Positions 1 through 64,000 of a stretch of DNA of 64,000 nucleotides are shown here, in pieces (within the stretch, counting starts at the first letter, position 1; each line of letters starts with the position of its first letter). Source of the stretch: a virus. The notes beneath the pieces are model-generated. The model saw nothing but the letters and a program-made list of their open reading frames with translations, was not told where the DNA came from and ran no database searches. The stretch lies in IMG/VR virus record IMGVR_UViG_3300042691_048368, positions 1 through 64,000 of that record. One strand, given 5' to 3'. The translations under genes were made by a program, and so were the position numbers.

Positions 1-1429
1 TTCTAATGTAACTTCTACCCTTACCAGTATTCAATCTATTGAATATTTCCTGAGCACCAAGTGGTCTAGCATTTTCAAACTTCAGAGAAATTTTAATTGT
101 TGATGGTAAATCATTGAAAGCCAATACCTTACCTAACTCCAAATCAACTGATTTGAGTAACATATCACCAGAAGAGAAAACTGGTTTTTTTGGATTACCG
201 ATAGTTATATGCCAAGGTGTTGATGGGCTACCAGTCAATGCATTTGTAATACCCATCAATCTTACTTTGTATTTACCTATAATAGCTGAAAATGATTTCT
301 TCGTAAATGTGAATGCTTTATTCAAAGGTTCTGTGAAATCGCTTTCTTTCAACTCACCATTCCCAGGTGGACTTACTAGCGCTCTGATAATTTTTTGAGC
401 AAATTCTTTAACTGCTTCAAATATCGATAAGACAATCTTTTTCAATGCATTAAAGATTGCACTAAAATTACCACTAACCAAATTTTGTATAAGTTTATTG
501 GTACCCCTAGCAAAAGCACTACCCATTTGGAAAGCCGCATCCGAAGTTCCAAACGTCAACGCATTTTGTATTATATCTAGATAAACTAAACTAGGATCAA
601 CCCCATTTATGAACTTTTGTTCATACTCAACCACCATACTAACTTCGACAGTAGTAGCCAAACCACTTTCTGCTTGGTCTTTACCAACTGTCTTTCTTCT
701 CTTTGCTTCCCTTATTAGGTTTGGATTACCTAGTGGCAATTGATATGGATTATTCAACAATCCCAGTTTTTCCATGATAACTCTTTGAAGTGGTTCACTG
801 AAGCCTGGAAATGGTAAAAGATTCAAACCTGCAGCAGCAAAATCACCCATATTAGCCATACCTTTTTGATCACTTGACATTTGTAAGTCTTTACCCATGT
901 CATTCAATACATCCGTATAACTAGCGTCAGCTTCAACCCAAACTTCATTATAACTGATATTGAAGAAATTATCCTGACTTTCTGGTATCCAGGATACCAA
1001 AGTAGCCATCGGACTCGAACTTACTGCATGTAAATCATTACCAACTGGTCCAGGAAATCTTCTAGCTACTATGAGTCTGTTGTTTGGATATACCCCTAGA
1101 TTCTTCAGATAAGCAAAATCAGCATAGTCCAATCTCATTGCGTGGTTTCCAGCTTCCCTTGTATACTTTATTATACTATCTATAGATAAATCATAAATAT
1201 TATCATTGTGTATGTCTTTTTGTTTTTTGATTTCCAAGACATTACCATTTTTATCGACACCACCTTTTGTGGGGTGTGGTGAAAATACACTATGATTGAA
1301 TAATGATTTTACCTTTTTACCGGCTTTCAATTTCCCATCAACTGTACCACCATCTATTATTTTATAATTGGGTCCTCTACCCGGTGAGGTTTTAGATGTA
1401 TTATGTGCCAATCCAAGTGGAGATGCCAT
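1..1429 (-). CDS. Virion structural protein, C-terminal part cut by window edge
   Basis: An open frame on the minus strand begins at ATG 1429 and runs off the left edge without a stop, giving at least 476 residues. It starts with a Gly/Pro/Ser-rich, probably extended N-terminus (begins MASPLGLAHNTS). The visible end holds a segment around WHITIGNP, then FSSGDMLLKSVDLELG and a block ending in NRLNTGKGR. From general familiarity this resembles the end of large tail or baseplate proteins of jumbo myophages, but I cannot name a T4 counterpart. There is no signal peptide and no catalytic motif. The gene is followed downstream by nothing in this window and is preceded by a small unknown minus-strand gene at 1463. 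A structural role is inferred from composition and neighbours; the exact position in the virion is unknown. Confidence 0.7.
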   Translation of the reverse strand, partial: MASPLGLAHNTSKTSPGRGPNYKIIDGGTVDGKLKAGKKVKSLFNHSVFSPHPTKGGVDKNGNVLEIKKQKDIHNDNIYDLSIDSIIKYTREAGNHAMRLDYADFAYLKNLGVYPNNRLIVARRFPGPVGNDLHAVSSSPMATLVSWIPESQDNFFNISYNEVWVEADASYTDVLNDMGKDLQMSSDQKGMANMGDFAAAGLNLLPFPGFSEPLQRVIMEKLGLLNNPYQLPLGNPNLIREAKRRKTVGKDQAESGLATTVEVSMVVEYEQKFINGVDPSLVYLDIIQNALTFGTSDAAFQMGSAFARGTNKLIQNLVSGNFSAIFNALKKIVLSIFEAVKEFAQKIIRALVSPPGNGELKESDFTEPLNKAFTFTKKSFSAIIGKYKVRLMGITNALTGSPSTPWHITIGNPKKPVFSSGDMLLKSVDLELGKVLAFNDLPSTIKISLKFENARPLGAQEIFNRLNTGKGRSYIR

Positions 1430-1462
1430 TGCAAAAGATTATTTTTCTTATATATTTAAGAA

Positions 1463-1903
1463 TTAATAATCTCTAATTATTTGGCTATTTGTAAACTTGG
1501 TTAGATTACCCAATACATCATCTAGTAATACATTATCTTTTCTAAAATCATTGAAAAAAATAAGGATATTAAAATTATTACTATCTCCCAATAATTTTTT
1601 AATATTCAAAAGTTTTTCTATAGAAAATTCATGCTCAAAATCTGGTACATAATAAATGTCTTTATCCTTTTCTATTGCTAATTGAATTTTCTGATTTACT
1701 AATATCTTAAGATATGTTCTGTCTTTATCGTAGTTTAATTCCTCTTCTTCTAATATTTTCTTAATGTCGACTATATACTTATTTTTAATACGATTAACCT
1801 TGACATACTTATCAAGCTTTTTTCTAGTCTTTACATATACACAATAGAACTCCATATAGAAGAATATTTCCATATTTATTCTATTTTGTTGTTTTCCTTC
1901 CAT
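1463..1903 (-). CDS. Hypothetical protein, 146 aa
   Basis: This is a complete frame starting at ATG 1903. A second in-frame ATG ten codons later (MEIFFYMEF) is an alternative start. The protein is rich in Lys, Asp, Glu and Ile, has no membrane segment, and shows no motif I recognise. It is divergent from the DHH gene at 1948 with about 44 bp between them, and this gap carries an AATATATAA-type promoter motif. It lies 33 bp upstream of the partial virion protein on the same strand and may be cotranscribed with it. Function unknown. Confidence 0.65.
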   Translation of the reverse strand: MEGKQQNRINMEIFFYMEFYCVYVKTRKKLDKYVKVNRIKNKYIVDIKKILEEEELNYDKDRTYLKILVNQKIQLAIEKDKDIYYVPDFEHEFSIEKLLNIKKLLGDSNNFNILIFFNDFRKDNVLLDDVLGNLTKFTNSQIIRDY

Positions 1904-1947
1904 TTCAGAATAATATAATGAAATAAAAATTGAATATATAATTTATT

Positions 1948-3411
1948 ATGAAGATAACTAGATTTCAAAACTGGAGCAAAATAAACGAGGAAGCATCACC
2001 TAGACTTCCAAAAAACGTTGATTATTGGAAAAAAAGAGGGAAAATCGGGAAGGATGTAGCTCTTTACACCCATGATGATATGGATGGTATATTCAGTGCT
2101 ATAGAAGTAAAAAAATATTTACTCAATGCTGGATTCAAAATTGTAAAATACGGTATATTGAACTACTCAGAAGGTTGGAAATATACATCATTAGATCCCA
2201 AACTAATAAATGTCGTTGTAGATTTTGCAAATATGCCTGGTGATGAAAGGGATGAAATGATCGATTTTTATCTTGACCATCATGGTGTCTTCAGTGAAGA
2301 GGAGATAAAAAAATACATGAAATCTCCTGTTCAAAAAAAGAAAACAGGATCTGCCTATGAGGCTATCTGTCAATCACTTGGTGTGCCTCAAGACTCTTTG
2401 ACTGTTTCAGTGATAGACATGATTGATTCTGCTAAATATCAACACTACGGAGTTTCTTGGCAAAGACTACTCGATTTCAATCTCTCAGATATAAAGAAAT
2501 CAGACAAAGCAAGACTTGAGTTTGCGGCAGCTTTCAATCAATTTTTGAAAAGATCTGATACTAAAACAATAATAGGTGTAATTGATAACTGTAATGACGC
2601 ATCTATCTTTGCTATCTATAATGCTATGAAAACTCTTTATCCAGAACATAATGTTGGTAGATATGGAGATCCAAAACAATTCATTGATGATTCATCTTGG
2701 AGATTAGGTGAGATGGGTAGAAGAGTAAGAGGTAGAGGTGAAAAGAAAGTTTATGACACACAAGAAGATTTCCTATCAGCTTTTCAAAGAAATGGTTTAA
2801 TACAACTTGATGGATATCAAATAATAGGTGATTTAGCATTTATTCCAACTGGCACGTGGGCAAATGCATTGAGAGCTAGATCAATCATAGAAAAAGAACT
2901 TTCAGAAGGTAAAATATCGAAAGAGCCGAAATTTATTCTTCTACAATATGGAGGCACACTGCAAGTTTGTTCTTATAAACCAATGGATGAATATGGTGAT
3001 GATTTACCAAAACTAAAATCAGGAGAGGCCGTGACAGATTTGGGAGCTTATATGACTAAATTATTGAAAAATTTTCAAGAACATTTAGGTTACCACAATC
3101 CTGACACATCCTTGGGCCAAGATGAGATTACGGTTTCCGGCGGACATGGAGGCATAGGATCAATTTCGAATATCTTCGGTGAATGTGACAAGGAACCATA
3201 TGTTGGTCAAAGATTTGTAGATATGTTCAAGAATAAAATAATAACAGATTTATCTGGTGTTTCTTTCAATCTTAACATAAAATGGTCCGAACCAAAAGAA
3301 TTTAAGAGTAAGGATCCAGAAATGGACAACAAAGTTATTAGTGCTGAGGATGTAACGAAAATTGGACGTAGCGGTAAGATACTAAGATTTGATGGTTTGA
3401 AAGAAGATTAA
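1948..3411 (+). CDS. DHH/DHHA1 phosphoesterase with N-terminal capsid-tag-like sequence
   Basis: The protein has 487 aa. Residues 41-47 (THDDMDG), 90-94 (VVDFA) and 109-113 (LDHHG) are motifs I-III of the DHH superfamily, whose aspartates and histidines bind two metal ions. Near residues 398-403 a GGHGGIG loop matches the glycine-rich substrate loop of DHHA1 domains. Known family members are RecJ, nanoRNase/pAp phosphatases and GdpP-type cyclic-dinucleotide phosphodiesterases; which activity applies here cannot be told. The first 15 residues (MKITRFQNWSKINEE) do not belong to the enzyme fold and resemble the tag at the start of the core-like protein at 25736, with an INE|E site like the T4 gp21 protease consensus. 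The gene is convergent with the amidoligase (stops adjacent). Enzyme class is well supported; packaging into the virion is inference. Confidence 0.88.
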   Translation: MKITRFQNWSKINEEASPRLPKNVDYWKKRGKIGKDVALYTHDDMDGIFSAIEVKKYLLNAGFKIVKYGILNYSEGWKYTSLDPKLINVVVDFANMPGDERDEMIDFYLDHHGVFSEEEIKKYMKSPVQKKKTGSAYEAICQSLGVPQDSLTVSVIDMIDSAKYQHYGVSWQRLLDFNLSDIKKSDKARLEFAAAFNQFLKRSDTKTIIGVIDNCNDASIFAIYNAMKTLYPEHNVGRYGDPKQFIDDSSWRLGEMGRRVRGRGEKKVYDTQEDFLSAFQRNGLIQLDGYQIIGDLAFIPTGTWANALRARSIIEKELSEGKISKEPKFILLQYGGTLQVCSYKPMDEYGDDLPKLKSGEAVTDLGAYMTKLLKNFQEHLGYHNPDTSLGQDEITVSGGHGGIGSISNIFGECDKEPYVGQRFVDMFKNKIITDLSGVSFNLNIKWSEPKEFKSKDPEMDNKVISAEDVTKIGRSGKILRFDGLKED

Positions 3412-4797
3412 TTACTTCTTGAACGACTTCAAAACACCCTTATCCTTTTTCCTATCGTATTGATCATCATCAAACTTTGTATCAAAGAAGTTATCAGTTT
3501 CGGAAACAATTTTAGTTTCCGAACTTATGTTAGCGTAAGGACCTAATTTTCCACTTCTAAACACACCACCTATCATATCACAATTCAAATATCCACCCAT
3601 AAAGAAACAATCTTTTAGTTGGGTAGCTTCTACCTCACAGTTAAGAATTTTAGTACCAACTATTTCACAACCGTGGATTCTAGATTTAATGATTTGACAA
3701 TTATCGACTTCAGAATTAACGAAGTGACAATTTTCAAAGATACCATTCGTTACTATACAATTTATAAAATCAAACCCTGAGACATTTTGAGAAGTCTTCA
3801 GATTAGCATCGATTATTTCAATTTTTTGTGTTGAGGTAACAAAGTTGATTATACAATCCTCCAACTTTTCGGTAGAGTCAACTAATTTGTGAAGCTTGGG
3901 AAATATTCTATCGTAATATGCGTTTACTATATCATAGGAATATTGTTGGTCAATCTGTAGTGTCACAGTTGGGAAATCAACTATGAAGTTATCATACTTT
4001 GAAAAATTTTTAAAGTTGTTTATATTTTCTTCCAAATATTTTTCCAACTGCTCAATATCTTCATCATTAAATGTAGCTTCTATTGATTTATACACATCTA
4101 ATATGAATCTATCGAAGAAGTAAGTAATTTGACCTATATTTTTCTCGTAATCTTTTCCCCCAATATATCTGAATTCCAATCTTTGAGATTCTTTTGGATT
4201 ATTAATATGTAAGAAGTTTACACCATAGTATTTATCATCGGGTAGTCTTAGAGTATTCTTTACAACATCGATTGGTACACTATTGTAGTCATATTCTTTG
4301 AATGGTATCATTTTCTTTATGGATTTAGCGTAAACATTTCCTTTCCTTGATGGATAGGAACTGTATATCTCATCCTCATCAACCATCAGAATTAATTTCA
4401 AAACATTCAAATCATTCAAGTTTCTATTTTCATCAGCAAATGATATATTAAAGTGTATAGATGATTTTTCATTTGTGTATCCATACATTTGAATGAATTT
4501 TAATATTTTAACCATATAATACTTCGCCTCAAAGTACTCTAATGGTCCAGTTATCATCTCGACCATGTTTGCACCCCCTGACAAGTCTGGCTCAATTTTG
4601 AAATTCTGAGAATCTGGCTTAAAATCGGTATGATATTTTCTAAAACCCCAAACTTTTACAGGTGCTAAATATTGATTCAACAATTCTAAAGTTTTGTAGA
4701 AAGATAGATCTTTCATATAAAATTCAAATTCAAGACCACACTTGGACTTCTTAAGAATTTCCGAATCATTTAAAAACTTTTCTGAATATTTCCTCAT
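3412..4797 (-). CDS. Amidoligase-like enzyme fused to pentapeptide-repeat domain
   Basis: The protein has 461 aa. The N-terminal part matches the amidoligase branch of the carboxylate-amine ligase (GCS) fold: GLEFEFY at residues 21-27 (acidic metal/ATP-binding strand), a KIEPDLSGG...VEMITGPL segment, SSIHFNIS in place of the usual H-x-H strand, and RLEFRYIGG as the E-x-R strand. Family members make amide bonds with ATP. After about residue 340 the chain becomes a run of five-residue repeats with a central aliphatic or Phe residue and frequent Cys/Asn/Ser/Thr, as in right-handed pentapeptide-repeat beta-helices. The gene overlaps the upstream 112-aa gene by one base (TAATG), so the two are translationally coupled. 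Its substrate is unknown. The enzyme family is fairly clear; the fusion is unusual. Confidence 0.75.
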   Translation of the reverse strand: MRKYSEKFLNDSEILKKSKCGLEFEFYMKDLSFYKTLELLNQYLAPVKVWGFRKYHTDFKPDSQNFKIEPDLSGGANMVEMITGPLEYFEAKYYMVKILKFIQMYGYTNEKSSIHFNISFADENRNLNDLNVLKLILMVDEDEIYSSYPSRKGNVYAKSIKKMIPFKEYDYNSVPIDVVKNTLRLPDDKYYGVNFLHINNPKESQRLEFRYIGGKDYEKNIGQITYFFDRFILDVYKSIEATFNDEDIEQLEKYLEENINNFKNFSKYDNFIVDFPTVTLQIDQQYSYDIVNAYYDRIFPKLHKLVDSTEKLEDCIINFVTSTQKIEIIDANLKTSQNVSGFDFINCIVTNGIFENCHFVNSEVDNCQIIKSRIHGCEIVGTKILNCEVEATQLKDCFFMGGYLNCDMIGGVFRSGKLGPYANISSETKIVSETDNFFDTKFDDDQYDRKKDKGVLKSFKK

Positions 4798-5135
4798 TAT
4801 TTAAATTGGGTATTATCTTGTAAATGTTTCCTCAAAAAGGTTTGTAACTTTGGACATTTATTTTCAACATCATTTTTCATTTGATTAAAACCGGATATAG
4901 TAGTGGGATTGTCAAAAATATTTTTTATTGCCATAATTTCCAAATCCGTGACAGTGTTCGAATTTTTGTATTTATTAGAAGTTTTGTAAAGTTCCAAATA
5001 CTCATCTATTAGTTTTTCCTCACATTTTAAAGTACCATTTAAATAAAGTGGTATTATATATGAAGCATATCTTTTTAAAATACTTGGGTCAGGTATAAAT
5101 CTTTTAGATTCTACAACTTTTGTGAATTTTTCCAT
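4797..5135 (-). CDS. Hypothetical protein, 112 aa, coupled to amidoligase
   Basis: This is a small Lys-rich, mostly helical protein with no membrane segment and no recognised domain. Its stop codon shares a base with the start of the amidoligase gene (TAATG), which makes cotranslation and a joint role likely. The start, MEKFTKVVESKRF, loosely resembles the tag seen on several proteins in this window, but the match is too weak to rely on. It could be the amidoligase substrate or partner; that is inference from position only. Confidence 0.65.
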   Translation of the reverse strand: MEKFTKVVESKRFIPDPSILKRYASYIIPLYLNGTLKCEEKLIDEYLELYKTSNKYKNSNTVTDLEIMAIKNIFDNPTTISGFNQMKNDVENKCPKLQTFLRKHLQDNTQFK

Positions 5136-5211
5136 GATAAAAATTTATTTATAGAGTATATATTATTTTCATTTATTTGGAAATAAAAATGAAATTGTAT
5201 ATTTTTGTGTC

Positions 5212-6093
5212 ATGATAATCAAATCGGAAATAATCCAAAATAATTTAGATAAATTAGAGCAAGCAAAGAAAGATTTTTCACTTTTGAATGATTATGCATC
5301 GACTGATGACAATTCGATTCTGAGGGGTCTGTGGGAAGAAGGACGTGCTTATGGATTCATATCCTATATGAACTTCATTGATTTCATCAGACACACCAAA
5401 AAACTCAATCAAGAGGTTTTTTATAAGAATAAAATAAAAATACCAAACTTCAAAGAAGTCTTGATTGCAAATGCACCAGATCCTACTGTAAAAAAGATTT
5501 TGAAATCAAAGGGTAAAGTTTCTTTTACAAAGTTCATAAATTCTACAAAATGGGATCTTTATTCGGGCAATCGTAGAAGAAGAGGTGGTGTAAGATATAG
5601 TGATAATTTTGTCGCATCAGCTGCTATTATTGCTAACTTTTGTATTCAAAATGAAATTGAAGTAGAAGATTATTCTAGAATTTCTGATTATTATAGAACT
5701 AACCTATCGGATTTAGATCCTAGTTTGAAAAAGGAACTAGAACTCACAAAGAATATGATTGACTATATGGTCGAAAGTTTGTCTGAATCTAATTACGACT
5801 TCAGAAGATTGAATGTTGAACATCTAAGTAAATTTATAACCGAAGAATTAAAAAAGAAGTTAGTTTCGATTGAAAAAGGTGAGTCGGTAAAGTTGATAGA
5901 AGATACTGATTACTATGGCGCCTTGACACTAGGAAAAGTCTATGAAGTTGTGGACAAAGAAATTTCTTCGGGAAGACTACAAGTAATTATCAAAAATGAT
6001 CTTGATATATCAAGATCATATCCATATAGATTATTTGAGACTGTAAGTAATCTGAGAAATTCAGTCCTAGATGATCTTTTATATGATAGTTAA
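5212..6093 (+). CDS. Hypothetical protein, 293 aa
   Basis: A complete frame stands alone on the plus strand, with a TGTATATTTTTG region just upstream. The protein is mixed alpha/beta and charged. It has a basic patch around residues 121-128 (GNRRRRGGVR) and a C-terminal segment of about 70 residues (VKLIEDTDYYGALTLGKVYEVV...) that looks like a small SH3-like or KOW-like barrel. It contains no transmembrane segment. The 3' end overlaps the convergent minus-strand gene by 15 bp. A nucleic-acid contact is possible from the arginine cluster, but no family is recognised. Confidence 0.65.
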   Translation: MIIKSEIIQNNLDKLEQAKKDFSLLNDYASTDDNSILRGLWEEGRAYGFISYMNFIDFIRHTKKLNQEVFYKNKIKIPNFKEVLIANAPDPTVKKILKSKGKVSFTKFINSTKWDLYSGNRRRRGGVRYSDNFVASAAIIANFCIQNEIEVEDYSRISDYYRTNLSDLDPSLKKELELTKNMIDYMVESLSESNYDFRRLNVEHLSKFITEELKKKLVSIEKGESVKLIEDTDYYGALTLGKVYEVVDKEISSGRLQVIIKNDLDISRSYPYRLFETVSNLRNSVLDDLLYDS

Positions 6094-6843
6094 ACTGGTC
6101 AATGGTTGAGTTTCTAAAAAAAGATAATCTACACACATTGACTTTGTTTGGGTATAGGTTTCACTCAAAGTTTTCAAATCATTTATTTCTAGGTTCTTAT
6201 TTATAATAAGAGTTAAACAATCATAAGAACCAAAATACATTGTGGATTCTTTTTGGTCTGGATTTATATAAACACTCAAATGGTTATATCTTCCGAAGTA
6301 ATGTATAATCTTTTTCTGTTCGGATTCATTTATTATGAAGTTTTCATTCTTATAAAACAAATATTTGAGATTATTTGGTATGATTACCCAGGAATTATTA
6401 TTTGATATCTGATCTATTTTATTCAGTATATCTTTTGTTTTGATCGGACTTAATATTTTCTTAAAAAAATTCCTTTTAGACAAATTTATCTCATGTCTGA
6501 TTGTATTTTTGAATTTAGCGAATTCTTTCGAAAAAATATTATTCGTATTTCTAGCTATACACTCACAAAGAGGAGAATTTTCAGTTATTGTCTGATCATC
6601 AAGATCAGAAATTATGAGATTAAGATTTAATTTTTCATTCGACTTTATTAAAAGTCTAGTACATTTTAATTTGTAATCAATATTTTCAGTTATGTGTCTT
6701 AATGAATCCGAGTCTTTAATAGTTTTGGAAATCTCAATTGTCCCATTTGAATCATCGACCAAGATAGTCTGAATGATTCTGTCTAGACACAGTAAATCTG
6801 TAATTTGACTTACTAGAGAGTAAGATTTATCTACTAATTCCAT
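6079..6843 (-). CDS. Hypothetical protein, 254 aa
   Basis: The protein is rich in Asn, Ile and Leu, acidic to neutral, with no signal peptide. The pattern of alternating strands and helices, with a repeated segment YFGRYNHLSVYIN / YFGSYDCLTLIIN near residues 184-220, suggests a short internal duplication. Its start overlaps the end of the upstream 204-aa gene by 17 bp, so the two form a unit on the minus strand. No family is recognised. Confidence 0.6.
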   Translation of the reverse strand: MELVDKSYSLVSQITDLLCLDRIIQTILVDDSNGTIEISKTIKDSDSLRHITENIDYKLKCTRLLIKSNEKLNLNLIISDLDDQTITENSPLCECIARNTNNIFSKEFAKFKNTIRHEINLSKRNFFKKILSPIKTKDILNKIDQISNNNSWVIIPNNLKYLFYKNENFIINESEQKKIIHYFGRYNHLSVYINPDQKESTMYFGSYDCLTLIINKNLEINDLKTLSETYTQTKSMCVDYLFLETQPLTSLTII

Positions 6844-7441
6844 CTTCTTTGAAACTTAATTCTTTGTATCTTTTAGAGAATTTTTCAGATATTAATGTTA
6901 ACTGATTTTTCGAATAATTTAAATACTTAAAATTAGATTTCATTTTATTTGCCGTTTCTGCCATCAATAAAGCTTCCTCACTAGTAGCTGATTTCTTAAC
7001 TAAACTTTCCAAAAATTGTGGGAATCTTTCATCGTCACCATAGGTATCAAGTAATACCTTGATTCTGTTGATTTGTTTCTTATTCTGATTGAATTTGTTA
7101 TTTTCTTGTACTAATGAATTCAACTCATTAATTTTATTATCAACCACTTGCCAATCTCTTGTATCACCTTTTAATGATTCTAAAGTTTTGATTTGATCTT
7201 GTATTGATTTATCATTCATAAAATCTATGAGAGCTTCTATAAATAATTCTTTGCCACCAATTTTTACAGTGTTTTCAAGTATATTTCTTCTAGCTGATCC
7301 ATAGAATCTTAAAATCAAGTGCTCATCTATCATTCTGCTGATACTTGCTTTGAATGCATCCAATTGTAATTTATCTTTGTCTGTCACAATTTTTGGCAAA
7401 TCACCAACTTTTGATCCAGAAATATTACTAAATTTATCCAT
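6827..7441 (-). CDS. Hypothetical coiled-coil protein, 204 aa
   Basis: I start this gene at ATG 7441 (MDKFSNISGS). The longer frame from 7486 would begin inside the terminator hairpin at 7472-7506 and reads AT-rich intergenic DNA. An AT-rich TTAATATATATG motif lies just upstream of the chosen start. The product is predominantly helical, with long stretches of charged heptad-like sequence (residues about 80-140), so it is probably a coiled-coil or helical-bundle protein. It is followed by the 254-aa gene with overlap. No known family is recognised. Confidence 0.65.
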   Translation of the reverse strand: MDKFSNISGSKVGDLPKIVTDKDKLQLDAFKASISRMIDEHLILRFYGSARRNILENTVKIGGKELFIEALIDFMNDKSIQDQIKTLESLKGDTRDWQVVDNKINELNSLVQENNKFNQNKKQINRIKVLLDTYGDDERFPQFLESLVKKSATSEEALLMAETANKMKSNFKYLNYSKNQLTLISEKFSKRYKELSFKEDGISR

Positions 7442-7471
7442 TTTATTTTGAAAAGATTTAACATATATATT

Positions 7472-7506
7472 AAAAAAAATCTCCACATTTTAAAAGTGGA
7501 GATTTT
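7472..7506 (-). terminator. Rho-independent terminator after Hc1 gene
   Basis: An 11-bp perfect stem (7476-7486 with 7496-7506) surrounds a 9-nt loop. Read on the minus strand it ends in a run of eight T. It lies four bases after the stop of the Hc1-like gene and just before the next minus-strand unit, so it separates the two transcripts. Confidence 0.85.
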
Positions 7507-7509
7507 GAA

Positions 7510-7740
7510 TCAAAGATTTTGTTTATATGATTGGACATCGTTTCTTATTTCTTCCGAAGTCCTTCTTATAAGTTGCATAATCTTTCTAATACGTACACCA
7601 GCTGTTTTGTTTCCTTTGACAAAAAATTTTTCGAAGTCTTCTGAAAGTTTAACTTTTTTCCCATCAACTTCTACATCCTGTGTCATTATTTTCAATAAAT
7701 TATCATATTTATCTAAATATTCAACATTTTGTTTTTCCAT
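7510..7740 (-). CDS. Histone H1-like protein, Hc1 type, 76 aa
   Basis: The ATG at 7740 (MEKQNVEYL) is chosen; an upstream TTG is not needed. Residues 42-53 read KGNKTAGVRIRK, close to the KGNKAAGxRxRK signature of the small Hc1/histone-H1-like proteins widespread in Bacteroidota, and the following residues (a helix with TSEEIRNDV) fit the same short family of about 60 aa. An extra 20 residues precede the core (VEVDGKKVKLSEDFEKFF). Family members are thought to bind and compact DNA. Here it may act on phage or host DNA. It is the last gene of its unit and is followed by a strong terminator. Assignment rests on this motif and length; function in the phage is inference. Confidence 0.7.
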   Translation of the reverse strand: MEKQNVEYLDKYDNLLKIMTQDVEVDGKKVKLSEDFEKFFVKGNKTAGVRIRKIMQLIRRTSEEIRNDVQSYKQNL

Positions 7741-7790
7741 TTTCAAAAAATATTTTTACATATATATTGAAATTTCGGAACGCCTTTTAA

Positions 7791-8921
7791 TTATTCGATA
7801 TTGAAGTGACTCCTAAGTAGTTCATCTGCTGTATCTTTCGACTTAGCAATATACTTAGAACTTCCACCAGCTCTTATTATGCCAAGAGATCCCATCATTT
7901 TGAAAGCTGAAACCAAATCCTTATTTAAAAAAACAAGACCATTTACTTTACATATCTCTTGGATGGTTTTCATGCTTGGTAACTTATCATTTATTTTAGT
8001 GTCTTTGTTATAAAGTATATTTAAGAGTTGATTATAATTATACCATTTCTGGTAATTCTCATCTTTTTCTATTTTTTCTTTAAAATCACTGTAGGACCTA
8101 TATTTATAATACTCATTAAAATAAACACCGAAAAGAATTACAAGTTCAATTATGGTCGAAATCATAACAAAAAAGAATGAGTTATCTTTATTTTCTGTCT
8201 TTTTTTCATCACCTTTCAATTCTTCTGATTTCTTAAAAGATACAATTTTTCTTTCAGTCCTTTGTTGTATAGTATCAATTTCGGATTTCAATGTATTTTT
8301 TTCAATATTTAGGTCTTTTATTTGATTTCTAAGATCTTTTATTCTAGTTTTTCCTTGTCTAGTCAAGTCTGCTGAATTTTGCAATTCGGTTTGTTCTTGA
8401 TCTTTATCATCAATCTTTTTATCCAACGATTCTATTTTTGATTTCAAAGTGGAAACTTCAGTCTTTTCGATTGTTCTCAAACTATCTTCGAAAGATTTAA
8501 CATTACTTTCAACTTTAGATTCAATCTCTTTAGATTTCGTAGAGAACTCTTGAGCTCCTTTTATAGAAGAATAAAATGATATGGAAACAATCACCAAGCT
8601 AACTATCATCAGTGGTAATACGTCACTTTTAAATACGGTCTTGTATTTAATCTGTTGTAAAGAAAACTTATCAAATATTTCTCTTTTGAGTAACTCAAGA
8701 CCACTCAATAAAATTATCGATGATATAGAAACTAAAATTGGATTATCAATAATAGCGCCCGTTAATATCTTGGAAACTAAAAAGTAAGCAAGAAAGATAG
8801 ATGATATATGCCCAAAAATAGACAAAAAGAACATTACTTTGTTTATGTTCGCAAAACTTTTACTGAAGTCTTGTTCCTTTATAGACTCCTCCAACTTTTT
8901 AAATTCACTTAATTTCATCAT
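7791..8921 (-). CDS. Membrane protein with long coiled coil and C-terminal helical domain
   Basis: The protein has 376 aa with tandem ATG starts at 8921 and 8918. Hydrophobic segments lie at about residues 29-52, 61-78, 101-120 and 250-270, and a charged coiled coil of roughly 110 residues connects the third and fourth. The C-terminal 60-80 residues look soluble and winged-helix-like (SMKTIQEICKVNGLVFLNKDLVSAF). The first residues (MKLSEFKKLEES) resemble the tag found on other proteins here, but a membrane protein is an unlikely cargo. It overlaps the preceding 110-aa gene by 17 bp and lies in a minus-strand unit with an AAA ATPase. Its role is unknown; a membrane-anchored sensor or spacer is possible. 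Confidence 0.65.
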   Translation of the reverse strand: MMKLSEFKKLEESIKEQDFSKSFANINKVMFFLSIFGHISSIFLAYFLVSKILTGAIIDNPILVSISSIILLSGLELLKREIFDKFSLQQIKYKTVFKSDVLPLMIVSLVIVSISFYSSIKGAQEFSTKSKEIESKVESNVKSFEDSLRTIEKTEVSTLKSKIESLDKKIDDKDQEQTELQNSADLTRQGKTRIKDLRNQIKDLNIEKNTLKSEIDTIQQRTERKIVSFKKSEELKGDEKKTENKDNSFFFVMISTIIELVILFGVYFNEYYKYRSYSDFKEKIEKDENYQKWYNYNQLLNILYNKDTKINDKLPSMKTIQEICKVNGLVFLNKDLVSAFKMMGSLGIIRAGGSSKYIAKSKDTADELLRSHFNIE

Positions 8922-9237
8922 CCAAAATTATTTTTCCTTTGAACCTTTCTTTCCAACTCAAGTTTTTATTGATAAGTGTATTATATTTTTGTTCGAGTAT
9001 GAATTTTTGGTTCTGTATATTGTTTATTTCACAATTATAATAGTCTTTTTGTTTACTCATTTCCTCAAGAGTATTTTCCATTCTTTCTTTATAATGAATG
9101 ATACTACAAGAGGATATTCTGTAAAAGTTTCTGAATTTTATCAAAAGAAATTTCAACTCATCGAGATTTAGTCCTTCATTAAAATCTGAAGTCATCAAAA
9201 AATCTAGTATTTCATTTTCCGATAAATCATTAACCAT
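8905..9237 (-). CDS. Hypothetical coiled-coil protein, 110 aa
   Basis: This small acidic protein has a helical second half (heptad-like stretch around residues 45-90). No membrane segment or domain is recognised. Its 3' end overlaps the start of the membrane protein gene by 17 bp, and 18 bp separate it from the upstream AAA ATPase gene, so the three are one minus-strand operon. Confidence 0.6.
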   Translation of the reverse strand: MVNDLSENEILDFLMTSDFNEGLNLDELKFLLIKFRNFYRISSCSIIHYKERMENTLEEMSKQKDYYNCEINNIQNQKFILEQKYNTLINKNLSWKERFKGKIILDDEIK

Positions 9238-9255
9238 TTCTATTATATATTATTT

Positions 9256-10335
9256 TTACACAAAACCAATATCAGACTTAACTTCAATAAGATTTTTCTT
9301 TTTCAAGACATCTATCAGTCTCATATTTGATTTGGTTTTAGTCTTTCTTCCAAGATGGTTTGAAAGGTCTTTTATTTTTTTGATTTCTAGACTCTTCACA
9401 TCGATTATGTCTAACAAATTATTAGATTCCAATAATATATGGTCAACTTGATTAATATCGTCAACATTCAATATTACTAAAATATGAGCCTTGAGATTAT
9501 CTGAATCAAGACCATCAACAATTTGTAATAAATTATTTGTAAATATGTTAGATTTTGAATAAATCTCACTGAAAAATAATTCCGAATCATCTAATATCAA
9601 TAAACAATCATTATTACTCTTCAAATAGTTTCTGAAGTCTGGATTATTTATTGTAGTTTCAAATAAACTACATGGTATAAAAATAGATTTTTTATCGATA
9701 TTTTTTACGATTTCATGAACCAATGAACTTTTTCCAACTCCTCTTTCTCCATGAATTACGGTCAAACCTTTATTGAACTTTTTGATATTTTTTTCAAGTT
9801 TTGACTTTTTCTTTAATGTTTCATCATTATAATATAGATCAAAATTATCAGAATCTATTTCAATAAAGGGTGTTGGTGTTATTTCAAAACCAGAAGTTCC
9901 TACACTAAGAATGTAACTATTAATGTCACTATTTGAAATATCGTCATCTATTTTATCGGATATTTGTAACAACTCTTGGTATAAGATGTCAAGTTCATTA
10001 CTAAAAGCTTCTTTGTGAAACAAATGAATTTCATTTATTAGACTGTCTTCTTGTTCAATATCATACTCAGTGTAGGAAATGAAAATATCGTCATTATATT
10101 GTCCAATAGATCTTCTATTGACAATTGAATCATTTTCAAGTGGGAAAATTTCAGTAAATGTATTAATGGTCTTTATATCAAATTTCAAAAGAAAATTTTG
10201 AAAATCAATAGACTTGAAACTTGTTAATACAGAAGTTTTGTTCGGTCTTTTATCGAAAAGATTCCAGCAAAATAAAAAATCATTTAACTGATTGTCTTCC
10301 TTGTTAATGTTTAGATTAAGAAAAGATTTTTTCAT
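9256..10335 (-). CDS. AAA-type ATPase, 359 aa
   Basis: A P-loop is present at residues 196-203 (GERGVGKS) and a Walker B strand at 245-250 (LLILDD). The ATPase part occupies the C-terminal half; the first 180 residues are acidic and unrecognised. A sensor-1-like Asn lies in the strand around LVILNVDD, and a winged-helix-like tail ends the chain. Related folds serve in replication initiation, DNA translocation and protein remodelling, and the sequence does not tell which. It is the first gene of the operon that continues with a coiled-coil protein, a membrane protein and the Hc1-like protein. An ACTATATATAAATC motif upstream of the ATG fits the phage promoter pattern. Confidence 0.75.
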   Translation of the reverse strand: MKKSFLNLNINKEDNQLNDFLFCWNLFDKRPNKTSVLTSFKSIDFQNFLLKFDIKTINTFTEIFPLENDSIVNRRSIGQYNDDIFISYTEYDIEQEDSLINEIHLFHKEAFSNELDILYQELLQISDKIDDDISNSDINSYILSVGTSGFEITPTPFIEIDSDNFDLYYNDETLKKKSKLEKNIKKFNKGLTVIHGERGVGKSSLVHEIVKNIDKKSIFIPCSLFETTINNPDFRNYLKSNNDCLLILDDSELFFSEIYSKSNIFTNNLLQIVDGLDSDNLKAHILVILNVDDINQVDHILLESNNLLDIIDVKSLEIKKIKDLSNHLGRKTKTKSNMRLIDVLKKKNLIEVKSDIGFV

Positions 10336-10376
10336 ATTAATGATTTATATATAGTGTACATAACAATGTTTTTGAA

Positions 10377-10541
10377 ATGACGAAAAGGGAGAAAGAATCA
10401 ATAATTGTATTGAGCAAATACTTAGCTATTTGTAAAGATGATACTAAAAAGTTCTCAACAATAAGAAATTATTTACATCATAGAATTTCAAAAATTTTCG
10501 AAATGAGAATGATCGAAAATATTATTGTTTCTAAATCCTAG
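10377..10541 (+). CDS. Possible small protein, 54 aa
   Basis: A short frame fills the gap between the divergent ATPase and the 83-aa gene. It starts at ATG 10377 (MTKREKESIIVL) and ends at TAG 10541, overlapping the end of the convergent 83-aa gene by 11 bp. The product is basic and helical. An ATATATAGTGTAC stretch precedes it. Length and composition are plausible for a small phage protein, but no homologue is recognised and the frame could be chance. Confidence 0.4.
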   Translation: MTKREKESIIVLSKYLAICKDDTKKFSTIRNYLHHRISKIFEMRMIENIIVSKS

Positions 10542-10782
10542 GTCCTTCTACACCAATAGTGGACGGATCGGTTATCGGCATACCCATAGTTGGAATAACA
10601 GGATCAGGTAAATTCAACTTCTCAGGTGTATTATTGAAAAGTCCTTTTTCTTTTTCTTCTTGAATCAATTTCATGATAAACTCTTTTTGAGCTTTTTCCA
10701 TTTTTTTTCTTTCTTGATTCAAGATGTTATTCCTTTTAGCGACTCTTTTTTTATGCTCTTTTTTTGTTCTTACTTTTGCCAT
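10531..10782 (-). CDS. Small basic protein with proline-rich tail, 83 aa
   Basis: The first half is a highly basic helix (Lys/Arg/Glu-rich, starting MAKVRTKKEHKK). The second half is Pro/Gly-rich (LPDPVIPTMGMPITDP). It lies 29 bp downstream of the 1456-aa structural gene on the same strand, so it is probably made with the virion proteins. No family is recognised. Confidence 0.65.
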   Translation of the reverse strand: MAKVRTKKEHKKRVAKRNNILNQERKKMEKAQKEFIMKLIQEEKEKGLFNNTPEKLNLPDPVIPTMGMPITDPSTIGVEGPRI

Positions 10783-10811
10783 AATTGAAAATATTTGACC
10801 TTTATATTTTT

Positions 10812-13800
10812 TTAAATATTAAAGTTGAAAGTGTACTGAAGATCTGAATTATTTTCAATCCATTTTTCCATTTCTTGTTGATTCAAATCTCTCAAGTCTC
10901 TTCCATCAGAAGTTTTTATAAAATAAACAAATTTAAAAGAGTCTTCATTACCTTTGTCATTTAATGAGGGATTGAATGCTATTCCTTCGGTTGATGCACT
11001 TGGACCCGTATTTATATCTATTGGATTTAAATTTAACAATTTAGCAATATCTTTCGGACTCAAATCAGCATTGGTATCTTTACATATATTCAAATATGGT
11101 GGTTTCAATACAATCCATTTACCTGTTTCTGGTTCAATTAGACCTAACACCGCCCATACAAAATCAATAAAAGTATTTATAACTGCCTCAATGAAGCATA
11201 ATATAGCATTCAATATCATGATAGGTAATGGAAATTTGAGGAACGTGATAGCTTTGAATTCTTTGTAAGAATAAGTTGGCCAAGTGGTCCAAGGTAGTTT
11301 TATAATTTCATTTAAATCAAATGTCATAAATGAAAATGGATTCGGTAAATCAGGAGCACCTGGAATTTTTGGTGGGTTAGGAAAAGCTAAGACCGGTAAC
11401 CATTCTGTGAAAAATTTTTGTATATCGAAAAGTATACCAGCCATTGAAAACATACTGTTAGGACTTATTGGACTGAAAAAATCCAAAATCCATTTGAAAC
11501 TTACAAAATCTATTATCTTACCTGGTAAACTAAATGGATTAGCTAAACTTTTGAAAAAATTCATTATGTAGGTTATTATACCGAATATAACTTTTAGTGG
11601 TAACATAACTAAATTAAGAATAAAATCAAATATTGGTTGTGTGGAAAAATTCTTACGCAATTTCCTTAAATTTTCAATTTTACCTTTCACAAACCCATTT
11701 TTAGGATCAATACGAAGCGCGTCTTCTAATTTACCTAAAGCTTTACCAAGTGACGTATCGTCTCCTTGTTCCTCCAATTTTATTGCCTCTCTTACTAAGT
11801 CATTTACTTGATCACTAAGGTAAAAATATTCATACAAAACATCTTCCTTGAAAGTACCAGTAGAATATACTGTAGATGTTTCTTCGATACTTGGAATTCC
11901 ACCAGCCTCAGCAGGTATTACGTTTTTGAATGTAAGTACCGGTGTAAAGTTCGCATTATATAAGGATGCTTCTTTAATATCTTTACTCATATTATCACTC
12001 ATATTACCTAATAAATCAGGCAGTTTTCTTTGAGATCCACTCTTAGTCCTATTCAAACCAAAAATTAATTTGAATGGTGGTTTTGGATCTGGTGAAATCA
12101 AACTTCCAAGATTTGTTTCAATTCCGAAAACTAAACTTGGTAGATTTTTTAACAGTGGGGCATCTCCAAACAAGTTGATTGTCGCTGATCCATCTAACAC
12201 AAATCTACCTTGTCCTTTATCGGAAATAAAAACATAGTTTTTCAGAAGAGAGGTATTCAGATATAATTTGAGCTCATCCTTTATGTCTTGTTTCTTTTCC
12301 GGATCTCCTTGAGCATTTTTCAAATCCTCGGCGTACTTCTTGACTTTTCTCAGTTGATCTAAAAAGGGTTTAGAGAAAAAACCGAACTTTGGAACATCTG
12401 TGCCGAAATCATCACCCAACTTTGCTATGATGATATCTGAAATAGCTTGTGGGGGATTTTTGATCAGATTTATGAATGTCGTGATAGCTGGTATCAGTTT
12501 TGCAGCAATCTTTATTACGATTCTCACAAATTTCTTAATAATACCAACCAAACAAATTGGTATAGCCTCAATTGAGCAACATAAATAAATTCCTCCTCCA
12601 CCTCCGCCACTTCTTTGACCATTTCCACCTTTAGCTTTCAAATCATTTTCTTCATTGACTGATATCAAAACATTTTTATTTTTGGTTTTTAATACCGCCT
12701 CCACTATATAATATGTTTGTATATCATCTTCTGTTCTTGGATATCTATAGATTTGTTCTACTGTTTGATTTCTGGATTCACCTGGCTCTGAACTTATTAT
12801 TGGGCTACCATAAGGTTCTTTTCCAATGGGTCCACTACCATATAATTGTTGGTTTCTAATATTTGCTTGTGGTCCAAGACCTGTTATAATTTTGGGTATA
12901 TTTTGCCCACCATCTGTATCAAGTATTCTTATCAAGTTTGGCTTAGCTTCTCTAGAAGCCAATGTGACTTGACCGCTTTCAACATTCAAATCGACAGTAG
13001 TAATTTGCCCCTCACTAGGGATGAATTGCGATAAATTAGGTGTTTTTAAAATTCCATAAAAATTACCATTTTGATTTATTAATACTTTTTCATTTTTGAA
13101 GTTTATCTGAAACAAAATCATCGTTCCACCCTGTTGAGGTCTTACCGCACCACCAATAGTGCCTTGTAAAAATTCTCTGTAGAAAGGTGAATAATTGACT
13201 ATATTTGATGATGAATCATCTATCCAAGCAGCAGTTGCACCTGATCCCTTATATTCAAAAGTCAATTTATATGTATCACCATTGGGTTTGAAATAAGCTC
13301 TTTTATTCGTCTCATAATTCCAATAATTAGTTAGATTTGTTGAAATTTCCGCATCAGCGATCCTAATCGGAAATTGAGAGTTTGATAAGACATAACCACT
13401 ATCTCCAGATCTTGGATCTTCGACAATGATAGCTCTATCCACACCATCCTTTCTAATATAATCAAGTGTCAGAGAGGTCTGATTCATATTGAAAAAATTA
13501 CCTTCTGATGTGTATATTATATAATTAATTCTTTTTTGATTTAAGAGTCTGACTGAATAACTCTTTTTTATAAATCTAAGTATTTTTGCTTTTCTTTCCC
13601 TTTCACCTACATTTTCAAGGAATGTTATGTCGAATGTTATATCACATTTGATTATTTTCATATCATATTCAGATTCTATATCATACCAAACATTACCGAT
13701 TTTCTTAGCTTTGAAAGCAAAAGCTATGTTTCTGAATTTTTCCGTATTTATGAGGTTGGTTGTATTAGTCCTAGAAACACTCATAAAATTATTGCTTATT

Positions 13801-15182
13801 AGACCCTCTAATTGCATTGGTATCATACCAGCCTGACTAAGATCGGAAAATTTAGATTCTAAATCCTTTCTTGCCTCTTGTCTTGAATCCTTCACCGTAC
13901 CATCTTCATCGGTGTAGGTAGAAGCGGTATTACCAAAAGCTTTTTGCAATCTAATATCTGTGTATTCCATGTAATAGTTTTTATAATATTGGAATAAACT
14001 TTGAGTTTTTTCTGAATTGTAAGCTACTGCCAATTGTCCTTCTTTCAGAAACTTTCGAGAACCCTCTATATCTATGGTTGGGCCGTTACCTTCATATCTT
14101 AAAATTTCCCAACCGGCCGATTCATCAATCCAAATTGTATTGGGGTCATCCTCCGGTGGTCCACCAACCCTACTTGCCACTATGATTCCAAATAACTTTT
14201 TCACATACAAATAATCAAAACTTTCACCCGGTTTGATTTGTGGCCAAGGTCCACCAGCAACATATTTGTCAACTAGCCAAGGTAATCTTTCTTGTACTTG
14301 ACTATACCATAATGGTTCGTAATCTTGATTATACACTCCCAAAACAATAGTCTGGTTTTTTTCAGGTTCTTCATCCTCTTCTATTGCAGTAGACTCATCA
14401 TCTACAATCGGATTGAATTCCTCAAATAAATCAACATATTTGTAAGTATATTCAACACTTGGATCAAACTCCTCTGTTGAATAAACTGTTGAAATTGTAA
14501 TAGCTATATACTTACCTGTATATGGACTTGTGGACTCCTCAGCCGTAGACTGACTTGCGATATTTTCTGGTGAAAATTTATTATCGGACATTTTATTTTT
14601 CGGTGCAGGTTTTTTTCCAATTTTTCCCAAACTGTTCATACCAGCACCTGCACCACCAGTGCCATCTTTTTTGAAACCCTTCTGAGTGCCCTGAAAACCC
14701 AAAGCTCTGCGATTACCTCTTGGTTTTTTCGATGGACCACCGAAACCCAAAACATGAGCTACAATGTCTTCTAATTCGACAAATAGTCCAATAACAATTT
14801 TTGCGATTTCTATATATGGCTTTTGAGTTTCAAAAATTGATTGAAGCAGCGCCCTCTCAAAAGCATCGAGTCCTCCCAAATTCAAAGCGGATTTATCTAT
14901 CTTTACTTCGGTCGGTGGAGTCAGTTTTCCATTAACAAAAAATTGATCCGGATTGGATCCTAAATTAGCACCACTGACTTTTGAAAATTCTCTGAGCTCA
15001 CTCTTTTTTTTGAGTTTGGGAAGATTCTTTTGCATCATTCTCTGTTGAATCTTTTTACAAATTCCAACATTTCCATCTACAACTTTCAAAATGAAAGGAA
15101 CATTTGGAACAAATAAGATAGGCAATTCGTTCGGTTCTGTGCTTGTAAAACTAGGATATGGGGGTATAGAAAACGCAATCAT
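10812..15182 (-). CDS. Large virion (tail/baseplate) structural protein, 1456 aa
   Basis: This very long protein is rich in Pro, Gly, Asn and aromatic residues. A low-complexity Gly-rich linker with basic residues lies around residues 150-200, and a run of six glycines at about residue 865 is followed by a Cys-containing hydrophobic stretch (CCSIEAIPICLVGII). Long hydrophobic, Phe/Pro-rich segments occupy the C-terminal third. Internal beta-rich domains are likely; no enzyme motif is visible. Such size and composition, and its position with other virion genes, indicate a tail or baseplate component. I cannot match it to a named T4 protein. The hydrophobic C-terminal third suggests contact with a membrane or a buried assembly role, which is inference. 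Confidence 0.7.
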   Translation of the reverse strand: MIAFSIPPYPSFTSTEPNELPILFVPNVPFILKVVDGNVGICKKIQQRMMQKNLPKLKKKSELREFSKVSGANLGSNPDQFFVNGKLTPPTEVKIDKSALNLGGLDAFERALLQSIFETQKPYIEIAKIVIGLFVELEDIVAHVLGFGGPSKKPRGNRRALGFQGTQKGFKKDGTGGAGAGMNSLGKIGKKPAPKNKMSDNKFSPENIASQSTAEESTSPYTGKYIAITISTVYSTEEFDPSVEYTYKYVDLFEEFNPIVDDESTAIEEDEEPEKNQTIVLGVYNQDYEPLWYSQVQERLPWLVDKYVAGGPWPQIKPGESFDYLYVKKLFGIIVASRVGGPPEDDPNTIWIDESAGWEILRYEGNGPTIDIEGSRKFLKEGQLAVAYNSEKTQSLFQYYKNYYMEYTDIRLQKAFGNTASTYTDEDGTVKDSRQEARKDLESKFSDLSQAGMIPMQLEGLISNNFMSVSRTNTTNLINTEKFRNIAFAFKAKKIGNVWYDIESEYDMKIIKCDITFDITFLENVGERERKAKILRFIKKSYSVRLLNQKRINYIIYTSEGNFFNMNQTSLTLDYIRKDGVDRAIIVEDPRSGDSGYVLSNSQFPIRIADAEISTNLTNYWNYETNKRAYFKPNGDTYKLTFEYKGSGATAAWIDDSSSNIVNYSPFYREFLQGTIGGAVRPQQGGTMILFQINFKNEKVLINQNGNFYGILKTPNLSQFIPSEGQITTVDLNVESGQVTLASREAKPNLIRILDTDGGQNIPKIITGLGPQANIRNQQLYGSGPIGKEPYGSPIISSEPGESRNQTVEQIYRYPRTEDDIQTYYIVEAVLKTKNKNVLISVNEENDLKAKGGNGQRSGGGGGGIYLCCSIEAIPICLVGIIKKFVRIVIKIAAKLIPAITTFINLIKNPPQAISDIIIAKLGDDFGTDVPKFGFFSKPFLDQLRKVKKYAEDLKNAQGDPEKKQDIKDELKLYLNTSLLKNYVFISDKGQGRFVLDGSATINLFGDAPLLKNLPSLVFGIETNLGSLISPDPKPPFKLIFGLNRTKSGSQRKLPDLLGNMSDNMSKDIKEASLYNANFTPVLTFKNVIPAEAGGIPSIEETSTVYSTGTFKEDVLYEYFYLSDQVNDLVREAIKLEEQGDDTSLGKALGKLEDALRIDPKNGFVKGKIENLRKLRKNFSTQPIFDFILNLVMLPLKVIFGIITYIMNFFKSLANPFSLPGKIIDFVSFKWILDFFSPISPNSMFSMAGILFDIQKFFTEWLPVLAFPNPPKIPGAPDLPNPFSFMTFDLNEIIKLPWTTWPTYSYKEFKAITFLKFPLPIMILNAILCFIEAVINTFIDFVWAVLGLIEPETGKWIVLKPPYLNICKDTNADLSPKDIAKLLNLNPIDINTGPSASTEGIAFNPSLNDKGNEDSFKFVYFIKTSDGRDLRDLNQQEMEKWIENNSDLQYTFNFNI

Positions 15183-15206
15183 AAATTATATATTATGACA
15201 CATGAC

Positions 15207-15524
15207 TTACATCCTCTGGCTCCAAATAGATTTTGGTTTATTAACTTGAACGCCCGTTTTCCAAAGTCCAAGTCTTAATTTTGAGTCATTATTAAACTCA
15301 CCTCTCAATCTTCCACACTGTTTATCCGTCAAATAAATGTGAAACATCTCCGCATACATATTATCATCAACTGGATTCAAAAAGTATTCGCTATTCGATT
15401 CAAATTCATCCAAATCTTGTATTATGCCAGATCCCCACCCATGGGTTTTTTTTAATATTTTGATTATTCTATCATAATCATATGAATCTTCAAACATTTC
15501 AAAGAATTTCTTGATCCTCATCAT
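15207..15524 (-). CDS. Tagged small protein, 105 aa
   Basis: Tandem ATGs (15524, 15521) begin MMRIKKFFEMFEDSYDY, which fits the Phe-x-x-Phe-Glu tag seen on other proteins of this window. The body is a compact acidic alpha/beta domain without a recognised motif; it contains one Cys-Gly-Arg segment (DKQCGRLRGEF). The start overlaps the upstream 479-aa gene by 26 bp, suggesting translational coupling of two tagged proteins. Packaging in the virion is inferred from the tag only. Confidence 0.6.
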   Translation of the reverse strand: MMRIKKFFEMFEDSYDYDRIIKILKKTHGWGSGIIQDLDEFESNSEYFLNPVDDNMYAEMFHIYLTDKQCGRLRGEFNNDSKLRLGLWKTGVQVNKPKSIWSQRM

Positions 15525-16938
15525 CGGTGTTCGATCTCATTTTGTTCATAATAATCATATTGAAATTGTCAACTGGTTCGAAGTTATATTTAGCATTCAA
15601 TTTGCCCGACATTTCGCCACCACTGAATTTTATATCAATATTACAATTAATAAGAGGTTCATCGTCAAGTTCCATTCTCAGTTTTATTGAAAAGTCATTT
15701 TTTTCTTCTTCTTCATTATCAACAATCAATCTTACATGATAATCAAATTTGATATTTATATCATCATAGAAATCTCTGAAAAACTTTCTTGATGGTACTT
15801 GGTGAAAATCCTTTCCTTTCTTTCCTAAAAAATAAGTTGGTCTTTCTAAACAACCTAATTTTTCCACGAAAGTTTTAATCAATTTCATTTTTACATTGCC
15901 ATCCGCTTTTTTGAATCCATCATCTAATTTTGTAATTTCATCTTTACTATTCGTTAATAAGGAATCTGTAATTAAATGTTCCAATATTTTTGAATTTAGT
16001 AGATAAATTTTAACCTCCATCCACTCATTGAATACTTTTTCAACGTCCAAAAAGCATTGATCTTTATTTTTCCATATTTCACTCATCAAGTCTGAAAATT
16101 TCAAGATATTCTTATCAAATTGTTTGATGTGTTCACCAATATTTTTGAATCTCATATCTCTGTGTTTCAAGTCAAAATATTCAAAATAACCTAGTGTGTC
16201 AATTCTTTCTGGTTCTATAAACTTTTCTATGTGAATTTGAATTGGTTTATTAGCATTTTCATAAATTATTTTAACCCAACTTTGTGTTAATTTATCCCAC
16301 TTTTTGATATACTCCTCATTGTACAAATTTTCTATACCCTTTCCGATAAAATCATCGGCAAATGTATTGAATGATGAAGATTTGGATGTGGATAAAGTTT
16401 TATTTACAAAAATACTGAACTGAGCACCTGATTTCAATTCAATAACTAAATCTTCCCCGTGGTCTTTGTCTTTATTCGGACCAATCCAATAAACTTTTGA
16501 TATAAGGTCTTCTGACAATTTTTCTTCGACCAAAATTTTATCGATAATATTACGAGCTGTGATTCTCGCATCGACCAATTTATTCCAATCTTGTTCGATG
16601 TCAAATTTAACTTCTTCAAAATATCCATTTATTTTTGAATGTTCGGTATCTTCAACACATACGTTATTTTCAAACTTACCCAATTGTAATCTATTTTTCG
16701 CTATTAATAGATTTTTTAAATCCGTAAGAAAAACATTTGAATTTTCTGTATACCTACCTTTCAAACCTCGGTCAAGAAGATTATCTAGAAATTCATTATT
16801 CAATAATATCATACCTACACAAATTTCTGTTATTAAATTTTTTGGCTTATAAATAGTCTTTTCTAAATCATTCTGTGCTTGAACTTTGAATTGGTTTTGT
16901 GCTTCCAAAAAAAGTTCGTAACCTCTTAACCATCTCAT
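15499..16938 (-). CDS. Tagged protein with possible PD-(D/E)xK nuclease-like core, 479 aa
   Basis: The protein begins MRWLRGYELFLEAQNQF, a tag-like start with an LE|A site. Residues 163-190 read EDLVIELK, then SGAQFSIFVNK and a Ser-rich stretch ending in FNTF. The Asp...Glu-x-Lys spacing (D163, E167, K169) followed by a strand and Ser-rich loop recalls the catalytic strand of PD-(D/E)xK restriction-type nucleases, but I see no clear remaining motif. The last 100 residues are beta-rich and acidic. The gene shares a symmetrical promoter region with the divergent tagged gene at 16994. A nuclease function is tentative; the reading frame is certain. Confidence 0.7.
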   Translation of the reverse strand: MRWLRGYELFLEAQNQFKVQAQNDLEKTIYKPKNLITEICVGMILLNNEFLDNLLDRGLKGRYTENSNVFLTDLKNLLIAKNRLQLGKFENNVCVEDTEHSKINGYFEEVKFDIEQDWNKLVDARITARNIIDKILVEEKLSEDLISKVYWIGPNKDKDHGEDLVIELKSGAQFSIFVNKTLSTSKSSSFNTFADDFIGKGIENLYNEEYIKKWDKLTQSWVKIIYENANKPIQIHIEKFIEPERIDTLGYFEYFDLKHRDMRFKNIGEHIKQFDKNILKFSDLMSEIWKNKDQCFLDVEKVFNEWMEVKIYLLNSKILEHLITDSLLTNSKDEITKLDDGFKKADGNVKMKLIKTFVEKLGCLERPTYFLGKKGKDFHQVPSRKFFRDFYDDINIKFDYHVRLIVDNEEEEKNDFSIKLRMELDDEPLINCNIDIKFSGGEMSGKLNAKYNFEPVDNFNMIIMNKMRSNTDDEDQEIL

Positions 16939-16952
16939 TATTATTATCAGAG

Positions 16953-16975
16953 TATTTTAATATATATATTAAAAT
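16953..16975. promoter_or_regulatory. Palindromic AATATATATATT bidirectional promoter candidate
   Basis: A near-perfect inverted repeat (TTTTAATATATATATTAAAA at its core) lies midway between the divergent starts at 16938 and 16994. Each half presents the AATATATA motif found upstream of many units in the window, so one site could serve both genes. Confidence 0.6.
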
Positions 16976-16993
16976 CAATCAATCATTTTATAA

Positions 16994-17626
16994 ATGAGGT
17001 TCATCAAAGATTTCAAAAGGTACCAAGAATCATTAAGAATAGAATTTGGTTATATAGATATAGATATAAATGAGTCATTGGGCTTATTATACGATAACGT
17101 TTTAAAATCCATAGGGGCGGAAGAAATTGATATGTTCGATACATTCCATCTACCCAAAGATGATTTTGCAGATAAAATGAATTTGGATCTATTGACTGCA
17201 AGTACAGAATTTATAAACTCATTATCAAGTATAGGTTTAAAAAATTCGAATGTTACAAATAGTGATGATTTTGAAACTTTTTTCAAAAGACCTTGTAGAT
17301 TCATGATGATTTATCGTATAGAGGCAAATGAACTTGAAAACCCCTCATATATTATATTCCAACCTTGGAGTGATTTGTTAAATAAGTGGGAAGATTGCAA
17401 ATTGTATAAAGTAAATGGAGATATAAAGAATTTTTATGATAAACTCTCATCCAAAGTCATTGAGGTTGAGGATGGTGGTGAAAAATTCATATATCAAACT
17501 TCAAACGGCAACGAATGGAATTTACAAAATTTGGACAAAGCAAATGACACGTATTTGAAATATTTCAGAACTGAAGATTTCGAGAAATTACTCAAAGATA
17601 GAAAAGTTTCTATCAACATAATTTAA
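16994..17626 (+). CDS. Tagged protein of unknown function, 210 aa
   Basis: The start MRFIKDFKRYQESLR fits the tag pattern (hydrophobic, Phe, Tyr, QE|S). The remainder is an acidic alpha/beta protein of about 190 residues with no membrane segment or known motif. It is divergent from the tagged 479-aa gene across a palindromic promoter and ends convergent with the J-domain gene, overlapping its stop by a few bases. Virion packaging is inferred from the tag. Confidence 0.65.
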   Translation: MRFIKDFKRYQESLRIEFGYIDIDINESLGLLYDNVLKSIGAEEIDMFDTFHLPKDDFADKMNLDLLTASTEFINSLSSIGLKNSNVTNSDDFETFFKRPCRFMMIYRIEANELENPSYIIFQPWSDLLNKWEDCKLYKVNGDIKNFYDKLSSKVIEVEDGGEKFIYQTSNGNEWNLQNLDKANDTYLKYFRTEDFEKLLKDRKVSINII

Positions 17627-18207
17627 ATTATTTGAGCTTTGATAAAATCAAATACTATTTGATATCTTTGTTCAATATCAGACTCATTGAACCATTTCCA
17701 AGTATAAGTCGTCTCTAAAAAATTGTTTTTTGATTTTAACTTATCAATTTCTTTTTTTATATTTTCAAATTCATACTGATCTATATCAAAGGGAATTTTC
17801 AATTTATCACAAATTGATATTATCGGTAGTAATTCATTATTCTCATATGCTTTTGTGGCTTCCAGATAAATTTCGTTCAAAGAGCTGTCATTTTTTTTGT
17901 CTGGATGAGTAGCTTTAGCAATAACTCTGTATAAGTTTTTAACTTTTGGATTTTTTGGTGGATCTATGACATCATCTACTTCGAATTTGTTCATTTTCAA
18001 CTGTTCAGAAGTTTGATCATTGATCAAATTTACCGATTTTGTAAATACTTCTTCCAATTCTATATTAGTTTCTAGAAAATACTTTACCTCTTTTTTAAAT
18101 TCAAAATCAATCTCTCTTAACATTTCTGATTTATATTTGAACTCCGATTCAAGGTAATCTAACTCTTTTATAAGTTTAATAACCTCTAATTTTCTTAAAT
18201 TTTCCAC
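17623..18207 (-). CDS. J-domain (DnaJ-like) protein, GTG start, 194 aa
   Basis: A J-domain is visible in the C-terminal half: helix II (LYRVIAKAT), the HPD motif at residues 101-103 (ATHPDKK), then helix III (LNEIYLEATKAYEN). J-domains stimulate Hsp70 ATPase. The first 80 residues are a charged helical region, and the tail about 145-194 is helical. The open frame extends to 18402, but that would overlap the plus-strand gene starting at 18263. GTG at 18207, behind a TATATATTCAG stretch, gives a start compatible with the divergent layout, so I choose it. The phage protein could steer host DnaK toward virion assembly or replication; this is inference. Confidence 0.75.
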   Translation of the reverse strand: MENLRKLEVIKLIKELDYLESEFKYKSEMLREIDFEFKKEVKYFLETNIELEEVFTKSVNLINDQTSEQLKMNKFEVDDVIDPPKNPKVKNLYRVIAKATHPDKKNDSSLNEIYLEATKAYENNELLPIISICDKLKIPFDIDQYEFENIKKEIDKLKSKNNFLETTYTWKWFNESDIEQRYQIVFDFIKAQII

Positions 18208-18262
18208 CTGAATATATATTCTAACTGTCTGTTTTTGGTCTAAGGAAAATAATATATATTGA

Positions 18263-18829
18263 ATGATTAACGAAAATATTTCTTTGGAGGAACTTTTTGA
18301 ATTGAGATCAAAATTGATCTTAAAAGGAGAAAATGTTGATATAATAACTGAGAAAATTATGGAGATGGAATCGGAATACGTATCGTATATTTTGGAAGAC
18401 ACCGCGAGTGGGGGACCTTCTGGTGCGGCTGGCGCTTCAACTGTAGGTTATGGTGGTGGGGGTGTAGCATACGCAGATGCTTCAATAGGTGGTATGGGTT
18501 GGGTAGTTTCTCCACAACCATCAATTTTCACTGGTGTTACAACCGAACCCGGTTACTCAATGGGTGGTGGAAAAGTTGGATCAGGTGATATAAGTGTTCC
18601 ATATAATCCGGGTGGTAGAAAAAAAGTGTTCCAAAAAGTTCCAGTTGATAACAGAAAGGGTACTAATAAAAGGAGAAAAAATAAGATGATACAAGGTTTG
18701 AAAAATATTTTTTCTCAGAAACAAGATTACACAGCTGGTCAAGGTCAACCAAAACCCTCGAAGGTTATGAACTTTGATAATTTTTCGAAAGCTAGTATAA
18801 ATAAACCAACTAAAGTAAAAGATATTTAA
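18263..18829 (+). CDS. Gly-rich virion-associated protein, 188 aa
   Basis: A short acidic helix (residues 1-45) is followed by a Gly/Ala/Ser-rich stretch (about 49-120: GGPSGAAGAS, GYGGGGVAYA, MGWVVSPQPS, GSGDISVPYNPGG) and a basic tail (NKRRKNKMIQ). Gly-rich segments of this kind with VSPQPS and GDISVPYNP occur, to my knowledge, in large-phage virion proteins. Near the C-terminus the sequence VMNFDNFSKASINK resembles the N-terminal tags of other proteins here. The gene follows the TAATATATATTG promoter motif and is divergent from the J-domain gene. A structural or core role is likely but unproven. Confidence 0.6.
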   Translation: MINENISLEELFELRSKLILKGENVDIITEKIMEMESEYVSYILEDTASGGPSGAAGASTVGYGGGGVAYADASIGGMGWVVSPQPSIFTGVTTEPGYSMGGGKVGSGDISVPYNPGGRKKVFQKVPVDNRKGTNKRRKNKMIQGLKNIFSQKQDYTAGQGQPKPSKVMNFDNFSKASINKPTKVKDI

Positions 18830-18862
18830 ACTTTACATAATTTTTTTTAAATAAAAAATGTT

Positions 18863-19396
18863 ATGTCAGTTGATAAAAAAGAAAAAATTATTATATTGGG
18901 CCAAACCGGTTCCGGTAAAGATTTTCTTAGGAAAGAATTAGTAAAACTTGGATTGAAATATTCACCAAAATTTACCACAAGACCTAAGAGAGAATCTGAA
19001 ACAAATGGTGTAGAATACGATTTTATTGATTATAATTTATATATCGATTTGCATAAAAATGGAAAAATAAAGACATCTCAATCATTTATTATAAATGATG
19101 TAAATTGGTATTATGGGATTACAAATGAAAATTGGAATAACAATCAGATTTTCATAATGACCCCCTTTGAACTCGAACAAATTGATGAGGAGGAACTCAA
19201 AGGTTGTTTTGTTGTATATCTTAACATTGATTTGGAAACTAGAAGAGAGAGAGTAACAAGTCGTGACGATAAAAATGATTCTATCGAAAGAAGGTTAAAA
19301 GCTGATCTAAATGACTTTGATGGATTCAAAAAATACGATTTGTGTATAACTGATCCGGAATTTGAAGCTGATTGGATTTATGATTTGATGTATTAA
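18863..19396 (+). CDS. Guanylate-kinase-like nucleotide kinase, 177 aa
   Basis: The P-loop GQTGSGKD is at residues 13-20, followed by FTTRPKRESETNGVEYDF, the GMP-binding segment of guanylate kinases (TTRPxRxxExxGxxYxF). A lid-like segment TSRDDKNDSIERRLKADL lies near 131-148. The length is close to bacterial Gmk (about 200 aa) but slightly short at the end. It would convert GMP/dGMP to the diphosphate, supporting nucleotide supply for phage DNA. It lies 33 bp after the Gly-rich gene and ends overlapping a convergent gene by 4 bp. Confidence 0.8.
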   Translation: MSVDKKEKIIILGQTGSGKDFLRKELVKLGLKYSPKFTTRPKRESETNGVEYDFIDYNLYIDLHKNGKIKTSQSFIINDVNWYYGITNENWNNNQIFIMTPFELEQIDEEELKGCFVVYLNIDLETRRERVTSRDDKNDSIERRLKADLNDFDGFKKYDLCITDPEFEADWIYDLMY

Positions 19397-20109
19397 TTTT
19401 CGGTAATACCATCCATAGTTAGTCCTTTCAATTGGCCATTAATAGAATCACATATCGGACCAGAACTTGTAATTGTTTTGGCAAGTACTGATAACATAAT
19501 ATTCAATATCGAGTAAACTTTGAGAAGATTTTTTTCAGTGGAATAAAATTCACTATTACAAATTCCCTCCAATAAATCTATAGTGAATGATATTGCATCA
19601 TTATTTTTCACCTTCATCTTTTCGATAATAACCTTTGGAATACCAATATTTATCATTTCTTTTTCATAGTCATAAATGGTGGAGTTTATAAGTGATAATA
19701 TGCTTGTCCACAATTCAGAATGATCCATCTCTTCAAACTTTTTTGACGTTACCCAAGTGTGAAGGTTATTACGGTATTTTTGTAAATATATGGTTAAATA
19801 TTTTCTGAAAACAATTGTCCTATAATCAGATGAAAACTGAATAGTGGGTACCTGTGAATATATTAAAAAATCTAAATAGTTGAATATATCATGATTTATA
19901 ACATCTGATTCTTTTATTGTGGACATTTGTGGCAGTCCTTGTACTCGAATTTTGAGTAAATGATCTACCAATTTATAGAATAACTTTGATATAACAGATG
20001 GTATACCAAAAGTTTTTTCAATAATCCAATAAATAAAGGTCAAAAGTGAAATTATAACACCACCCAACCCAAATTCTCCGATACCATCTAGTATATTAAA
20101 AAAATCCAT
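19393..20109 (-). CDS. Membrane-anchored hypothetical protein, 238 aa
   Basis: A hydrophobic helix at about residues 14-33 (GLGGVIISLLTFIYWII) is followed by a soluble, mainly helical region of 200 residues. The helix is not a cleavable signal. The C-terminus has a second moderately hydrophobic helix (YSILNIMLSVLAKTI). No family is recognised. It is divergent from the gp6-like gene, with an ATATATATTTAGACG promoter-like stretch between them. Confidence 0.6.
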   Translation of the reverse strand: MDFFNILDGIGEFGLGGVIISLLTFIYWIIEKTFGIPSVISKLFYKLVDHLLKIRVQGLPQMSTIKESDVINHDIFNYLDFLIYSQVPTIQFSSDYRTIVFRKYLTIYLQKYRNNLHTWVTSKKFEEMDHSELWTSILSLINSTIYDYEKEMINIGIPKVIIEKMKVKNNDAISFTIDLLEGICNSEFYSTEKNLLKVYSILNIMLSVLAKTITSSGPICDSINGQLKGLTMDGITEN

Positions 20110-20174
20110 ATTTTGTCTTTAAATTGTTTAATTATATATATTTAGACGATATAATAGTATTTGAATAAGGTATC

Positions 20175-20192
20175 GTTTTTTTTAATATATAA
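20175..20192 (+). promoter_or_regulatory. AATATATA-type promoter motif before gp6-like gene
   Basis: A T-run followed by AATATATAA lies about 25 bp before the gp6-like start. It is flanked by CGTTTTT and AAAAACG, giving a small dyad. It belongs to the recurrent motif class of this window, comparable with the T4 late promoter TATAAATA. Confidence 0.55.
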
Positions 20193-20215
20193 AAACGACA
20201 AAATATATTCTAATA

Positions 20216-21931
20216 ATGAATTTAACAGAGATCTCCTTTGCTAAAGTAAAAACCGAAATAGAGAATTTCTTAAAAACTGAATACTCCAAATCGAGTATTG
20301 TATTTTCGAATGCTAGTCCATTTGGGCAAGTATTATCTGTACTCGAAAATCTTTATCAACTTTCCATCCTTTACATGAAGAATTCAATTAAGCAATTTGA
20401 CATGTTGGACCCATTAGCTGTAAATGCAAGAGCTATAAGAAATGCAGCTATCTTTGCTGGTCACATACCAGCTAGAGCTGTGAGTGCGACAGGTACTTTG
20501 AAATTCAGTATCAAAACCTCAGTCGATATAGCTAAGGAGGTACCTGGTTCGAGAGTCACGTTCCTAAACCGTATTAGTATGAAAAATAAGACTAATGGTT
20601 TGGAGTATGCAATAAATCTTGGTACAGATCAAGTTACTTATCAAGTTAGTTCATCTACTCAGTTTTTCGTATCGATAATACAAGGAAAATGGGAAAGTAA
20701 GAATTTCACTTCTTCAGGTGAACAAAACCAGACATTCCAAGTTAAAATAAGAGGTAAGAAAGAAGTTGAAAATTTTAACTATGAAGTTTTAGTAAATGGT
20801 GACTATTGGACAATAAAAAAACATTTGTATGACTTATTACCAGATGAGAATGCCTGTGTAATCAGAACTGGTTTCGAGGGTGGTATCGATGTGATTTTCG
20901 GCAATTCTGGTTTTGGCGCTATACCACAAATCGGATCATTAATCGAAATAAAATATTTGGTTAGTGATGGGTCAAATGGTTCCATATTTAGAAGAACACA
21001 AAATGATTGGACTTTTATTGATCAACCTCTAGATGGTAATGGTAATTCATTGGATGTTTCGAATATTTTCGACATAGCTATTTATAATGATATAAATTTT
21101 GGATCTGATTCTGAAAATTTACAGTTTACAAAAAATGTTCTACCTATAGTAAGTAACAATTTTGTTTTAGGTTTACCTCAACAATATGCTTATCAAATAA
21201 AGAAACTTGGTGTATTTTCACACGTAAATGCTTATGAAAGGTTTGGCACAATATATGTTGTTGCAACTCCGAATATAAAATTATTTAAAAGTCAAAATTC
21301 CAATTACTTCGAAATTAATATTTCAGCTTTTGATTTAGATGATTATGAGAAATCAAAAATTGACAGATACATAAGAACCGGTGGAAATATTCAACTTACT
21401 AGAAAGTATAAAATTACTTCACCAGTGCTTTCATACTACGTGATGAACGTATTTATAATAACTTATTCGGATGCGAAGGATGACAATGTAGACTCTCAAA
21501 TATATGAAAAAATTTCAGAGTATTTCCTTAATCTAAATCGTATAGATAGAATTCCAAAGAGTGATATGGTCCAAACATTATCATCTATAGGTGATATACA
21601 TTCGGTCGATGTGTCTTTCATATCAAGAAAAAATGAAGAATATCATAAAAATGCTATGATGGAAGATTCAAATCGTAGAAATACTTATGCTTCGAAAGAA
21701 GCGAATCAGATATCCAGACCTCTACCAACATATAACCCAAATACCACATTAGGTTTGGATAGCATATTAGGAGATATATTATTTGAACCAAGTGAAATTC
21801 CGATAATTCGTGGAGGTTGGTTTGATAGAAGTAGTTTTTATTATTCAGATGATTTGAAAGATAATGGATTGAAATCTGTTAACATTATAAGGAAGGGTAC
21901 TGTAGACTCTTCTAGAAGACAAAAATTATAA
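20216..21931 (+). CDS. Baseplate wedge protein, T4 gp6-like / baseplate J type
   Basis: The protein has 571 aa. The N-terminal helical part (LSVLENLYQLSILYMKNSI, then NARAIRNAAIFAGHIPARA) and the middle segment (RTGFEGGIDVIFGNSGFGAIP followed by LIEIKYLVSDG) match the gpJ/gp6 baseplate wedge family, in which a FGDGxxGxxP-type turn precedes a strand ending in L-x-x-G. gp6 dimers form the wedge ring that holds the tail tube hub. The C-terminus has a TYNPNTTLG segment like that of large-phage homologues. It is the first gene of a plus-strand cluster with the 84-aa gene 4 bp downstream. Family assignment is firm; the exact homologue name is inferred. Confidence 0.85.
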   Translation: MNLTEISFAKVKTEIENFLKTEYSKSSIVFSNASPFGQVLSVLENLYQLSILYMKNSIKQFDMLDPLAVNARAIRNAAIFAGHIPARAVSATGTLKFSIKTSVDIAKEVPGSRVTFLNRISMKNKTNGLEYAINLGTDQVTYQVSSSTQFFVSIIQGKWESKNFTSSGEQNQTFQVKIRGKKEVENFNYEVLVNGDYWTIKKHLYDLLPDENACVIRTGFEGGIDVIFGNSGFGAIPQIGSLIEIKYLVSDGSNGSIFRRTQNDWTFIDQPLDGNGNSLDVSNIFDIAIYNDINFGSDSENLQFTKNVLPIVSNNFVLGLPQQYAYQIKKLGVFSHVNAYERFGTIYVVATPNIKLFKSQNSNYFEINISAFDLDDYEKSKIDRYIRTGGNIQLTRKYKITSPVLSYYVMNVFIITYSDAKDDNVDSQIYEKISEYFLNLNRIDRIPKSDMVQTLSSIGDIHSVDVSFISRKNEEYHKNAMMEDSNRRNTYASKEANQISRPLPTYNPNTTLGLDSILGDILFEPSEIPIIRGGWFDRSSFYYSDDLKDNGLKSVNIIRKGTVDSSRRQKL

Positions 21932-21935
21932 GAGT

Positions 21936-22190
21936 ATGTATTTTGAAGAACAACATATACCAGAACTTTTTTTCTTGAAGCATAGACATGATTCGGAGGA
22001 AGACTTCGTCGACTATGAAAAAATGATACTTGATAAAACACTTACTCCATTTATATACAACAATGATCGAATGAACAATTTTCTGAAATTATTACAAAGA
22101 CCGATTGCGATTTTATTTGATAATGTGAATATCATCAAAAATTTCAAAAATTTTATGGTAGATAAATATTACTACAAACACAAAAGTTAA
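21936..22190 (+). CDS. Hypothetical protein following gp6-like gene, 84 aa
   Basis: This small charged protein starts four bases after the gp6-like stop and is surely cotranscribed with it. It has many aromatic and acidic residues (HDSEEDFVDYEKM), no membrane segment and no known motif. By position it may be a baseplate assembly factor, but nothing in the sequence proves that. Confidence 0.6.
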   Translation: MYFEEQHIPELFFLKHRHDSEEDFVDYEKMILDKTLTPFIYNNDRMNNFLKLLQRPIAILFDNVNIIKNFKNFMVDKYYYKHKS

Positions 22191-22204
22191 AAAAACACTA
22201 TAAG

Positions 22205-22220
22205 TATTTAATATATAAAT
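22205..22220 (+). promoter_or_regulatory. AATATATA-type promoter motif
   Basis: TATTTAATATATAAAT lies 18 bp before the start at 22238 and follows the end of the gp6 cluster. It is one of the clearest examples of the recurrent motif. Confidence 0.5.
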
Positions 22221-22237
22221 TAATAAATTATTTTGAT

Positions 22238-22876
22238 ATGATCAAGAAGAACGAAGAATCAAGTGGTGAGGAAAGGAAACTTTTTTCATTCAAAAAGTTT
22301 TCCGACTTAGGTAAAGGAAAAGAAAATGAATTGGAATCAGATGATCCAGCTTCTATACCAGCTAGACCTTTTGCTGATACCGACATGCCACAAGGACCAA
22401 ATGTTCATAAAGAAAAAACCAAAAAGGAAAAATTTATGGACACTAGTCACATGAAACCAAAGAAGACGGATTCTGACGACTCAAAACTTGAATCAAAGGA
22501 TGTTACATTTTTTGGTAAAATTGCTAAACTTCCAAAGGGTGTAAAAGCTTCTAAAGGTTATAATTTTTTAGAAAATATAAAAGTTTCGAAAAGTTCGATT
22601 TGGTATCTACTTGTTGAAAAACAAGATAACGAACTACAAATGGTAAAATACAATCACAAGAAAGGAGTTGATTTGTCAAAATTCGTAAAGGAGTTGAAAA
22701 CTTACTACATTTCAAAGAATTCTTCAAATAGTAAAATTTGTAATCTGATCGAAAACATTACGATTGACGGAAATGATAAATATTCTTGGATTAAGAATAT
22801 ACCAATGATAGAAGTTGAAGGTAAAAAGCTAGTGACTAAGATTACCGAAGACTTAATAAAATTATTAAGTAAGTAA
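22238..22876 (+). CDS. Hypothetical charged protein, 212 aa
   Basis: The first 100 residues are charged and probably disordered, with a FSFKKFSDLGKGKENE stretch near the start that resembles the tag of other proteins although it is not at the very N-terminus. The last 110 residues form a compact alpha/beta domain (VTFFGKIAKLPKGVKASKGY..., IWYLLVEKQD). Its stop overlaps the start of the small membrane gene (TAATG). No family recognised; possibly virion-associated. Confidence 0.6.
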   Translation: MIKKNEESSGEERKLFSFKKFSDLGKGKENELESDDPASIPARPFADTDMPQGPNVHKEKTKKEKFMDTSHMKPKKTDSDDSKLESKDVTFFGKIAKLPKGVKASKGYNFLENIKVSKSSIWYLLVEKQDNELQMVKYNHKKGVDLSKFVKELKTYYISKNSSNSKICNLIENITIDGNDKYSWIKNIPMIEVEGKKLVTKITEDLIKLLSK

Positions 22877-23070
22877 TGCCAAATTTAAGAATATTCGGTT
22901 CAGCGATTCATGACACTGCACTCGTAATGATTGTGACTTCATCACTATCTTCAATATTTTATTATGTGACAAGAGGGTACATTGAGAGAAATGAAGCAAA
23001 CATGAGCCTATTATTTGGTTTAGTTTGTTCCGGAATTTATTGGTATACTCAGTATAAGATTAAGAAATAA
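22876..23070 (+). CDS. Small membrane protein, 64 aa
   Basis: Two hydrophobic helices (about residues 13-31 and 42-58) are separated by a short basic/acidic loop, and the C-terminus is basic (YKIKK). It is translationally coupled to the preceding gene through TAATG. The arrangement resembles small inner-membrane proteins such as holins or exclusion proteins, but with no lysin nearby a holin role is not supported. Confidence 0.6.
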   Translation: MPNLRIFGSAIHDTALVMIVTSSLSSIFYYVTRGYIERNEANMSLLFGLVCSGIYWYTQYKIKK

Positions 23071-23617
23071 TCTTCTTCAAAACAAAATCTGGTCTTTTTC
23101 TCATATCGATAGTAGTTAGATCGATGTGAGCAATATTTTCTAATTCTAGATAAGATTTTATCCATCTATCTAATTTTTGAATTTCATTTTTATTCTGATA
23201 CCTTATACCATCCTCTACATTATCAAGAATTGGTGGTAAGTAAAAAACATAATCCCATTGATTTATGGATTTCAGTATTTCTTTTTGTAAGTGATTTATT
23301 ACTGCAATATCCTTTTGTGAAAGATTTGAATCATATAAGTTTCTAAAATAGAAATAATTCAAAATACCAGAAGAGTCACAGATTATGTAGTCTTTAGATC
23401 CAACAAACATTCTTTCTTTGTTCAACTGTTTATAAAATATAACAAGTTGATCTACGGGAGTGTTTGGAATTCCATATTCGGCTATATAATCTGTTGCTAC
23501 TTCTGGTACAAAAATTGAATTTTTACCCAACTTTTTTAGTTCAGTATGAACGTCTGTTGCTAATGTAGACTTACCACTACTCGGTGCCCCAATAAAAGTG
23601 ATTAGTTTACTTTCCAT
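23060..23617 (-). CDS. NadR-like P-loop nucleotide kinase/ATPase, 185 aa
   Basis: The P-loop GAPSSGKS is at residues 10-17, followed by VPEVATDYIAEYG, the segment that follows it in NadR kinase domains and the related AAA_28 family. A DSS strand (YIICDSSGILNYF) fits the Walker B position. NadR phosphorylates nicotinamide riboside in NAD salvage; many phages carry such genes. Substrate is not provable here. The gene lies 2 bp downstream of the glycosyltransferase gene on the same strand and may be cotranscribed. Confidence 0.7.
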   Translation of the reverse strand: MESKLITFIGAPSSGKSTLATDVHTELKKLGKNSIFVPEVATDYIAEYGIPNTPVDQLVIFYKQLNKERMFVGSKDYIICDSSGILNYFYFRNLYDSNLSQKDIAVINHLQKEILKSINQWDYVFYLPPILDNVEDGIRYQNKNEIQKLDRWIKSYLELENIAHIDLTTIDMRKRPDFVLKKIIS

Positions 23618-23619
23618 TT

Positions 23620-24777
23620 TTATTGAAAAAACTGAGCGTTCGAATTGATCTTCATAACATCCTCTTGTGTGAAATACTGAGGTGTCTTTTGAATTTGTGC
23701 TAGTAGATCTCGGTAGGTTGCAGCTCCCTCATCTTTACGTCCAGTGTAGAAACAAGCTGCAGCATGTACTTCCAAGAATCTCCAAACATATAGAGACTCA
23801 TCTACGAAAAGAAGTCTAGTTGGGTAAGGGTTTTTTCCATGAAGACTTTCTTTCGCAAACTTGGTGTAGATGTATGCATTGTGCCATTCACCATTACTAA
23901 GGTAATAATCAATAATTGCTTTGATTGGTTCAGCTCTGAGTGGGTCCATAGCATAAGCTTTGAGAAACTCTTGATGCACTTTATACCAAGGTTCTTCGAG
24001 AACCTTCATAATGGTTCCAACTCTGAATTGGGAATAAAATCTTTCTTCTTCATAACCATCACTTCTACCAATTCTTTCTTTGTAGTATTTAAGTGACCTC
24101 CTTAATCTTTCATCATTTTCTACTTTATTATCTGGTATAGAAGCTGAATCATGATAGGATTGTGCAGTATAGAAAACCCATCTAGCATTTCTATCTTTAT
24201 TATCAATATAATCTTCAAGAATCATTGAATGTTTCTTGTACTTATCTGGAATGTTACCTTTCCAAGAACCACCATCCATTTGTACCCTCACCGTAATACC
24301 TTCCATAAGACCAGATGAAATACCTTGGTCATCACAAACGATAAATTCATGAACAGGACCATACCATCTGAAATTCTTATTAGTATTCCAACACTCGTTT
24401 CTTGTATATTTCATATTACCGATATAGGTATTGAACATATAAAGATCTTTATCGAGTTTATGTTTATCAAAAGATGGATCAACATCAATAGTCTCGTCTG
24501 CATCAAGCCAAAAAGCGTAATCAGATTTATCCTTGACCATTTGCATAGCGTAATTTCTGCAATTTTCAAAATTGTCAAACGCTTTTTCATAAACAAAACA
24601 AGGAATATTATTATTTTCTCCCCATTTCTTTATGATTTCTTGGGTACCATCAGTTGAACCAGTGTCAACAAATACTGCACAATCAATTATTGATTTTATA
24701 GAGTTCAACATACGTTCTATAACATGTGCTTCGTTTTTAACGATTTGTGAAATTGCTAGTCTATATTGTTTTTTCAT
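23620..24777 (-). CDS. Family 2 glycosyltransferase with C-terminal TPR-like domain, 385 aa
   Basis: The GT-A fold motifs are clear: VKNEAHVIERML near residue 13, VDTGSTDGT at 38-45 (nucleotide-sugar binding) and WLDADE at 90-95 (DxD metal site). Later helical repeats (residues about 200-360) look like TPR units, a layout known in SunS-type and other protein or peptide glycosyltransferases. It could glycosylate a virion protein, modified DNA bases or host surface sugar; the sequence does not choose. The codon use is slightly richer in G/C than neighbours, which hints at acquisition. Confidence 0.82.
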   Translation of the reverse strand: MKKQYRLAISQIVKNEAHVIERMLNSIKSIIDCAVFVDTGSTDGTQEIIKKWGENNNIPCFVYEKAFDNFENCRNYAMQMVKDKSDYAFWLDADETIDVDPSFDKHKLDKDLYMFNTYIGNMKYTRNECWNTNKNFRWYGPVHEFIVCDDQGISSGLMEGITVRVQMDGGSWKGNIPDKYKKHSMILEDYIDNKDRNARWVFYTAQSYHDSASIPDNKVENDERLRRSLKYYKERIGRSDGYEEERFYSQFRVGTIMKVLEEPWYKVHQEFLKAYAMDPLRAEPIKAIIDYYLSNGEWHNAYIYTKFAKESLHGKNPYPTRLLFVDESLYVWRFLEVHAAACFYTGRKDEGAATYRDLLAQIQKTPQYFTQEDVMKINSNAQFFQ

Positions 24778-24827
24778 TAAAAATAAATAGTTTTTTTATT
24801 ATATAAGTTGTTTTTATCAAAGTTCTT

Positions 24828-25133
24828 TCAAACTGGTGATAAGAAAATTCTAATATTGGATGGATCTGAATTTATACTAACATCAATTACAGGTATTTTA
24901 TAAAAATTACCATTGTCAGTATATTCTTCTTCTGTAATCATATATCTGGAGATTAATCCCGAATTTCTGTAAGATTGCAGAATAGAATGAAAATCATTGA
25001 AATAACCAGGTTGCATTACTCCGGCTGATAAAAGATTTTTTTCGAAAATTGTCTGTAATTCATTTTTCAAAGGTAGTAAACCTTTGGGTACCATTTTATT
25101 ACGGTTTGATATATGTTCAAGAAGTCTTCTCAT
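24828..25133 (-). CDS. Hypothetical protein, 101 aa
   Basis: This small protein begins MRRLLEHISNRNKMV and has a probable alpha/beta fold with a helical basic N-terminus. Its start overlaps the stop of the MazG-like gene (ATG inside the last bases), so it is translated with it. No recognised motif. Confidence 0.55.
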   Translation of the reverse strand: MRRLLEHISNRNKMVPKGLLPLKNELQTIFEKNLLSAGVMQPGYFNDFHSILQSYRNSGLISRYMITEEEYTDNGNFYKIPVIDVSINSDPSNIRIFLSPV

Positions 25134-25669
25134 TGTTCTAAAATTAATCTTTCTTTATCTAAGTTTCTATTGATAGCTTTATCTGAGGAAAATTTTTCAC
25201 CGTATCTTGCTTTTAACTTTTCTATGTTAGTGTCCAAAATATTTTGGATGTTAATGTCATTATGATGACAAAATACACACATGGTTCCAAAAAGATTTTC
25301 CGTCATTTTGGAAAAATCATTTATGCTGATATCCTTATTGTAATAAATCTTTTTCTTAAGATAATCCAATAACGTACAAGATTGTTTTAATGCTTGGACA
25401 ATCAAGGCTTGATTTTTAATTTGAGTAAACTCTTTTTCGAATTGTGTGATCTCAAGTCCAATATTCAATTCTCTATCTAATAAAGCTATATACCAGAAAA
25501 CATCTGCTACTTCTTCTTTTTTATTTACTTCATCATTCCAAGAAAGTAATTCTTCAAGTTCTGTAAGCACTCCTATTACACCATGTAATAGATTCTCCAC
25601 TTGTTTTCCACAGTGAAACTCGGTGGATAGAGTTTTTTCTGAGAGTTGTTTATATTCATTCCATTCCAT
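25130..25669 (-). CDS. MazG-like NTP pyrophosphohydrolase, 179 aa
   Basis: The all-alpha NTP-PPase signature is visible: E37 and E40 (TELEELLSW) and the second helix KEEVADVFWYIALL with E52/E53 and D56. These acidic residues bind the metal ions that split nucleoside triphosphates to monophosphate. Phage MazG-type enzymes are thought to lower host (p)ppGpp or clean the nucleotide pool. The second half (about 90 residues) is helical with no known function. The downstream 101-aa gene overlaps. Confidence 0.72.
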   Translation of the reverse strand: MEWNEYKQLSEKTLSTEFHCGKQVENLLHGVIGVLTELEELLSWNDEVNKKEEVADVFWYIALLDRELNIGLEITQFEKEFTQIKNQALIVQALKQSCTLLDYLKKKIYYNKDISINDFSKMTENLFGTMCVFCHHNDINIQNILDTNIEKLKARYGEKFSSDKAINRNLDKERLILEQ

Positions 25670-25735
25670 ATCATTTATATGGTAATTTTTATTTGTGTTT
25701 TAAAAAATAAATATATAAAAAAAATATAAAATAGA

Positions 25736-26776
25736 ATGAAAGTCGTAAAATATTCGGAATATTCAAAAATTAATGAGGAATTTGTTTTGAGTGCTATAAA
25801 AGGTGCGCTTGGTAAATTGTTTGGATTTTTCGCAAATGCTTTCAAAGATTTGGGTGCTGATTTTAAATCTATGTTCAAAGAGGATGACCCTTCCACTATA
25901 AAAGACATAGTAATGAAAAATGTTGACCAAGCTGTTGATGGTGCTCAAAAGGAAATCACCAATCTAAAAAGTGATGGTGATGTATTGGGTATAGTGGATA
26001 ATATGGTGACTCAATTAGTTGAACTTGGTAATAACATTACTAAAGATGTTGAGGGTGCTTTAGGTAAGGAAAAATCAAAACCTGTTGAGGAAATCTCAAA
26101 AGCGTTACTACTTGGAAATAAAGAAGTGGATTGGGTTGGTATAGTTGGTGCATTGGATCCAGCGGCAGGAATTTTGAAAAAAGACATAAATTTTGCATAC
26201 TCGAAGAAGAAATTCGTTGAGTCAGTAAACAAGGGTAAAGATTTGAATCAGAAAAAAACCTTGGCTTCAAAGTTTCTTGATGATTTTCAAAAAACAATAA
26301 GGGCTGAATTAGAAAAAGCAGTGACCGATGAAGAGATAAAAACTCTTTATGATAAAATGAAGGGTGGAGACGCTGGTACTGATTTGGAATTGAAGGAAGG
26401 TGATATGGTTGTGTATCTCCTCAAAGGAAAGAAAAAAGAGGAATTTGATGAAAAGAAAAAACCTGAAGAACAAAAAGATGTAGTTGGTGTAAAGAAAATC
26501 GAAAAAATAGATGGTGATAAAATAACATTTCTAGATAAAGACGGTAAACCTACAATTTTAAAAACAAAAGCTGAAATACTAAAGAAGGTTGAAGTTGAAA
26601 TGGGCCAAAACGCAAAGAAGGTTGCAGACTCACTTGGAAAAATCAAACAAGACGAGGAAAAAATGGGTAAAGTTGCTACTTTCGCTGAATTTATTCAAGA
26701 TGATAAAAATAAAGACAAACTAGCTGAAATAGAAAAAATACTTTCTGGTGGTGAACAGCCAGCCGCACAAGCATAA
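25736..26776 (+). CDS. Core/internal head-type protein with capsid tag, 346 aa
   Basis: The start MKVVKYSEYSKINEEF contains the same SKINEE site as the DHH protein and matches the proteolysed T4-type capsid-targeting sequence. The body is Lys/Glu/Ala-rich and helical (ALGKLFGFFANAFKDLGADF, then long charged helices), with a small beta domain around residues 220-275 (GDMVVYLLKGKK...VVGVKKIEKIDGDKITFL) like an SH3/KOW unit. A TFAEFIQDDKN segment lies near the C-terminus. The composition suits an internal or scaffold core protein. The 240-aa gene follows with TAATG overlap. The role in the head is inferred. Confidence 0.65.
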   Translation: MKVVKYSEYSKINEEFVLSAIKGALGKLFGFFANAFKDLGADFKSMFKEDDPSTIKDIVMKNVDQAVDGAQKEITNLKSDGDVLGIVDNMVTQLVELGNNITKDVEGALGKEKSKPVEEISKALLLGNKEVDWVGIVGALDPAAGILKKDINFAYSKKKFVESVNKGKDLNQKKTLASKFLDDFQKTIRAELEKAVTDEEIKTLYDKMKGGDAGTDLELKEGDMVVYLLKGKKKEEFDEKKKPEEQKDVVGVKKIEKIDGDKITFLDKDGKPTILKTKAEILKKVEVEMGQNAKKVADSLGKIKQDEEKMGKVATFAEFIQDDKNKDKLAEIEKILSGGEQPAAQA

Positions 26777-27498
26777 TGAATTATAGGAAAGAAATTGATA
26801 AGATCTATAGGAAATTAGAGTCATTTGCCCAAAGAGGTGATGATGCAATAATGGATTTCAGAGAGTATATTGACCAAATTGTAGAATACGGTCTATACGG
26901 TATATTTATTGATGTTATGGATTTGAAATATTTCATAGACGTGAGAAAATATGCATCTGTAGAATTGATGAAAAAGGATGTTTTCGAAAAAATAAAGTTT
27001 CAGACTATGTCCAAGTTCAATAAGAACCTAAAAAGTTTGTACGATTCTAAAGGTGTGTTCACTAATGGTAGAAAATATTATGATAGTCAAACATCAAAAT
27101 TTTTGGGGGAAATTATAGAGATAGAGAATTATAGTAATAACAATTATGTTTATTACGACACAAGACTGAATAATCGTTTAAACCAATCTGAAGATTTGAA
27201 TCTTTCTATTTTAGTCGGAGTTTCATCTTCTCTATATAATGCAATCTCTAGATACGCACCCGATTCAAATAGAGTTGTGACATATGGTACCAATTCTCAA
27301 GTGGTTTATGGTGGTTTTATATATGATTGTATCAAAGAATATACCTGGACTTATGGGAGTCCAATTACACCTACTTATTCTGAGTACTGGACATTTTCTA
27401 ATGTCCCTACATACTCTGTATTTAGTGTTACAGGTTCGACTAAGACTTTATTAGACAAGTATGAGGAAGCAATTGATATAATCAAAAGTGTGAATTAA
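26776..27498 (+). CDS. Hypothetical protein with carbohydrate-binding-like module, 240 aa
   Basis: The protein begins with a helical region of 110 residues. In residues about 165-205 a module SQVVYGGFIYDC...WTYGSP...YSEYWTF is very similar to one in the 2625-aa baseplate protein (SQVLYGNSLYEC...HYWTATS...NKTYWDAP). Spaced aromatic residues in a Y-x-C...W...YW layout are typical of small CBM5/12-type carbohydrate-binding modules. It overlaps the preceding gene (TAATG) and the convergent RecB-like gene by 17 bp. A virion or host-surface role is plausible. Confidence 0.6.
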   Translation: MNYRKEIDKIYRKLESFAQRGDDAIMDFREYIDQIVEYGLYGIFIDVMDLKYFIDVRKYASVELMKKDVFEKIKFQTMSKFNKNLKSLYDSKGVFTNGRKYYDSQTSKFLGEIIEIENYSNNNYVYYDTRLNNRLNQSEDLNLSILVGVSSSLYNAISRYAPDSNRVVTYGTNSQVVYGGFIYDCIKEYTWTYGSPITPTYSEYWTFSNVPTYSVFSVTGSTKTLLDKYEEAIDIIKSVN

Positions 27499-28213
27499 GG
27501 TAATCTCTTAACTTATCTCTATAATCAATATATCTATGTAATTCTGGATCTCCCTCCGGTCCTATGTAAAGAATATAACCCATCTTTACGTCCAAACCAA
27601 CTTCTTCCAAAATAAGTGCATATAAGGAAATTTGAATGGAATATTCAGTTAGTTTACATTCATCTTCAGTTTCAAAGGGGCTCAATAACTTTTTATTGTA
27701 AGCACTTGTTGTGTCGAATTTTTTATTAGTTTTCCAATCTACAATAACAAGTTGATCTTTGTATGTAAACAAAGCGTCGAAAGTTCCAGCGAGTTTCCAT
27801 TTAGTTGAAAATACTTTCTGTTCGAATTTTACAGGTACTAGTTTAGTAAGTTTTTCATAATAAATTTTATGAAACTTATCCAATCTATCTATGATTTCAA
27901 AATCTCTAGGTATAGGTTGATAAACACCTTTGAAAAAGTTTTCAATCCATGCATGAGTAGCGTGTCCGATTTCGTTAGCTCGATCATTTAACTTTTTCCA
28001 TTCTTCTAAAACTTTATCTTGATCTTGTCCAGTTTTCTCAGCAGTAACCTTTGACCACTTATCCGAATCAAATTCCTCCTTGAACCTTTTGATAAAAGTA
28101 GTGACCGATTCATAATTTTTTCCATCATAGTAATATTTATGGTATTTTTCTTTGAACTCGAATAGAGTATTTTCATCAAAGAATTTTAACTTTTCTAGGA
28201 TTAAATCAGTCAT
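27482..28213 (-). CDS. PD-(D/E)xK (RecB/Cas4-type) nuclease, 243 aa
   Basis: The RecB-like catalytic set is complete: GHATHAWIE (83-91), a Glu strand VKFEQKVFS (E131), GTFDALF (D146), and IVDWKTNKK (D159, K161), followed by the Q/Y helix YSIQISLYALIL. This arrangement matches the single-domain RecB-family nucleases of many phages. It probably degrades or processes DNA ends during recombination or replication. Its neighbour upstream is a 72-aa gene on the same strand. The family is sure; the precise role is not. Confidence 0.85.
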   Translation of the reverse strand: MTDLILEKLKFFDENTLFEFKEKYHKYYYDGKNYESVTTFIKRFKEEFDSDKWSKVTAEKTGQDQDKVLEEWKKLNDRANEIGHATHAWIENFFKGVYQPIPRDFEIIDRLDKFHKIYYEKLTKLVPVKFEQKVFSTKWKLAGTFDALFTYKDQLVIVDWKTNKKFDTTSAYNKKLLSPFETEDECKLTEYSIQISLYALILEEVGLDVKMGYILYIGPEGDPELHRYIDYRDKLRDYLNSHF

Positions 28214-28246
28214 AATATATTATTATCAAATTAACAAACAATGTTT

Positions 28247-28465
28247 TTAAATAACTTTGAAGAAGCTCCAAGAACAAGGTACTCGACCTTCTTTAACAGT
28301 TATTATTTCACTAACTCGTTCTGCGTCAACAATTTCTCCTTCGATTATCTTTTCAAAATTTGAATCTTTGTGAAATCCTAATTCCAAATAATTAACATCG
28401 GTGTAATAATGGTGACCAACAAAACTATCACCCCTTTTTACTACTTTTATTTTACAAATTTCCAT
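28247..28465 (-). CDS. Hypothetical protein, 72 aa
   Basis: This short beta-rich protein (begins MEICKIKVVKRGDSFVGHHYY) has no recognised motif. It lies one base after the end of the 405-aa gene and so belongs to the unit behind the host-type promoter at 29692-29723. The RecB-like gene follows at 28213 after a gap of 33 bp with its own AATATATTATG start region. Confidence 0.6.
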   Translation of the reverse strand: MEICKIKVVKRGDSFVGHHYYTDVNYLELGFHKDSNFEKIIEGEIVDAERVSEIITVKEGRVPCSWSFFKVI

Positions 28466-28466
28466 G

Positions 28467-29684
28467 TCAAAAAGGTGTTAAATCTTCTTCAACTTGCTCG
28501 TCATCCAACGGGATGTAAAACATATTCGGTGAATTTATGTGTTCTTGTTGCGACTTTTTCTTACGTAATGATTCTAATAAAATATTATTGTTGAGGTCAT
28601 TGTCTTTGAAGATCCAATCATTCAGTGTAGGATCATACTGAGCATCATCCCTAAGAATGAAAGTGTCAAAGACATCAGAGTGTATACATAAATTCGAGTG
28701 AACGCGCATATCGAGGTAATTTAGATAAAGGGTCTCACTGAATTGGTAGTACAGTTTAGTTTTTTCACACAAAGTTAGATGATCCGAATCATAAGTAGAA
28801 CCATCGGCAGATGATAATGTCCTTATATTCGTATTAATCTGTGGTTTGTGGTTAGATATTTTACCCGACTTAAAATCTAAAAATTTGAATGTATCCATAT
28901 AAGGATAGTAATCGAATTTGAAATTATTAAGATCGAAATTTATTTCCTTATAAATTGTTTTTCCTTTGGACTCGAAAAACAAACTGTTGTTCCACTTTTG
29001 TTCTTTCTTATAAATAAACCCGTTTTCATCTGCCCATTTTTTAAAGTGGAACTGATAAGTTTCATCATCAATGGTATAAATTCTGTCCATTATCTTTTCA
29101 CCATTAATAGACCACAAGAGTGCTCGGCCAATCAACATATGATTATCTGTTAAAAGTACGAGTAAAGAAATTTTGTCTTTATTATCAGTATAAAGGCGCA
29201 GATAATCTTGACATTGATCATATTTCATGCAAGAATTACCAAGTGATCCAGACTCTGAGAGATAAGATTCATAGTGATAATAATGATAAATATTATCGCC
29301 ATTTACGACTTTGAAATTTGAATTAATTTTTGTCTGTACATTTTTAAAGAGCTGTGAGAAATTTTCTACTTCCCTTGGGTGGATGTTTCGGAAAAGTTTC
29401 GAAATGAATGCGCCGGGTTTGATGTGGAACCTTTTTGGAGAAGTCCACAAATCCTCTCCATTTTGCAAAAGATTTTCTATTCTTTCTTGAGTTAAATATG
29501 AAATCTTTGTTCTGTCTGATTGGGAAATAGAAATATAGTTGATGTGATTATCAACTAGGTTTTCTATTGAGTGTCTCTGTTTCAATAGAAGTCTAGCGAT
29601 TTCGGAATTATCCTTGATTTGTTCGAGGATGTAATCTAATTCTAATGATGTAATAATATCGGAGGTTTTTCTTGTATACGCCAT
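28467..29684 (-). CDS. Early paralogue of unknown phage family, 405 aa
   Basis: The central region (residues about 95-300) is clearly homologous to the protein encoded at 30868-32004. Shared blocks are F-x-(V/L)-V-x-G-(D/E)-x-I-x-x-YY, GxLGxSCMxYxxCQxY, GRAL(L/V)W and MDR(I/V)Y, then NxxKFxxYPxxDTxxxL and SSADGSxY / TSTDGDFY. I know this set of blocks from large-phage proteins but not its function; the conserved Cys pair (SCM...CQ) could be catalytic or metal-binding. Unlike the paralogue it has no tag at the start (MAYTRKTSD). The start is only some 6-8 bp downstream of the host-type promoter element at 29692-29699, so the transcript may be nearly leaderless. Confidence 0.7.
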   Translation of the reverse strand: MAYTRKTSDIITSLELDYILEQIKDNSEIARLLLKQRHSIENLVDNHINYISISQSDRTKISYLTQERIENLLQNGEDLWTSPKRFHIKPGAFISKLFRNIHPREVENFSQLFKNVQTKINSNFKVVNGDNIYHYYHYESYLSESGSLGNSCMKYDQCQDYLRLYTDNKDKISLLVLLTDNHMLIGRALLWSINGEKIMDRIYTIDDETYQFHFKKWADENGFIYKKEQKWNNSLFFESKGKTIYKEINFDLNNFKFDYYPYMDTFKFLDFKSGKISNHKPQINTNIRTLSSADGSTYDSDHLTLCEKTKLYYQFSETLYLNYLDMRVHSNLCIHSDVFDTFILRDDAQYDPTLNDWIFKDNDLNNNILLESLRKKKSQQEHINSPNMFYIPLDDEQVEEDLTPF

Positions 29685-29691
29685 AAGTTCA

Positions 29692-29723
29692 CAAAGGTAA
29701 AATTTTAATCTAACATATCCAAA
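29692..29723 (-). promoter_or_regulatory. Bacteroidota-type promoter (TTTG / TAnnTTTG)
   Basis: On the minus strand TTTG (29723-29720) is followed after exactly 20 bp by TACCTTTG (29699-29692). This is the -33/-7 form of Bacteroidota housekeeping promoters. The predicted start of transcription is close to the ATG of the 405-aa gene (29684). Confidence 0.65.
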
Positions 29724-30580
29724 AGTTGTGAAAGTTTATCTTCACGAATGAAGCACTGTGTGATTTGGAGAATTTTTTCAGTTTCCTTTCGAACAACATA
29801 TGAATCTTGATTGCGAAAAACATTCATATAAGCTTGAAATACCTTGAATGCATCTATGGAAAAATCATTGTACGATTCAATATTTAGTTTATCACTTGGG
29901 GTCATGAGTACATTAATTTGTGCTTTTGTAAAATCCTTGGAATGGTTCCAACGAAGGACGTTCTTTAGTGCATCAAACTTATTGTGATTTACTTTCTGGT
30001 CCTTATCAATGATAACATTACGAACTTGTGAAATCATTACTCGCTCCCCTACAAGTGATTTGATAGACTCAATTTGCTCATCAAAAGTCTCCACATCTAT
30101 ATTTTGAGCGGCAACTTCTGCTTTATCGGAAATACCTTTGATGTGTTTAGTGATAAGTGAAAAGTTTTTGATATTACTAACTAAATATGTACCATTATCA
30201 GCTTGATAAAGACCAAGATTCATACTGAGTCTACGAGACTTATCTGAAGAATTGAGTATGAAGAAAGCTTTGAAATACTTGATGCCAGCAATTTCAACTT
30301 CATCGGAGAGGAGAATGAGTTCTTGAATACCACCTCGAATGCGGAGATTTGAATAAGTAATATTGAAATTTGATTCAATATAATCGATTTTGGACTTCAT
30401 AAAAGACCGAATATCAAAAATCTCATAACGATTAGATACCAGTGTAGTGTTGATAACCCTACCGAAGTATTTGGTAACTACTTGGGATCCACTTTGACTG
30501 ATGTCAATTGCTTCGACACGACGAAAAAGGTCTGATTTGTTGTATTTTTGGTAACCGCGAGATAGTAGAAATGTTGACAT
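29705..30580 (-). CDS. Hypothetical, probably early protein, 291 aa
   Basis: This alpha/beta protein has no membrane segment and no catalytic motif I recognise (segments RGGIQELILLSDEVEIAG and YFKAFFILNSSDKSRRLSMN suggest a beta-rich core like that of small plasmid/phage DUF932-type proteins, weakly). It stands 20 bp upstream of the 405-aa gene on the minus strand and has its own host-type promoter 22-54 bp upstream of the start. The housekeeping-type promoter suggests early expression. Function unknown. Confidence 0.65.
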   Translation of the reverse strand: MSTFLLSRGYQKYNKSDLFRRVEAIDISQSGSQVVTKYFGRVINTTLVSNRYEIFDIRSFMKSKIDYIESNFNITYSNLRIRGGIQELILLSDEVEIAGIKYFKAFFILNSSDKSRRLSMNLGLYQADNGTYLVSNIKNFSLITKHIKGISDKAEVAAQNIDVETFDEQIESIKSLVGERVMISQVRNVIIDKDQKVNHNKFDALKNVLRWNHSKDFTKAQINVLMTPSDKLNIESYNDFSIDAFKVFQAYMNVFRNQDSYVVRKETEKILQITQCFIREDKLSQLLDMLD

Positions 30581-30602
30581 ATTGTATTTGATTTTGATAA
30601 TA

Positions 30603-30634
30603 CAAAGATAGTGGAAAGATTTATATAAAACAAA
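30603..30634 (-). promoter_or_regulatory. Bacteroidota-type promoter (TTTG / TAnnTTTG)
   Basis: TTTG (30634-30631) and TATCTTTG (30610-30603) are spaced by 20 bp on the minus strand, the same spacing as at 29692-29723. The gene at 30580 would have a leader of roughly 15-20 nt. Confidence 0.7.
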
Positions 30635-30845
30635 AAAAGTCTGAAATTTCTCTCAGACTTTTGGGGGTCATCAGAACATATGAGGAATAACGGTTTTTAC
30701 CTCAACCTTACCGTTCTCACAAGCATGATGTGAGATCTATTGCCAGGGTCAGACAGTCTGTGCTATTTTTAGCCCGTAAGTTTCCGAGAACTATTTTTAC
30801 ACCATTTTCTTATGACGGTGATTATATTTGGTAAATTTGATCAAG
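30635..30845 (-). ncRNA. Candidate structured noncoding RNA with terminator
   Basis: The gap of 287 bp holds no plausible gene, but it is G/C-richer than its surroundings and full of dyads. They are 30716-30734 (six-bp stem), 30689-30694 with 30710-30715 (six bp), 30762-30773 (four bp), and 30750-30760. The loop of the second hairpin (30700-30704) can pair with 30681-30685, which makes an H-type pseudoknot. The unit ends at 30635-30662 with a stem followed on the minus strand by seven T, a terminator that no minus-strand gene would need. A TATATTAATATAAA motif at 30846-30866 could start the transcript. It is not tRNA or tmRNA as far as I can see. Confidence 0.5.
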
Positions 30846-30866
30846 TTTTATATTAATATATAAATC
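30846..30866. promoter_or_regulatory. AATATATA-type promoter motif, possibly bidirectional
   Basis: The near-palindromic TTTATATTAATATATAAA sits directly before the start at 30868 and also before the ncRNA candidate on the other strand. It belongs to the recurrent phage motif class. Confidence 0.5.
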
Positions 30867-30867
30867 T

Positions 30868-32004
30868 ATGTTAAATAATTTTAATGGGTTCATTCTAGAG
30901 AAACAAGTAGTATCTTTATTATTGGAGAATGATTTAAACGCGTCACCTGAGTTTCTTGCAAGATTGAAAAAGATAAGAGATAGGAGTAAAGTAGCTCAAA
31001 TACTCTACGATTTATTCAGTGCAGAATACTATATTGTAAAAGATTTGCCTCAGAACTGGATTGATGTGACAAATGAGCCAGAAATGATTTCATTTTTATC
31101 TGATAGTAGAGCTAAAAGAACTCCGATGCAATGGGATGAAGATAGTTCAAAATATTATGATGTTTCTGGCAGAGGTCAAATAAAAGTTGGTAGGTTTGCA
31201 CAAGCTTTATTAAATGATCCAGATGTGATTGAAGATTTAGATTTATCCTTTGTTGAAAACTATATTCAAGGACTAACACCAAAAGATTTCGAAGATTTTG
31301 TAAACTTGTACAAATCTGAATTTGTAGTAGTTTCTAATGAGTTTAAATTGGTAAAGGGTGATGAAATCCCTTACTATTATGATTTTATGAACTATGCATA
31401 TCCCGACAAGGGACACTTGGGTGCATCTTGTATGAGGTATACACATTGTCAAAGATACTTCAGTATCTACAAAAAAAACCCAGAGGTGTGTCAATTATTG
31501 GCGTATGTAAATCAAGAAAATAAAGTTTTGGGTAGGGCACTTGTCTGGAAACTAGATAAGAAAGTTGATGGGTGTCCAGCAGAATATTTTATGGACAGAG
31601 TTTATTGTGCAAATGATAGTGATATGATAAAGTTCAAAAATTACGCTAAAGAGAAGGGTTGGGTTATGAAAAACAAAAATGCATCTGATGCGTATGAGGC
31701 TTTATTCTTCAACTACAATGATAAAGTCATTTTATCACACATTAGTGTTCAATTGAAAGAATCAAATTTTGCATTTTACCCTTTCATAGACACTCTGTCT
31801 TTATTGAACGAAACAAACGGTAAGTTACATAATGTTTTAGGGAAAAATTGTATTGAACTTACTTCGACAGATGGAGATTTTTACACGCCCGATACGAACA
31901 AAAGTAGGAGGGAAAATCTGAAAGAAATGCTAAACGAAATACTCAATGATAATAATTATTTGGGTTATAGAGACCTTATAGAAACTGCATTATCAAATCT
32001 TTAA
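30868..32004 (+). CDS. Late tagged paralogue of unknown phage family, 378 aa
   Basis: The second member of the family at 28467: blocks HLGASCMRYTHCQRYF, VLGRALVWKL, FMDRVYCAND, NFAFYPFIDTLS and TSTDGDFYTPD correspond one-to-one to blocks of the 405-aa protein. Its start differs: MLNNFNGFILEKQVV carries the Phe-x-x-Phe-I-L-E|K tag-like pattern found on presumed cargo proteins. The gene is preceded directly by the AATATATAAA motif, not a host-type promoter, so late expression is expected. It is convergent with the UvsY-like gene (stop codons adjacent). I infer that this copy may enter the host with the virion while the other is made from the genome; this is untested. Confidence 0.7.
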   Translation: MLNNFNGFILEKQVVSLLLENDLNASPEFLARLKKIRDRSKVAQILYDLFSAEYYIVKDLPQNWIDVTNEPEMISFLSDSRAKRTPMQWDEDSSKYYDVSGRGQIKVGRFAQALLNDPDVIEDLDLSFVENYIQGLTPKDFEDFVNLYKSEFVVVSNEFKLVKGDEIPYYYDFMNYAYPDKGHLGASCMRYTHCQRYFSIYKKNPEVCQLLAYVNQENKVLGRALVWKLDKKVDGCPAEYFMDRVYCANDSDMIKFKNYAKEKGWVMKNKNASDAYEALFFNYNDKVILSHISVQLKESNFAFYPFIDTLSLLNETNGKLHNVLGKNCIELTSTDGDFYTPDTNKSRRENLKEMLNEILNDNNYLGYRDLIETALSNL

Positions 32005-32496
32005 TTAACCACCTAAATAATTCATAAGTTCAATTATATTTTTAATCGTATAACCTAAACTTTCTAAATTTTTTGAACAGTTTCTTAAGAATTCGATGTA
32101 ATTGTCTATAAGTAGGATTGTTCTATCATTTTCCGCTAGATGAGCATCTATCAAAGTAGATTTTTCACCAGCATTTGTTTTCAGTCCTATTCCAAGAGCG
32201 TAAAATACAAACTTATCTTGTCTGATCTTTTTAACTTTTACTTCCTCTTTTGACCTTTTATTTAAAAAAAAGGAAATTTGTTCATTTATCATTTGTCGAT
32301 AACTCAAAGCTATAGATTGGCATTCAAAAACTTTCGATGAATTATCTATAGTCAATCTATTTTTGATGACCTCAAAAAGTGGTTCTAAATTCTTATTCCA
32401 TTCCTCACGTTTTTGGTTGAAAAACTCTTCTAACTTATCATTGGTATCTTTTGTCTTATTGATCCTTTCAAGTTCTTCTGGTGGGTAAAGGTTCAT
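32005..32496 (-). CDS. UvsY-like recombination mediator, 163 aa
   Basis: The C-terminal 40 residues (YIEFLRNCSKNLESLGYTIK then NIIELMNYLGG) align by pattern with the end of T4 UvsY (short helix, Cys, then a G-F/Y-x-I-K-x-I segment). The N-terminal part is helical and charged. UvsY loads the UvsX recombinase on single-stranded DNA covered by gp32. Together with the gp47-like protein at 45619 it indicates T4-type recombination-dependent replication. The similarity is confined to the C-terminus, so confidence is moderate. It is 26 residues longer than T4 UvsY. Confidence 0.6.
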   Translation of the reverse strand: MNLYPPEELERINKTKDTNDKLEEFFNQKREEWNKNLEPLFEVIKNRLTIDNSSKVFECQSIALSYRQMINEQISFFLNKRSKEEVKVKKIRQDKFVFYALGIGLKTNAGEKSTLIDAHLAENDRTILLIDNYIEFLRNCSKNLESLGYTIKNIIELMNYLGG

Positions 32497-32543
32497 AAAA
32501 ATAGGGTTTTTTATTTATATATACTTCAAATAGGTAAGTTATC

Positions 32544-33266
32544 ATGAAAATAAAAACTCTTTTCATTAGTGACATACATCTTGGAAATCCAAATTCTCAA
32601 GCTGATAAATTGTTAAGAATTTTAAAAGAGTATGATTTTGAAAATCTTTTCATAATTGGTGACTTCATCGATATGACTTATCTCAAAAGAAAGTTTTATT
32701 GGGATCAAAATCATTCGACTGTTATACAGAAGATCTTGAGACTATCAAGAAAGGGTTGTAAGGTGACTTACATTTTGGGAAATCATGACTATTATATAAG
32801 AAGTGTAATTGAAGAAGGAAATATACATTTCGGAGAAATCCTAATTTGTGATGATTATGTTTATCAAACTAAAGGTGGTGAAAAAATCTACCTTACACAT
32901 GGTGACTGTTTTGATGGTTTTGTGAGAATAAGTCCGTGGTTATATTGGTTGGGGGATGTTTCATATGAGTTGTCAATAAAAATAAACAAAATATACAATT
33001 GGTTCAGGAGATTATTCAAATTAGAATACTGGTCCTTTTCAGCTTACATGAAAACAAAAGTAAAAAGTGCAATTAGTTTCTTGTCTGAGTATAGGAAGAT
33101 TTCTGAAGTCAAAATCAAGGAAATGAACTGTGACTCAATAATGATTGGTCATACTCATAATCCTGAAATAAGTAATAATTATTATAACACTGGCGATTTT
33201 TGCGAAAGTTGTTCTTATATCATTGAGGATCTTGATGGTAATATAAAATTATTATATGTGAAGTGA
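32544..33266 (+). CDS. LpxH-like calcineurin-type phosphoesterase, 240 aa
   Basis: All metallophosphoesterase motifs are present: SDIHLG (9-14), GDFID (39-43), GNHDYY (79-84), THGD (118-121) and GHTHNPE near residue 202. A following NTGDFCESCSY segment is typical of UDP-2,3-diacylglucosamine hydrolase (LpxH-like) proteins, which cut the nucleotide from a lipid A precursor. It overlaps the GT28-like gene by 4 bp with a GTG start. The two are presumably one operon whose function is change of the host envelope. LpxH identity is likely but not distinguishable from other members by sequence alone. Confidence 0.78.
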   Translation: MKIKTLFISDIHLGNPNSQADKLLRILKEYDFENLFIIGDFIDMTYLKRKFYWDQNHSTVIQKILRLSRKGCKVTYILGNHDYYIRSVIEEGNIHFGEILICDDYVYQTKGGEKIYLTHGDCFDGFVRISPWLYWLGDVSYELSIKINKIYNWFRRLFKLEYWSFSAYMKTKVKSAISFLSEYRKISEVKIKEMNCDSIMIGHTHNPEISNNYYNTGDFCESCSYIIEDLDGNIKLLYVK

Positions 33267-34219
33267 AAATATTATATGGTATTCAGTCAACAGGAAACGG
33301 TCATATATCAAGATCAGCAAAAATAGTAAATAAACTTATTAGAAAAGGTTTCATGGTGGATATCCTTTTCTCTGGTAAAAATTCACAATTGGCATTTCCA
33401 TTTCCTATAAAATATAATTTCACCGGTCTGACATTTCATTATGACGGTAGTGGTAATATTTCCTATTGGAAAACATTTAAGGACATACACATCATACAAT
33501 TCTTAAATGATATTAAACTAGACCTTACATCTTATGACTTGGTAATTTCAGATTTTGAGCCAATCACTGCCTGGGCGTCAAAGTTACAAAAAAGGAAATG
33601 TGTAGGTATAAGTAACCAATGTTCTTACATTTCAAATAAAGTACCTAGACCTGAAAAAAAAGATTTTCTTGGTGAATCAATACTCAAATGGATGGCTCCT
33701 GTGTCAAATCCAATTGGATTACATTTTGAAAAATATGACGATTTTATATACACTCCGATTATAAAAGAATCCTTGATGAAAATATCAACAAGTGATAAAG
33801 GTCATTATGTGATTTATTTGCCAACTTTTGAACTCGAAAATGTGTTAAGTCAGGTATATAAAATAAAAACGGTTAGGTTTGACATCTTCACTCACATAAA
33901 AAAACCTCATTGGATTGGTAAATGTCATGTTTTACCAATAAAAAAAGATTTATTTGATGAAAGTATAAGGACTTGTCACGGTGTAATAAGTACAGGAGGG
34001 TTTCAAACTTCAGTTGAATCCTTATACTTAGGTAAAAAATTGATGGTCATACCAACAAAAGGTCAATATGAGCAGTTATGTAATGCTGAATCATTATCCA
34101 AAATGGGATGTGATGTGGGTTTATTAACCGATATACCAAAATTTATAGATGGGGGTAAAAACATTAAAATCGAATGGGATGACCCGTCTGATGAAATTAT
34201 TAAAAGATTGTTGAATTAG
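33263..34219 (+). CDS. MurG/GT28-like glycosyltransferase, GTG start, 318 aa
   Basis: The GTG start overlaps the preceding stop (GTGA). The N-terminal Gly-rich GNGHISRS at residues 11-18 is the acceptor-side loop of GT-B enzymes related to MurG/UDP-glycosyltransferases. The C-terminal domain has HGVISTGGFQTSVESLYLGKK and the donor-binding VIPTKGQYEQLCNAESL, the pattern of GT28 nucleotide-sugar binding. In Bacteroidota such a gene often stands next to an LpxH-like hydrolase, which suggests the pair was taken from a host. Substrate unknown; envelope glycolipid modification is inferred. Confidence 0.75.
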   Translation: MKILYGIQSTGNGHISRSAKIVNKLIRKGFMVDILFSGKNSQLAFPFPIKYNFTGLTFHYDGSGNISYWKTFKDIHIIQFLNDIKLDLTSYDLVISDFEPITAWASKLQKRKCVGISNQCSYISNKVPRPEKKDFLGESILKWMAPVSNPIGLHFEKYDDFIYTPIIKESLMKISTSDKGHYVIYLPTFELENVLSQVYKIKTVRFDIFTHIKKPHWIGKCHVLPIKKDLFDESIRTCHGVISTGGFQTSVESLYLGKKLMVIPTKGQYEQLCNAESLSKMGCDVGLLTDIPKFIDGGKNIKIEWDDPSDEIIKRLLN

Positions 34220-35118
34220 ATTTTTTTATCAAACAAGAAAACATCGAATATATTATTGCCTTTTACTCTTTTTATTTTTTTCAAAGTTTCACCGGCTATT
34301 GAATCCATGACTTTGAAAACCCCAAGATTCGTACCTTTTTCATCAATTACTTTAACAGTATTGCCCGCTTGACCAAGTGCTCCAAGAATCGCAAAGTATT
34401 TATTACCATAAATGCTTTTCAGGAAAGACATTCTAACATTTGCTATGTCTTTCATATTATTCACGTAAGGATTGTCAAGTGGGTTATTCAAATCAATTTT
34501 AGTATCAGTAGTTTTGACTCTAATTGTAGCAAATTGTCTAGTTTCTTCACCAAGAGAAATATCTTCTTTATTTTGTATCTCTTGCGCTTTTAGAAGAGCT
34601 TGTTGATTCTTTCTTATTTCATTAAAATCAGCTCTAGCAATGATTCCACCTCTCATTCCTTTATCATTCATATTGTAACCTTGAGGTGGAAGTCTGTAGA
34701 AAGATCCAGTGAACGTGATTGACAAAACTCGATCAAGTCTAAACATTCTCCAAATTTTATTTATGTGTCTGTTGGCCGATACAGACCAACCGTTAAGGTG
34801 ATATCCTCTAACTAATTCTTTACCTTTTTGTGAACGTCCCAAAACCATAGGATAAATAACTCTTTCGTGTCCAGCAAAATGTTTATCCTTTGCACCTTTA
34901 TAGTTTATGAGGAATACCATACCATATTTAATGGCTTTGATTAGAATTTCTTCTGTTGGTTTTATAGGTTCATTAATTGGTATATCAGCAATCTTGGTTG
35001 CTTTTTTTATGTTAAATCTTGGTACATAAGTATTATCTTCTTTGAGTTCATATTTTTCTTTTATAACAAACTCAACTGGCTTTGTATTGTAATATTGCCT
35101 ATACTCACTTAGTGTCAT
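34216..35118 (-). CDS. WYL-domain-like protein, 300 aa
   Basis: Residues 65-135 resemble a WYL domain: YGMVFLINYKG, then ERVIYPMVLGRSQKG, a GYHLNG strand and WRMFRLDRVLSITF. WYL domains bind nucleic-acid ligands and regulate transcription or defence systems. The rest is unrecognised; the C-terminal 90 residues are beta-rich (GNTVKVIDEKGTNLGVFKVM). No helix-turn-helix is seen, so it is not a classical WYL regulator. It ends convergent with the GT28 gene (4-bp overlap). Domain call moderate, function unknown. Confidence 0.6.
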   Translation of the reverse strand: MTLSEYRQYYNTKPVEFVIKEKYELKEDNTYVPRFNIKKATKIADIPINEPIKPTEEILIKAIKYGMVFLINYKGAKDKHFAGHERVIYPMVLGRSQKGKELVRGYHLNGWSVSANRHINKIWRMFRLDRVLSITFTGSFYRLPPQGYNMNDKGMRGGIIARADFNEIRKNQQALLKAQEIQNKEDISLGEETRQFATIRVKTTDTKIDLNNPLDNPYVNNMKDIANVRMSFLKSIYGNKYFAILGALGQAGNTVKVIDEKGTNLGVFKVMDSIAGETLKKIKRVKGNNIFDVFLFDKKI

Positions 35119-35124
35119 AATCTA

Positions 35125-35230
35125 TATATAAAAAGTAAAAAGTCAGACACATTTGTATCTGACTTCAAGAGGTCGACCGATTAGGTCAAATTCCACCAAC
35201 TTGTTATGTAGAGGTAACAAGTAACCTTTA
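35125..35230 (-). ncRNA. Structured 3' region of lipoprotein transcript with terminator
   Basis: On the minus strand, 12 bases after the lipoprotein stop, there is an eight-bp perfect hairpin (35199-35206 with 35215-35222), a four-bp hairpin at 35175-35187 and a terminator stem of ten pairs (35141-35150 with 35155-35164) followed by a T-rich tract. One of the ten pairs is G-U on the minus strand but C-A on the plus strand, so the minus RNA is the functional one. It resembles the terminator of the ncRNA candidate at 30635. It may be only a long 3' UTR or a separable small RNA. No tRNA fold fits. Confidence 0.5.
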
Positions 35231-35233
35231 TTC

Positions 35234-35422
35234 TTAGTGTGCAGCTGAGTCAACTTTAACACTGTCTGCGCAACAAGCTTTAGTTGTGTCACAAGCAGTA
35301 GAATCACAAGAAGTTGAATCCTTAACTACCGCAGTAGAATCTGTAGCAGTTCCTTCTTCAGAAGAAGAACCACATGAAACTAGGAAAGAAACAACTGCAA
35401 ACATCAAAAATAGTTTTTTCAT
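35234..35422 (-). CDS. Small outer-membrane-type lipoprotein, 62 aa
   Basis: The first 17 residues are a lipoprotein signal (MKKLFLMFAVVSFLVSC) with lipobox LVSC; C17 would be lipid-modified. The following GSSSEEG resembles the S plus acidic residues that direct surface exposure in Flavobacteria. The rest is Ser/Thr/Asp/Cys-rich and low-complexity (repeats of DSTxC), probably flexible, with several extra Cys. Small lipoproteins of phages can block receptors against superinfection; nothing in the sequence proves this. Its transcript continues through the structured region at 35125-35230. Confidence 0.75.
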   Translation of the reverse strand: MKKLFLMFAVVSFLVSCGSSSEEGTATDSTAVVKDSTSCDSTACDTTKACCADSVKVDSAAH

Positions 35423-35461
35423 AATTTTTTTATTTTTTTAATTTTTTATACTTTTCTATAT

Positions 35462-36259
35462 ATGCAAAATGAAAACAAAGGTTTTGGGAAGAGTAGATTT
35501 TTTATGATGAAATTTTTAATTGGTTTCTTTTTTAATATATATAGATGTATGAAAAAGATTTCGAATAGAAAAGAGGCTAACACTTATTATAAAATTGTGA
35601 ATGATGCTATAGATAAATTTTCTAATGAAACTAAATCTACACCGTCGGAGATCCATAGATATTTATCTCGCAATGGAAAAAGTTTTCTCAAAAGACTTGA
35701 AATAAATGATATAGAAGGAATAGACAGTGTGTTGAATGATGTTTTGGTACACAGAAAAAATATAGCTGAAGATAATATCATGTCTTTTGAGAATTTCAAT
35801 ACATTAAATGAAAATATTTTGACGTTATCCCCTCCGACCGTAGAACATGAAAAGGTTTTGGCAGATTATTTCAATACAAGTTTGGGTCATATAGATTTAC
35901 TCGATCCTTCTGTACATTTGTACAGTATTAGTGACTTTGGTGATAAAATATTTGCTATAATTATTCATGAATCTGAAATCGATGTGATTCGAAAAGAGAT
36001 GTGTAACAATATAAAGTCCGAAATACTTTCTAAGACAATTAGTATTTCTGAATGTAAAGGGGTGTCAATTAATCCTATCAAATTTTGGGTTGATGATTTT
36101 TCTCAGTCAGATTTGATTGATGATTATATATCTTCTAAGGTGACTGACTCACATTTGTTCGAGTTCTTTATAGGTGGTCTATCCACTACAAACTCATATG
36201 ACTTATCAGACTTGTCCTCTAAGGGTAAGATCGGGGAGTACTACCTTTGGTCTAAGTAA
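35462..36259 (+). CDS. Hypothetical protein with internal tag-like start, 265 aa
   Basis: The full frame starts directly behind a TATAT motif with a hydrophobic-aromatic stretch (FFMMKFLIGFFFNIY) at residues 13-27. Residues 107-120 (MSFENFNTLNENIL) look exactly like the N-terminal tags of other proteins, with a Met at residue 107 (ATG 35780) that could serve as a second start for a 159-aa product. The C-terminal part is acidic alpha/beta. No domain is recognised. Two products from one gene are possible but not shown. Confidence 0.6.
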   Translation: MQNENKGFGKSRFFMMKFLIGFFFNIYRCMKKISNRKEANTYYKIVNDAIDKFSNETKSTPSEIHRYLSRNGKSFLKRLEINDIEGIDSVLNDVLVHRKNIAEDNIMSFENFNTLNENILTLSPPTVEHEKVLADYFNTSLGHIDLLDPSVHLYSISDFGDKIFAIIIHESEIDVIRKEMCNNIKSEILSKTISISECKGVSINPIKFWVDDFSQSDLIDDYISSKVTDSHLFEFFIGGLSTTNSYDLSDLSSKGKIGEYYLWSK

Positions 36260-36313
36260 ATCCTACTAATTTATGTAACATCATGATATAGATACTATAT
36301 TTGGAGTCTTCAC

Positions 36314-36327
36314 TTTTAATATATATG
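36314..36327 (+). promoter_or_regulatory. AATATATA-type promoter motif before tail-fibre cluster
   Basis: TTTTAATATATATG lies 17 bp before the start of the first tail-fibre gene. It is one of the best matches to the motif. Confidence 0.55.
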
Positions 36328-36343
36328 TAAAATCTTATCTAAT

Positions 36344-37369
36344 ATGCAAGAGTATGGGTTGAGTGGTTCGGGTACATATGCCGTGTCATTTCTAAATGTT
36401 GATGACATGATGGCGGTATTACCGAACAATAATGTAAATCAAATTTCTGCTAGAAATCTAAGGGACGTAATTTATACTCTTTGGGTAAATGGTGGGGGTG
36501 CTGGTGGTTCTTTTTCTTATACACAAGGGTTCCCATTGGATAGAACATCTATCGAGGTAGGCGGTGTCCCGAAGGGTACTAACTTTGTCAATGTCCCTCT
36601 ACAAGTTGTTTTAGATACTTTATTTTTCAAACAAAGTGATAACACTGTATCGATACAAGGTACCGGAGAATTCGAGTATGGTTTTTCAAATCCAAGGGTC
36701 AATCTGACCGTTAAATTGAATCAAAATAATGATAATTTGATAAACTTTGCTGAGATTAGACGTTCTAGTGAGAATGCACGTATTCCAACTTGGCCTCTAT
36801 TGGGCACTACTTTGGAACCAATTCCTAATCTTCCGACAGCAGTCAATACCGTAGCCCAAACTCCTTATAACAATGAAGAAGTTCACAGAAATAACAAAAC
36901 TACTTGGACTTTGACTGCTAGGGATATTAATAATAAAACTTACACTGCTAAAACAGATGCTACATGGTTTTTGAGGAGATTTTGGGGTTCTATTGATTTA
37001 TCAAGTTTTGGTCTCACTTTCAATATATTCTCCGCAACACCAGCTCAACTCACAGCAATAATAAATGCTTTAGCTGATATACCAGTAAGGACACCTGGTG
37101 TCGAACCTTTGAATTCCTCTAGTTCTCAGTCTCAACTTTTCAAAGTAGATTTTGTAGTACCTGGTCTAAGACATATTTGGTTTGCTTGGCCTAGTACAGA
37201 CTACACAAATGGAGTACCTTCTCAATTTCAAGATGCCAATAGAAATGAAGCTAATATTTTCAGAAGAGTGATAACAAGAAATTTCGAAAATCAATATGGT
37301 TATGTTACCAGTTATGATTTTTGGGTTGTAAATTACCCACAAGGATCTACAACTGTTTATGTTTTATAA
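36344..37369 (+). CDS. Tail fibre/virion protein, 341 aa
   Basis: The N-terminal 50 residues (VSFLNVDDMMAVLPNNNVNQ, then ISARNLRDVIYTLW) form the short helical module I associate with large-phage tail-attached proteins. A Gly-rich segment follows and then beta-rich domains rich in Asn, Thr and Phe. It is the first of four virion genes in the same direction (36344-42723). No enzyme motif. Role as an adhesion or baseplate-attached fibre is inferred from composition and context. Confidence 0.65.
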   Translation: MQEYGLSGSGTYAVSFLNVDDMMAVLPNNNVNQISARNLRDVIYTLWVNGGGAGGSFSYTQGFPLDRTSIEVGGVPKGTNFVNVPLQVVLDTLFFKQSDNTVSIQGTGEFEYGFSNPRVNLTVKLNQNNDNLINFAEIRRSSENARIPTWPLLGTTLEPIPNLPTAVNTVAQTPYNNEEVHRNNKTTWTLTARDINNKTYTAKTDATWFLRRFWGSIDLSSFGLTFNIFSATPAQLTAIINALADIPVRTPGVEPLNSSSSQSQLFKVDFVVPGLRHIWFAWPSTDYTNGVPSQFQDANRNEANIFRRVITRNFENQYGYVTSYDFWVVNYPQGSTTVYVL

Positions 37370-37389
37370 AATAAAAAATGATATAAGAA

Positions 37390-40236
37390 ATGCCTACAAA
37401 GAATCAAGGAACGTTAGTACTAGGTACAGTAAAAACCCAATATCAAGAACAATTATTTCCTGTAGCAGAAAATAATGATTTAAAAGGTGGTATACACGGT
37501 ATTACTAATAGTGTTCGTGGAAGTCTCATCGAAGGTTTTGGTACTATAAACGAACTACGTAGGGCTTGGGGTATGATGGTGTATGTTTATGATGAGAACA
37601 GGTTATACCAATTACAACCAGTTGCAAGTGGTGCTATCTCGAATGACAACAACTTTGTACCATTGCAAGTAGGACAAAAATCTACAACAGAATGGATCGA
37701 TTCTGTTATTGGGATTGCAGTGGATGCAACAGATATCAGTACAAAAGTTAATGGAGATAGGTACTTAGTAAGTCAGAATCCATCTGGTGCTGATTTTAGT
37801 GGTAAGATGAACCAAATAGCTGTTTGGAACTCTGTTAAAAATATTACTGGTGGTTGGGATACAACTGAACCAACAAATGGTACGACACTAAGAGTCGACA
37901 CTGACCCATATGCTACTTATGTCTTTTTAGGAACTAGTAGTACTGCTGGTAAATGGTATAGAGAAGTACAGAATGCAGTTAGGTATATAGAACCAACTTC
38001 GAATAATGGTAGAACATTTAGTTTTATTAGTAATAGTCAGACTCCAATATCACCAGTGATGGGTTATACATCGTCTGTTTACTATGCGTCTTTTGGAACT
38101 GCAAATTCGGGTACAGTCTCTTTATCTATAGATGGAAACTTTTATGTTCCCATCAAAAAAGTCGCTAATGGGTTATTGACTGAACTTGTTGCAAATGATT
38201 TTGAAGCAGATATACGATATCAACTCACATATGACAGAGGTGTTTTTCAAATAAATCTTCCCTCCTCAGGTTCAGGTGTTATAGGTGACGCGGAAGACGC
38301 CGCTGGATATTCTGATGGTCTGTTTACTGATTTCACAACTAGTACTCCAGTCGGTACTGCGGTTGATAGATTCAATGAGATTCTGAAATTTTTGGTACCC
38401 TCACCAGCACCGGATCTCAGTTCATGGGGTGTTCTGTCAGCAAACTTGACCAATTTCGTATCAGGAAAAATATCCTATCAATTCACTGACGAACCAGGTA
38501 TAGATGGTGGTTTAGTTTCTACTACTTTTTCTGATATAGATGGTACTCCAGCTTCTGGTACTGGAATCACTAGAGGAGGTTTATTCGAAAAGAGTAATCC
38601 GACTAGACGTTTGGGCGTCAAACCTTTCAATGATGTAGATGTGAGTGGTATACTAAACATAGGTGTCAATGGACATCCGTCCCAACCATCGCCAGCTTAT
38701 GCGACTTACTCTTTCGGTAATGGTATAACTGGTAGTGTAGTTTTATATGTGAATGATGTAGCTGTATCTAGTGTTGATTTAGGAGCTAATTTGGGGTCGG
38801 TTAACACAACATCAACTAACACTACCTCTGGACTTATATTATCAGCAGCGACTGCTTCGAAGTTTTCAACTGGTGTTCCATTCGAAAATTTCTGGTATAG
38901 AACGGGTACATTCTTAGTCAAGTATAATGATGCTAACATGAAAAGAGGTTTCAACTTCATACAGGTCAAACATTTGTTACCTACGTCTACTTTAAGTTTG
39001 GCTAAGATTGAGTTTCTTACTGATTCGTCCACGTCCGCAACTGACCTGAAAACTCCATCTCCTAGTGCATGGGTAACAACCAATAAGAAATTCCTTTCTG
39101 GTATCCAATATTTATCCACTGGAACTACATTTCAACACAATCAACAAGCGGATAATATCTACAAAAATACTTATTATCCAGGTGATGACGCTGGTACTTT
39201 TACAGATGAAACCCAAATATCAAATAGTCCTATTTATAATAACGCTAGTCCAACAGATAACACTTCTTATCAGACCAATTCACCAGTAACATCTGGCGTT
39301 TTGCAAAAAATATTTGATCCAGATGGTGATTTTCAATCATTGTCAACTCCGAATGGTGTTAATAGTTCATTTGTATTTACAAAAAAATTTATTGTCAAAA
39401 CACCGGCTCGAAAGATAGGTACATCGACAACTACTTTTGTTTCTGCAAAACGTACAGTACAAGCTACTGTCAAAAACAACCCATTGACAGTACCTGGTTG
39501 GTTTATTGATACATATCCAATCAGTAGTGGGGATAGAGTTGAAAATTTTGATGATGAAGATAGGAGACTTGTATTGGGTGACTATAATACTGTTGTTAGT
39601 TTTCCTACCTCTGCACCATATTCGAATTGGAGTTCATCTACAAGTATCAGAACTTCAAATGATTTACAAATTGCCGATGGTAGGTTATTTTACCCACATT
39701 ATAATTTCACATCAGCAGGAGATGCAAATACTAATCCAAACTTCAATTTGGGCATAACCCGTAACTATTTGAATTGTAAGGCTTCTACCTCTGGTACATC
39801 AAAGGGTGCCGGTACAAGGGCTTATATAAGAGCTTTTTATGTTGGTAACGTTCCAACAGATAAAATCAGAGTGACAATGAACTGGGTAAACACCAACTTT
39901 GTAAAAGCTACGACCACTTTGACTGGTGGTAATAACCAAAACTGTACTCTAGAATTCAAGATCCCTTATAACACAAGTACACCATTTCCATCTGGTACAA
40001 GTATTGGTGGAGCTGCTACTGGTTGGTTAGACGCTTATGTCCCTTTTTTACCAGACCAATTCCAAAATGGTGATGGTTGTTTAGAAGGAACGAGACCCAC
40101 AACTAGTGGTAATGTTTGGAAAATATATTTCGGTACAAGGACTACTGCTTTTTCAAATGGGTGGGTATTGATGAGGTTTACAGCGGGTTCTGAATGGACT
40201 GGATATTTATCGGACATAAACGTTACTCTGACTTAA
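37390..40236 (+). CDS. Large tail fibre/adhesin-type virion protein, 948 aa
   Basis: Residues 30-70 contain a module (GFGTINELRRAWGMMVYVYD then RLYQLQP) that is matched in the 235-aa protein at 42016 (DIPLEKRRAGMVVGVADTSN ... YYYKLKP). The remainder is Ser/Thr/Gly/Asn-rich and beta-stranded, with many aromatic residues, as in receptor-binding fibres. No signal peptide. Its place between other fibre genes supports a tail-fibre role. Receptor unknown. Confidence 0.65.
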   Translation: MPTKNQGTLVLGTVKTQYQEQLFPVAENNDLKGGIHGITNSVRGSLIEGFGTINELRRAWGMMVYVYDENRLYQLQPVASGAISNDNNFVPLQVGQKSTTEWIDSVIGIAVDATDISTKVNGDRYLVSQNPSGADFSGKMNQIAVWNSVKNITGGWDTTEPTNGTTLRVDTDPYATYVFLGTSSTAGKWYREVQNAVRYIEPTSNNGRTFSFISNSQTPISPVMGYTSSVYYASFGTANSGTVSLSIDGNFYVPIKKVANGLLTELVANDFEADIRYQLTYDRGVFQINLPSSGSGVIGDAEDAAGYSDGLFTDFTTSTPVGTAVDRFNEILKFLVPSPAPDLSSWGVLSANLTNFVSGKISYQFTDEPGIDGGLVSTTFSDIDGTPASGTGITRGGLFEKSNPTRRLGVKPFNDVDVSGILNIGVNGHPSQPSPAYATYSFGNGITGSVVLYVNDVAVSSVDLGANLGSVNTTSTNTTSGLILSAATASKFSTGVPFENFWYRTGTFLVKYNDANMKRGFNFIQVKHLLPTSTLSLAKIEFLTDSSTSATDLKTPSPSAWVTTNKKFLSGIQYLSTGTTFQHNQQADNIYKNTYYPGDDAGTFTDETQISNSPIYNNASPTDNTSYQTNSPVTSGVLQKIFDPDGDFQSLSTPNGVNSSFVFTKKFIVKTPARKIGTSTTTFVSAKRTVQATVKNNPLTVPGWFIDTYPISSGDRVENFDDEDRRLVLGDYNTVVSFPTSAPYSNWSSSTSIRTSNDLQIADGRLFYPHYNFTSAGDANTNPNFNLGITRNYLNCKASTSGTSKGAGTRAYIRAFYVGNVPTDKIRVTMNWVNTNFVKATTTLTGGNNQNCTLEFKIPYNTSTPFPSGTSIGGAATGWLDAYVPFLPDQFQNGDGCLEGTRPTTSGNVWKIYFGTRTTAFSNGWVLMRFTAGSEWTGYLSDINVTLT

Positions 40237-40271
40237 TAAAAAAAATATATAATAAAAATCGATTGTAAAAA

Positions 40272-42011
40272 ATGGCCATAGATTCAAGTGTACAGGGTAA
40301 GATAGCCTTTAAAAATCTTGCTGGTAAATCCCAAACAACAGACAACTTAGAGTTAAATGGAGAAGCTTATGGTATAAGTTTCGAAGTTCAGGCGAAAGAT
40401 GTAACAATCGATAGAATTAGTTCAACATCTTCAATTACTATTCAAAATGGTTTGGCGATAAGGGTGAGAGCGGATCTTGTACAAGAGGCAAGTGCTGGTA
40501 CGAAAGGTTACTTAGCTAAATGGCCATCAACTCTTACCGGTAATATATTGTTACAACCACCTGGTGGTGATCCAAATAATGGATTACAACCTTTCGAGTA
40601 CGGTAAAGGCTCTTTAAAAGATGTGAAAGCAGGTGACCGTATAACAAATTTGATTTCTAACTCAATATCGGGCGACTACAGAGCGATTCTAAGAGGATCT
40701 GGGTTAGATGAGATACCCCCTCTCGATGCAGGTGATTGGCTTTTTCAATATAACTCTGGTATATTATATGTTGATAAACCTACTAGCATTAGTTACACAC
40801 CTACATACATAGATGTTTATTATTATATTGGTACAAGACTGACTGACTTTAGTACAAAAACTCAAACCAATATAAGAATCTCAGCAACTGGATCCGATAG
40901 TTATTTTGCAACCTATAGTTCTCCATCTATTGACGCTTATCAGTCTAATTATATATTTTTAGTAGATTTTTTTGGTTATAATACAGGGGCTACTGTTACA
41001 CTTAATATTAATTCCATAGGGACATTATCAGTTTATAAACCTTCATCATCTGGTCCTATGCCATTGACAAATGGTGATATCATTGGTGCTACCGGAGGTA
41101 CTGGTGGTCCAATTTACTATTTGACTTATAATCAAGGGGGTAAATATTTTGAATTCTTCTACACAAACCCTGTAGCAATGAGTGGTAACTTTACAAATCC
41201 AGTATCTACCAATTATAATGTTGGTGGTATACAGAGTGGGTATTCATTTAACGATGTGAAGATAGTTGATATGTTGAAAGATATATTCTATCCTGAATCT
41301 ATGGGAAGAATAGGTACTTTTAGTATGACCTCAGAAGGGGTACAGGTTTCGAAATCTTATGAAATAGGACAAACAATAAGTGGTGGTTTGTATTATACAT
41401 TCAGTTGGGTTTTTGATAATCAGGGTGATTTGAAAGATAAGACTTTGAGAATCGAAGATGTGACACCCGTCACACAAACTCAAACATATTGGCAACCACC
41501 ATCTGCAACTCCATTTACACAAAGTACAGGATTGACTGGTCCGATGGGATTTTTCTTTGCGAATTCAATCAAAAGTAATGTACCAGCTAAGAGGGTCTTC
41601 AGATTATCAGTTGAGAGGTCAAATGGTACAAGAGTACACAAGGACTACGAAATTGATTGGATGTGGAGGGTTTACCATGGTTCGTCTACATTTTCTACTC
41701 TGACGGCTAGTCAAGTAAGGGATTTGTCAAACAAAACTCTCTCAAAACAGTCAAGTGGTACTTGGAGTCTACCTGGTGATGGTTTCAAATATATTGCATT
41801 TCCTGAAGATAGTGATTATAATTTTCAAAATATTACTTATAAGAATCTTCCTCTCGCTATGGCTGGAACAAACAGTGGGTATAGTTATAGTTTTGCTGAT
41901 TTAAATTATTTATTTGTCACTGTGAGTAATGCATTTGGTTTGGAAAAACAATATAAGATATATAGAACAAAAAATGAAATTAACGCAACTTTTTCAGTAA
42001 ATATAAGTTAA
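40272..42011 (+). CDS. Tail fibre-type virion protein, 579 aa
   Basis: Beta-rich, low in charge, with Ser/Thr/Gly/Tyr-rich segments and no recognised enzyme motif. Preceded by an AAAATATATAATAA motif. It starts 35 bp after the 948-aa gene and is 4 bp before the 235-aa gene, so at least the last two are cotranscribed. By composition and order it is part of the tail fibre set. Confidence 0.6.
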   Translation: MAIDSSVQGKIAFKNLAGKSQTTDNLELNGEAYGISFEVQAKDVTIDRISSTSSITIQNGLAIRVRADLVQEASAGTKGYLAKWPSTLTGNILLQPPGGDPNNGLQPFEYGKGSLKDVKAGDRITNLISNSISGDYRAILRGSGLDEIPPLDAGDWLFQYNSGILYVDKPTSISYTPTYIDVYYYIGTRLTDFSTKTQTNIRISATGSDSYFATYSSPSIDAYQSNYIFLVDFFGYNTGATVTLNINSIGTLSVYKPSSSGPMPLTNGDIIGATGGTGGPIYYLTYNQGGKYFEFFYTNPVAMSGNFTNPVSTNYNVGGIQSGYSFNDVKIVDMLKDIFYPESMGRIGTFSMTSEGVQVSKSYEIGQTISGGLYYTFSWVFDNQGDLKDKTLRIEDVTPVTQTQTYWQPPSATPFTQSTGLTGPMGFFFANSIKSNVPAKRVFRLSVERSNGTRVHKDYEIDWMWRVYHGSSTFSTLTASQVRDLSNKTLSKQSSGTWSLPGDGFKYIAFPEDSDYNFQNITYKNLPLAMAGTNSGYSYSFADLNYLFVTVSNAFGLEKQYKIYRTKNEINATFSVNIS

Positions 42012-42015
42012 AAGT

Positions 42016-42723
42016 ATGGAGAATATACCGTTTTCGGGATTGATAACCCCAATAAATTTATCAGACAAGTATCCTGTAATAGACCCAATATATGGAGTTG
42101 ATGGATTCAGAAATTTATCCACCACTCAGAGTATGTATGATATACCTTTGGAAAAAAGGAGAGCTGGTATGGTGGTTGGTGTAGCCGATACTTCTAATAC
42201 AAATGTTTACTATTACAAACTAAAACCCCAAAATAATGGTGTCACTTGGTCTGTTGGTGATTCTACAAATTGGGATAGTTTTCTTATGTCTGCTACAGCT
42301 GCAATTCCTGTAAAACATACTATCATAAATGAAACACTTGAGGTACCTTCAAATTATATGTACGTTGTATATAAAGATTTACTAATAGGAGCAACTGGTG
42401 TTTTGAATAATTATGGTAGGGTGGTAATTATAAATGGTAATTTGGTCACACAAAGTAATGGAGTTTTGAACAACTTATCGGGTGGTGAGTATATTACTGC
42501 TAGTTTTTATGTACAAAAAGTTGTCAAAACATTTTCTAGTATATCTAATAACGGTATAACTGTGTCGCACAATTTGGGGACAACTGATTTCACTTACACC
42601 GTCAGAGATGGTTATAATTTTGTCTATGCTAATGTAGAATTAGCCTCAAGTGATCCGGCAAATAAAGTGGTAGTAACGTGTGCGACGTCAATCAATTATT
42701 TGACTATGACTTTTGTTGGTTAA
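42016..42723 (+). CDS. Tail-attached virion protein, 235 aa
   Basis: The N-terminal 90 residues carry the module NLSTTQSMYDIPLEKRRAGM ... YYYKLKP shared with the 948-aa protein; I know similar stretches from fibre and collar-type proteins of large phages. The C-terminal half ends in a beta domain (SNNGITVSHNLGTTDFTYTV) that resembles phage fibre tips. It is the last gene of the fibre run. A 72-bp AT-rich gap follows, with AATATATAATT before the gp26-like gene. Confidence 0.6.
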   Translation: MENIPFSGLITPINLSDKYPVIDPIYGVDGFRNLSTTQSMYDIPLEKRRAGMVVGVADTSNTNVYYYKLKPQNNGVTWSVGDSTNWDSFLMSATAAIPVKHTIINETLEVPSNYMYVVYKDLLIGATGVLNNYGRVVIINGNLVTQSNGVLNNLSGGEYITASFYVQKVVKTFSSISNNGITVSHNLGTTDFTYTVRDGYNFVYANVELASSDPANKVVVTCATSINYLTMTFVG

Positions 42724-42795
42724 TTTTTTGAAAATTTTGGACTTAAGGTAAAACAATCCATATAATATATAATTTCAAAAAAAAATTATATATTT

Positions 42796-43734
42796 ATGTC
42801 TAAACAAGAAGAGTCAAACTTATCTGAGGAAGATTACCTCAGAAAACATTTAGAAAGTTTAGAAAAACCAAAACAAACAAACTTCGAAGAACCAAAAGTT
42901 AAGGTTAGCGTTGATACTTCTCGTGCTTCGGATCTTCACTATTTCGCATTCGATGTAAAGGAATTTCCCTGTGGTATGTTCTACCCAGATGGTTCTACAA
43001 TTCAAGTGAGAGCTGCCCAAGTAAAAGAAATTCAAGCTTACTCAATGGTCGATGATAATAATTTTTATGATATCGTCGAAAAAATGAATGACATGCTTTC
43101 TTCTTGTGTTCGAATAAAATACCTTGACGGCACTATTGGTTCCTACCTAGAGATCAAAGATCCAGATAGATACTTCCTCATTTTCTTAATACGTGAGTTA
43201 ACCTTTCAGAAAGGTACTTCTCTTACCACAACTGCGGTTTGTGAATGTGGAAATGAAGTTTCAATCGAACTAAGAAGGGATAATTTTAAACTGTTCGAAC
43301 AGAGTGAACGTCTTTTGAGTTTTTTCGATCCTATCACGTTGTCTTTTAGATTTGAGGTTAAAAATGGTCGTGTATTCAATTTAGCGCCACCATCGATCGG
43401 TTTACAGAAATCTTTTACCGAATACATCATAAAAGAGAATCAAGAGAAGAAAAAACCAAACCTTTCTTTCTTAAAGATTATTCCATTCCTTTTGTATGAT
43501 CGTACTTCGATTACAATTGAAGGGATTAAATCTAAGTTAGAAGAGTACCAAAAGATGGATGATGTTTCATTTCAGTTTTTGAATGCTGCTGTTGAAAAAA
43601 TGACTTTTGGTATTGAAAAGTTAAGGAAGCAGTGTGAGTGTGGTCTAGAGAGCCACACTGATATGATATTTCCCGACGGACCGTCAGCTATTTTCGTTGT
43701 TCATGACGCCTTTGAACAGTTTATTAAAGAATAA
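42796..43734 (+). CDS. Baseplate protein, T4 gp26-like with zinc ribbon, 312 aa
   Basis: The protein has a disordered acidic N-terminus, then a domain with FPCGMFYPDGSTIQVRAAQV, and two Cys pairs, CECG at about residue 149 and CECG at about residue 278, that probably hold one zinc ion. This is the layout of the T4 gp26 / T4 baseplate-hub family in myophages. T4 gp26 is a hub assembly component. A second gene overlaps its end by 32 bp in another frame. Two genes later lies the tail tube on the other strand. Confidence 0.72.
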   Translation: MSKQEESNLSEEDYLRKHLESLEKPKQTNFEEPKVKVSVDTSRASDLHYFAFDVKEFPCGMFYPDGSTIQVRAAQVKEIQAYSMVDDNNFYDIVEKMNDMLSSCVRIKYLDGTIGSYLEIKDPDRYFLIFLIRELTFQKGTSLTTTAVCECGNEVSIELRRDNFKLFEQSERLLSFFDPITLSFRFEVKNGRVFNLAPPSIGLQKSFTEYIIKENQEKKKPNLSFLKIIPFLLYDRTSITIEGIKSKLEEYQKMDDVSFQFLNAAVEKMTFGIEKLRKQCECGLESHTDMIFPDGPSAIFVVHDAFEQFIKE

Positions 43735-43945
43735 ACTTTTACTTCAAAAAAATTACCATTTGCAAGAGTTTGCTATAGATTCCTGGCCTTTTTGGATGTT
43801 GGAAGAAAATATCAAAATAGTCAATGAATTAACTGAAGAAGAGGATAAACAAAGGAAGAAAGAAGAAGGGTCCCAAAAAATGCCAAACTTCAACCCATCC
43901 TCAATAATGAATAATATGTCCTCAATGGCTAATAAGTTTAAATAA
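43703..43945 (+). CDS. Small baseplate-associated protein overlapping gp26-like gene, 80 aa
   Basis: The frame starts at ATG 43703 (MTPLNSLLK) inside the end of the gp26-like gene, in the +1 frame; a TTG at 43697 is an alternative. The product has a WPFWMLEENIKIV segment and then a charged, helical tail (EEEDKQRKKEE). Position after gp26 and overlap suggest a hub assembly factor like T4 gp51, or a C-terminal extension reached by frameshift; neither is proved. It ends just before the terminator at 43944. Confidence 0.55.
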   Translation: MTPLNSLLKNKLLLQKNYHLQEFAIDSWPFWMLEENIKIVNELTEEEDKQRKKEEGSQKMPNFNPSSIMNNMSSMANKFK

Positions 43946-43975
43946 AAAAAAACCACCTTTTGGTGGTTTTTTTTT
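43944..43975. terminator. Bidirectional terminator between gp26 cluster and tail tube gene
   Basis: A six-bp core stem (ACCACC with GGTGGT, 43952-43967) is extended by A-run/T-run pairs and has a TTTT loop. It gives a T tract on both strands and so serves both the plus-strand hub genes and the convergent tail tube gene. Confidence 0.9.
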
Positions 43976-43991
43976 ATTTAGGAGAATAAGA

Positions 43992-44609
43992 TTAGTATCC
44001 TGCGATGAGTGGTGGGGTGATTGTGAATGAACCATCGATATATTCATCAACCCAGTAGTCAGCTACGAATTTAGCTTCTACGTTATTAAGAATCTCTGTT
44101 GATGACCAGTCTAGTGAATAACCTTGTAGACCAGTGATTTGACAGTTTTGGAAAGTAACCCTTCTTAAAACAACACCTTTTTTATCATGTTGATTCACAA
44201 TTACCGTTCCAATGATATCAGATTTATAGTTCACGGTACCATTTTGAGAGTTCCAAACTACATCATACCAAGCTTTCAAAGTATTCCAAGTAATCATATT
44301 ACCCTTATCGTTCACGTTAACATTGTGTTTGATTGTGAATTCGATATGGGTTTTTTCTGGCATACCCATGTAAGCTCTGGTTGAATACTTGAACCTCTGA
44401 TCTTTAACACCAATATCTGGAGTAAGATTCAAATCAACAGACGATGCTTGTTGAAGTTGCATAATTGGATCTCTACCCTGTGCTTGGAGGATAGTAGGGA
44501 AAATGAAAGTAATCTCAAACAGGTTAAGATATACTACCTCATCTGGTTTTGTACCGGGACCCCCTGGTGAACCTGTCATCAAGAGTTGTGTAAAATGTGG
44601 TAATGGCAT
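43992..44609 (-). CDS. Tail tube protein, T4 gp19-like, 205 aa
   Basis: The sequence has the tail-tube hallmarks: a first strand and helix (FEITFIFPTIL), an extended arm, and the closing segment VTFQNCQITGLQGYSLDWSS followed by NVEAKFVADYWVD, which corresponds to the tube-forming beta-sheet of gp19-type proteins. The length is 40 aa above T4 gp19. It polymerises around the tape measure to form the DNA channel. It stands alone on the minus strand between a terminator and the homing endonuclease. Confidence 0.82.
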   Translation of the reverse strand: MPLPHFTQLLMTGSPGGPGTKPDEVVYLNLFEITFIFPTILQAQGRDPIMQLQQASSVDLNLTPDIGVKDQRFKYSTRAYMGMPEKTHIEFTIKHNVNVNDKGNMITWNTLKAWYDVVWNSQNGTVNYKSDIIGTVIVNQHDKKGVVLRRVTFQNCQITGLQGYSLDWSSTEILNNVEAKFVADYWVDEYIDGSFTITPPLIAGY

Positions 44610-44731
44610 AGAATTTTAAATTATTTTTTATAATATTATATATTTTGTCAATAATCTTTCTAGTCATTTTTTAATATAAATAGGTTTAGAAAATTGCCAT
44701 TTCCACTTTTAGTATGTGATATATATTAAAT

Positions 44732-45562
44732 ATGAAGTGCAACTATAGATATTGTGGTAGAGAAATAAACTTCGGTAGACCAGATAGAAAGTTTTGTAAT
44801 AAAAACTGTAAAATAAAAGAAAATAATTTAATTAAAGAATTAAAATCACTGGATAACAAATCTATTAAGACTAAAGATTTTATAGAAAAATCAAAAGAAA
44901 TACATAATAATAAATATGGATATGAATTATCGATATATGTTAATTGTAGAACAAAAATTAAAATAATATGTCCGATACACGGTGTGTTCGAGCAAACCCC
45001 AAGTAATCATTTATATAATAAACAAGGATGTGATAAATGTGCTAGAGATGAACATAAACTTACTAAGCTATCTGATTCCAGAATAGATAATCTTAAAAGA
45101 GTCCATAATAATAAATATCTATATAATGATACATCCATTAATGAGGGATTTATAAATATAACTTGTCCAGATCATGGCGTCTTCACACAATATTTATATT
45201 TTCACGAATATGGACATGGATGTTCACAATGTAATTCCTATTCTAGAGGAGAAAATTACATAAAAAGATACCTTGACAAAAGAGGAATAAGATACCACAG
45301 GAATTTTATATTTGAGAATTGTAAAAATAAGAAAGGATTAAGATTTGATTTCTATCTATACAATGAAAATACTATTATTGAGTATCATGGAGAGCATCAT
45401 TTTATTGAAAATAAATATTTTGGAAATGCAAATCTAGAATATGTTAGAAAAAATGATGAAATCAAAAAAGAATATTGTTTATTGAACTCAATAAGACTAG
45501 TAAGGATACCATATTATGATTACAATAATATTGAGAGTATATTAAATAGTGTCATAGTTTAA
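44732..45562 (+). CDS. Homing endonuclease-like protein with DUF723-type repeats, 276 aa
   Basis: A small zinc finger is at the start (C3, C7, C22, C26). Two repeats follow, each with a CPxHGVF...Q...H...GCxxC pattern (residues about 80-105 and 145-170), the DUF723-like DNA-binding unit of phage homing enzymes. The C-terminus holds a compact PD-(D/E)xK/Vsr-like core, LRFDFYLYN ... IIEYHGEHHF, then a final strand LVRIPYYD. Such free-standing enzymes copy themselves into cognate alleles at conserved genes. It sits between the tail tube gene and the gp47-like gene and is more AT-rich, typical of a mobile insertion. Confidence 0.82.
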   Translation: MKCNYRYCGREINFGRPDRKFCNKNCKIKENNLIKELKSLDNKSIKTKDFIEKSKEIHNNKYGYELSIYVNCRTKIKIICPIHGVFEQTPSNHLYNKQGCDKCARDEHKLTKLSDSRIDNLKRVHNNKYLYNDTSINEGFINITCPDHGVFTQYLYFHEYGHGCSQCNSYSRGENYIKRYLDKRGIRYHRNFIFENCKNKKGLRFDFYLYNENTIIEYHGEHHFIENKYFGNANLEYVRKNDEIKKEYCLLNSIRLVRIPYYDYNNIESILNSVIV

Positions 45563-45618
45563 AAAAAAATCATTTTTACCCGATTTGAACTATGATCAAC
45601 TAAGTTTATATAATAGTG

Positions 45619-46743
45619 ATGTCAAAAATTCTAATTATTGGTGATACCCACTTAGGTCTTGGTTACCCGAATTCGATTGATAAATGGTTTAAAGTACACA
45701 GGGAATATTTTGAAGAATTTTTAATTCCTTTAGTTCGGAAAGAAATGACCGAAGATGATATTATAATCCACTGTGGAGATTTATTTGACAATCGGTCAGT
45801 GGTTCCGATTAATATACTCAATTACGCACAAGATCTCCTCGAAAAACTATCTTCTATATGTCCGGTGCATATACTAATTGGTAATCATGATTTGTACACT
45901 AAAGCCTCTAATGATGTGAATACTGTCAAATTATATAAGTATATACCAAACATTACCGTTTACGAAAAGCCTACCAAAATTGATTTTTGTGGAAAGTCAA
46001 TATTGATGTTACCTTGGGTTGAGAAAAAACAAGACCAAATTGACATACTAAAAAGATTTTCTGGTTGTGATTATCTTTTCTGTCATTCGGATTTGAACGG
46101 TGCAAAAATGCATTTGACCTCTGTTGCACATAAAAATCAAGATAAAATAGATGTGGAAGATTTTTCAGGTTACAAAAATGTATATTCTGGTCATATACAC
46201 ATCTTGCAAGTCACAAAAAATTTCACTTTTGTCGGTAATAATTTTGAAATGGATCGAAATGACATTAACAATCAAAAGGGAATTTTTATCTTAGATACTT
46301 TGGTTGACGAGGAGAGATTCATTCCTAATAATATTTCACCGAGATACAAAAAGATATACATAAGAACTCAAGAGGATATTGATCAATTAGAAAACACTTC
46401 GACAAAAGATTATATTGATCTTTTCATATCAAATTCATTGTTGATAAACAATAGGAAATTAAGAAGAAAGTTAGAGTTAATGTTGGAATCCGGTAACTTT
46501 GCTTCAGTTGACTACATCGATGATTTAGTTTTGGAAAAAAATGAAGAAACTAAATCTGTGATTGAAGAAATTACTGAAGAAGAATTAAACAATGGTGTGG
46601 TTCCATCTATTCAATTAGAATATACTGATTTAATTAGACAATACATTAATACTCAGAAATATGAAAGTGAGAAGATCAAAAATGGCGTCTTACAAGAGTT
46701 TAATGAAATTGCTAGAATATATGATGAGGGTTATTTAGAATAG
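45619..46743 (+). CDS. gp47/SbcD-like nuclease subunit, 374 aa
   Basis: I use ATG 45619; a GTG one codon earlier is in frame. Motifs of the Mre11/SbcD/T4 gp47 family are complete: GDTHLG (8-13), HCGDLFDNR (51-59), GNHDLY, FCHSDLNG and SGHIHILQ. gp47 with gp46 resects DNA ends for recombination and degrades host DNA. A gp46 (SbcC-like) gene is not in this window. The C-terminal 130 residues are charged and helical, the likely partner-binding part. The end overlaps a convergent tagged gene by 13 bp. Confidence 0.85.
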   Translation: MSKILIIGDTHLGLGYPNSIDKWFKVHREYFEEFLIPLVRKEMTEDDIIIHCGDLFDNRSVVPINILNYAQDLLEKLSSICPVHILIGNHDLYTKASNDVNTVKLYKYIPNITVYEKPTKIDFCGKSILMLPWVEKKQDQIDILKRFSGCDYLFCHSDLNGAKMHLTSVAHKNQDKIDVEDFSGYKNVYSGHIHILQVTKNFTFVGNNFEMDRNDINNQKGIFILDTLVDEERFIPNNISPRYKKIYIRTQEDIDQLENTSTKDYIDLFISNSLLINNRKLRRKLELMLESGNFASVDYIDDLVLEKNEETKSVIEEITEEELNNGVVPSIQLEYTDLIRQYINTQKYESEKIKNGVLQEFNEIARIYDEGYLE

Positions 46744-47033
46744 TTTGGTTTTCTTCCACTACCTTTAGATCCGGTACTCTCTGCTTTTCTTTTCCTAGCA
46801 ACCGCTGCTTTCTTTTGTTTCGCCGACATCTTAGCGGCAACCCTTACTTTTCTGCATTTGGGATATCCACCTTTACTTGTGTCAGACCTTCCGCATGGTG
46901 GATGAGACCCATCTTTATTTGTCTTGGAAATATCAACCCATTTTTCTTTGAACCATTTATCGAGTCCACCATGAGAACCCTTATATGATTTTTCCTCATG
47001 GATGAAATCTTCAAATAATAGTAGATGTTCCAT
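46731..47033 (-). CDS. Tagged small basic protein, DUF5872-like, 100 aa
   Basis: The start MEHLLLFEDFIHEEKSY is a clear tag with IHE|E site. The remainder, LDKWFKEKWVDIS, HPPCGRS, GGYPKCRKVRVA and then a Lys/Arg-rich tail (KQKKAAVARKRKAE), matches the small Cys-containing unit I know as DUF5872 from large phages and giant viruses. Two Cys may form a metal site or disulfide. It overlaps its upstream neighbour by one base. The basic tail could bind DNA in the head. Family recognition from memory; function unknown. Confidence 0.72.
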   Translation of the reverse strand: MEHLLLFEDFIHEEKSYKGSHGGLDKWFKEKWVDISKTNKDGSHPPCGRSDTSKGGYPKCRKVRVAAKMSAKQKKAAVARKRKAESTGSKGSGRKPNYSK

Positions 47034-47251
47034 TATCTTTTCTTAGACTTTTTAACTTTTGACTTTCTCCAAGTGCCACCTTTTTTCTTATATCTTTTTG
47101 CAGCAGCTCCATTAGCATAAGCTGATGGATAAACGTCATAGGTATTTTTTGCCCAAGCTTTACAGGAAGCCCATAAAGATGGGTTATTTGGCACGTTTTT
47201 CTCAACTACAAGTGATTCTTTAAAATCTTCGAAAGGTAATAAATGATTCAT
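47033..47251 (-). CDS. Tagged small basic protein with CKAWAK/YPSAYANG domain, 72 aa
   Basis: The start MNHLLPFEDFKESLVVEK is nearly the same as the tag of the next gene. The core NNPSLWASCKAWAKNTYDVY then PSAYANGAAAKRYKKKGG is a compact domain known to me from phage and giant-virus virion proteins, with conserved Trp, Cys and Tyr. A basic end follows (WRKSKVKKSKKR). It shares a base with the downstream gene. Packaging is inferred from the tag, DNA contact from the charge. Confidence 0.72.
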   Translation of the reverse strand: MNHLLPFEDFKESLVVEKNVPNNPSLWASCKAWAKNTYDVYPSAYANGAAAKRYKKKGGTWRKSKVKKSKKR

Positions 47252-47261
47252 AACATATATA

Positions 47262-47528
47262 TTATTTTATTTTAGTAACTTTTAATACTAAATCACCAGT
47301 GCCCTTTATTAGTCTGTGGTAGACCCCTTTAGGTACAAATATTTTTTCATCTATTTTTTTGGGTAATTCGTTATCAATTTGAAAGGTCCAATCTGTTGGA
47401 TGAGTTGGTTCTATTATTCTGTCCTCTCTGTCACGATGCCAATGTAAGTTTCCATTATCTACATTTTCATGGAATGTTCTTAAATAAGTCAAGTCATTCA
47501 ATTTGGATTCTTCAAATGGTAAAATCAT
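47262..47528 (-). CDS. Tagged cupin-like protein, 88 aa
   Basis: I start at ATG 47528 (MILPFEESKLND), 7 bp after the stop of the upstream gene; the longer frame from 47579 would run into it. The body has LHWHRDREDR (H-x-H of cupin motif 1) and IFVPKGVYHRLIKG (P-x-G-x-x-H of motif 2), so a small single-domain cupin is likely, with His residues for a metal. Its substrate is unknown. Third gene of the tagged cassette. Confidence 0.65.
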   Translation of the reverse strand: MILPFEESKLNDLTYLRTFHENVDNGNLHWHRDREDRIIEPTHPTDWTFQIDNELPKKIDEKIFVPKGVYHRLIKGTGDLVLKVTKIK

Positions 47529-47535
47529 AAATAAA

Positions 47536-48114
47536 TCACCAGAAACCTGGATATGTTTTTCCTCCCCAAAGATTTGCATATCTATTAGCCCTACAAGCCC
47601 AGTAACCTGGTTTGGTCTTATCCTTTTTCAAATGGCACTGATGTCTTGCAGCAAAAGCTTTTCTAGCTTTAGGATCAGAAACCTTTGCACTCAGACCACC
47701 TTTAGCATCACCAAAGTTTACTACTTTAACTTTTTTTGTCTTGGGATTAATCACATAAACTTTGTATTTTTTTGGACCCGAGCTTCTCATAGGTTTGCCT
47801 ATTGGAACTTTTTTTCCATGATATTCGGCTTCGTTCAAATCTTCGACTTCTTCTAATGGTAAGTCCAAAGGTACCATTTCACCTTCGTATTCTGCAAATT
47901 TACCAATATCAGTTGTTTCAAATAAAATTTTATCTATTCCCGATAATTCTACTTTATTAGTATCAAACAAAATTCTAGCTTCCTTTATTAGATCATAGAA
48001 CGAATTGGAACCAGGTCTGAACACATTTTCCAAAACGGGAAGGTTGTTATCGACATGATATTTTAGATTCTCACTGATTGGATGAAAATTATCGAATAGA
48101 TTAATATATTTCAT
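47536..48114 (-). CDS. Tagged protein with basic Cys domain, 192 aa
   Basis: The start MKYINLFDNFHPISENLK is tag-like with an ISE|N site. The C-terminal 75 residues (KYKVYVINPKTKKVKVV..., DPKARKAFAARHQCH, KTKPGYWACRANRYANLW) form a basic unit with two Cys that I know from other large-phage proteins. The middle is acidic and flexible. It is the first gene of the cassette 48114-46731 and is divergent from the giant baseplate gene. The tag and basic domain fit a packaged DNA-binding cargo. Confidence 0.72.
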   Translation of the reverse strand: MKYINLFDNFHPISENLKYHVDNNLPVLENVFRPGSNSFYDLIKEARILFDTNKVELSGIDKILFETTDIGKFAEYEGEMVPLDLPLEEVEDLNEAEYHGKKVPIGKPMRSSGPKKYKVYVINPKTKKVKVVNFGDAKGGLSAKVSDPKARKAFAARHQCHLKKDKTKPGYWACRANRYANLWGGKTYPGFW

Positions 48115-48170
48115 TGGAGTATGTTTTTTATTGTAGATATATATTATTTATTTTAGTATTAAAACTCTTC

Positions 48171-48182
48171 TTTTAATATATA
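48171..48182 (+). promoter_or_regulatory. AATATATA-type promoter motif before giant baseplate gene
   Basis: TTTTAATATATA lies 22 bp before the ATG at 48205. The minus-strand cassette has its own AATATATATC motif around 48136-48150. Confidence 0.55.
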
Positions 48183-48204
48183 CATAAAATACGACAGTCT
48201 TTTA

Positions 48205-51200
48205 ATGCAATCACTTATATTTTTCAACAAAGAAGGGGACAATTTAAATTTTAGATACAACGAGGATGATGAAAGGTGGGAAGGTGATATGATTTTCCAC
48301 GCTAATAGTGATGACACTTTTAAGACAGCTGGTCTTTATATGTTTGAAAGAATACCTTCTTTTGAATATGAAAAACCTGGTGACCTTTTTTTACAGAAAT
48401 TCCAATTATTTAATGAATATAGATTCAACATAACGGGTTGTTCTTACTTCAATCGACCCGTTACAAGAGTTGAATTGCCAAATAATGATCAATTATTTTT
48501 CTCAAAATGGATTTACGGGAACAATTTTGAGAAAATGTTTCCAATAGGAACTCAAATAATGTTCGATAAAAAATACTTGGAATTTACAAATATAAATCAA
48601 TCATACACTGTAGTTAAAACGAAGAAAAATGGCATAATGATTATGTCAAATCTTGACAATAGAAGTTTCAACAGTAAATATGGTTCGGTAATTGAGGGGA
48701 CTGCGTCACTTGAAGGCATTTCAGTAAGTGGAGTTAATTCTATCGGAGTTTACAACTACATCGACGATCAATACAAAGATAATTTATCTTCTTGGTCTGA
48801 GCCAGATTTTTATGATAAGTATTATAATGGTAAAGTTTTGAACCTTTTTGGAACTGAACGAAACGATGGTATTTATACGGTGAGAAATTATTTGCTCAAT
48901 GATAAAGTTTATAAAAGATATGAGTTGGACGCTAAATCACTTACACAAAGTTATGATTTATTAATTGATATTTTATTAAAAACGGAATTGCCGACAGTTT
49001 ACACTGGAGGATTATATCTGACTGCGAGTAGGATTTATTTCACGGATGGTGTACCAAAGATTCTAAAGCCAGGTGTAGAATTTCACTTACCAAATGCTTC
49101 TATAAATACAAATTCATTAAAGATCCTAGATGTTGTCAAATTCGAAGGTATCAACAAATTAACTTATTTTGCTACCCAATCACAAGTTCTTTACGGAAAT
49201 TCTCTCTATGAATGTGTTTTGTCTCATTATTGGACAGCGACCTCATCAATTCTACCAGATAATAAAACTTATTGGGATGCTCCCACGTATTTATCAGTCA
49301 GCGGCATTTCGGATTATGAAGTTTTTCAATCTGCTGAAGTGCAGTTGACAAAAAATAGATTCACATATTCTTTTTCGTTTACACAAAGCATGCCTGTGAC
49401 GTTAGCGTCATCTGTGGAAAAATATAAAGAAGATTTTAAGTTTTTCTTATTGGATTATTATTTCGAGAACAAAAAACTTCATTTGGATCTTTTATATCCT
49501 AGTAATTATGTGGATGCTAAGATACTATTATCGTTAGATGGTGTTAATTATGAAAATAGAGCGGTCACAAAAAATATCTATGAACAGAATGTTGAAATAG
49601 AGGAGGTTTTATTGCCAGAGATCACTGAGAATATTTGTGAGAATTTTTCATACAATATAGTTTTTACAGATATAGATGAATTTGGAATAAGATTGACCAT
49701 TAATGGACAAGTATATTATCAAGAAGTTGAATTTATTTATGATTCTTTGAATGTTAATATGGAAAGAACCATAGATAAAACCCTTAGAAATTGGCTTACA
49801 ACTTGGTACATCGAATTATCGATGACAGGTATATATCCAAAATTGAAGTTTACCGGTAAAGATTATTCCTTCTACCTGAACACTATACAGCTAACAACTG
49901 AATATCCGAATGTTGAACTCACTTTTAGTGTTGAGGTTGGAACTACAGCAGACTTTTATCTCCAAAGAGCTCAAATTGTTTTTAATAATATTGGTTCTTA
50001 CTTTGTAGTCACAATCAATGATCGAAATTATGGTCAAAAATCGAGTTACTTTTCAAATGGTAAAGTTGATTTTGCCAGTTCTTTGAATGAGTGGGTAGAA
50101 ACATATGGTGATATATTAGAAGGTTATGGAATTTATGCTAAATCCGTACTATCGATGTTGACCTTTGACGTGAAGGAAATAGATACAAGATTTGAAGTTT
50201 CTGTAAATACCGGAGTATTCAGTCTACCTGGTAACGAAACATATTTCATAAAAAATCTCTTCAGAGGTCACTTAGGAGCATTTTTAACTTCAAATGAAAT
50301 AATATTGTCCGGACCTTCATATTCATTCGAGGATGAAAATTTTGCGACAGGACAACTTGTTGCTATTAATAACAGTAGCAGGCCTTGGAATAATCAAGAA
50401 TATAATATCGAATACTTAGGTCCGAAAGATCTTGTTTTGAGTTATCAGGGACCATTTTGGCCCACTACAGATCCATTGTGTAATATAGCACCATTTATAA
50501 CTATAGCTTTGAGTAATGGTTTTGGCGCTACAGGTTGTACACCCGCAGTATTGGCGAAACCCAATAATGGGGAATTTGGTCTTTTAGATTTTTCAGATGC
50601 TTTCAGTATTAGGTTTGGGGCTACCAATAGTTATGTGATTAACAAAAACTTCCCAATTAATGACGAGGCCAAATTTGTTGACTTGATATATCTAGGTTTG
50701 GTAAACAAGATCTATGTATTTGGTGAAAGGCTGACAGTGATAGATTCTGTGAGTGGTAGGGTCGAAACGGAAGTTAAGTTGCCTAATTTCACATCGGGCA
50801 TATCAATGACTTTCAACCCATATAATAATTATTTATATTGTCTCTCTACAGATAAAATATACCTTATAGATCCTCTATTTCCTAAATTGGATCATATTAT
50901 AAATCTTTCTCTGCCTGGTAAAAAATGTGTTGTGAATCCGAATAATGGTGATGTATATGTTGCATATAATTCAACAAAATTCGACATTTGGTATGATAAT
51001 AACTTCACATCAACACCATCAAAGTCCTATCCATCGGTACCTACAAATAAAAGATATTATAATTTTATTTATAATGCGTCTGAGAAGGACATTTATGTGT
51101 GTTCTGATGATGAGCTTTTGAGATTCGATGGTTCATCTCGTAATTTACAAGCCTCTATTTCGGTACCTGGTCTGAAAAATAATTTTTTATACGAACCAAT

Positions 51201-54200
51201 AAGGTCGTCAATATATCTATTTGACACCACAAGGATTTTAAATTTGAACGGCGGTGTAGTAACCCCATTGAATGCTCCAAATATTACAATATCTCCCTGG
51301 TTAGCTTCACCATCTGGTATAACAAACTCAACATTAAGAGATGTACATTTTGGATCTACTGCTTCTGGTTTTGTAGTTGGAGATAAAGGTTTGGTATTGA
51401 AAACAACTAGCGCTGGAGAAAACTGGGGTACACAATCAAGTGAAATAACAGAGAATTTAAGATCTGTATATTCCACAACATATAGCACTGTTTGGGCAGT
51501 TGGTGAGAAAAATAGGGTCATAAGATCACTAAATGGAGGATTGAATTGGCAGACCATCCTTGGACCCGCTGGACCTAATACGACGCTGAATAGTGTTAGA
51601 GTAATACAAAATAATTTAGTTTTAATTTGTTCGGATGATAGTAGGTTACACTTATGGAATGGCTCAGCATACCAAAACGTACCACTTAGTCAGAAACCAA
51701 AAGCTATTTGGGCCAATGATAATGGTAGTGTGTGTTTCATAGTAGGTGAAAATGGGTTGATTGTAAAATATAATGCTCAACTACTTACCCAATCGGTTCA
51801 AACAACCAAATCTAAATTATTATCTGCCCATTTCAAGGTTTCTGCAACATCAAATGTGATGGTAGTCGGAGGTGAGAATGGGTCACTATTATTTACAAGT
51901 AATGGCACTGATTGGTATACGAATTTTACTGGACTTACTACATCATCGATTAATTCAATTTATTTTGTACCCAATACAAATATAGGTTGGTTAGTTGGTG
52001 GAGATGGAATGATAAGGAAGACAACAAATAATGCTGTAACTTGGTCTAGACAAACATCACCAACTACAAATAATTTGAATTCTGTGAATTTTGCAACTTC
52101 TACATTTGGTATTGCGGTTGGAAATAATGGATCGATTTTGTTTACAGAAGATGGATCAGGTTGGAATGCTCATACAAATTTAACATCTCAAAACTGGACC
52201 ACATATAAATTAAACAGTGTTTATGTCTCAAATCCGCAAGTAAAAAATATAGTTGGTGACCTAGGTACCATTCTACGATCCGATGCAACAAGATTCAGAA
52301 GAGTGAGAATCGTATCTGTTATTGGTGTATTTGCGACACAATCTTATGGTTTATCTAATTTCATAGCAAATCAAACCTCTGCTGACACCAACGTTTGGGG
52401 AGGTGGAACTGGTGCTGTTTTCAATTTGTCTATTTCTTCGAGTGGTATCGTCACCATAAACTCATATGTAAATCGAGGTGTGAATTACGTTGGTGGGAAT
52501 AAGATTACTGTTAGTGGATTCAATCCTTCTTTTCCAAATGATTATATAGAATTCAACGTTGCTAGTACAATTACTGAATACTATACTGTACCTACCCCAT
52601 CTGGTATTGCTGCAAATGAGAATTTACTTGCAGTCCACTTCAGTTCGAATTATGGTTATGCTATAAGTGATTTTGGTAAAATTATAAGAACAGCTGATAC
52701 TGGACAAAGTTGGCAATTGATAATTACTCCAACTAATAGTAAATTATCTTCTGTATTCTTTATTAGTGTAACAATCGGTTGGGTAGGTGGAACCAATGGT
52801 AGGATTTGGAAAACGGTTGATTTTGGTAATAGTTGGGGATTACCAGTGACTGTTTCAACCTCTACAGGAGATATAACTTCGATATCTTTCAAAGATACAT
52901 CGAATGGTATTTGTTGTGATAGCAATGGTAGATTTTTCACTACTATAAATGGTGGTAGCAGCTGGTCACCTGTGGAGTTCAACTTTACTGATGTAAATTT
53001 CGTGAATGACACAACTGGATGGATTGTCGGTAATAACGGTATAATGTTAAAAACAACAGATGGTGGTAACAAATGGGATTATGTCTATACGGGTTTATCT
53101 GCAAGTTTGACATCTGTTGATTTTGCAGACACTACGGTTGGTTATCTTGTGGGTGAGAATGGAATAATTAGGAAATCAGAACAATCCGGTATAAATAATA
53201 GTTGGATCAGGCAAGATAAAGGATCAAGAAATTTCAATTCCATTTACATGTTAGACTCGAATGTTGGGTTTGTAGTTGGTGATAGTGGTGCTCTATATAA
53301 ATCAGAGATAGACCCACCATTTGTAAGAAACCTATTATTCAATAATTTAAAAAATGAAATAGTTTTGTCCACACCAGAGGGTATATCAGTTTTTGACTTG
53401 GAAGGGAACCAATTAGCCTTTGGTGAAACACCGGAATATGGTCCATTAGCTTTGAATCAATATGATGGTGACATATATCTTGCTTCTCAAAATACCCAAC
53501 AATTATTTGTGGTTGATACTGATAACTATAAAATAAAACATTCCGAAACATTTTTTGAAGGATCGATCAAAGAGGTTTTATATAATCCTGACCGACAGAG
53601 TATTTTTGCAATTATTCCCAATGATATAATCCAAATACAATCACTCGTTGAGGTACAAGTTATTTTAGCAACTAGTTTACAACAAAATACTTTATCAACT
53701 ATTGAAGTTGGAGAAAATAATTATGGCACATTAGATCCTAATTACCAAAAACATCCAGATATTTGGCTTAAAACAAGAGAATACATTAGAAGACCAAGGG
53801 AAAACTACAATGATGAACCTTTTGCGGATTTAATATTCAAATGGGAAGACGACCAAATACCTGAAATATTTTTATACGATTTTTCTGGAGAACAATTGCC
53901 AGTGGGTGGAATTTATGATTATACTGGAGAAAGACCTTTGCCAATAGTATCTTTGAATCGTAAGCCTAATACAAAACTTACCAGAGTAGCTTTACCGGAG
54001 TTCCAACAAACAATATTTGATGAGTTGACTTATACATTGGATCATGTTGATTCAGTGGTAGATTTTACTAATAAGCCAACACCTATTGAAGTTTTTATTG
54101 GCATGAATGGAACTAATGAGGGTGTTTTATCTTCTAGATTAAATCTTTATAAAAGAGAATCTATAAAGTTCACGGTTTATGCAAATGCTACAAATAGTGA

Positions 54201-56082
54201 TGTCTTATCATTCTCGATGGGAGTAAATGATGAAGATGGTCTATACGGTATGATTGCGTTTGATTTGAATTCCAAAACAAATTTCCGACAAGATGATGAT
54301 GGTGTCACAAGGGGTTTGAAACCCGGTCAGTTATTAAAAATAACAATAAAAGACGATAGTAATCAGAAAAACAAATATATTTCACTAAACAGTGGAATAA
54401 CTGTTAAGATACTTAAAGTTTTTACAAAATATTTGGTTGTGACGTTTATAGATAGGTATTTTACAAATGAGTTTACTCAAGTCGATGATTATCCAACAAA
54501 TGGTTCAACTACATACTTGACGGTTAGTTTTGAAGTAGTAGATAAATTGATAGGTACTTTTGAGATAAAGTCACAAACTGAAATAGAAGATGTGAGATTT
54601 AAAATTGAGTTAGCTAACTCTGGTCATTTGGTAGATCCATATGACACTTTTATTTTCAAGACATATGATATCAATGAACAAGGTATAGATTGGAATTTCC
54701 TAAACAAAAAGAGAAAAGAAATGCTCTTAGTCAGGGATCAGATTTTTCCTTATATTGGATCTTATAAAGCTATTATAAACTCAATAAATTTCTTCGGGTA
54801 CAATGATTTAGAATTATACGAATACTATAGAAATATCAATATAAGTTCACCCGACTTTTATAAATTGTTCAAAGTAGAAATACCTGACATCTTTGATAAC
54901 TCAGTTGAGGGATGGAAAGAAAACGATTTTATAAAACACACTTTGCCGAACCCGAATTTCGAAGAGACAAATTTATTCAACTTAACATATCGTATAACTG
55001 ACAAAGAAGGTACGAATGTTCTGTTGTATTCATTAGCCGAAGTAATTATGAAACTGCAAGGTTTGAAAATGTGGTTGGAAAGAAAAGTAATTCCGATAAC
55101 TCATAGAATATTAGATATTACAGGAAGAGCTGACTTTGTTGGAGTTGATACAATACAACATAGAAATTATGATACACGTATAGTAAACATAAAACAATCC
55201 TTTTCCCCTATAGATTTCAGTTTGAATGAGGCATATTTGATGCCAATCAATAGTGGATCCACTGTTTATACATGTCAAGTCGATTTTTATATGTCACTTG
55301 GTTTGACACAATCTGAAGTACCGGACTATTTCACTGTTAGAATAAAGACTTACAAAACTTATAAAGAATGGGATCCGTTTTTCACTTACAAATTGGGAGA
55401 TAGAGTAACATACTACGACAAAATATATGAATCTGTCATAGAGAGTAATAAACTAAAAAACCCTTTAAAATATAGTGGAATTTCTTCTTGGAATGGAAAT
55501 GTTAATTATCTATTAGGCCAATTTGTTGAATATAAAAGAGAAATTTATCAATATATCGGTACTCAATCATCATTCACTATTTTTGGAACAGTTTCTACAG
55601 TAAGTCCCTTCTTGGATTTGCAGAATAGAAAATCTTTCTCAAGTTGGTTCTATATGACTGAGTGGCGTTTGACAGATTTAGTACCTGTGCAAAATCTTTT
55701 AGAATATCGTTTAGTCGCTACATATAGTTTGGAAGATAATAAACCAAAAATTGGTGAAAGAAAAAAACCTATAAAGGCTGGTCATTCTTACAATTTTACG
55801 ATTGATGCTAATATTGATCCTTTCATTTATATAGAAGTGAGTTCCGATAATGGTTACGGTCAAACTTATACAACCAAAAAAACTTATGAGATAAGAGGAC
55901 TGAATGATCTTTCTGCTAATAAAACAGAGGGTGATCCGATAGGACCATTTGTACCTGTCAAGACACATAAGACATTAGTGGGCCTAGCTAGTTTACCACC
56001 TGATGAAAGGATTGGTGCACCAGGAGGTGGTCCAGAACCTGGTGGCCCTGATAGACCGGGGGGTAGTGGTGGTGGTGGTTAA
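48205..56082 (+). CDS. Giant baseplate/tail protein with beta-propellers, 2625 aa
   Basis: Residues 1-850 are beta-rich with a carbohydrate-binding-like module (SQVLYGNSLYEC...YW) near 330. Residues about 860-1030 look like an NHL/YVTN propeller. From about 1040 to 1720 there are many Ycf48-like units (patterns VGxxGxIxKTxxGGxxW and xTGWxVGxxG), split by an inserted beta domain near 1370-1460. The region 2170-2330 (FPYIGSYKAIINSINFFGYN ... YEYYRNINI) resembles the baseplate wedge gp7-type proteins of large phages. A second binding-like module (WDPFFTYKLGDRVTYYDKIY) and a Gly/Pro tail end the chain. It probably builds the baseplate periphery and presents a carbohydrate-binding surface. The gene ends at a strong terminator. 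Confidence 0.75.
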   Translation: MQSLIFFNKEGDNLNFRYNEDDERWEGDMIFHANSDDTFKTAGLYMFERIPSFEYEKPGDLFLQKFQLFNEYRFNITGCSYFNRPVTRVELPNNDQLFFSKWIYGNNFEKMFPIGTQIMFDKKYLEFTNINQSYTVVKTKKNGIMIMSNLDNRSFNSKYGSVIEGTASLEGISVSGVNSIGVYNYIDDQYKDNLSSWSEPDFYDKYYNGKVLNLFGTERNDGIYTVRNYLLNDKVYKRYELDAKSLTQSYDLLIDILLKTELPTVYTGGLYLTASRIYFTDGVPKILKPGVEFHLPNASINTNSLKILDVVKFEGINKLTYFATQSQVLYGNSLYECVLSHYWTATSSILPDNKTYWDAPTYLSVSGISDYEVFQSAEVQLTKNRFTYSFSFTQSMPVTLASSVEKYKEDFKFFLLDYYFENKKLHLDLLYPSNYVDAKILLSLDGVNYENRAVTKNIYEQNVEIEEVLLPEITENICENFSYNIVFTDIDEFGIRLTINGQVYYQEVEFIYDSLNVNMERTIDKTLRNWLTTWYIELSMTGIYPKLKFTGKDYSFYLNTIQLTTEYPNVELTFSVEVGTTADFYLQRAQIVFNNIGSYFVVTINDRNYGQKSSYFSNGKVDFASSLNEWVETYGDILEGYGIYAKSVLSMLTFDVKEIDTRFEVSVNTGVFSLPGNETYFIKNLFRGHLGAFLTSNEIILSGPSYSFEDENFATGQLVAINNSSRPWNNQEYNIEYLGPKDLVLSYQGPFWPTTDPLCNIAPFITIALSNGFGATGCTPAVLAKPNNGEFGLLDFSDAFSIRFGATNSYVINKNFPINDEAKFVDLIYLGLVNKIYVFGERLTVIDSVSGRVETEVKLPNFTSGISMTFNPYNNYLYCLSTDKIYLIDPLFPKLDHIINLSLPGKKCVVNPNNGDVYVAYNSTKFDIWYDNNFTSTPSKSYPSVPTNKRYYNFIYNASEKDIYVCSDDELLRFDGSSRNLQASISVPGLKNNFLYEPIRSSIYLFDTTRILNLNGGVVTPLNAPNITISPWLASPSGITNSTLRDVHFGSTASGFVVGDKGLVLKTTSAGENWGTQSSEITENLRSVYSTTYSTVWAVGEKNRVIRSLNGGLNWQTILGPAGPNTTLNSVRVIQNNLVLICSDDSRLHLWNGSAYQNVPLSQKPKAIWANDNGSVCFIVGENGLIVKYNAQLLTQSVQTTKSKLLSAHFKVSATSNVMVVGGENGSLLFTSNGTDWYTNFTGLTTSSINSIYFVPNTNIGWLVGGDGMIRKTTNNAVTWSRQTSPTTNNLNSVNFATSTFGIAVGNNGSILFTEDGSGWNAHTNLTSQNWTTYKLNSVYVSNPQVKNIVGDLGTILRSDATRFRRVRIVSVIGVFATQSYGLSNFIANQTSADTNVWGGGTGAVFNLSISSSGIVTINSYVNRGVNYVGGNKITVSGFNPSFPNDYIEFNVASTITEYYTVPTPSGIAANENLLAVHFSSNYGYAISDFGKIIRTADTGQSWQLIITPTNSKLSSVFFISVTIGWVGGTNGRIWKTVDFGNSWGLPVTVSTSTGDITSISFKDTSNGICCDSNGRFFTTINGGSSWSPVEFNFTDVNFVNDTTGWIVGNNGIMLKTTDGGNKWDYVYTGLSASLTSVDFADTTVGYLVGENGIIRKSEQSGINNSWIRQDKGSRNFNSIYMLDSNVGFVVGDSGALYKSEIDPPFVRNLLFNNLKNEIVLSTPEGISVFDLEGNQLAFGETPEYGPLALNQYDGDIYLASQNTQQLFVVDTDNYKIKHSETFFEGSIKEVLYNPDRQSIFAIIPNDIIQIQSLVEVQVILATSLQQNTLSTIEVGENNYGTLDPNYQKHPDIWLKTREYIRRPRENYNDEPFADLIFKWEDDQIPEIFLYDFSGEQLPVGGIYDYTGERPLPIVSLNRKPNTKLTRVALPEFQQTIFDELTYTLDHVDSVVDFTNKPTPIEVFIGMNGTNEGVLSSRLNLYKRESIKFTVYANATNSDVLSFSMGVNDEDGLYGMIAFDLNSKTNFRQDDDGVTRGLKPGQLLKITIKDDSNQKNKYISLNSGITVKILKVFTKYLVVTFIDRYFTNEFTQVDDYPTNGSTTYLTVSFEVVDKLIGTFEIKSQTEIEDVRFKIELANSGHLVDPYDTFIFKTYDINEQGIDWNFLNKKRKEMLLVRDQIFPYIGSYKAIINSINFFGYNDLELYEYYRNINISSPDFYKLFKVEIPDIFDNSVEGWKENDFIKHTLPNPNFEETNLFNLTYRITDKEGTNVLLYSLAEVIMKLQGLKMWLERKVIPITHRILDITGRADFVGVDTIQHRNYDTRIVNIKQSFSPIDFSLNEAYLMPINSGSTVYTCQVDFYMSLGLTQSEVPDYFTVRIKTYKTYKEWDPFFTYKLGDRVTYYDKIYESVIESNKLKNPLKYSGISSWNGNVNYLLGQFVEYKREIYQYIGTQSSFTIFGTVSTVSPFLDLQNRKSFSSWFYMTEWRLTDLVPVQNLLEYRLVATYSLEDNKPKIGERKKPIKAGHSYNFTIDANIDPFIYIEVSSDNGYGQTYTTKKTYEIRGLNDLSANKTEGDPIGPFVPVKTHKTLVGLASLPPDERIGAPGGGPEPGGPDRPGGSGGGG

Positions 56083-56112
56083 AAAAAAACCGTCGAGGAC
56101 GGTTTTTTTTTT
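56081..56112. terminator. Bidirectional terminator after giant baseplate gene
   Basis: A CCGTC stem with GACGG (56090-56102), a three-base loop and flanking A/T runs form a terminator for both strands. It separates the giant gene from the convergent 208-aa gene. Confidence 0.9.
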
Positions 56113-56114
56113 AT

Positions 56115-56741
56115 TTAGATATTTACACCAGCTTCGTCGAAACTTGCGACCCAATCTTGAATTGCCTTTGATAAACTTTTAGCATGTGTGTCATAGTATG
56201 AAACAATCTTGGAAATCTCACCAATTCTAAGTAGAATGTCGGCAAATGTCATAGTATCCTTTCCGAGCCCTACCACTTTATGTTTAGCAATTAAGTGATA
56301 GATATAAGTAGTTTCAGTCGCATCGGCTAGATACCCTTTGAGATCTGAGGTTTCTGGTGAACCTTCTTCTTCCCATTTACCTAACAATTTTACTAATTCG
56401 ATTGCAAAAAACACTGTGTTTGCATCATACTCTAGTTTGTTATTTAATAAGTCTAAGAGTAATGTGTGTTGGTCCTTATTCAGATAGATCGTATAAACAA
56501 CTTCTTTGAACTCAGAGATAAAGCTTTTCCATAGATTTTTTGCATCCTCGTATAGTTTATCTTTTTCTTCTTCGCTGCAATATTTACCATCATTGTTTTT
56601 CATGTAATTTTCAATTTCAATGATCTTGCTGTCAAGACTAAGTTCGTGCATAAATGGCATTAGTCTGTACTCAACGCTATCATTTTGAATTGAAAGTTGT
56701 GGTTTTATTACATGATTTTCTAAATGCTGTTTGTTTTCCAT
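56115..56741 (-). CDS. Hypothetical helical protein, 208 aa
   Basis: This helical, acidic protein has no membrane segment and no recognised motif. It is the last of three small genes after the tape measure gene on the minus strand. A tail assembly chaperone is often found near a tape measure, but no specific sign of one is seen here. Confidence 0.6.
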   Translation of the reverse strand: MENKQHLENHVIKPQLSIQNDSVEYRLMPFMHELSLDSKIIEIENYMKNNDGKYCSEEEKDKLYEDAKNLWKSFISEFKEVVYTIYLNKDQHTLLLDLLNNKLEYDANTVFFAIELVKLLGKWEEEGSPETSDLKGYLADATETTYIYHLIAKHKVVGLGKDTMTFADILLRIGEISKIVSYYDTHAKSLSKAIQDWVASFDEAGVNI

Positions 56742-56762
56742 ATATTTAAAATTATTTTTTTA

Positions 56763-57188
56763 TTATAAAAGAAAGTCCTCTTGGGCATCTTCTTTTTGTT
56801 GATTGTACAATTCCTCAACTTTATTAGCTTTTGCAATCTTTTCTATTCCGTACTTATTTATGAGACTTGAAAAGGTAGTCAAATCGGGTTTAACCATTTT
56901 TATTTTTCCAGTGTCCATATTTACAGAAATTTTATCAATTTCTTGCTCGAATAAAATTTGAATTGATTCTGGGTCAAATACAGACATCAAATCTTCATTT
57001 ATTTGTACTAATAACTCTTTTTCCAAAATGAAAGAAAACTGATCAGGCATTTTGGAAATTTTGATAAGGTTTTTTTGTGATTCGCACCCAACAAATTCGA
57101 AACCTACATTGAATGGAAATGATTTCCTATTGAAAGTGGTCTTGAATGTGCTTATACTATCGTCCGAAAGTTTGTAAAATTTACTCAT
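56763..57188 (-). CDS. Hypothetical protein, 141 aa
   Basis: Mixed alpha/beta, acidic tail (KEDAQEDFLL), no membrane segment. It lies 21 bp upstream of the 208-aa gene on the same strand. Position after the tape measure makes a tail-assembly role possible; unproven. Confidence 0.6.
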   Translation of the reverse strand: MSKFYKLSDDSISTFKTTFNRKSFPFNVGFEFVGCESQKNLIKISKMPDQFSFILEKELLVQINEDLMSVFDPESIQILFEQEIDKISVNMDTGKIKMVKPDLTTFSSLINKYGIEKIAKANKVEELYNQQKEDAQEDFLL

Positions 57189-57219
57189 ATTGTATTATAT
57201 TTTGTTTTGGTATAAGGTT

Positions 57220-57651
57220 TCAGATTACTGATAATGTAATTATTGATAATATTGTAAGTATTAATATTACAGGTGTCCAAAAATAAATAAGTCTATTTGC
57301 TAGACGTTTGGTATTCATCAATGAATAACCGAAAACTAAGAGATAACTATATTTGTCAACCTTTTCCATATCATATAACATATATAGTTCTGTCAAACCA
57401 TTTGCATTTAGGAACTGAGATAATTGAGATGTATATTCTTGTATATAAGTTTTGCTCATTGTATTAATATCAGATCTTCTGAAATTGTATGGTTCTTCAA
57501 AAATTTGTTCAGGTATATTCAGTACGGTGTATAGTCTGTATATACTATCGATTCTGATATTATATTGTATTTTAAGATCTGTTTCGATATTCAAAATCTT
57601 ATTTCGAAATACAAAAAAAAGAATAATGCGTCTGAAAAAATTAGTTTTCAT
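57220..57651 (-). CDS. Hypothetical tail-anchored membrane protein, 143 aa
   Basis: I use ATG 57651; the TTG one codon earlier is unnecessary. The first residues are basic-hydrophobic (MKTNFFRRIILFFVFR) and the C-terminus is a hydrophobic helix (FWTPVILILTILSIITLSVI). The middle is helical and soluble. It lies 31 bp after the tape measure gene on the same strand. It may act at the membrane, but no family is recognised. Confidence 0.6.
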   Translation of the reverse strand: MKTNFFRRIILFFVFRNKILNIETDLKIQYNIRIDSIYRLYTVLNIPEQIFEEPYNFRRSDINTMSKTYIQEYTSQLSQFLNANGLTELYMLYDMEKVDKYSYLLVFGYSLMNTKRLANRLIYFWTPVILILTILSIITLSVI

Positions 57652-57682
57652 CAAATAATTATATTTGAATCAAAAAAAAAGT

Positions 57683-60600
57683 TTAGTCGTCAATTAGACT
57701 TGATTTTTCTTTCTTTTTAGCATTAAGATATTCTTGTAGAGAAACCTTGCCATCTTTAGATCCACCAACTATGACACCAGCTATTGACCCGACGATTGAG
57801 TTGAGTGCTTTGATTGCCTCAGTCAAATTCTTCATTGTATCTTCTGGTGTCTGTTTCGGAGTGGTGGCAGTTGGAGTTTTTACTGCAGCAGTCGTAGTTG
57901 GTTTGGTGCCTGGTTTAACTTCTGCTGGTTTTGTAGGTTTAGCTTCCATTGCAGCTGGTGCTGATGATTGGGTATCTTTCATCACATCTACAAATATCTT
58001 AGCTTTACTCTCTAAGGATGTCATCATTGACTCGAATTGAGCGGAATCCATAAGAGATAACATTACTATAGAACCAGAAAGATTTTTTAACATAGTCATT
58101 CTCTCCATATCAACCGCTCCTAATTGTCCATTAAGATTTGTTAATGCTTGTGATAGTCTATCATATGCTTTAGCTAATTCAACCATCGAATCAGCCATAT
58201 CGCTCACCGAATCATAATCAGCATCAGCTTCTTCAAGTGATTTTGTTATGTTGATGTATGATGTAGTACTATCAGCTAAGTTTTTGAAATATTTTGGGTC
58301 TAATATTTTATCGAATTTACCTCTAGCTAATTTTTGTGAAACAATTACTAATGAGTCTGCTATGGCACTGACACCTGATTTGAATTTATCTTCGCCACCA
58401 GATAATAAACCTTCATTTTGTTGAATGTAATTAAGTCCTGGTAGTACAGCATTTATTGCAGTGCTGAAACCTTGTGACCATTCCAATTTTGGTACTTTTC
58501 TTAAATCGAAAGGTACCTTATTCTCATTAAATTTGGTCGCAAGTTGAATTATACCATCGGCTAATTGATTAACTTTATCAGTTGTGGACGTTGAAAGAAA
58601 GGAAAATAAACCATCCCCTTTGAATGTATTCAGCATCTGTGAGAATGATACAAGATTAACTCTCAAAGAATCCATCCAAGCTTTTGGAATTACTTTACTG
58701 AAGTTTCCTCTAGCTATAATGTGTGATACATTTTTAAGATTTGTAGCCAATTCTATCATTTTCTCAAGTTTGTCCTCATCAACTTTGTAGGCTTCCATTA
58801 CTTTTGTGATGCTCAAAAACGTCGAAATGTTAATCTTAGTGTTAGCCATGTAATTTGCTGGGATGTCCTTGTAATTACCTGTCGACAATTTATTACTTAT
58901 AGAAACTAGTGTGTCGGTAGCTTTGGACAATTTATAGAAGTCGCCATCTTCATCCATATCGATGTCGGCTTCATCTAGTTGTTGAAGTATCAATGTAAAT
59001 TCATTGAAGGTGAGTTTCACATTCTGTCCCCATTTAGGATCGATTATTGTTGTGAAATTCCCCCCACTTATAGTTCTACCAGCTTCAGCAATAGCTTGTG
59101 ATATCGCTCTCATATTAGTCACAGTGGTTTCGGCACCATCTGTAAACCAACCACTTTGTTCACTGATATATTTCAATGCTGGTATAAATGCTTGGAACGT
59201 GTCATTGACTGCCTGTCCCCATGCTTTTTTAGGAACTTTATTCAAATCATACGAAACACCCTCTCCCCCAAGAGCTTTTGCGGCTTCAGCAAGACCCATA
59301 CCTATAGACTGAATTGCTAACTTGTATGTTTCTGGTTTGATTGGTCCACTAAACCAACCCGAATCAGCATTGAGAACTTGGAAAACACCAGTAAAGGCTT
59401 GTAATGCTGTTGACACGCCTTCTGCCCAAGCTTTAGTCGGACCTTTCTTGTAATCTTCGGTGCCCCTACCAAGCTCTGTAGCTGCTGTGACTATACCTTG
59501 ACTTATAGAAACTATTGCATTTTTAAAGTCATCTACACTCACACCACTTTTCCAAACACCTTGATTATCGACCAAAATTTTGTATATAGGTGCAAATCCA
59601 CCAAGGGCTAGTGATACACCCTCTGACCATTCTTTACTAGGTCCTTTCTTATACTCTTGTTCTCCCTTAGCTAATTCTGTGGCGGCGGATTTTATACCTT
59701 GTGAGATTGTTACAATAGCAGTGGCAAATTGTTCGGGTGTGACACCGCTTCTAAAGAATTCGATACCAGCATTATCTAGTAACATCTTATAGACTTGTCC
59801 AAATGCACCTATAGCTAGAGATACTCCTTGTGACCATTTGAAATCTGGTCCACCTTTGAAATTCCCTTTACTCAGATAAAAGGCTGCTGTGTTAATCGAT
59901 TTGGAGATAGTTACGATAGCTTCTCCAAACTCTTTTGGTCCAACTCCACCACCGAACAAGTCAAATATTGCATTAGCGAGAAGCATTTTGTATACCTGTC
60001 CAAATGCACCAAGTGCAATCGCAACTGAAGAAGCCCACTGTTTAGTAGGTCCACCCGTGAAATTTCCTTTTGATAATTTATTAGCTGCTTCTACTATTGA
60101 ATCGGAGATCATCAATATTGACTCAGAAAATGCTTTTGGTCCAATATCTGCTCCTCCAAATAAGGACATAACAGAATTTGCTACCAACATCTTATAAATG
60201 TCACTAAATGCAGCTAGTGATAGAGCAACACCACTAGCCCATTGTACAGTGGGCCCATTGCCATATTTACCTTTAGATAATATTTCAGATGCCAAGACAA
60301 CAGTCTCAGCCACTCCTAATACCGCAGCAGCACCGAGTGCTAAAGCTGCGGCACCTAGTCCAAAGGATCCTGCAATAATTGCACCAAGTGTACCCATGCC
60401 CGTTGCAAATCCAGTCAACGCAAGTCCAACACCTTTCGTCCATTCTATTGATGGATAATTAGTATATTTACCAACCGATAGTATTTTGTCTGTAGCCACT
60501 ACAACTGCTGCGACAGCTAATAATGCGACACCTCCTACTATGACTAATGGTAACATTGGTCCTAATAATACAGCAGCTAAACCAAATGGCACCATAGCGG

Positions 60601-63600
60601 CGGCTGTCTGTAAAGTCCACTGATATGGTACTGGTTTGGTATAATCACCTTTGTTTAGTATCATACTAACCGCCATAACGGTTCCTGCTATAGCTATTAT
60701 TGCAACTAATCCTGCTAAAATTGCTAGGGCACCAACACCAGAGCTTGCTATAGTACCTAACAGTACGGCTGCTATACCAAAAGGTATCATGGCGGCAGCT
60801 GCTCCTAAAGTCCAGGCAAAACTTGGGTATTTGTTGTATTCGCCCATATTTAGTAAAAGAGATGAGACGTATATAGTAGCTGCAATTGCGATAATTGCGA
60901 TTCCCCCCTTTATTGCTTGTGCAACTGATAAGCCTACTTTATCAAGTAGGTATATTGCAAAACCAAAAGATACCATAGATAGTGCAGCATTGATCAACCA
61001 AGTGAATGATGGGTATTTATCGTAAGTACCCTTACTCAATATTAAAGAAGTTGCAAGAATTGCTGCTGATATGACAACAAGAGAAATAGCACCTTTCAAT
61101 ACTTTTGTTGGTGTCATTTTTAGTTTATCAAGTGCAAAAATTGCGTAACCAAATCCAACCATTGCGATTCCCGCAAAGAAAATCCAAGTAATAGATGGAT
61201 ATTTATCATACTTGCCAATTGACAAAATTAGAGATGTGGCAACAACTGCAGCCGATATTATTACCAAATTGATTGCCCCATCTATCATTGTTTTCTTATT
61301 GAACTTCGAAAGTCTATTGAAAACAAAACTCATTCCAACTCCTATCAGACCAAGTACTATCGATATACCAACAGCATTGACCAATTTACTGAATGGTACT
61401 ATTTTGATTTCCGACAAAATATAGGAGCTTAACATTATTGTCAATGCCATTGCTACCAATATTATTGGGACTAGAGCCATCTTGGCGGGACTTACATTTG
61501 ATATACCTTTAGTTATGTAAGGTATAGCAAATGATATAGGTATAAACACAATTGCTATCAATACAGCGGTCAGTGCTTGGAATAATCCTATCGGTTTTAC
61601 ACCAGCAAGAAGGAATGATGATCCCAAAATTGCCGCTGAAACTGCTATTAGAAGTATGGGTAGTATCACGGATGCTAAGATCGCTTTTCCTTTACTGATC
61701 CCTTCCATACCTTTCAGTAGTTTACCTAGACCATAACCTATTACTGCAAATACACCAGCTATAAAAACAGATGTAATAAGTTGGAATAAACCAACTGGTT
61801 TTACACCAGCTAATAGGAATGATGAACCTAAAATAGCTGCTGAAATTGCAACCAAGACTAATGGTAGTAGTGGTATCATTGCTATACTTTTCACACCCAA
61901 CTTACCTAAGCCACTCAATAAACCACCTAAACCATAGGAGACTGCTGAAAACATTGCAGCAATTAGTATCGAAGTTATCATTTGGAATAAACCAACTGGT
62001 CTTACCATTCCGAGTATCTGTGATGACGCGGCGATTGCTAAAGAAATACCTACCATTATGAAAGGTAAAAGAGGTACCATTAAAAGTCCTTTACCACTAA
62101 TCTTACTTATACCAATCAACATTTTACCGAGACCATATGACAATACGGTAAACATACCTGCAATCAATATGGCGGTAATCATTTGTAATACTCCGACCGG
62201 TCTTACCGCTGCTAAAATAAATGATGATAACATTACTGCGAGTGATATACCAACCAATACTGCGGTGAGTCCAGCTGCCCTTCCTGGTGTCAAATTTTTA
62301 GCTTCAGCTAATTTAGTGAAAGCAATTGCGAGTACCGATATAGCAATACCGAGACCTAGCACAGAAGCGAAATTAACATTTCCTACTATTTTAAGTGCTA
62401 GACCAATTGCTAGTACGCCAGCCGCTATCAATATTATTATCTTGAGACCAGACTGTATCTTTTGTGTCTCTTTCGGATCACCAGCTTTTCCAAATATTCC
62501 ACCATCTTTATCAGACTTAGCTTGTGATTCAATAGTCCTAGGTTTTGGTTTTTTGTACTTAACTTCTACTTCAACTGGTTTAGGTTGTGGTAGTATTGGG
62601 GGTTTTGGTCTACCAAATTTTAAACCTATTTCAGGCATTTTTGGTAAAGATGGAAACTTAGGTAGTTTCGGTTTCAAAAATTCCAAATTTATGTTTGGCA
62701 TCTTTGGTAAAGATGGGAACTTTGGAAGTTTTGGTTTTTGTATTGATAAAGATAAATCCGGTAGTTTTGGTAACTTTGGTAACTTTGGAAGTTTCGGAGT
62801 TGTAAAACCAAGATCTATTTTCGGAAATCTTGGTAATTTTGGCATTTGGGGCAATTTAGAGACTGCAAAATCAATACTCGATTTTATTTTTGGTACAGTA
62901 GGTAATTTTGGTAACTTAGATACCGTAAAATCGATACTTGATTTAATATTTGGTACATTTGGTAATTTTGGCAGTTTTGATACGGTAAAGTCAATAGTTG
63001 ATTTGAGACTCTTTACCGTCGGTAACTTTGGTAATTTAGATACGGCAAACTCAATACTCGACTTCAAATTCTTCACCGTCGGTAATTTTGGCAGTTTTGA
63101 TACGGCAAAGTCAATAGTTGATTTGAGACTTTTTACCGTCGGTAATTTCGGAAGCTTCGATACTGCGAAATCAATACTTGACTTTAAATTCTTTACCGTC
63201 GGTAATTTTGGTAATTTGGATATGGCAAAGTCAATACTCGATTTCAAATTCTTCACCGTCGGTAACTTTGGTAATTTGGTTACGGCAAAGTCAATAGTTG
63301 ATTTGAGACTCTTTACTGTCGGTAATTTTGGCAGTTTTGATACGGCAAAGTCAATAGTTGATTTGAGACTCTTTACTGTCGGTAATTTCGGAAGCTTCGA
63401 TACTACGAAATCAATACTTGACTTTAAATTCTTTACCGTCGGTAATTTCGGAAGCTTCGATACTACGAAATCAATACTTGATTTCAATCTAGGTACCGAT
63501 GGGAATTTTGGAAATTTGCCAATTATAAACTCAACAGTTGATTTTATATTTGGTATTGTTGGAAGCTTAGGAATTTTCGAAAAAGATAGATCGATACTTT

Positions 63601-64000
63601 GTTTTAGTTTTCCAAGTGTTGGAAATTTTGGAAGTTTGGAAAATACTAAATCTATCGATATTGGGTTGATAGTGGGTAACTTGGGAATGGTTGGTATTTT
63701 ACTAAAGACAATACTCAAAATAATTGGTTTTGGTATTGGTAACATCAGTGGATCCAGTTTACCATATCTAAGTGGTATTATCAAAGTCCTCGGTTTCGGT
63801 AATTTAGACAATTGATCGGTTGTTACTAATTGGGTTTCTGTGTTTGAAATAGATTTTTGAATATCCAAAAGCTGCTTAGTTGATGAGGAAAGTAATTTCT
63901 TTACTGTAAGTTCTATCTGATTTATTTTTTTAGAAAATTCTACTGAACTGTTATCCTTAGTTGGTTTCTTTGCAGTTTTTTGACTTTCCTCTATAGATTC
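57683..64000 (-). CDS. Tape-measure-like protein, 5' end outside window
   Basis: At least 2105 residues are encoded; the frame stays open to the right edge, so its start is missing, and the apparent TTG start at 63868 is only internal. The visible N-terminal part is a set of 20-residue repeats (KLPKLPTVKSLKSTIDFAV type), then a Pro/Lys-rich stretch. A long series of hydrophobic membrane-like segments follows in repeated units (GLFQLITSVFIAGVFAVIGY, then YDKYPSITWIF types), and then soluble repeats with KGNFxGGPxKxW. Length, repeats and hydrophobic helices match the tape measure of contractile tails, which sets tail length and enters the host membrane. The family name is inferred from these features. 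Confidence 0.72.
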   Translation of the reverse strand, partial: ESIEESQKTAKKPTKDNSSVEFSKKINQIELTVKKLLSSSTKQLLDIQKSISNTETQLVTTDQLSKLPKPRTLIIPLRYGKLDPLMLPIPKPIILSIVFSKIPTIPKLPTINPISIDLVFSKLPKFPTLGKLKQSIDLSFSKIPKLPTIPNIKSTVEFIIGKFPKFPSVPRLKSSIDFVVSKLPKLPTVKNLKSSIDFVVSKLPKLPTVKSLKSTIDFAVSKLPKLPTVKSLKSTIDFAVTKLPKLPTVKNLKSSIDFAISKLPKLPTVKNLKSSIDFAVSKLPKLPTVKSLKSTIDFAVSKLPKLPTVKNLKSSIEFAVSKLPKLPTVKSLKSTIDFTVSKLPKLPNVPNIKSSIDFTVSKLPKLPTVPKIKSSIDFAVSKLPQMPKLPRFPKIDLGFTTPKLPKLPKLPKLPDLSLSIQKPKLPKFPSLPKMPNINLEFLKPKLPKFPSLPKMPEIGLKFGRPKPPILPQPKPVEVEVKYKKPKPRTIESQAKSDKDGGIFGKAGDPKETQKIQSGLKIIILIAAGVLAIGLALKIVGNVNFASVLGLGIAISVLAIAFTKLAEAKNLTPGRAAGLTAVLVGISLAVMLSSFILAAVRPVGVLQMITAILIAGMFTVLSYGLGKMLIGISKISGKGLLMVPLLPFIMVGISLAIAASSQILGMVRPVGLFQMITSILIAAMFSAVSYGLGGLLSGLGKLGVKSIAMIPLLPLVLVAISAAILGSSFLLAGVKPVGLFQLITSVFIAGVFAVIGYGLGKLLKGMEGISKGKAILASVILPILLIAVSAAILGSSFLLAGVKPIGLFQALTAVLIAIVFIPISFAIPYITKGISNVSPAKMALVPIILVAMALTIMLSSYILSEIKIVPFSKLVNAVGISIVLGLIGVGMSFVFNRLSKFNKKTMIDGAINLVIISAAVVATSLILSIGKYDKYPSITWIFFAGIAMVGFGYAIFALDKLKMTPTKVLKGAISLVVISAAILATSLILSKGTYDKYPSFTWLINAALSMVSFGFAIYLLDKVGLSVAQAIKGGIAIIAIAATIYVSSLLLNMGEYNKYPSFAWTLGAAAAMIPFGIAAVLLGTIASSGVGALAILAGLVAIIAIAGTVMAVSMILNKGDYTKPVPYQWTLQTAAAMVPFGLAAVLLGPMLPLVIVGGVALLAVAAVVVATDKILSVGKYTNYPSIEWTKGVGLALTGFATGMGTLGAIIAGSFGLGAAALALGAAAVLGVAETVVLASEILSKGKYGNGPTVQWASGVALSLAAFSDIYKMLVANSVMSLFGGADIGPKAFSESILMISDSIVEAANKLSKGNFTGGPTKQWASSVAIALGAFGQVYKMLLANAIFDLFGGGVGPKEFGEAIVTISKSINTAAFYLSKGNFKGGPDFKWSQGVSLAIGAFGQVYKMLLDNAGIEFFRSGVTPEQFATAIVTISQGIKSAATELAKGEQEYKKGPSKEWSEGVSLALGGFAPIYKILVDNQGVWKSGVSVDDFKNAIVSISQGIVTAATELGRGTEDYKKGPTKAWAEGVSTALQAFTGVFQVLNADSGWFSGPIKPETYKLAIQSIGMGLAEAAKALGGEGVSYDLNKVPKKAWGQAVNDTFQAFIPALKYISEQSGWFTDGAETTVTNMRAISQAIAEAGRTISGGNFTTIIDPKWGQNVKLTFNEFTLILQQLDEADIDMDEDGDFYKLSKATDTLVSISNKLSTGNYKDIPANYMANTKINISTFLSITKVMEAYKVDEDKLEKMIELATNLKNVSHIIARGNFSKVIPKAWMDSLRVNLVSFSQMLNTFKGDGLFSFLSTSTTDKVNQLADGIIQLATKFNENKVPFDLRKVPKLEWSQGFSTAINAVLPGLNYIQQNEGLLSGGEDKFKSGVSAIADSLVIVSQKLARGKFDKILDPKYFKNLADSTTSYINITKSLEEADADYDSVSDMADSMVELAKAYDRLSQALTNLNGQLGAVDMERMTMLKNLSGSIVMLSLMDSAQFESMMTSLESKAKIFVDVMKDTQSSAPAAMEAKPTKPAEVKPGTKPTTTAAVKTPTATTPKQTPEDTMKNLTEAIKALNSIVGSIAGVIVGGSKDGKVSLQEYLNAKKKEKSSLIDD
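62840..63600 (-). repeat. 60-bp tandem repeats in the tape-measure gene, about 12 copies
   Basis: A unit of 60 bp (20 codons) recurs about 12 times in register, with strongest identity from about 62990 to 63500 and divergence at both ends. The unit encodes a Lys-Leu-Pro-rich start and a Ser-Thr-Ile-Asp-Phe end. Copies differ mainly in two forms (NLKSS and SLKST). Tandem units of a tape measure allow length change by unequal exchange. Confidence 0.9.

Follow-up and report, generated by a model that had tools for sequence, protein, structure and literature searches.

A predicted structured noncoding RNA with a covarying fold in large phages that probably infect Bacteroidota

The DNA considered here, referred to as the window, is a stretch of 64 kb out of a 94,997-bp virus record. 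Within it, a spacer separates two divergent genes, one encoding a protein of 291 amino acids and the other a protein of 378 (Table 1). The first-pass annotation had described the stretch as noncoding and raised in G+C, and both descriptions hold. Neither strand of the spacer has a long open reading frame, every frame of the RNA core discussed below is interrupted by stops, and the G+C of that core is 0.42, against 0.28-0.39 in the flanking 200-bp segments. ARAGORN finds no tRNA or tmRNA in the window.

The predicted structure of the 291-aa protein matches phage proteins of the DUF932/TIGR03299 type (Foldseek E ~1e-5, BFVD); Pfam has no match to it. Homologues of this protein are also found in phage records of 462-642 kb. 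Its gene is preceded by a promoter of the Bacteroidota type, for which the published consensus is TTTG, 19-20 nt, TAnnTTTG (PMC7366714). This promoter, which most relatives of the gene have whether they bear the RNA or not, begins right at the end of an intrinsic terminator. The minus-strand terminator had been noticed from the outset, and indeed the site (read from 30662 to 30635) is the only terminator-like one in 5.5 kb (28000-33500).

Other features of the neighborhood deserve mention in their own right. The 378-aa protein and the product of 28467-29684 (minus strand) share an LGxSCMxYxxCxxY-like motif and are apparent paralogues; neither has a match in Pfam or PHROG. A UvsY-like recombination mediator at 32005-32496 (minus strand) suggests a T4-like recombination system. 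At 30855-30870, right where the 378-aa gene has its start codon, lies a conserved TATATAAAYTTATG-like sequence with matching sites in contigs L005, L006 and L007; it may act as a late promoter or as a start signal.

Table 1. Positions in the window of the predicted RNA, its helices and the adjoining features.
Feature	Position	Strand	Remarks
Conserved RNA core, 124 nt	30681-30804	minus	Matches to covariance models R1/R2; nine distinct sequences
P1 5' arm GUGU	30799-30802	minus	Proposed pairing with GCAC 30760-30763; invariant in 9/9, so covariation cannot test it
P2 hairpin AGUU-CUCGGA-AACU	30779-30792	minus	36/36 cells paired; 2/4 pairs compensatory
P6 5' arm ACGG	30774-30777	minus	Probable kissing pseudoknot with 30690-30693
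P3 5' arm ACUGU	30753-30757	minus	Pairs with 30710-30714
17-nt one-sided bulge CUGACCCUGGCAAUAGA, between P3 and P4	30736-30752	minus	Conserved; predicted unpaired in all nine members
P4 hairpin UCUCACA-UCAUGCU-UGUGAGA	30715-30735	minus	Conserved heptaloop UCAWGCU
P3 3' arm ACGGU	30710-30714	minus	Placed in another stem by the first-pass annotation
P5 5' arm UUGAGG	30700-30705	minus	Pairs with CCUCA 30681-30685
P6 3' arm CCGU	30690-30693	minus	Within P5 loop
P5 3' arm CCUCA	30681-30685	minus	Pairs with the 30700-30705 side
Intrinsic terminator of the RNA	30635-30662	minus	12-pair stem and U-rich tail
Promoter of 291-aa gene, Bacteroidota type (TTTG, 20 nt, TATCTTTG)	30603-30634	minus	Just past terminator stem; outside RNA
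291-aa gene	29705-30580	minus	DUF932/TIGR03299-like fold; context, outside RNA
Spacer between divergent genes	30581-30867		Separates 291-aa gene (minus) from 378-aa gene (plus)
378-aa gene	30868-32004	plus	

The thermodynamics of the region are unremarkable. The minus strand including the terminator folds with z = -2.0 and the plus strand with z = -0.8; without the terminator, the core gives z values from -1.2 to +1.3 across all nine members of the family described below. Folding energy alone is therefore no better than chance. The case for the RNA rests, of course, on conservation and covariation, and for these a comparison is needed.

An exact 20-mer from the spacer matched one other viral contig. 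Further members were gathered through relatives of the 378-aa and 291-aa proteins and a DNA search of their records, through a pattern of shared motifs, and through searches with covariance models. Together these place the RNA in nine other viral contigs of 15-476 kb, giving ten records with the window, each holding one copy. The sequences in L024 and L031 are identical, leaving nine that are distinct, with cores of 115-124 nt. Model R1 was built from six members, with the three most divergent left out, and it recovers these three at E values of 4.9e-20, 1.1e-17 and 4.9e-15. The core in the window matches R1 with 144 bits and model R2 with 138 bits.

Identity to the core in the window is 97.6% in L002, 87% in L006, 86% in L005 and 70-74% in the remainder. 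The neighboring 291-aa gene is 78% identical to that of the window at the nucleotide level in L006 and 75% in L005, with third codon positions at 55% and 52%. Thus, the spacer is more constrained than the coding sequence adjacent to it.

The RNA does not accompany the 291-aa protein everywhere. No copy turned up in three contigs (109-281 kb) encoding this protein, nor in two short ones. The related public phage LR745206.1 (634,780 bp), scanned in pieces except for about 900 bases around 499.1-500.0 kb, has no copy, which implies that some of the group can do without the RNA. In a tree of the 291-aa protein, RNA-bearing members fall on both sides of the deepest split; the RNA is therefore an old one that has been lost repeatedly, or else it has passed from one of these phages to another. 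Their host group is probably the Bacteroidota, as judged from the promoter type and from a type IX secretion (T9SS) sorting domain encoded in L005.

Wider searches returned no further member. The large collections were searched by exact pattern or with a strict filter, which diverged members may have escaped: a first exact DNA pattern had no match in 84,980 genomes, and a second had 8, all lacking the rest of the RNA. The same lack led to the rejection of pattern matches in viral contigs L025-L027 and L034. BLASTN against phage and plasmid collections gave no homologue; a match to pT24 falls on the promoter/terminator spacer rather than on the RNA and was set aside. Across some 790 Bacteroidota genomes, R2 produced no accepted copy. 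Its sole match there (L053, 35 bits) falls within a gene that resembles one for an outer-membrane receptor, on the opposite strand, and is attributed to chance.

Comparison of the members indicates that a structured RNA about 124 nt long is encoded on the minus strand. In alignment A8, which was fitted to the covariance model and is for that reason biased towards the model's own structure, 10 of the 27 pairs have changed on both sides (21 cells), where shuffling gives means of 5.3 pairs and 8.3 cells. None of 500 shuffles reaches the observed value for pairs or for cells, and sliding the partners gives at most 4 pairs and at most 8 cells. A covariation check in related phages had been proposed with the first-pass annotation; this is its outcome, and it speaks for the RNA, the compensatory changes supporting one shared fold as expected of structured noncoding RNAs in general. 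In an unbiased scan covering the full set of 7,626 four-pair helices in A8, P3, P4 and P2 come out on top.

A second alignment, made by hand and with one L031 base outside the helices dropped, is the source of the list of individual pairs and of P6. In it, the extended P3 helix has compensatory types in all seven columns. P4 has compensatory change in three pairs, with four pair types at one position, and the arms of P2 occur as AGUU/AACU, AGUC/GACU and AGCU/GGCU. The bulge between P3 and P4 has the consensus CCUGGCWAUAGA, in which CUGGC and AUAGA are invariant. P5 had been drawn correctly from the window sequence (30681-30685 with 30700-30704), though it hardly varies: GAGG/CCUC is kept in nine members, with a single change of U-A to U-G. 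When the L018 sequence is folded on energy only, P1, P3, P4, P5 and most of P2 appear.

The helices also identify the strand. They contain 26 G-U pairs (nine of them from one invariant P1 pair) and one A-C pair; read on the opposite strand, the counts would be reversed, to 1 G-U and 26 A-C. This asymmetry marks the minus strand as the functional one.

The pseudoknot of the first-pass annotation survives in part. One is probably present, as a kissing interaction (P6) in which the loop of P5 pairs with the segment after P2, some 80 nt upstream in the RNA. Here, one G-C pair has become C-G in L018 and L031, and another G-C has become A-U in L018; P6 is called probable rather than proven because this region was aligned by hand, and of all the helices it is the least certain. 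The H-type arrangement, in contrast, was wrong. It had placed P5 beside a stem joining 30689-30694 to 30710-30715, for which the complementarity does exist and which can form in close relatives. In L029 and L032, however, only two of its six pairs are left, while its arms form P3 (7/7) and P6 (5 and 6 of 6). That stem is therefore rejected, and its arms are assigned to the other helices.

Rfam 15 has no match to the window at the gathering threshold, and relaxed E-values brought up only unrelated, sub-threshold matches to the spacer of the window and to five relatives. The absence of a credible match is consistent with a new RNA, as are the compensatory changes in homologues, the G-U asymmetry and the terminator behind every member; the initial proposal of a new phage noncoding RNA on the minus strand is accordingly upheld. 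No description of it was found in the literature searched, coverage of which was incomplete.

Nor does any known partner family accompany the RNA consistently, among the TROVE, TnpB/Cas12f and Hfq families. A TROVE domain, which would point to a Ro60/Y-RNA system, occurs in one of the ten RNA-bearing records, which may be fragments and whose host could supply such a protein. The one instance, of Ro60 type, is encoded by an open frame of 484 aa at C1:96977-97714 (plus strand) of G009, the 476-kb record of L032. TnpB/Cas12f proteins had no match in 13 records (possibly fragments) by a search that was positive in six control genomes, and no Hfq was found in the records searched. Complements to the bulge are no more frequent in the window than chance would have them, and complementarity of the RNA to 16S rRNA is likewise at chance level. 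Since neither the genes of the window nor 16S rRNA is complementary beyond chance, classical antisense action was set aside.

What, then, does the spacer encode? The best reading, and in our estimate a fairly probable one, is a structured phage noncoding RNA that acts in trans, in large phages probably infecting Bacteroidota. The strongest of its rivals, rather unlikely in our estimate, makes the RNA the 3' end of the upstream mRNA, where the knotted structure and terminator would protect that end or release a processed 3'-UTR RNA. In L005, L018, L029, L031, L032 and L033, six of the nine cores, the RNA does begin 0-41 nt past the stop codon of an open frame on its own strand and leads into a terminator. 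Further, no promoter of its own is recognized: a sigma-ABfr scan stays at background in all members, and a TATAA-like box is weakly enriched (3/9 members; 12/1000 shuffles), mainly through close relatives. Against this stand the upstream genes themselves, which are unrelated among members (Band_7, metallopeptidase-like, T9SS-tail protein and unknowns), and the window, L002 and L006, which have no same-strand open frame directly upstream, their upstream neighbor being divergent. Protection of an end, moreover, would not require long invariant unpaired motifs. Because the upstream contexts differ in this way, the RNA appears to be a gene in its own right or, in certain phages, a 3' end that is released.

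Looking downstream instead, one might see a riboswitch or attenuator, its terminator governing expression of the DUF932-like gene. An aptamer-like fold, a terminator and that gene do follow one another in the window, L002, L005, L006 and L018. The gene, however, has its own conserved promoter past the terminator, and other genes stand downstream in L029, L031, L032 and L033 (in L032 the next gene is convergent). Pairing of the core with the terminator arms, as an antiterminator would require, is not consistently stronger than in shuffled sequences (mean z -0.26 and -0.14). The differing downstream genes, the separate promoter and the lack of a conserved antiterminator thus make a riboswitch distinctly unlikely. 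A ribozyme or other catalytic RNA would suit the compact pseudoknotted fold and its long invariant unpaired stretches; no Rfam ribozyme matches, self-cleaving ribozymes do not usually sit at a constant place ahead of a terminator, and we regard such an RNA as very improbable. Chance would mean that an AT-rich spacer happens to contain complementary segments and a terminator, and could appeal to the core's folding energy. Against it speak the deep conservation, the compensatory changes and the successful prediction of held-out members, and covariation refutes it, leaving it a negligible candidate.

The favored reading, a trans-acting phage RNA, can be given a tentative mechanism. The transcript would be roughly 170 nt long, started at a promoter of its own in the clade of the window and elsewhere perhaps made by read-through from the preceding gene. 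Its end would be set by a hairpin and U-rich tail, which follow the core within about 30 nt in 9/9 members (the L031 tail being least regular) and whose stem sequences differ outside the window's clade. The fold established by comparison consists of P1/P2, a long P3-P4 hairpin with the 17-nt bulge, and P5, with a probable pairing between the P5 loop and that of P1; this fold would be rigid. Long conserved stretches that are predicted to be unpaired suit binding; the bulge and the heptaloop might be displayed as a binding surface, for which a phage or host protein would be the most likely ligand. Thus, we infer that the RNA is probably bound to protein and would act during infection as a component of a ribonucleoprotein or as a decoy. 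A bolder version is doubtful, if not far-fetched: the RNA could be the core of a new phage ribonucleoprotein or a catalytic RNA, an accessory of large Bacteroidota phages, with CCUGGCWAUAGA as an active or docking site that has no counterpart among known RNA classes.

As a kind, the predicted RNA is not without precedent. It is a new family among phage-encoded structured noncoding RNAs of unknown function. GOLLD and ROOL, ornate RNAs encoded by phages and prophages (PMC12286853), are likewise noncoding, have elaborate covarying folds with kissing interactions, and have no known function. They are several times larger, however (GOLLD often over 800 nt, against a core of ~120 nt here), and often lie near tRNA islands, whereas the window has no tRNA; neither Rfam model matches, and the RNA is assigned to neither family. 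Bacterial small RNAs that end in terminators, including those derived from 3' UTRs, share the length of ~170 nt, the intrinsic terminator and, often, the position just downstream of an open frame. Here, in contrast, no seed complementary to a target was found, the records have no Hfq gene, and the fold is pseudoknotted rather than open. Pseudoknotted riboswitch aptamers offer a similarly compact architecture upstream of a terminator but differ as described above, in the antiterminator, the independent downstream promoter and the constancy of the downstream genes. The guide scaffolds of TnpB/Cas12f, also small pseudoknotted RNAs, differ in having a variable guide segment, which the core lacks, and a cognate protein, the like of which is in no RNA-bearing record; a guide RNA was rejected on these grounds.

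Only a few structured RNAs encoded by phages have been described, and most of them lack an assigned function. This one is absent from Rfam 15, and has been kept in viruses whose neighboring protein has diverged to ~46% identity. Its compact fold is directly testable. The consensus structure and covariance model can be used to annotate the genomes of huge phages and to look for the transcript in existing metatranscriptomes.

Some further genes were seen beside the RNA in single contigs. The T9SS sorting-domain gene of L005 (2021-2956, minus strand) separates the RNA from the 378-aa gene, an arrangement seen in this contig only. In L033, a 627-aa Band_7/SPFH protein is encoded just upstream of the RNA (11562-13445, minus strand), and a 496-aa open frame at 9039-10529 (minus strand) resembles glutamyl-tRNA synthetase, a label given by reading the sequence only. 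Elsewhere in the window, 62853-63544 holds a tandem array of about ten copies with a period of 60 bp (20 codons).

Follow-up and report, generated by a model that had tools for sequence, protein, structure and literature searches.

In a T4-like phage, four minus-strand genes, here named P1 to P4, probably form an operon for internal (cargo) proteins, three of which would be packaged by means of an N-terminal tag, cleaved and ejected. The genes were found in a window of 64,000 bases, representing bases 1-64000 of a 94,997-base IMG/VR record (~95 kb) from a T4-like virus of bacteria. Gene structure, the enrichment of tags and cut sites, the head genes, a variable interval and domains shared with virion proteins can be read from the sequence; packaging, cleavage, ejection and target are what we infer. 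P1 to P4 lie between a gene for a fibre-like protein and a gene for an SbcD-like nuclease:

45619..46743, plus strand: SbcD-like nuclease (phrog_100, E 4e-57); anchors the variable interval on the right
46731..47033, minus strand: P4, 100 aa, tagged and basic; resembles the C-terminal half of DUF5872 (WFKEKWVDI...PPCGR...YPKC; phrog_23735, E 3e-16)
47033..47251, minus strand: P3, 72 aa, tagged and basic; resembles the N-terminal half of DUF5872 (YPSAYANG domain; phrog_27331)
47262..47528, minus strand: P2, 88 aa, small, cupin-like and untagged; conserved partner of P1 (start set from orthologs)
47536..48114, minus strand: P1, 192 aa, tagged; first gene of the operon (ORF; 43-row alignment; phrog_7595, E 2e-10)
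48205..56082, plus strand: giant fibre-like protein, 2625 aa, left-hand anchor of the variable interval

The first-pass annotation had described four adjacent minus-strand genes with almost no spacing, two of them sharing a base and three of them basic. Coordinates, strand and packing were correct: the gaps measured 7 bp between P1 and P2 and 10 bp between P2 and P3, and P3 and P4 have one base in common (TAATG). The net charge was +8 for P1, +12 for P3 and +14 for P4, and -1 for P2. Alignment of orthologs placed the true start of P2 at the ATG at 47528 (MILPFEES...). The SbcD-like gene is convergent with P4 and overlaps its end by 13 bp. A gene for an HNH/homing-type endonuclease adjoins the locus (window 44732-45562; phrog_559, E 1e-48) and may promote gene exchange in its neighbourhood. 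A PHROG search with the first 1000 aa of the giant fibre-like protein gave no match; by eye, the protein contains many repeats that look like beta-propeller (YCF48-like) units.

A promoter-like element was located upstream of two of the four genes:

48139..48150, minus strand: TAATATAT element upstream of P1
47258..47266, minus strand: TAATATAT element upstream of P3

None was found before P2 or P4, as would be expected if P1-P2 and P3-P4 are separate units. In the window and the remainder of the record, 38 of the 51 upstream intergenic regions contained ATATATA (1.5 expected), with distance peaks at 2-10 and 17-33 nt ahead of the start. The element is probably a phage promoter.

The tag was defined by a fixed pattern, hydrophobic-x-x-aromatic-x-x-aromatic close to the protein start. 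In the cassette it was present as follows, the slash marking the predicted cut:

48070..48114, minus strand: P1 tag MKYINLFDNFHPISE, cut ISE/N (FDNFHPISE/N)
47201..47251, minus strand: P3 tag MNHLLPFEDFKESLVVE, cut VVE/K
46995..47033, minus strand: P4 tag MEHLLLFEDFIHE, cut FEDFIHE/E; N-terminal tag sequence MEHLLLFEDFIHEE

A tag on all four genes had been proposed initially. This holds for P1, P3 and P4; P2 lacks it and so do its orthologs, none of the 26 in the variable interval matching the pattern. With a pattern chosen after inspection of the data and a gene start caller that prefers tagged starts, 10 of the 60 window genes were tagged, compared with 1.57 expected from shuffled N-termini (maximum 6 of 200). 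Tagged genes made up 24% of the genes in loci of the same lineage and 5.8% in other loci, these controls being called identically. About 15 tagged genes are distributed across the 95-kb record; the tag is thus a genome-wide feature and not restricted to the P1-P4 locus.

Hydrophobic or aromatic key residues are carried by tag positions 4, 7 and usually also 10. In the internal protein IPIII of T4, residues 4 and 7 determine targeting and residues 8 and 10 processing, and the protease gp21 cleaves after L/I-x-E (PMC9026906). The T4 proteins start with MKTYQEFIAEA (IPII, IPIII) or MKTFKEF (IPI), and the P4 tag shows the exact order aromatic-x-x-aromatic-[IL]-x-E, like YQEFIAE of IPIII. An [IL]xE site was present at most 9 residues behind the tag in 56 of 113 tagged proteins (8.5 expected), and it peaked most strongly at the spacing seen in T4 (0.20 vs a background of 0.011). 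Among the genes of the lineage, counts put the density of the complete unit aromatic-x-x-aromatic-[IL]-x-E at N-termini at approximately 13 times its density in other positions. The site of P3 in the window, VVE, is not a strict [IL]xE; most relatives carry IVE or ILE, and [IL]xE/K is kept directly before the P3 domain in most tagged orthologs. A T4-type N-terminus was also found in the cytidylyltransferase T4-GC190 of cyanophage S-SM1, which starts with MKKFSAFLNEAE (MKKFSAFLNEA) and was detected in purified virions (PMC3037559). It differs from the proteins studied here in being a long enzyme, and the cyanophage version is without P1.

A T4-type head module is encoded in the remainder of the 95-kb record:

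75457-77592: T4-type terminase
86773-88503: Portal_T4, E 1e-57
89463-91577 (L243 11464-13578): prohead protease-scaffold fusion, 704 aa, Peptidase_S77; phrog_207, E 2e-30
91656-93419: Gp23 capsid protein, E 4e-28

The prohead protease cleared the Pfam cut-off in just 1 of the 16 records of the lineage, although for this record its PHROGs match is strong. The scaffold part of the fusion contained ten units of the type Y-S-E-Y-[LI]-A-E (0.15 in shuffles), which are protease-site motifs as well, and 8-11 copies were found in 7/7 relatives, where about 0.1 would be expected. In 7/7 the capsid protein starts with the propeptide WM[SA]EYAE[FY]HSINENAY, which is close to the P1 tag. The cut site of P1, ISE/N, shows the same pattern as the end of the capsid propeptide of this phage, YAEFHSINE/N; T4 gp23 has FGSFLTE/A at the equivalent place. 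The T4-type portal, protease and capsid module, together with the processing sites behind the tags, make the analogy to the T4 internal proteins stronger.

According to the mechanism we propose, P1, P3 and P4 would be synthesised bearing a capsid-targeting sequence at the N-terminus (aromatic-x-x-aromatic followed by I/L-x-E). Since the tag resembles the scaffold repeat unit and the end of the capsid propeptide, it may be a borrowed copy of either, letting the tagged proteins join the prohead scaffold core and be trimmed there. The gp21-type protease, itself fused to the scaffold, would then cut off the tag, and the small basic proteins would stay with the DNA until their ejection into the host as infection begins. 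In the host they would probably counter defences or bind nucleic acid, by analogy with the T4 internal proteins. Anti-defence is our leading guess because the latter inhibit type IV restriction enzymes (PMC12373910). Optional tagged genes would be swapped among relatives around a stable P1-P2 pair.

The interval was compared in 27 loci with both anchors, replicate copies of one phage included. P1 was present in all 27 and P2 in almost all of them. Between the gene for the giant fibre and the SbcD gene, P3-P4 are optional, as are about 40 further gene clusters, of which many are tagged. The inserted clusters included a tagged SET-domain protein (E 5e-12) and enzymes, for example an AAA-ATPase-like protein that bears the tag. 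Variation among relatives, as anticipated in the first-pass annotation, was therefore observed, the same anchors enclosing differing sets of mostly tagged small genes. Its picture of an interchangeable internal-protein locus like that of T4 fits P3-P4 and the roughly 40 clusters; P1 and P2 are a stable core. The identity to the nearest relative was 84% for P1 and 58% for P2, followed by an inserted gene, 73% for P3 and 93% for P4, and these jumps along the cassette suggest mosaic exchange.

Further genes in these and related loci were noted. The SET domain occurred as a stand-alone tagged protein (L174 7798-8136) and inside a crAss-like protein also bearing DUF5872 and DUF5754 (L011 4495-9024). 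One tagged cluster, here named c7 (LYHGNRKGDFPP...IFLTSNLEFAKDFA), was found at L088 4478-5059, L173 7065-7640 and L207 6539-7129; its assignment as an ADP-ribosyltransferase, reminiscent of T4 Alt, was made by eye only and was dropped, with no match in Pfam and PHROG. Genes that by eye are NAMPT-like and NMN adenylyltransferase-like lie near P3-P4 (L084 4694-7073, L085 5750-9286) and possibly serve NAD repair. A tagged gene at 79675-80286 of the record (L243 1676-2287), with LLIVDVQKSF after the tag, was by eye an isochorismatase/nicotinamidase and had no Pfam match.

Such a gene content could also belong to an ordinary accessory region, with host-takeover genes that are expressed in the cell and nothing packaged. 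The N-terminal motif would then be a habit of the lineage which, for example, favours translation or docks proteins. The spread of tagged genes across the whole record and the enzymes among the putative cargo, such as the AAA-ATPase-like protein, are in line with this. However, the motif contains a protease site at the T4 spacing, it matches both scaffold and capsid propeptide, and the S-SM1 virion protein has the same kind of N-terminus. We consider an accessory region of this type unlikely.

P1 is composed of an N-terminal ENVFRPGS module, which was identified by no Pfam family, and a C-terminal GYWACRANRY domain that is DUF5754-like, with a weak resemblance to DUF5754. P2 had been described as a small cupin. 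P2 itself matched no cupin model; two of its relatives matched Cupin_2 (best E 1.3e-4), and the tentative label derives from these relatives. P2 was never used as a query in the IMG/VR scans that collected the loci, and yet 43 of the 49 non-redundant loci have it close to P1, which argues for a core pair. P2 would be the untagged partner of P1, and both form a stable core rather than interchangeable modules. In the relative of 464 kb, P1 and P2 are separated by the gene for a very long repetitive protein (L163 6649-12576, L002 715-5715).

The P1-P2 locus adjoins tail genes and not head genes, a point against the cargo reading. P1 and P2 might be structural or assembly proteins linked to tail or baseplate, with P3-P4 having merely landed alongside. 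The start of P1 adjoins the giant fibre gene here, in Flavobacterium phage immuto P1 comes after genes for tail spikes, and the pair is conserved without this tag in other phages (immuto, pT24), where it may therefore have another role. Yet the tag and cut site of P1 are of the same kind as the capsid propeptide of the lineage. Moreover, the Methylophilales phage Melnitz carries the P1 module at the end of ORF18, fused to a cargo-type enzyme, a virion-type cytidylyltransferase that is an ortholog (44%) of S-SM1 T4-GC190, near replication genes and not tail genes. The P1 domains also co-occur with DUF5872 and SET in crAss-like proteins of the cargo type. A tail-linked role of P1-P2 in this lineage seems very improbable to us.

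P3 and P4 matched opposite halves of the DUF5872 profile (PF19197), P3 at positions 1-51 and P4 at 42-113. This arrangement suggests the DUF5872-type domain named in the first-pass annotation; the scores, each for one half, were 18.9 bits (P3) and 22.7 bits (P4) and lay below the curated cut-off of 27.5, though family members do match (at E<=0.1, 42 of 45 for P3 and 41 of 50 for P4). Among 49 non-redundant P3 loci, both domains were in a single ORF in 16 and within 3 kb in 44. Profile searches of the PDB with P1-P4 brought up no credible match (best E 0.009), and PDB fold searches with AlphaFold models of P1 (pLDDT 80, pTM 0.42) and P4 (75, 0.61) gave no significant match, so we assign no fold. 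A Cren7-like DNA binder was discarded as a candidate for P1, the fold matches having E values above 2.

In other T4-like phages, P3/P4 proteins adjoin gp21, gp22 and gp23 (e.g. L129; Gp23 E 7e-74, S77 E 3e-24). Gp23-adjacent P3/P4 proteins were seen to start with IIRKVIRE or IIKKVLLEE (L059 5755-6198, L071 6722-7540, L138 7233-7661). This type of start is possibly the packaging tag of that lineage; as a simple pattern it caught only 6 of 330 genes and remains a lead. Of 20 further records, 13 gave a match to the S77 protease, namely the T4-like ones; it was not detected in any of five crAss-like records or in HTVC027P.

The crAss-like phages carry DUF5872, DUF5754 and SET domains as insertions in one large protein. 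Its homolog in Cellulophaga phage phi4:1, gp40, is a structural protein annotated 'experimental MS/MS'. The structural proteins of phi17:2 contained no P1-P4 domains, gp041, the homolog of the large protein, being without inserts; the link to crAss-like virions therefore rests on the family membership of the host protein. Freshwater relatives of the gp40-type proteins of Crassvirales share the three domains with the present lineage, the difference being that there they are fused within proteins of 700-1500 aa. In the algal giant virus Chrysochromulina parva virus, DUF5872 and DUF5754 are both annotated (PMC12085832), a likeness to the phage locus at the level of annotation.

Compared with T4, the tagged proteins of the locus share with IPI, IPII, IPIII and Alt a short tag at the N-terminus, in which positions 4 and 7 are the key ones, and the (I/L)xE site. 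Small basic cargo, a variable gene set and T4 head genes in the record are further common features. The cargo differs in having no sequence similarity to the T4 internal proteins, and the tag is usually one turn longer (4, 7, 10). Further differences are the approximately 15 tagged genes per 95 kb, the fusion of protease and scaffold, and the position of the locus, flanked by the giant fibre gene on one side and SbcD on the other. No IP family was among the Pfam or PHROG matches of P1-P4 when homology of the mature domains to IPI, IPII and IPIII was considered. Judged by all its sequence-level features, the locus resembles the internal-protein system of T4 in its workings, yet its proteins do not belong to the T4 IP families, no homology having been detected.

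The polyvalent phage proteins (Iyer et al. 2017) reportedly combine many effector-like domains that are shared, shuffled and delivered with the DNA. The proteins described here differ from these, with mostly one domain per protein and an own tag on each. Tentatively, and with somewhat more doubt than belief, we suggest that a common pool of small ejected-cargo domains (the DUF5872 halves, the P1/DUF5754 module and SET) circulates between unrelated head types. These might occur in T4-like phages as separate proteins with a lineage-specific address copied from scaffold or propeptide and in crAss-like phages as inserts in large virion proteins, two of the families being encoded by the algal giant virus too. 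If so, cargo would move between phage lineages by swapping the address and not the cargo.

If the internal-protein reading is true, packaging could be read off the tag in uncultured T4-like phages, every tagged gene would encode a predicted ejected protein, and candidate anti-defence proteins could be obtained from sequence alone. Virion-cargo functions would be suggested for DUF5872 and DUF5754, which at present are without any. Finally, a tag that copies the scaffold repeat would provide a testable capsid-targeting mechanism of the T4 type.
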